From Victivallales bacterium (GTDB lineage Bacteria > Verrucomicrobiota > Lentisphaeria > Oligosphaerales > Oligosphaeraceae), in the NCBI GenBank assembly GCA_017615955.1, contig JAFZZD010000083.1:1-8062 (forward strand): a stretch of 8,062 nucleotides of DNA. Direction: 5' to 3'. Position numbers and translations under genes: made by a program. Shown piece after piece: positions 1 through 8,062 of the stretch. Within the stretch, counting starts at the first letter, position 1. Each line of letters starts with the position of its first letter. The notes under the pieces are model-generated. The model was not told where the DNA came from. It saw only the letters and a list, made by a program, of their open reading frames with translations, and made no database searches.

Positions 1-656
1 AGAATGAACGTGCTGAACTGGACAGGTGCGCACAGCTTCTGCCACAGGTGGAGGAATTGCACGGCAAGATGCGTTTCCAGCAGAAAAGGATGCTGCCTTT
101 GGTTGAGGCAATCTACAGGAGCCATTGCTATTATGAGGCCTTGCGCATCTGGCAGGCGGCGCAGTGGAAGCCAGGTCAAAAGGAGAGTAGCTGGGGCATT
201 TACCTTGCTGACGAGTATTCCTTTGCCCGTTCCAATGGCAAGAATGAGGAGGACAGTCCAATTCCCACGAGGAATGGCGCCTCAACTGCGAATCTCTTTG
301 ATGTGCAGGAACCACGTCCCAGTTCCACCGCATCGGCAAGCAAGCTAGTCAATGTGAATGATTTGCGCATCCTGAACAAGATATACATCGGCGGCATTGT
401 GCCAATGGGCCAATCCAGGTTCAAGATCCTGAAGGATGTGCAGGAGAAGTTGCTCAATTCCGGCGCATACGTCAATGTGGACGACCGCAGTGAATTGATG
501 ACAGAGCAGTTCAAAGGCAGTTTCTATTTGCCATGGCTGAATTTCCTTGGCGGGAATAGCTCTGCCCTTGGCAGTGAATACGCCACTTTCTTGCTGGAAT
601 TGCCATTGAACTCCAATTTCATCAGGGAAGATGTGCTGCGTAAAAACGGCAATTGA
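1..656 (+). CDS. PilN-like inner-membrane assembly protein, 5' end outside window (partial)
   Basis: The reading frame is open from the left edge (first full codon at position 3) to TGA at 654-656, so the N-terminus is missing; 217 residues are visible. A GTG at 48 could be read as a start, but the frame and its helical character continue upstream, so truncation by the window is more likely. Visible order: a charged, probably coiled-coil stretch (residues 1-35), a region ending in W-G-I-Y-L (about 64-68), a Ser/Pro/Asn-rich linker (about 77-113), then a compact segment (118-152) with the pattern I-G-G-I-V-P-M-G-Q-S followed by an amphipathic helix and G-A-Y-V-N-V. That pattern resembles the periplasmic 'G-x-A-x-S...L...S-x-x-F-x-x-V' segment of PilN/GspL-type proteins. 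The next two genes look PilO- and PilP-like, which supports the assignment. The missing part would be expected to hold the membrane segment, possibly fused to a PilM-like domain. Family name is tentative. Confidence 0.6.
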   Translation, partial: NERAELDRCAQLLPQVEELHGKMRFQQKRMLPLVEAIYRSHCYYEALRIWQAAQWKPGQKESSWGIYLADEYSFARSNGKNEEDSPIPTRNGASTANLFDVQEPRPSSTASASKLVNVNDLRILNKIYIGGIVPMGQSRFKILKDVQEKLLNSGAYVNVDDRSELMTEQFKGSFYLPWLNFLGGNSSALGSEYATFLLELPLNSNFIREDVLRKNGN

Positions 657-668
657 ACACAATAGAAT

Positions 669-1589
669 ATGTACAAGCCAAAATTAAAGGACTGGCCATA
701 TAGCCACGTCAGGCTGATGCACATTACAGTGTCGGGTCTGGCGCTGTCACTGCTTGTGCTGTGGCTTCTGGTGTATCCCAGCTGGCGTCGGCTCAAGTCG
801 ATGAGGCAGGAAACCGAGGCCGTCCGCATTGAACTTGAGAAACGCGGCATACAGTTGGACGAGGCTGTCCTGTCCCGCCATATTTCCGATTGCATAGCAA
901 GCCTGGCAGGGGACGAGACCAGGCTGGGTCTCGTCGATGTCGCTGGCAATGCAATGGCGCTTGCCATGCAGACTTTTGCGGATGAAATCAATTCCGCATA
1001 CGCAGGTGAGTCCGGCACTGCCGCAAAGCAGTCTGCTGTTGAGAAGTTTGTGGAGGGCAGTACCCGTATTGACTACAAGGTGCTCTATGACAGGGTTTAC
1101 TCCGAATGCGCGAAGTGCAGCGTGGATATAAGCCAGGCGACTATTTCGCCAGATGAGGACAGCAACGAGCCAGTCTATCAGCAGATGCTAAAACTATGGA
1201 CCTTGCGTTTTCTGGTCGGGCAGGCTGTGGAGAATGGTCTTTCTTTTGAGGCGGCAACGGACAATGCGCCTGCCATACGCGCATTGCGCAGCAGAGCATA
1301 CCTCAATGATGGCAGTGAACGCACCTACTTGCTGGAATTTCCTGTCATGTTGCGCCTGCAAGGCAAGCTGGAGAACTTCATTTCATTTGCGAAGAGTCTT
1401 CAGGGTGGCAGGCGTTTCCTGCCGATAAAGAGCATTGAGATTCACTCCACCCCACCTGCTGACTTTCCTCCAGGCGAAAGGCGTGAATTGGAAAATCTGC
1501 ATTTTCGCATAATATGTTCCGCATTCTTCGTGGAACCGCAACCTTCAAGTGGAGACCAGGCGAATACCGAGGCCAAGCCTGAAAATTGA
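669..1589 (+). CDS. PilO/GspM-like single-pass inner-membrane protein
   Basis: A 306-aa protein starting at ATG 669, 12 bp after the previous stop; no clear Shine-Dalgarno is visible. A short basic N-terminus precedes one strong hydrophobic segment (residues about 18-37). A charged, heptad-like helix follows (about 38-66), then a helical middle region and a C-terminal domain (about 220-290) with the pattern P-V-M-L-R-L-Q-G-K-L-E-N-F-I-S-F-A-K-S-L, then a beta strand around I-K-S-I-E-I-H, and F-R-I-I-C-S-A-F-F. Membrane anchor, coiled coil and a ferredoxin-like 'G-x-x-x-x-x-x-F' domain match PilO and GspM, periplasmic scaffold proteins that pair with PilN/GspL in type IV pilus or type II secretion platforms. 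Amuc_1100 of Akkermansia is a known PVC protein of similar architecture; homology to it is my inference. The C-terminal tail (about 291-306) is low-complexity and probably disordered. Confidence 0.65.
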   Translation: MYKPKLKDWPYSHVRLMHITVSGLALSLLVLWLLVYPSWRRLKSMRQETEAVRIELEKRGIQLDEAVLSRHISDCIASLAGDETRLGLVDVAGNAMALAMQTFADEINSAYAGESGTAAKQSAVEKFVEGSTRIDYKVLYDRVYSECAKCSVDISQATISPDEDSNEPVYQQMLKLWTLRFLVGQAVENGLSFEAATDNAPAIRALRSRAYLNDGSERTYLLEFPVMLRLQGKLENFISFAKSLQGGRRFLPIKSIEIHSTPPADFPPGERRELENLHFRIICSAFFVEPQPSSGDQANTEAKPEN

Positions 1590-1591
1590 AT

Positions 1592-2218
1592 ATGCTGGAG
1601 ATTGTTGTAAAAATAAGCAGGTGCTGGGAGCGCATGGCTTGTGCAGTCATGACCTTGCTGTGCATTCTGTGCATTCTGTGCTTCGTGCTGTTCATGCTGG
1701 AGGCCCCGTCTGCACCTGAAATCAAGGGCAAGAAGCCAATGGCATTGCGTATATTCCCATGGGATTCCCTTTCTGGAAACTTTTTCACGCCGGCGGTGCC
1801 TGATGCGGGCAAAGTCAATCCATTCCAGTATGTCCTTGTCAATCGCGACAAGCCAGTGCCTAAGCCAGTGGCCCCACCTGAAAAAGAGGAACCAAAAGTC
1901 AAGGAGATGCCAAAGGCCGAGGCTGTCAAGCCCATAGTTGTTGCGCCTCCGCATCCGCCGCCAAAGAAGCCTGATATCGTGTTTACCCTTACATACAAGG
2001 GCATCTATGTGGACTTGCGCGGCGATTCAGTTGCACTTGTGTCGATTAGACAAGGCGGGGCAGCAAAAGAGGAAACGCTTATGTGCAAGACGGGCACTGT
2101 GCTTATGGATAGGATTCGTCTGGAAAAGGTGGTCGAGGACAGCGCCACGTTCAGCACGAAGTCAGGACAGGTGCGGATAGACTGGATGAAAAGCCATCAG
2201 TTCCGTTTCCCCCAGTAA
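1592..2218 (+). CDS. PilP/GspC-like membrane-anchored protein with proline-rich linker
   Basis: A 208-aa protein. I chose ATG 1592, two bases after the upstream stop; an in-frame TTG at 1586 overlaps that stop and would add two residues. Neither start has a clear ribosome-binding site, and coupling to the upstream gene is likely. One transmembrane segment spans residues about 17-36 and contains Cys at 17, 24, 27 and 30. A periplasmic region follows, then a Pro/Lys/Glu-rich linker (about 88-127), then a small beta domain (about 129-194) with the pattern Y-K-G-I-Y-V-D-L, S-V-A-L-V-S-I, G-T-V-L-M-D-R-I-R-L and V-V-E-D-S-A-T-F-S-T-K-S-G. This order matches PilP and the homology region of GspC, which link the inner-membrane platform to the outer-membrane secretin. 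No secretin gene follows; the block ends at the palindromic repeat. Confidence 0.6.
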   Translation: MLEIVVKISRCWERMACAVMTLLCILCILCFVLFMLEAPSAPEIKGKKPMALRIFPWDSLSGNFFTPAVPDAGKVNPFQYVLVNRDKPVPKPVAPPEKEEPKVKEMPKAEAVKPIVVAPPHPPPKKPDIVFTLTYKGIYVDLRGDSVALVSIRQGGAAKEETLMCKTGTVLMDRIRLEKVVEDSATFSTKSGQVRIDWMKSHQFRFPQ

Positions 2219-2220
2219 TT

Positions 2221-2403
2221 CAACGCAGAGGCGCAAGTTTTTAACGCAGAGGCGCAAAGACGCAGAGACGCAGAGTTTTTATTGTTTTTGTTCTGTCACT
2301 AATGAGGATATTATTTCAGTGACAGATTTTTATTGCTGAAAAGCAAAACAAAAAAACTCTGCGTCTTTGCGTCTCTGCGTTGAAAACTAGTGTCTCTGCG
2401 CTG
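2221..2403. repeat. Imperfect palindromic 'ACGCAGAG' repeat element between convergent genes
   Basis: The space between the convergent blocks (2219-2414) is almost wholly this element. The left side has a 15-bp direct repeat, AACGCAGAGGCGCAA, at 2222-2236 and 2243-2257, the second copy running on in further CGCAGAG units to 2275 and a T-run (2276-2280). The right side carries the inverse: an A-run to 2356, an arm at 2357-2381 and a degraded outer arm at 2391-2403. Arm 2243-2267 and arm 2357-2381 are complementary at 24 of 25 positions; the outer pair (2221-2233 with 2391-2403) matches at 10 of 13. Transcripts of either strand could fold into one long hairpin. There is no ORF or transposase inside. 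It resembles short dispersed intergenic repeats (REP- or MITE-like), though no second copy can be seen here. I saw no flanking target-site duplication. Confidence 0.85.
2292..2331 (+). terminator. Probable intrinsic terminator inside the repeat element
   Basis: TCTGTCACT (2292-2300) and AGTGACAGA (2318-2326) form a perfect 9-bp stem around a 17-nt loop, followed at once by TTTTTATT on the + strand. It lies about 75 bp past the end of the PilP-like gene and would stop transcription of the pilus-like block. On the minus strand this small stem is followed by AACAAAAAC, so it is not a canonical terminator there. The larger palindrome, whose minus-strand copy has a T-run next to the arm at 2357-2381, may serve that direction. 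The stem is only moderately GC-rich, so strength is uncertain. Confidence 0.5.
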
Positions 2404-2414
2404 ATAATGATTTG

Positions 2415-3641
2415 TTATTTTTTTAGTTGCGCGGAGACTTGCTGGAATGCCTCCATCATCTGATCCGAGTAGATGGTATCCATCAAAGGCGGGTTGAAGT
2501 TGACGAGTTCTGAATAGTCTTGGGAACTGTCCTGAATCAGCTTGAGAAGACTGGCGCCAGTGGACACTGTCTTGAATGTATTGCGTGTTATGGCCACGTT
2601 GCGTTGCACCTTGCCGCGTGATTTCTCAAGGCTTTTGCCCATTTCCTCAAGTGCCGTGCGGTACTGACCGGCGATTTTTATTGTGTTTTCGCTTATGCGC
2701 ATGTTCTGTATCAGGTAGTTTTCACCTTCTTGTGATGATTGATGCAGCGTCTTTGTCTCCTGGAGATTCGCTTCGGCACTCCTCCGTATTTCCTGCAGAC
2801 GGGGAAGGTATTTCTTCTGGATGTTCTCCATTGCCACCACATGCGCCTGTTCGTATGCCAGAAGCAGTACTAGCTGGATGCCGACATAGCGCTGCAACTG
2901 GGCTCCATTGAACTGTGAGGAAGCCTTTATTTGCTTGCCTATGGCGTATTGCACTTGCTTGAGGATAATGGCCAGGTTCATCATGCTCATTATATCGTCT
3001 CCTCCAGCGGCTGTAAGCAGGTAATTGAGATGCTTGGCATCTACAATCTGGCCGTGCCTGTTCAGGTCATGCAGCAAAATTGTCGTCTGTTTTTTTATTT
3101 CAATATTGAGGGTATCTATGTTTTCCTGTGTTTTCTGGATTTGCTTGTCGCATTTTTCCCTTGTCATGGCAAGGGGATTGAGTGAACTTACGGGATAGCC
3201 CAGGCGGCCGGCTATCAGTTCAGTTTTTTTCTTCTCCGCCTCCGCAAGTTCATCCTGCATATCAAGGATTTTCTCATAACTTTCAATGCCTGCCTTGCTG
3301 GCAATGAGTTTCAATGCGGATTCGGTCAATTTCTTGGAGCGGCGCCCGAACCAGGACTTGTCGTTGCCTGCAAGCACATCGTCATAGTCGCTGGCAAGTT
3401 CGTCCATGCCATGCCATATTTGTGTGAACTTGTTGGTCTCGATTTCAGTTTCCAGCACTTCCTCAATGTCTTGGCTCGGATGAGGGGCCAGGGCAGGGCT
3501 GCTTGTGGCGTCAGTCCCTCCCATTTTCTCCTTTATTATTGCCAATGAGCCAGCAGTGGTTTCCTGAATGGCAATGCATCCTGAAAGCAATGCAATGGCC
3601 ATGCATGGCATAAAAAACATTGTCTTGCGAAAAATGGACAT
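2415..3641 (-). CDS. Predicted outer-membrane lipoprotein, long-helix/coiled-coil, function unknown
   Basis: I chose the ATG at 3641 (408 aa) because it puts a standard lipoprotein signal at the N-terminus: Ser-Ile-Phe-Arg-Lys, a hydrophobic core, then lipobox L-S-G-C with Cys at residue 22. The frame stays open to an ATG at 3719 (434 aa), but that adds a basic, hydrophilic leader unusual for a signal peptide; ATGs at 3662 and 3653 are also possible. AGGA lies 11 nt before the chosen start. Residue +2 after the Cys is Ile, not Asp, so the Lol rule predicts the outer membrane. The mature part is almost all helical: charged coiled-coil-like stretches at about 124-189 and 270-344, with a more hydrophobic helix at about 254-271. 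I recognise no family. It follows the ClpC-like gene by 100 bp (22 bp if the long start is used) and is probably in the same transcript. Confidence 0.75.
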   Translation of the reverse strand: MSIFRKTMFFMPCMAIALLSGCIAIQETTAGSLAIIKEKMGGTDATSSPALAPHPSQDIEEVLETEIETNKFTQIWHGMDELASDYDDVLAGNDKSWFGRRSKKLTESALKLIASKAGIESYEKILDMQDELAEAEKKKTELIAGRLGYPVSSLNPLAMTREKCDKQIQKTQENIDTLNIEIKKQTTILLHDLNRHGQIVDAKHLNYLLTAAGGDDIMSMMNLAIILKQVQYAIGKQIKASSQFNGAQLQRYVGIQLVLLLAYEQAHVVAMENIQKKYLPRLQEIRRSAEANLQETKTLHQSSQEGENYLIQNMRISENTIKIAGQYRTALEEMGKSLEKSRGKVQRNVAITRNTFKTVSTGASLLKLIQDSSQDYSELVNFNPPLMDTIYSDQMMEAFQQVSAQLKK

Positions 3642-3741
3642 ATTTGCGGACATCCTGTGCATTGTTTGGTGTTGTTTTGATATCTCTCGCCGAATGATAT
3701 TACGATAGCGCGTGTTCATCAGTACGCTGGAGCCATGTAGT

Positions 3742-6183
3742 TCATTCTATTGTGACGCTGTTCTTTGTTATATGGGCGATGAATGGTCTGTTGGACTGTT
3801 CCTCTTTCAGGAGTTCGTCAGCCAGGCGGTTTTCCAGTAGTTCCTCGACTGCGCGTCTTATTAGCCTGGCGCCGCCTTCCTTTGCCTTTGCCCTCTCCAT
3901 GATTGCGTCGAATACATCGTCGGCCACATCCAGCTTGCCATTGATGCGTTCCAGCCTCTTCTCCAGCTTGTCAATCTCCAGTCTGGCAATTGCCTTAAGG
4001 TCATCTTCGTTGAGCTGCCTGAAGAACACGATTTCGTCAATGCGGTTCAGTACCTCTGGCCTGAAGAAGCTTTTGACTGATTTCATGCTCTGCTCCTGAA
4101 GTTTCTCGTTTTCATTGTCGGGTGATTGCTCGCCGAAGCCCAGCGTATGCAGACCCGCGCCTTTTTCGGAACCCAGGTTCGAGGTCATTATGATGATGGT
4201 GTTCCTGAAGCTGATGCAGTTTCCCTGCTCGTCGGTAAGCTGCCCTTCCTCAAGCAATTGGAGCAATATGTTTATCACCTGGGGATGCGCCTTCTCGATT
4301 TCATCGAAAAGCACCACTGAATATGGCTTGTGCCGCACCTTCTCCGTGAGATGGCCGCCTTCGCCGTAGCCCACATATCCAGGTGACGAGCCAAGCAGCT
4401 TGGAAACATTGTAGCCATCCGCATACTCTGACATGTCAAGGCGGATCAGGGCCTCCCTGTCATTGAACATGAAATCAGCCAATGCCTTCGCCATAAGGGA
4501 CTTGCCCACGCCGCTGGGGCCTACAAACAGAAACGAGCCTATGGGACGGCGGGGGTCGCCAAGCTCGGCACGGCTGCGCTTTAGTGCATTGCTCAGCGCA
4601 TTAACCGCGCTTTCCTGCCCGATTACTGTCTTGGAAAGCTCCTTCCCTATCTCCAGCATCCGCTTCCTCTCCTCCACATTCATCTTTTCCAGTGGAACGC
4701 CTGACATCTTAGACACGACAGAGCGTATGTCGTCAAGCCCGATGTTCACGATTGCCGGCTCCTTGCCCAGGTTTTCGTCCTTGCTTGATTCGCGCAGCCT
4801 TACCATGGCGCCAGTCTCGTCAATGATGTCGATTGCCTTGTCAGGAAGTTGCCTTGCAGGCAGATAGCGAACTGAAAGGAAAACCGCCGCCTCCAGAACC
4901 TCGTCGCTGTATTTGACCTTGTGGAACGTCTCGTAGCTCTGGGCTATGCCCTTGAGAATTTTCACCGCGTCCTCCGGCGTGGGTTCGCCTACCATGACAG
5001 TCTGGAATCTGCGTTCCAGCGCCTGGTTCTTCTCAATTGTATTGCGGTATTCCTTGATTGTGGTTGCGCCTATGCATTGTATTTCGCCGCGGGAGAGGGC
5101 GGGCTTGATGATGTTTGAAATGTCCAGACCGTCCTCCCGTCCCGAGCCTGCGCCCACGATGGTGTGTATTTCGTCCAGAAACAGAATGTATTTGTTGCTT
5201 TTCTTCAATTCTGCGAGGATTTTGGCCATTCTGTCCTCGAACATTCCGCGGTATTGAGTGCCTGCGATAAGCAAGGTCACGTCCAGCGAGAAGATGTGCT
5301 TGTTGCGCAGCACTTCAGGCACCTTTCCTGCCGCGATGTTCATTGCAAGCCCCTCCACGATTGCGGTCTTGCCCACGCCGGCCTCTCCCAGCAGCACCAC
5401 GTTGTTCTTGATTTTGCGGCTGAGCACCTGCGTGATGCGCTGTATTTCGTTTTCCCTGCCTATGACGGGGTCGAACATGCTTTGCTTGGCAAGTTCGGTA
5501 AGGTCTTTGCCGTAGTGGTCCAGAAGTGAACGTTGCATGGGCTGTTCCTTCTGTGGCTTCAGCGTTGATTGCCGTGCCTCGCGTCTGCCCTTGCGGGAAG
5601 GCTGCTCCTGGGCGCCATCTGGCGAAGACGCTTCACCTTGTGCCTTCTCCGCCTTGGGTTCCCCGTCCCTTTCAGAATCTCTGGTTTCGATTATATCCTC
5701 TATGGTACCCTGTCCCAGAGGCAGGTATGATGAATCCAGGTCCTTGAGGATTTCATTCCTTATTTCGCTCTTGTCGATTTGCAGCTGGTTGAAAATCTCG
5801 GCAATTTGCCCCTGGTTGATAAAGAACATTCCCAGCAGAATCTGCTCCATGCCAACATAGCTGTAGTGAATCGCCTTGGCCTCCCTGATGGCGAATTTCA
5901 GCATCTTTGCCACGTCTGCCGTGAATGCAGGAGTAGCTGGCGTCGCCCCTTTGCCTTCATCTGTTTGCTCTTGAACAATCAGTTTATGCACTGCTTCGTA
6001 TGTGACACCTGCATTTTGCAGCGCCTGCTGTGCTTGGCTTGGCTTTGACTGGAGCATTGCAAGCAAAATGTGCTCGGGGCCAATCGATGCCAGTTTTTCC
6101 GCCTTGCCGATTTCAACTGCATCCAAAAACATCTTCTTCACTCTTGGAGTGCAGTACTTCAGGTATTCTTCAATATGTTCCAT
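3742..6183 (-). CDS. ClpC-like AAA+ unfoldase lacking the M-domain
   Basis: An 813-aa Hsp100 protein that would unfold proteins in the cytosol and feed them to ClpP. Order: two Clp-N repeats (about 1-75 and 85-148), a charged low-complexity linker (about 160-218), AAA-1 with Walker A GEAGVGKT (266-273), pore-loop YRG (311-313), Walker B ILFLDE (333-338) and R391/R392. AAA-2 follows with Walker A GPSGVGKS (555-562), pore-loop GYVG (602-605), Walker B VVLFDE (623-628), R714 and sensor-2 GAR (771-773). An LGF tripeptide (681-683) sits where ClpC carries its ClpP-docking loop. AAA-2 reads closer to ClpC than ClpA (L-G-D-P-R-R-P-I-G-S-F). The coiled M-domain expected after V-R-L-R (461-464) is absent: about 13 residues replace it. 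Glu37 and Glu113 match B. subtilis ClpC E32 and E106, the phosphoarginine-site residues. Start ATG overlaps the upstream stop (TAATG). No clpP lies in the window. Confidence 0.93.
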   Translation of the reverse strand: MEHIEEYLKYCTPRVKKMFLDAVEIGKAEKLASIGPEHILLAMLQSKPSQAQQALQNAGVTYEAVHKLIVQEQTDEGKGATPATPAFTADVAKMLKFAIREAKAIHYSYVGMEQILLGMFFINQGQIAEIFNQLQIDKSEIRNEILKDLDSSYLPLGQGTIEDIIETRDSERDGEPKAEKAQGEASSPDGAQEQPSRKGRREARQSTLKPQKEQPMQRSLLDHYGKDLTELAKQSMFDPVIGRENEIQRITQVLSRKIKNNVVLLGEAGVGKTAIVEGLAMNIAAGKVPEVLRNKHIFSLDVTLLIAGTQYRGMFEDRMAKILAELKKSNKYILFLDEIHTIVGAGSGREDGLDISNIIKPALSRGEIQCIGATTIKEYRNTIEKNQALERRFQTVMVGEPTPEDAVKILKGIAQSYETFHKVKYSDEVLEAAVFLSVRYLPARQLPDKAIDIIDETGAMVRLRESSKDENLGKEPAIVNIGLDDIRSVVSKMSGVPLEKMNVEERKRMLEIGKELSKTVIGQESAVNALSNALKRSRAELGDPRRPIGSFLFVGPSGVGKSLMAKALADFMFNDREALIRLDMSEYADGYNVSKLLGSSPGYVGYGEGGHLTEKVRHKPYSVVLFDEIEKAHPQVINILLQLLEEGQLTDEQGNCISFRNTIIIMTSNLGSEKGAGLHTLGFGEQSPDNENEKLQEQSMKSVKSFFRPEVLNRIDEIVFFRQLNEDDLKAIARLEIDKLEKRLERINGKLDVADDVFDAIMERAKAKEGGARLIRRAVEELLENRLADELLKEEQSNRPFIAHITKNSVTIE

Positions 6184-6782
6184 TATTGGTTGCTTTCCGT
6201 AAGCAGTTTGAGTTTTTGCTGTATGATAAGATCCCTGTTGGCTGCGCGTTTATGTATCTGGAACTTCAGCTCGTTCAGCTGCGCCTCCATATTCTTCAGT
6301 TTCTTCTCCTCCATCTCCTGGGATTTGTCAAAGCTGTTTTTGAGAACAGTTTCCAGCTTTGCCTTCAATTCCTGGATTTGGTTGATGTCCTCCTTGTTCT
6401 GCCGCATGGTCTTGATGGCGTATGAGAGTTTACGAATCTCCATCTCCATCCGCAGCTGCTCCACATTGTACAGATAGAAGTCCGGCGCCTTTTTACGCAT
6501 GTCTTCTATGGTGGAATATCTTTTTGCCAGGGCGTTAAGGTAGGCTTGTGCCGTATTTGGGGTATATATGCACCTGACTCGCCATTCGTTGAGGGTATCG
6601 GGGGCATTCTGCTCGTAGAAGTCCAGCATCTCATCCACTTTTATGCCGGGAAATTGCCTTGCGACTTCCTTCAAGGTGCGCTCCCTGGCCGTGTCTGCCT
6701 CAACGCGCTGTTTTTCCGTCAGCTCCTGGCTTGAGGAGGCCAGAACCAGGAACAAGAACAGTAATGTGAGATAAATGCGCAT
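6183..6782 (-). CDS. Exported coiled-coil protein of unknown function
   Basis: A 199-aa protein. Residues 1-18 form a typical Sec signal peptide: Arg2, a Leu/Phe-rich core (5-15), then small residues A-S-S-S before Gln-Glu-Leu. There is no lipobox Cys, so the mature protein is probably periplasmic or secreted. The rest is charged and helical: a segment with F-P-G-I-K-V-D-E-M-L-D-F-Y (44-56), then a heptad-rich helical hairpin (about 103-195) rich in Glu, Lys, Leu and Met that ends in K-R-A-A-N-R-D-L-I-I-Q-Q-K-L. The only cysteine is at 71. I do not recognise a named family; the C-terminal hairpin is reminiscent of periplasmic helical proteins of the CpxP/CnrX type and of planctomycete hypothetical proteins, but this is impression only. 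Its ATG shares one base with the M20 stop (TGATG), and its TAA shares one base with the ClpC-like ATG. Confidence 0.8.
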   Translation of the reverse strand: MRIYLTLLFLFLVLASSSQELTEKQRVEADTARERTLKEVARQFPGIKVDEMLDFYEQNAPDTLNEWRVRCIYTPNTAQAYLNALAKRYSTIEDMRKKAPDFYLYNVEQLRMEMEIRKLSYAIKTMRQNKEDINQIQELKAKLETVLKNSFDKSQEMEEKKLKNMEAQLNELKFQIHKRAANRDLIIQQKLKLLTESNQ

Positions 6783-7978
6783 CAGAATGTCTTCTTTGCA
6801 AACTGAACAAAGAAATCTGCTGTTTCCTGCATGCTGGCCAATGGCAGTCTTTCATTGGCTGAATGCGCACCTTTGCCGGCAAGACCTAGAATGGCAATGG
6901 GAACACCCATCTTCTTGAAGTGGCGCGCATCCGTGGCGCCTGACAGGTGGCTCCAGGTGATTTCACGCCCTTTGAAAAACGCCTCCAACTCCTTTTTGAT
7001 GTTCTGAAGCGCTGGGGCGTCCTGGTTGCAGTTCACAGGTTCGCTTGTCCCGAGAATGGTGACTTCCATCCCTGTGATTTTCTTGACTAAGTCAATGGTC
7101 TTTTCCACATCGCCATCTTTGGTGACACGGAAATTAAGCGTCATGCTTGCCTTGTCTGGGATCTGGTTGTGGGTTGAACCTGCGTGGAATTGGCAAAGGG
7201 CCATTGAATTGTATTCCAGAAGATTGCCTTTCAAGTCTGGCTTTGGCCAGGCGTCCCTCAATTTGACGTATGCGTTGATAAGCTCGTCAATGCAGTTCTT
7301 GACGCGCCATGGCGCCGCCGAATGGCCTGTCTGCCCTTTGGCTGTCACAGTCATGGAAATTATGCCCTTTTGCGAGATGGCGATTTTGTAGTTGTCCGCA
7401 TCCACGACGGCAATGAATTTGGCGCCTTCTCCATAGCCGCGGGCCACCATTTCAGCCGTGGTCTTGCCGCCGATTTCCTCATCGCCGCTGAAAATGCAGG
7501 AGACTGCCTTGCCTGAATCCTTTAGGCGCACCAGTGTCTGCGCAAGGCAGACTGTGCATCCCATGCAGTCGGACGTGCCTCTTCCATAGATGACGCCGCC
7601 CTTGATTTCAGGTGTGTACTGGCTTTCATTAATGGCGGGCACCACGTCAATGTGGGAATTCAGCAGAAAGTCCGTCTTCTTGCCCTTGACTGTTGATGCA
7701 TAGAGCACCTTGTAGCCAAGACAATCCTCGACCGTGCAGTGGATGCCTTTTTCCTTGAGGAATGACGCCAGCACCTCGGTGGCGCGGCTGACCGCCGCCG
7801 TGTCCGATGAAACAGGCCTGCATTGTATCAACTTCTTAAGCAAATCAACATAAACCTCATCTACTTTTGTTTCCTTCCTGGCGGAAACGAATGTTTCAGG
7901 TGTTTGGGGCTTTTTCAATTCCTGGCTTGGTGAGACCATTGCCAATAACAGTAATAAAGTCGCTAGATAAATACGCAT
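6782..7978 (-). CDS. Exported M20-family zinc metallopeptidase (ArgE/DapE/CPG2-like)
   Basis: A 398-aa hydrolase expected to cleave a peptide, dipeptide or N-acyl amino acid using two metal ions. The N-terminus is a Sec signal (1-18, leucine-rich core, no lipobox), so it should act outside the cytoplasm, unlike classical ArgE or DapE. Expected M20 landmarks are present: S-H109-I-D111 (metal ligand and activating Asp), G-R-G-T-S-D137 (bridging Asp), S-G-D-E167-E168 (catalytic base and ligand), D193 (ligand), G-H219-S-A-x-P and H-N-Q-I-P-D in the lid domain, and G-A-H372-S-A-N-E (final ligand). The usual D-M-K-G after the bridging Asp is D-C-M-G, within a C-x-x-C-x-x-C run (138, 141, 144); ten cysteines in all are present. 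Start ATG 7978 overlaps the upstream stop (TAATG) behind a strong AAGGAG. The upstream partial gene is a close paralogue. Substrate cannot be read from the sequence. Confidence 0.92.
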   Translation of the reverse strand: MRIYLATLLLLLAMVSPSQELKKPQTPETFVSARKETKVDEVYVDLLKKLIQCRPVSSDTAAVSRATEVLASFLKEKGIHCTVEDCLGYKVLYASTVKGKKTDFLLNSHIDVVPAINESQYTPEIKGGVIYGRGTSDCMGCTVCLAQTLVRLKDSGKAVSCIFSGDEEIGGKTTAEMVARGYGEGAKFIAVVDADNYKIAISQKGIISMTVTAKGQTGHSAAPWRVKNCIDELINAYVKLRDAWPKPDLKGNLLEYNSMALCQFHAGSTHNQIPDKASMTLNFRVTKDGDVEKTIDLVKKITGMEVTILGTSEPVNCNQDAPALQNIKKELEAFFKGREITWSHLSGATDARHFKKMGVPIAILGLAGKGAHSANERLPLASMQETADFFVQFAKKTF

Positions 7979-8062
7979 TAGAACTCCTTTTTTGCAAATA
8001 GTACGAAGAAATCGGCGGTTTCCTGCAGGCTTGACAAGGGCAGCTTCTCGTTGGCGCTATGC
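7978..8062 (-). CDS. C-terminus of a second, tandem M20-family metallopeptidase (partial)
   Basis: Only the last 27 codons and a TAA (7980-7978) lie in the window; the 5' part is beyond the right edge. The peptide starts H-S-A-N-E-K-L-P-L and ends F-A-K-K-E-F. It aligns without gaps to residues 372-398 of the complete M20 protein with 22 of 27 identical, including the final metal-ligand His and the following Glu. This is therefore the tail of a tandem paralogue in the same operon, directly upstream in the direction of transcription. Its stop codon shares a base with the next ATG. Because it is too short to stand as an ORF on its own, it is easily missed. Confidence 0.9.
   Translation of the reverse strand, partial: HSANEKLPLSSLQETADFFVLFAKKEF
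7984..7989 (-). promoter_or_regulatory. Strong ribosome-binding site for the complete M20 gene
   Basis: On the minus strand AAGGAG sits 5 nt before the ATG at 7978, within the last codons of the upstream paralogue. It is the best Shine-Dalgarno in the window and fixes the start. At the matching place before the 199-aa gene (start 6782) the sequence has drifted to AAGACA, while 15 of the 20 bases ending in ATG are the same at the two junctions. The ClpC-like gene has only a weaker GGAAAG about 11 nt before its ATG. Confidence 0.75.

Follow-up and report, generated by a model that had tools for sequence, protein, structure and literature searches.

A lineage-specific chain of overlapping genes with an M-domain-less ClpC and a candidate copied export signal in a Victivallales bacterium

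The locus described here, from a Victivallales bacterium (Oligosphaeraceae), raises the question of why genes for proteins with export signals should be joined, stop codon to start codon, to the gene of a cytosolic ClpC-like unfoldase, and whether such a chain represents one conserved system. The whole stretch of DNA analysed (contig JAFZZD010000083.1, positions 1-8,062; 8,062 nt) is referred to as the window, and the features listed below lie on its minus strand. Its closest relative was a goat-rumen MAG (G001), the corresponding locus of which (L001; dS to the window of 0.32-0.37) begins within the second M20 gene, so that the first joint falls outside L001. The answer regarded here as somewhat probable is a rumen operon, specific to its lineage and assembled in steps, which carries a derepressed ClpC without M-domain and in which the enzyme M20-2 received its export signal by copying; the basis of this reading of operon and ClpC is one lineage. 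The features concerned are as follows.

7978..8062, minus strand: 3' end (27 residues and stop) of M20-1, a predicted cytosolic M20 enzyme
7915..8062, minus strand: direct repeat copy B, 148 nt, with the M20 end, the joint and the M20-2 signal peptide, extending to the window edge
7916..7978, minus strand: signal peptide of M20-2, interpreted as copied from the start of p199
6782..7978, minus strand: M20-2, 398 aa, an M20 enzyme with a signal-peptide-like start
6719..6866, minus strand: direct repeat copy A, 148 nt, with the M20 end, the joint and the p199 signal peptide
6183..6782, minus strand: p199, 199 aa, predicted to be exported, all-helical
3742..6183, minus strand: ClpC, 813 aa, M-domain absent, ClpP loop present
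4764..4770, minus strand: approximate site of the missing M-domain (about 47 residues), around residue 473
4135..4143, minus strand: residues 681-683, the LGF tripeptide in the loop that binds ClpP
2415..3641, minus strand: lipoprotein, 408 aa, lipobox Cys22, helical, 100 nt past clpC

Stop/start joints, the repeat and the M20 enzymes

The tight operon of four genes linked by three one-base overlaps, as proposed from the sequence alone, can be read directly. The stop codon of M20-1 (TAA, 7980-7978) shares one base with the ATG of M20-2 at 7978, that of M20-2 (TGA, 6784-6782) with the ATG of p199 at 6782, and that of p199 (TAA, 6185-6183) with the ATG of clpC at 6183. The place of M20-1 in the chain holds as far as this joint goes, although only 27 of its residues lie within the window. 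Both overlaps that can be checked in L001 (M20-2/p199 and p199/clpC) are kept there. One-base joints are commoner in the window than chance predicts, as the identical script counted them in 2 of the 5 pairs of the window and in 2/2 of L001 versus 1 of 160 same-strand neighbour pairs from 32 loci of relatives, some of these loci being near-duplicates of one another; four-base overlaps accounted for 14 of the same 160 pairs. A separate count over 22 loci without open ends gave 0/113 and 11/113, respectively. Predicted promoters (6 found, 6.6 expected) and terminators (7 found, 10.2 expected) were uninformative.

The positions 6719-6866 and 7915-8062 form a direct repeat (repeat family D1; 71% identity over 148 nt), and joints 1 and 2 therefore descend from a single joint by copying, so that the three joints are not independent. 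A fixed stoichiometry, which had been deduced from the overlaps, is not implied by them; the locus would rather show how stop/start overlaps spread through copying than through selection for stoichiometry. The common origin of two joints, as well as the absence of the ClpC M-domain, had been missing from the sequence-only reading.

The repeat contains matching signal peptides. The signal-peptide segment of M20-2 is identical to the start of p199 at 42 of 63 bases without gaps, and the gapped score of this pair was 21, compared with a mean of -11.8 (sd 4.4, maximum 3) for 2000 codon shuffles. A hydrophobic N-terminus was present in 6 of the 120 M20 homologues listed, the M20-2-type signal peptide solely in P0064; the homologues P0065-P0068 (361 aa, 58-75% identical) do not possess a signal peptide. 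All p199 homologues P0001-P0008, judged by eye, have a hydrophobic stretch at their start. The signal peptide of M20-2 seems to have been copied from that of the downstream p199, which is the direction of copying that we infer. A cytosolic enzyme is here a clear candidate for having gained export through a tandem duplication that captured the signal peptide of the next gene. The literature searched on signal-peptide capture yielded no description of this locus, which does not prove its absence from print. A fossil M20 ribosome-binding site within the M20-2 leader, suggestive by eye, was dropped, as the leader of the G001 M20-1 copy aligns unclearly.

The M20 catalytic and dimerisation domains are both present in M20-2 (PF01546, 3e-30; PF07687, 8e-16), and motifs of the metal-binding type are kept (HIDV109, SDCMGC136, GDEEIGG165, VVDADN191, and GAHSANE370), their residues presumably acting as ligands. 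Its dN/dS versus G001, counted from codon 22, was 0.062. In these domains and motifs M20-2 resembles DapE/ArgE-like M20 enzymes, but it differs in a signal peptide resembling that of its neighbour and in scores below the equivalog cut-off: the best NCBIfam equivalog reached 129.4 bits versus a cut-off of 381, and M20-2 did not pass as a DapE (succinyl-DAP desuccinylase) equivalog. M20-1 is probably cytosolic, since its 27 visible residues all agree with the C-terminal end of P0066, a 361-aa protein that lacks a signal peptide, and its copy in G001 (L116, 2353-3228) starts with MENSVYIDLL, also without signal peptide. The placement of both M20 enzymes outside the inner membrane can thus be retained for M20-2, with its signal-peptide-like start, and not for M20-1. 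The gene preceding the G001 copy is a 51% homologue of a G002 gene matching TIGR04073, the gene order being TIGR04073-like, M20, p199 in G002 and TIGR04073-like, M20 in G001. Among 72,556 plasmid records, 295 matched M20, all below 60% identity (about 23-26% among the 20 listed), which is uninformative; in the viral contigs scanned with ClpC, a relative was confirmed in none.

A ClpC by descent without M-domain

Judged by its domains and its place in trees, the 813-residue protein is by descent a ClpC, but not one of the canonical M-domain type; its earlier assignment as a ClpC-like unfoldase was correct. Indeed, its best PDB match is ClpC (6em8; 3.9e-191), the N-domain matches Clp_N (PF02861; 4.2e-16) in two stretches, and both AAA+ modules are present with their Walker motifs (GEAGVGKT266, FLDEIH335, GPSGVGKS555, and LFDEIEKA625). 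The full tree supports its place at 100/100, the window and G001 proteins sharing a long branch (1.67). The coiled-coil M-domain of about 47 residues, present in all 20 other family ClpCs examined, is absent, the M-region counting 65 residues versus 112-114 in the same aligned stretch of these 20 rows. The gene is under strong purifying selection (dN/dS 0.046).

That the protein is a ClpA-type unfoldase, M-domain-free by descent, has very little probability. ClpA likewise lacks the M-domain and has a ClpP loop, and the class has many ClpA-type genes (M-region of 56-57 residues in 11 examined), but a D1/D2-only tree built without the M-domain columns nests the window and G001 proteins inside ClpC, beside G002/G024 (100/98; branch 1.24), apart from the 11 ClpA-type rows of the class and thus outside the ClpA clade. 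Moreover, the two Clp_N stretches and the best PDB matches are those of ClpC, and the window protein has LGF where the 11 ClpA-type rows have IGF.

Compared with the MecA/McsB-regulated ClpCP of Bacillota and Actinomycetota, the N-domain, D1, D2, Walker motifs, and LGF-type ClpP loop are alike, whereas the window ClpC lacks the M-domain, possesses a long linker between N-domain and D1 (residues about 150-215 versus 143-157 in the ClpC of 6em8), and is not encoded beside mcsA/mcsB, G001 having no McsB-like match either. The resting-state contact residues K85, D356, and R122 differ in the window ClpC; they are variable in relatives too, as are N-domain contact residues across the family, so that they do not independently indicate loss of the resting state and were dropped as evidence. 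The phosphoarginine (pArg) pocket of S. aureus ClpC (T7, E32, and E106, according to the accessible part of PMC12583610) is matched by T12, E37, and E113 in the window, although the equivalents of E32 and E106 vary in McsB-bearing relatives.

In the accessible part of PMC5699869, a ClpC with two glycines in place of its M-domain (N411-K457, 47 residues) degraded unfolded casein much more strongly in the absence of MecA, and a derepressed point mutant of the M-domain proved toxic; M-domain mutants alone hardly degraded folded GFP-SsrA, so that derepression by M-domain mutation is partial. The resting state of ClpC depends on M-domain contacts, as stated in the portion of PMC12583610 available. 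Because the engineered deletion makes ClpC adaptor-independent in this partly accessible work, the window protein is predicted to be a naturally derepressed ClpC. It shares with that construct (as far as PMC5699869 is accessible) the lack of 47 residues at the corresponding position, with D1, D2, and ClpP loop intact, but differs in being natural, under purifying selection, and evidently tolerated by its organism. In the literature searched on M-domain-less ClpC and on Lentisphaerae ClpC or arginine kinase, including the accessible parts of PMC12583610, PMC5699869, and PMC10149685, neither a natural M-domain-less ClpC nor this locus was described, which does not prove their absence from print.

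The McsB-type domain PF00217 was found in 22 of 29 family genomes, in 9 of these near clpC on the same contig; mcsA/mcsB are absent beside clpC in the window and L001. With a family McsB profile, those 22 genomes scored 1e-48 or better and G002, G004, and G027-G029 weakly (3e-9 to 2e-14), and no match was obtained in G001 or G024. Similarly, the McsB-like protein of G002 as query retrieved nothing in G001 or G024, making three queries without a McsB match in the fragmented G001. Bacillus subtilis has McsB. The PF00217 search matched 0 of 14 control genomes, B. subtilis being among the usual controls, and by itself therefore misses true kinases. A loss of McsB across the whole clade G001/G002/G024, read from PF00217 alone, was withdrawn, given these controls and the diverged McsB-like protein in G002. 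As G024 keeps the M-domain without a McsB-like match, kinase loss alone does not remove this domain. ClpP is present in 27/29 family genomes, including a cut copy in G001.

It is possible, if doubtful, that the ClpC without M-domain arose as an additional paralogue in this lineage, with a housekeeping M-domain ClpC elsewhere and the operon copy specialised, perhaps in connection with the envelope. The long branch in both trees is in line with this, as is the fragmentation of G001 (contig numbers up to 803 seen; ClpP and ClpB found only in part), because of which a missing McsB or second canonical ClpC is no proof of absence. However, a single full gene of the ClpC type turned up in the G001 searches, and C803, the other strong fragment, is 62% identical to a ClpB-type row; the sister-group genome G002 has one ClpC plus ClpB-type and divergent ClpA-like genes; and the low dN/dS fits a core gene.

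Neighbourhoods of clpC, p199 and the lipoprotein gene

The genes of the chain are rarely neighbours elsewhere. Twelve other family clpC loci with flanks contained a matching M20, p199, or lipoprotein gene in 0/12 cases, so that these clpC homologues lack such neighbours, an outcome that the sequence-only reading had named as counting against its proposal. Similarly, p199 adjoins clpC in 1/30 loci (G001) and occurs with M20 in 2/30, and the lipoprotein gene adjoins clpC in 1/7 loci and lies apart in 6/7; neighbour counts in GC-rich loci were redone by tblastn, automatic ORF picking having hidden genes there. A conserved multi-gene system is rejected in view of these neighbourhoods, and the chain looks like a recently assembled, lineage-specific operon rather than a conserved machine. 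A chance operon had already figured among the options considered from the sequence alone.

The helical 199-aa protein with a signal-peptide-like start was recovered as described, with a hydrophobic start and an AlphaFold model of helices only (mean pLDDT 87.8); its dN/dS was 0.107. In 15/30 loci, a p199 homologue comes third, after an ECF sigma factor gene and a putative anti-sigma gene, a context usual in envelope-stress control. The window p199 lies outside such an operon, and the second gene of these loci, without Pfam match, was labelled anti-sigma because of its position and because its product has a Cys/His motif and a hydrophobic stretch, which are general criteria for such genes. No homologue of it was found in G001. 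Periplasmic helical sensors of the Spy/CpxP/ZraP/CnrX type are our assumed lead for p199. None of the 17 p199 members matched a Pfam family at its cut-off, the best stray hit having an E of 0.0024, and Foldseek with the p199 model gave 0 matches at E 0.001; the VIA-align rows were generic helix pairs, and the absence of CpxP, Spy, and CnrX from them is uninformative. The literature searched on Lentisphaerae ECF factors yielded no description of this locus, which is not proof of its absence from print.

A dedicated system for envelope quality control or peptide recycling, the idea put foremost in the sequence-only reading, is unlikely. In it, exported M20-2 would trim peptides, p199 would sense or hold unfolded envelope proteins, and ClpC would clear cytosolic precursors, all co-translated. 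The single operon, whose rare one-base overlaps persist in both species, and the ECF context of p199 homologues are consistent with such a role, but its composition is not kept in the loci counted above, the putative anti-sigma homologue was not found in G001, and the products belong to different compartments.

The lipoprotein gene downstream of clpC was confirmed, its start being most likely at 3641 rather than 3719. The protein has a lipobox (LLSGC), the Cys of which is invariant in 27/27 aligned homologues, and on this criterion is a bacterial lipoprotein with predicted lipidation. Homologues numbered 55 at E 1e-3, with presence in 12/29 family genomes, and the structural model (pLDDT 65.6) was too poor for a structure search.

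A possible history of the operon

The favoured stepwise assembly may have started from an older pair, in which a cytosolic M20 enzyme preceded the exported p199; this pair would have lain behind an exported gene of the TIGR04073 type. A tandem duplication of the unit from the M20 gene into the p199 start would have followed; since the unit reaches into p199, the second M20 copy would begin with the p199 start codon and signal peptide, leaving an exported M20-2 beside a cytosolic M20-1 and copying the stop/start joint too. Thirdly, clpC, found behind mcsA-mcsB in many relatives, would have been placed directly behind p199, with the M-domain lost in the window branch and McsB diverged (G002) or not found (G001 and G024) in the clade. 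Ribosomes finishing one gene would reinitiate at the following one. ClpC would stay cytosolic and feed ClpP, whereas M20-2 and p199 would be exported. Without M-domains, no head-to-head resting state would form, so that ClpC is proposed to act on unfolded substrates without adaptor, its dose being set by operon expression. A direct functional link between the envelope genes and ClpC is not expected. It is rather improbable that gene-level control replaced the M-domain/McsB/pArg off-switch, with the ClpC dose coupled to an exported protein of an envelope-stress module and a newly exported M20, the envelope state thereby setting cytosolic ClpCP capacity.

In the published view, as far as the sources are accessible, ClpC must be repressed via its M-domains, since its derepressed form is toxic to the cell. 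If a ClpC without M-domain is maintained naturally and by selection, it would show how a cell tolerates derepression, through other control, restraint by the N-domain, or low dose, and would provide a ready test protein.

M-domain of ClpC and the McsB kinase

Domain and PDB searches assigned the ClpC of the window to the ClpC/ClpB/ClpA type. The stretch containing the M-domain, an element of approximately 47 residues, measured 112-114 residues in all 20 other ClpC rows (distinct, full-length aligned rows within the ClpC clade of the trees, from 20 genomes besides the closest relative, G001) and 65 residues in the window and G001. This count excluded seven rows lying outside the ClpC clade, namely four plus two ClpA-like rows (55, 63 and 69 residues in the same stretch) and one ClpB-type row (180 residues). 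A ClpC row was lacking for eight of the 29 genomes (G004, G011, G015, G019, G021, G022, G023 and G027), the gene being split, missing or not retrieved. The full-protein tree placed the window and G001, on a long branch, beside G002 and G024 within ClpC (100/100). The same position, again on a long branch, was obtained (100/98) with D1 and D2 only, a tree that contained no M-domain columns and to which 11 ClpA-type rows of the class were added. Because both trees nest the window and G001 in ClpC and all 20 relatives keep the M-domain, loss of this element most likely took place on the branch leading to the window and G001. A ClpC search of 197 genomes of the class (E 1e-125, five candidates scored per genome) gave matches in 44 of them; besides those of G001, G002 and G024, they covered nearly always D1 and D2 only, as in ClpA-type proteins, and the eleven placed by tree were all ClpA-type.

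According to PMC12583610, M-domain contacts maintain the resting state of ClpC, which is released on binding of pArg or MecA. PMC5699869 reports that replacing N411-K457 of the M-domain by two glycines strongly increases casein proteolysis without MecA, that the point mutant F436A together with ClpP is toxic to E. coli and B. subtilis, and that folded GFP-SsrA is barely degraded by M-domain mutants unless the N-domain is removed as well. With its missing M-domain, the ClpC of the window amounts to a natural counterpart of this engineered deletion. It would be constitutively active, with regulation now exerted by its operon. In Actinomycetota, according to PMC10149685, the M-domain length is strictly conserved, the approximately 20 residues mentioned there reflecting a narrower definition. 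As a point against this reading of the window ClpC, the N-domain contact residues gave no clean signal. Between its N-domain and D1, residues 150-215 approximately (5736-5539) form a long charged linker, which exceeds that of the ClpC in PDB 6em8.

The arginine kinase McsB was searched with PF00217, which matched in 22 of the 29 genomes, in nine of these within a few kb of clpC; negatives are weak, since none of 14 control genomes gave a match. A profile from five McsB rows of the family was strong in the same 22 genomes, weak in G002, G004 and G027-G029, and without match, among the 29 genomes searched, in G001 and G024. Diverged McsB-like proteins of 349 amino acids, without Pfam kinase match, are encoded in G002 (L207 1273-2322) and G004 (L208 440-1489). 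The former has no Pfam match of any kind and gave weak arginine-kinase matches in NCBIfam (1e-6). A large portion of the conserved first half is missing from it, and its gene does not adjoin clpC; as a query, it retrieved nothing from G001 or G024. Both proteins are possibly degenerate or repurposed kinases. As the G002 match is diverged and G001 and G024 are without match, this clade shows either a degenerate kinase or none that was detected; the M-domain is retained in G002 and G024. Kinase loss and M-domain loss are not tied, as seen from G024, which has no kinase match and keeps its M-domain. Long McsB-type frames, perhaps fusions, occurred in G009-G012, G016 and G020-G023 (566-628 amino acids, on a contig other than that of the listed ClpC match); the weak matches of G027-G029 lie in frames of 655-699 amino acids, perhaps fusions too. 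ClpP was found in 27 of the 29 genomes, including G001, where it is interrupted by a contig end.

A conserved association of clpC with the M20 peptidase, p199 (the 199-residue predicted exported helical protein) and lipoprotein genes is not supported, as none of these occurred in the 12 further clpC loci whose flanks were read. FHA-like and HldE-like genes followed clpC in eight of these, five of which carried mcsA-mcsB ahead of it; the G002, G024, G025 and G026 loci had neither.

Stop/start overlaps and the signal peptide of M20-2

The three one-base overlaps of the sequence-only reading (joints 1, M20-1/M20-2; 2, M20-2/p199; and 3, p199/clpC) were all confirmed by direct reading of the window. 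Such a chain is unusual for these genomes, since one-base overlaps made up one of 160 same-strand neighbour pairs in 32 loci of relatives (some near-duplicates), versus two of five in the window with the same script. This script also gave two of two in L001, the G001 locus; four-base overlaps made up 14 of the 160 pairs, and an earlier count over 22 loci without open ends gave 0/113 one-base overlaps. One repeat was found:

6719-6866 and 7915-8062: direct repeat, 148 nt, 71% identical, from an M20 3' end across the joint into a signal peptide

As this repeat crosses joints 1 and 2, these represent one joint present twice. By eye, the minus strand carries a good AAGGAG ahead of the M20-2 ATG and only weak purine runs at the p199 and clpC starts, which would make the latter two more reliant on reinitiation than M20-2.

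The closest full homologue of M20-2 (398 amino acids) is P0064 (96%), followed by P0065-P0068 (361 amino acids, 58-75%), which lack a signal peptide. Of 169 homologues passing the cut-off, 120 were listed and surveyed for their N-termini (12-residue hydropathy threshold); among these 120, six had a hydrophobic N-terminus and only P0064 had a signal peptide of the M20-2 type. P0091, P0156, P0160, P0168 and P0178 have other, differing hydrophobic N-termini (lipoprotein-like by eye in P0156 and P0168), which suggests separate gains and an export of this enzyme that arose independently more than once. A hydrophobic stretch opens, by eye, each of the p199 homologues P0001-P0008, and the starts of M20-2 and p199 match in 42 of 63 bases, with a gapped score above all 2000 codon shuffles. 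Given these starts and the lack of a signal peptide in P0065-P0068, the simplest reading is that the signal peptide was copied from p199 to M20-2.

M20-1 runs off the window edge, its 27 residues being identical to those of P0066. Its G001 copy (L116 2353-3228) has no signal peptide at its start and lies downstream of a homologue of the TIGR04073-matching protein of G002. The M20 duplication was placed in the clade that includes P0067. The sequence motifs HxD, SD, EE, D and AHSANE are retained in M20-2.

Closest relative and p199 context

L001, from the goat-rumen Victivallales MAG RGIG3456, has the gene order of the window, with M20-2 (96% amino acid identity, dN/dS 0.062), p199 (92%, 0.107), clpC (97%, 0.046) and the lipoprotein gene (92%, 0.113). 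At a dS of 0.32-0.37, these dN/dS values indicate purifying selection on all four genes. The two joints checkable there, M20-2/p199 and p199/clpC, are unchanged. The window and G001 being close kin, the arrangement is known from one lineage; P0064 (M20) and P0002 (p199), each on a contig of length 2892, suggest a possible third case. All absences are limited by MAG incompleteness.

The p199 family occurred in 17 of the 29 family genomes (narrow alignment) and in 32 of the 197 class genomes (broad alignment, at most 15 candidates scored per genome). Among 30 loci read from these 32 genomes, 15 had an ECF-type sigma factor gene and a putative anti-sigma factor gene directly upstream on the same strand, and one, at a contig end, had the latter alone; L183, with a weak sigma match only, was excluded from this count. 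M20 was near p199 in two of the 30 loci (G001 and G002) and clpC in one (G001). The triple of sigma, putative anti-sigma and p199 genes recurs across the class:

L035-L037, L039-L042, L049, L171, L172, L174, L175, L177-L179: ECF sigma / putative anti-sigma / p199 triple

The sigma gene matched Sigma70_r2 and Sigma70_r4. The second gene (L035 copy) had no match in Pfam; its place, an HxxxCxxC motif and a hydrophobic stretch are what we take to mark an anti-sigma factor. Its homologue was found in 20 of the 29 family genomes searched, and not in G001. The p199 family matched no Pfam family at cut-off, and the all-helical structure model (mean pLDDT 87.8) gave no informative match in structure searches. 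Most likely, p199 would serve an envelope-stress sigma module in an accessory role, living apart from that module in several lineages.

Lipoprotein and remainder of the window

The lipoprotein gene, 100 nt downstream of clpC, had 55 homologues (E 1e-3) and was present in 12 of the 29 family genomes; its homologues, as those of p199, came from Victivallales wherever the source organism was named. Scanning the genome contigs with its alignment gave seven loci, L001 among them; in the other six, no M20, p199 or clpC gene lay within the flanks, which reached up to 10 kb per side. An intergenic array of ACGCAGAGACGCAGAG-type units (2219-2404), possibly a REP-like bidirectional terminator, lies between two converging gene sets:

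2220-2267 and 2357-2404: inverted repeat formed by these units, arms of 48 nt, 88% complementary
3-656, 669-1589 and 1586-2218, plus strand: three genes pointing towards the chain

By eye, the genes 669-1589 and 1586-2218 resemble PilO/GspM and PilP/GspC parts, respectively, of pili or type II secretion, and the former gave one weak GspM match (E 0.079).
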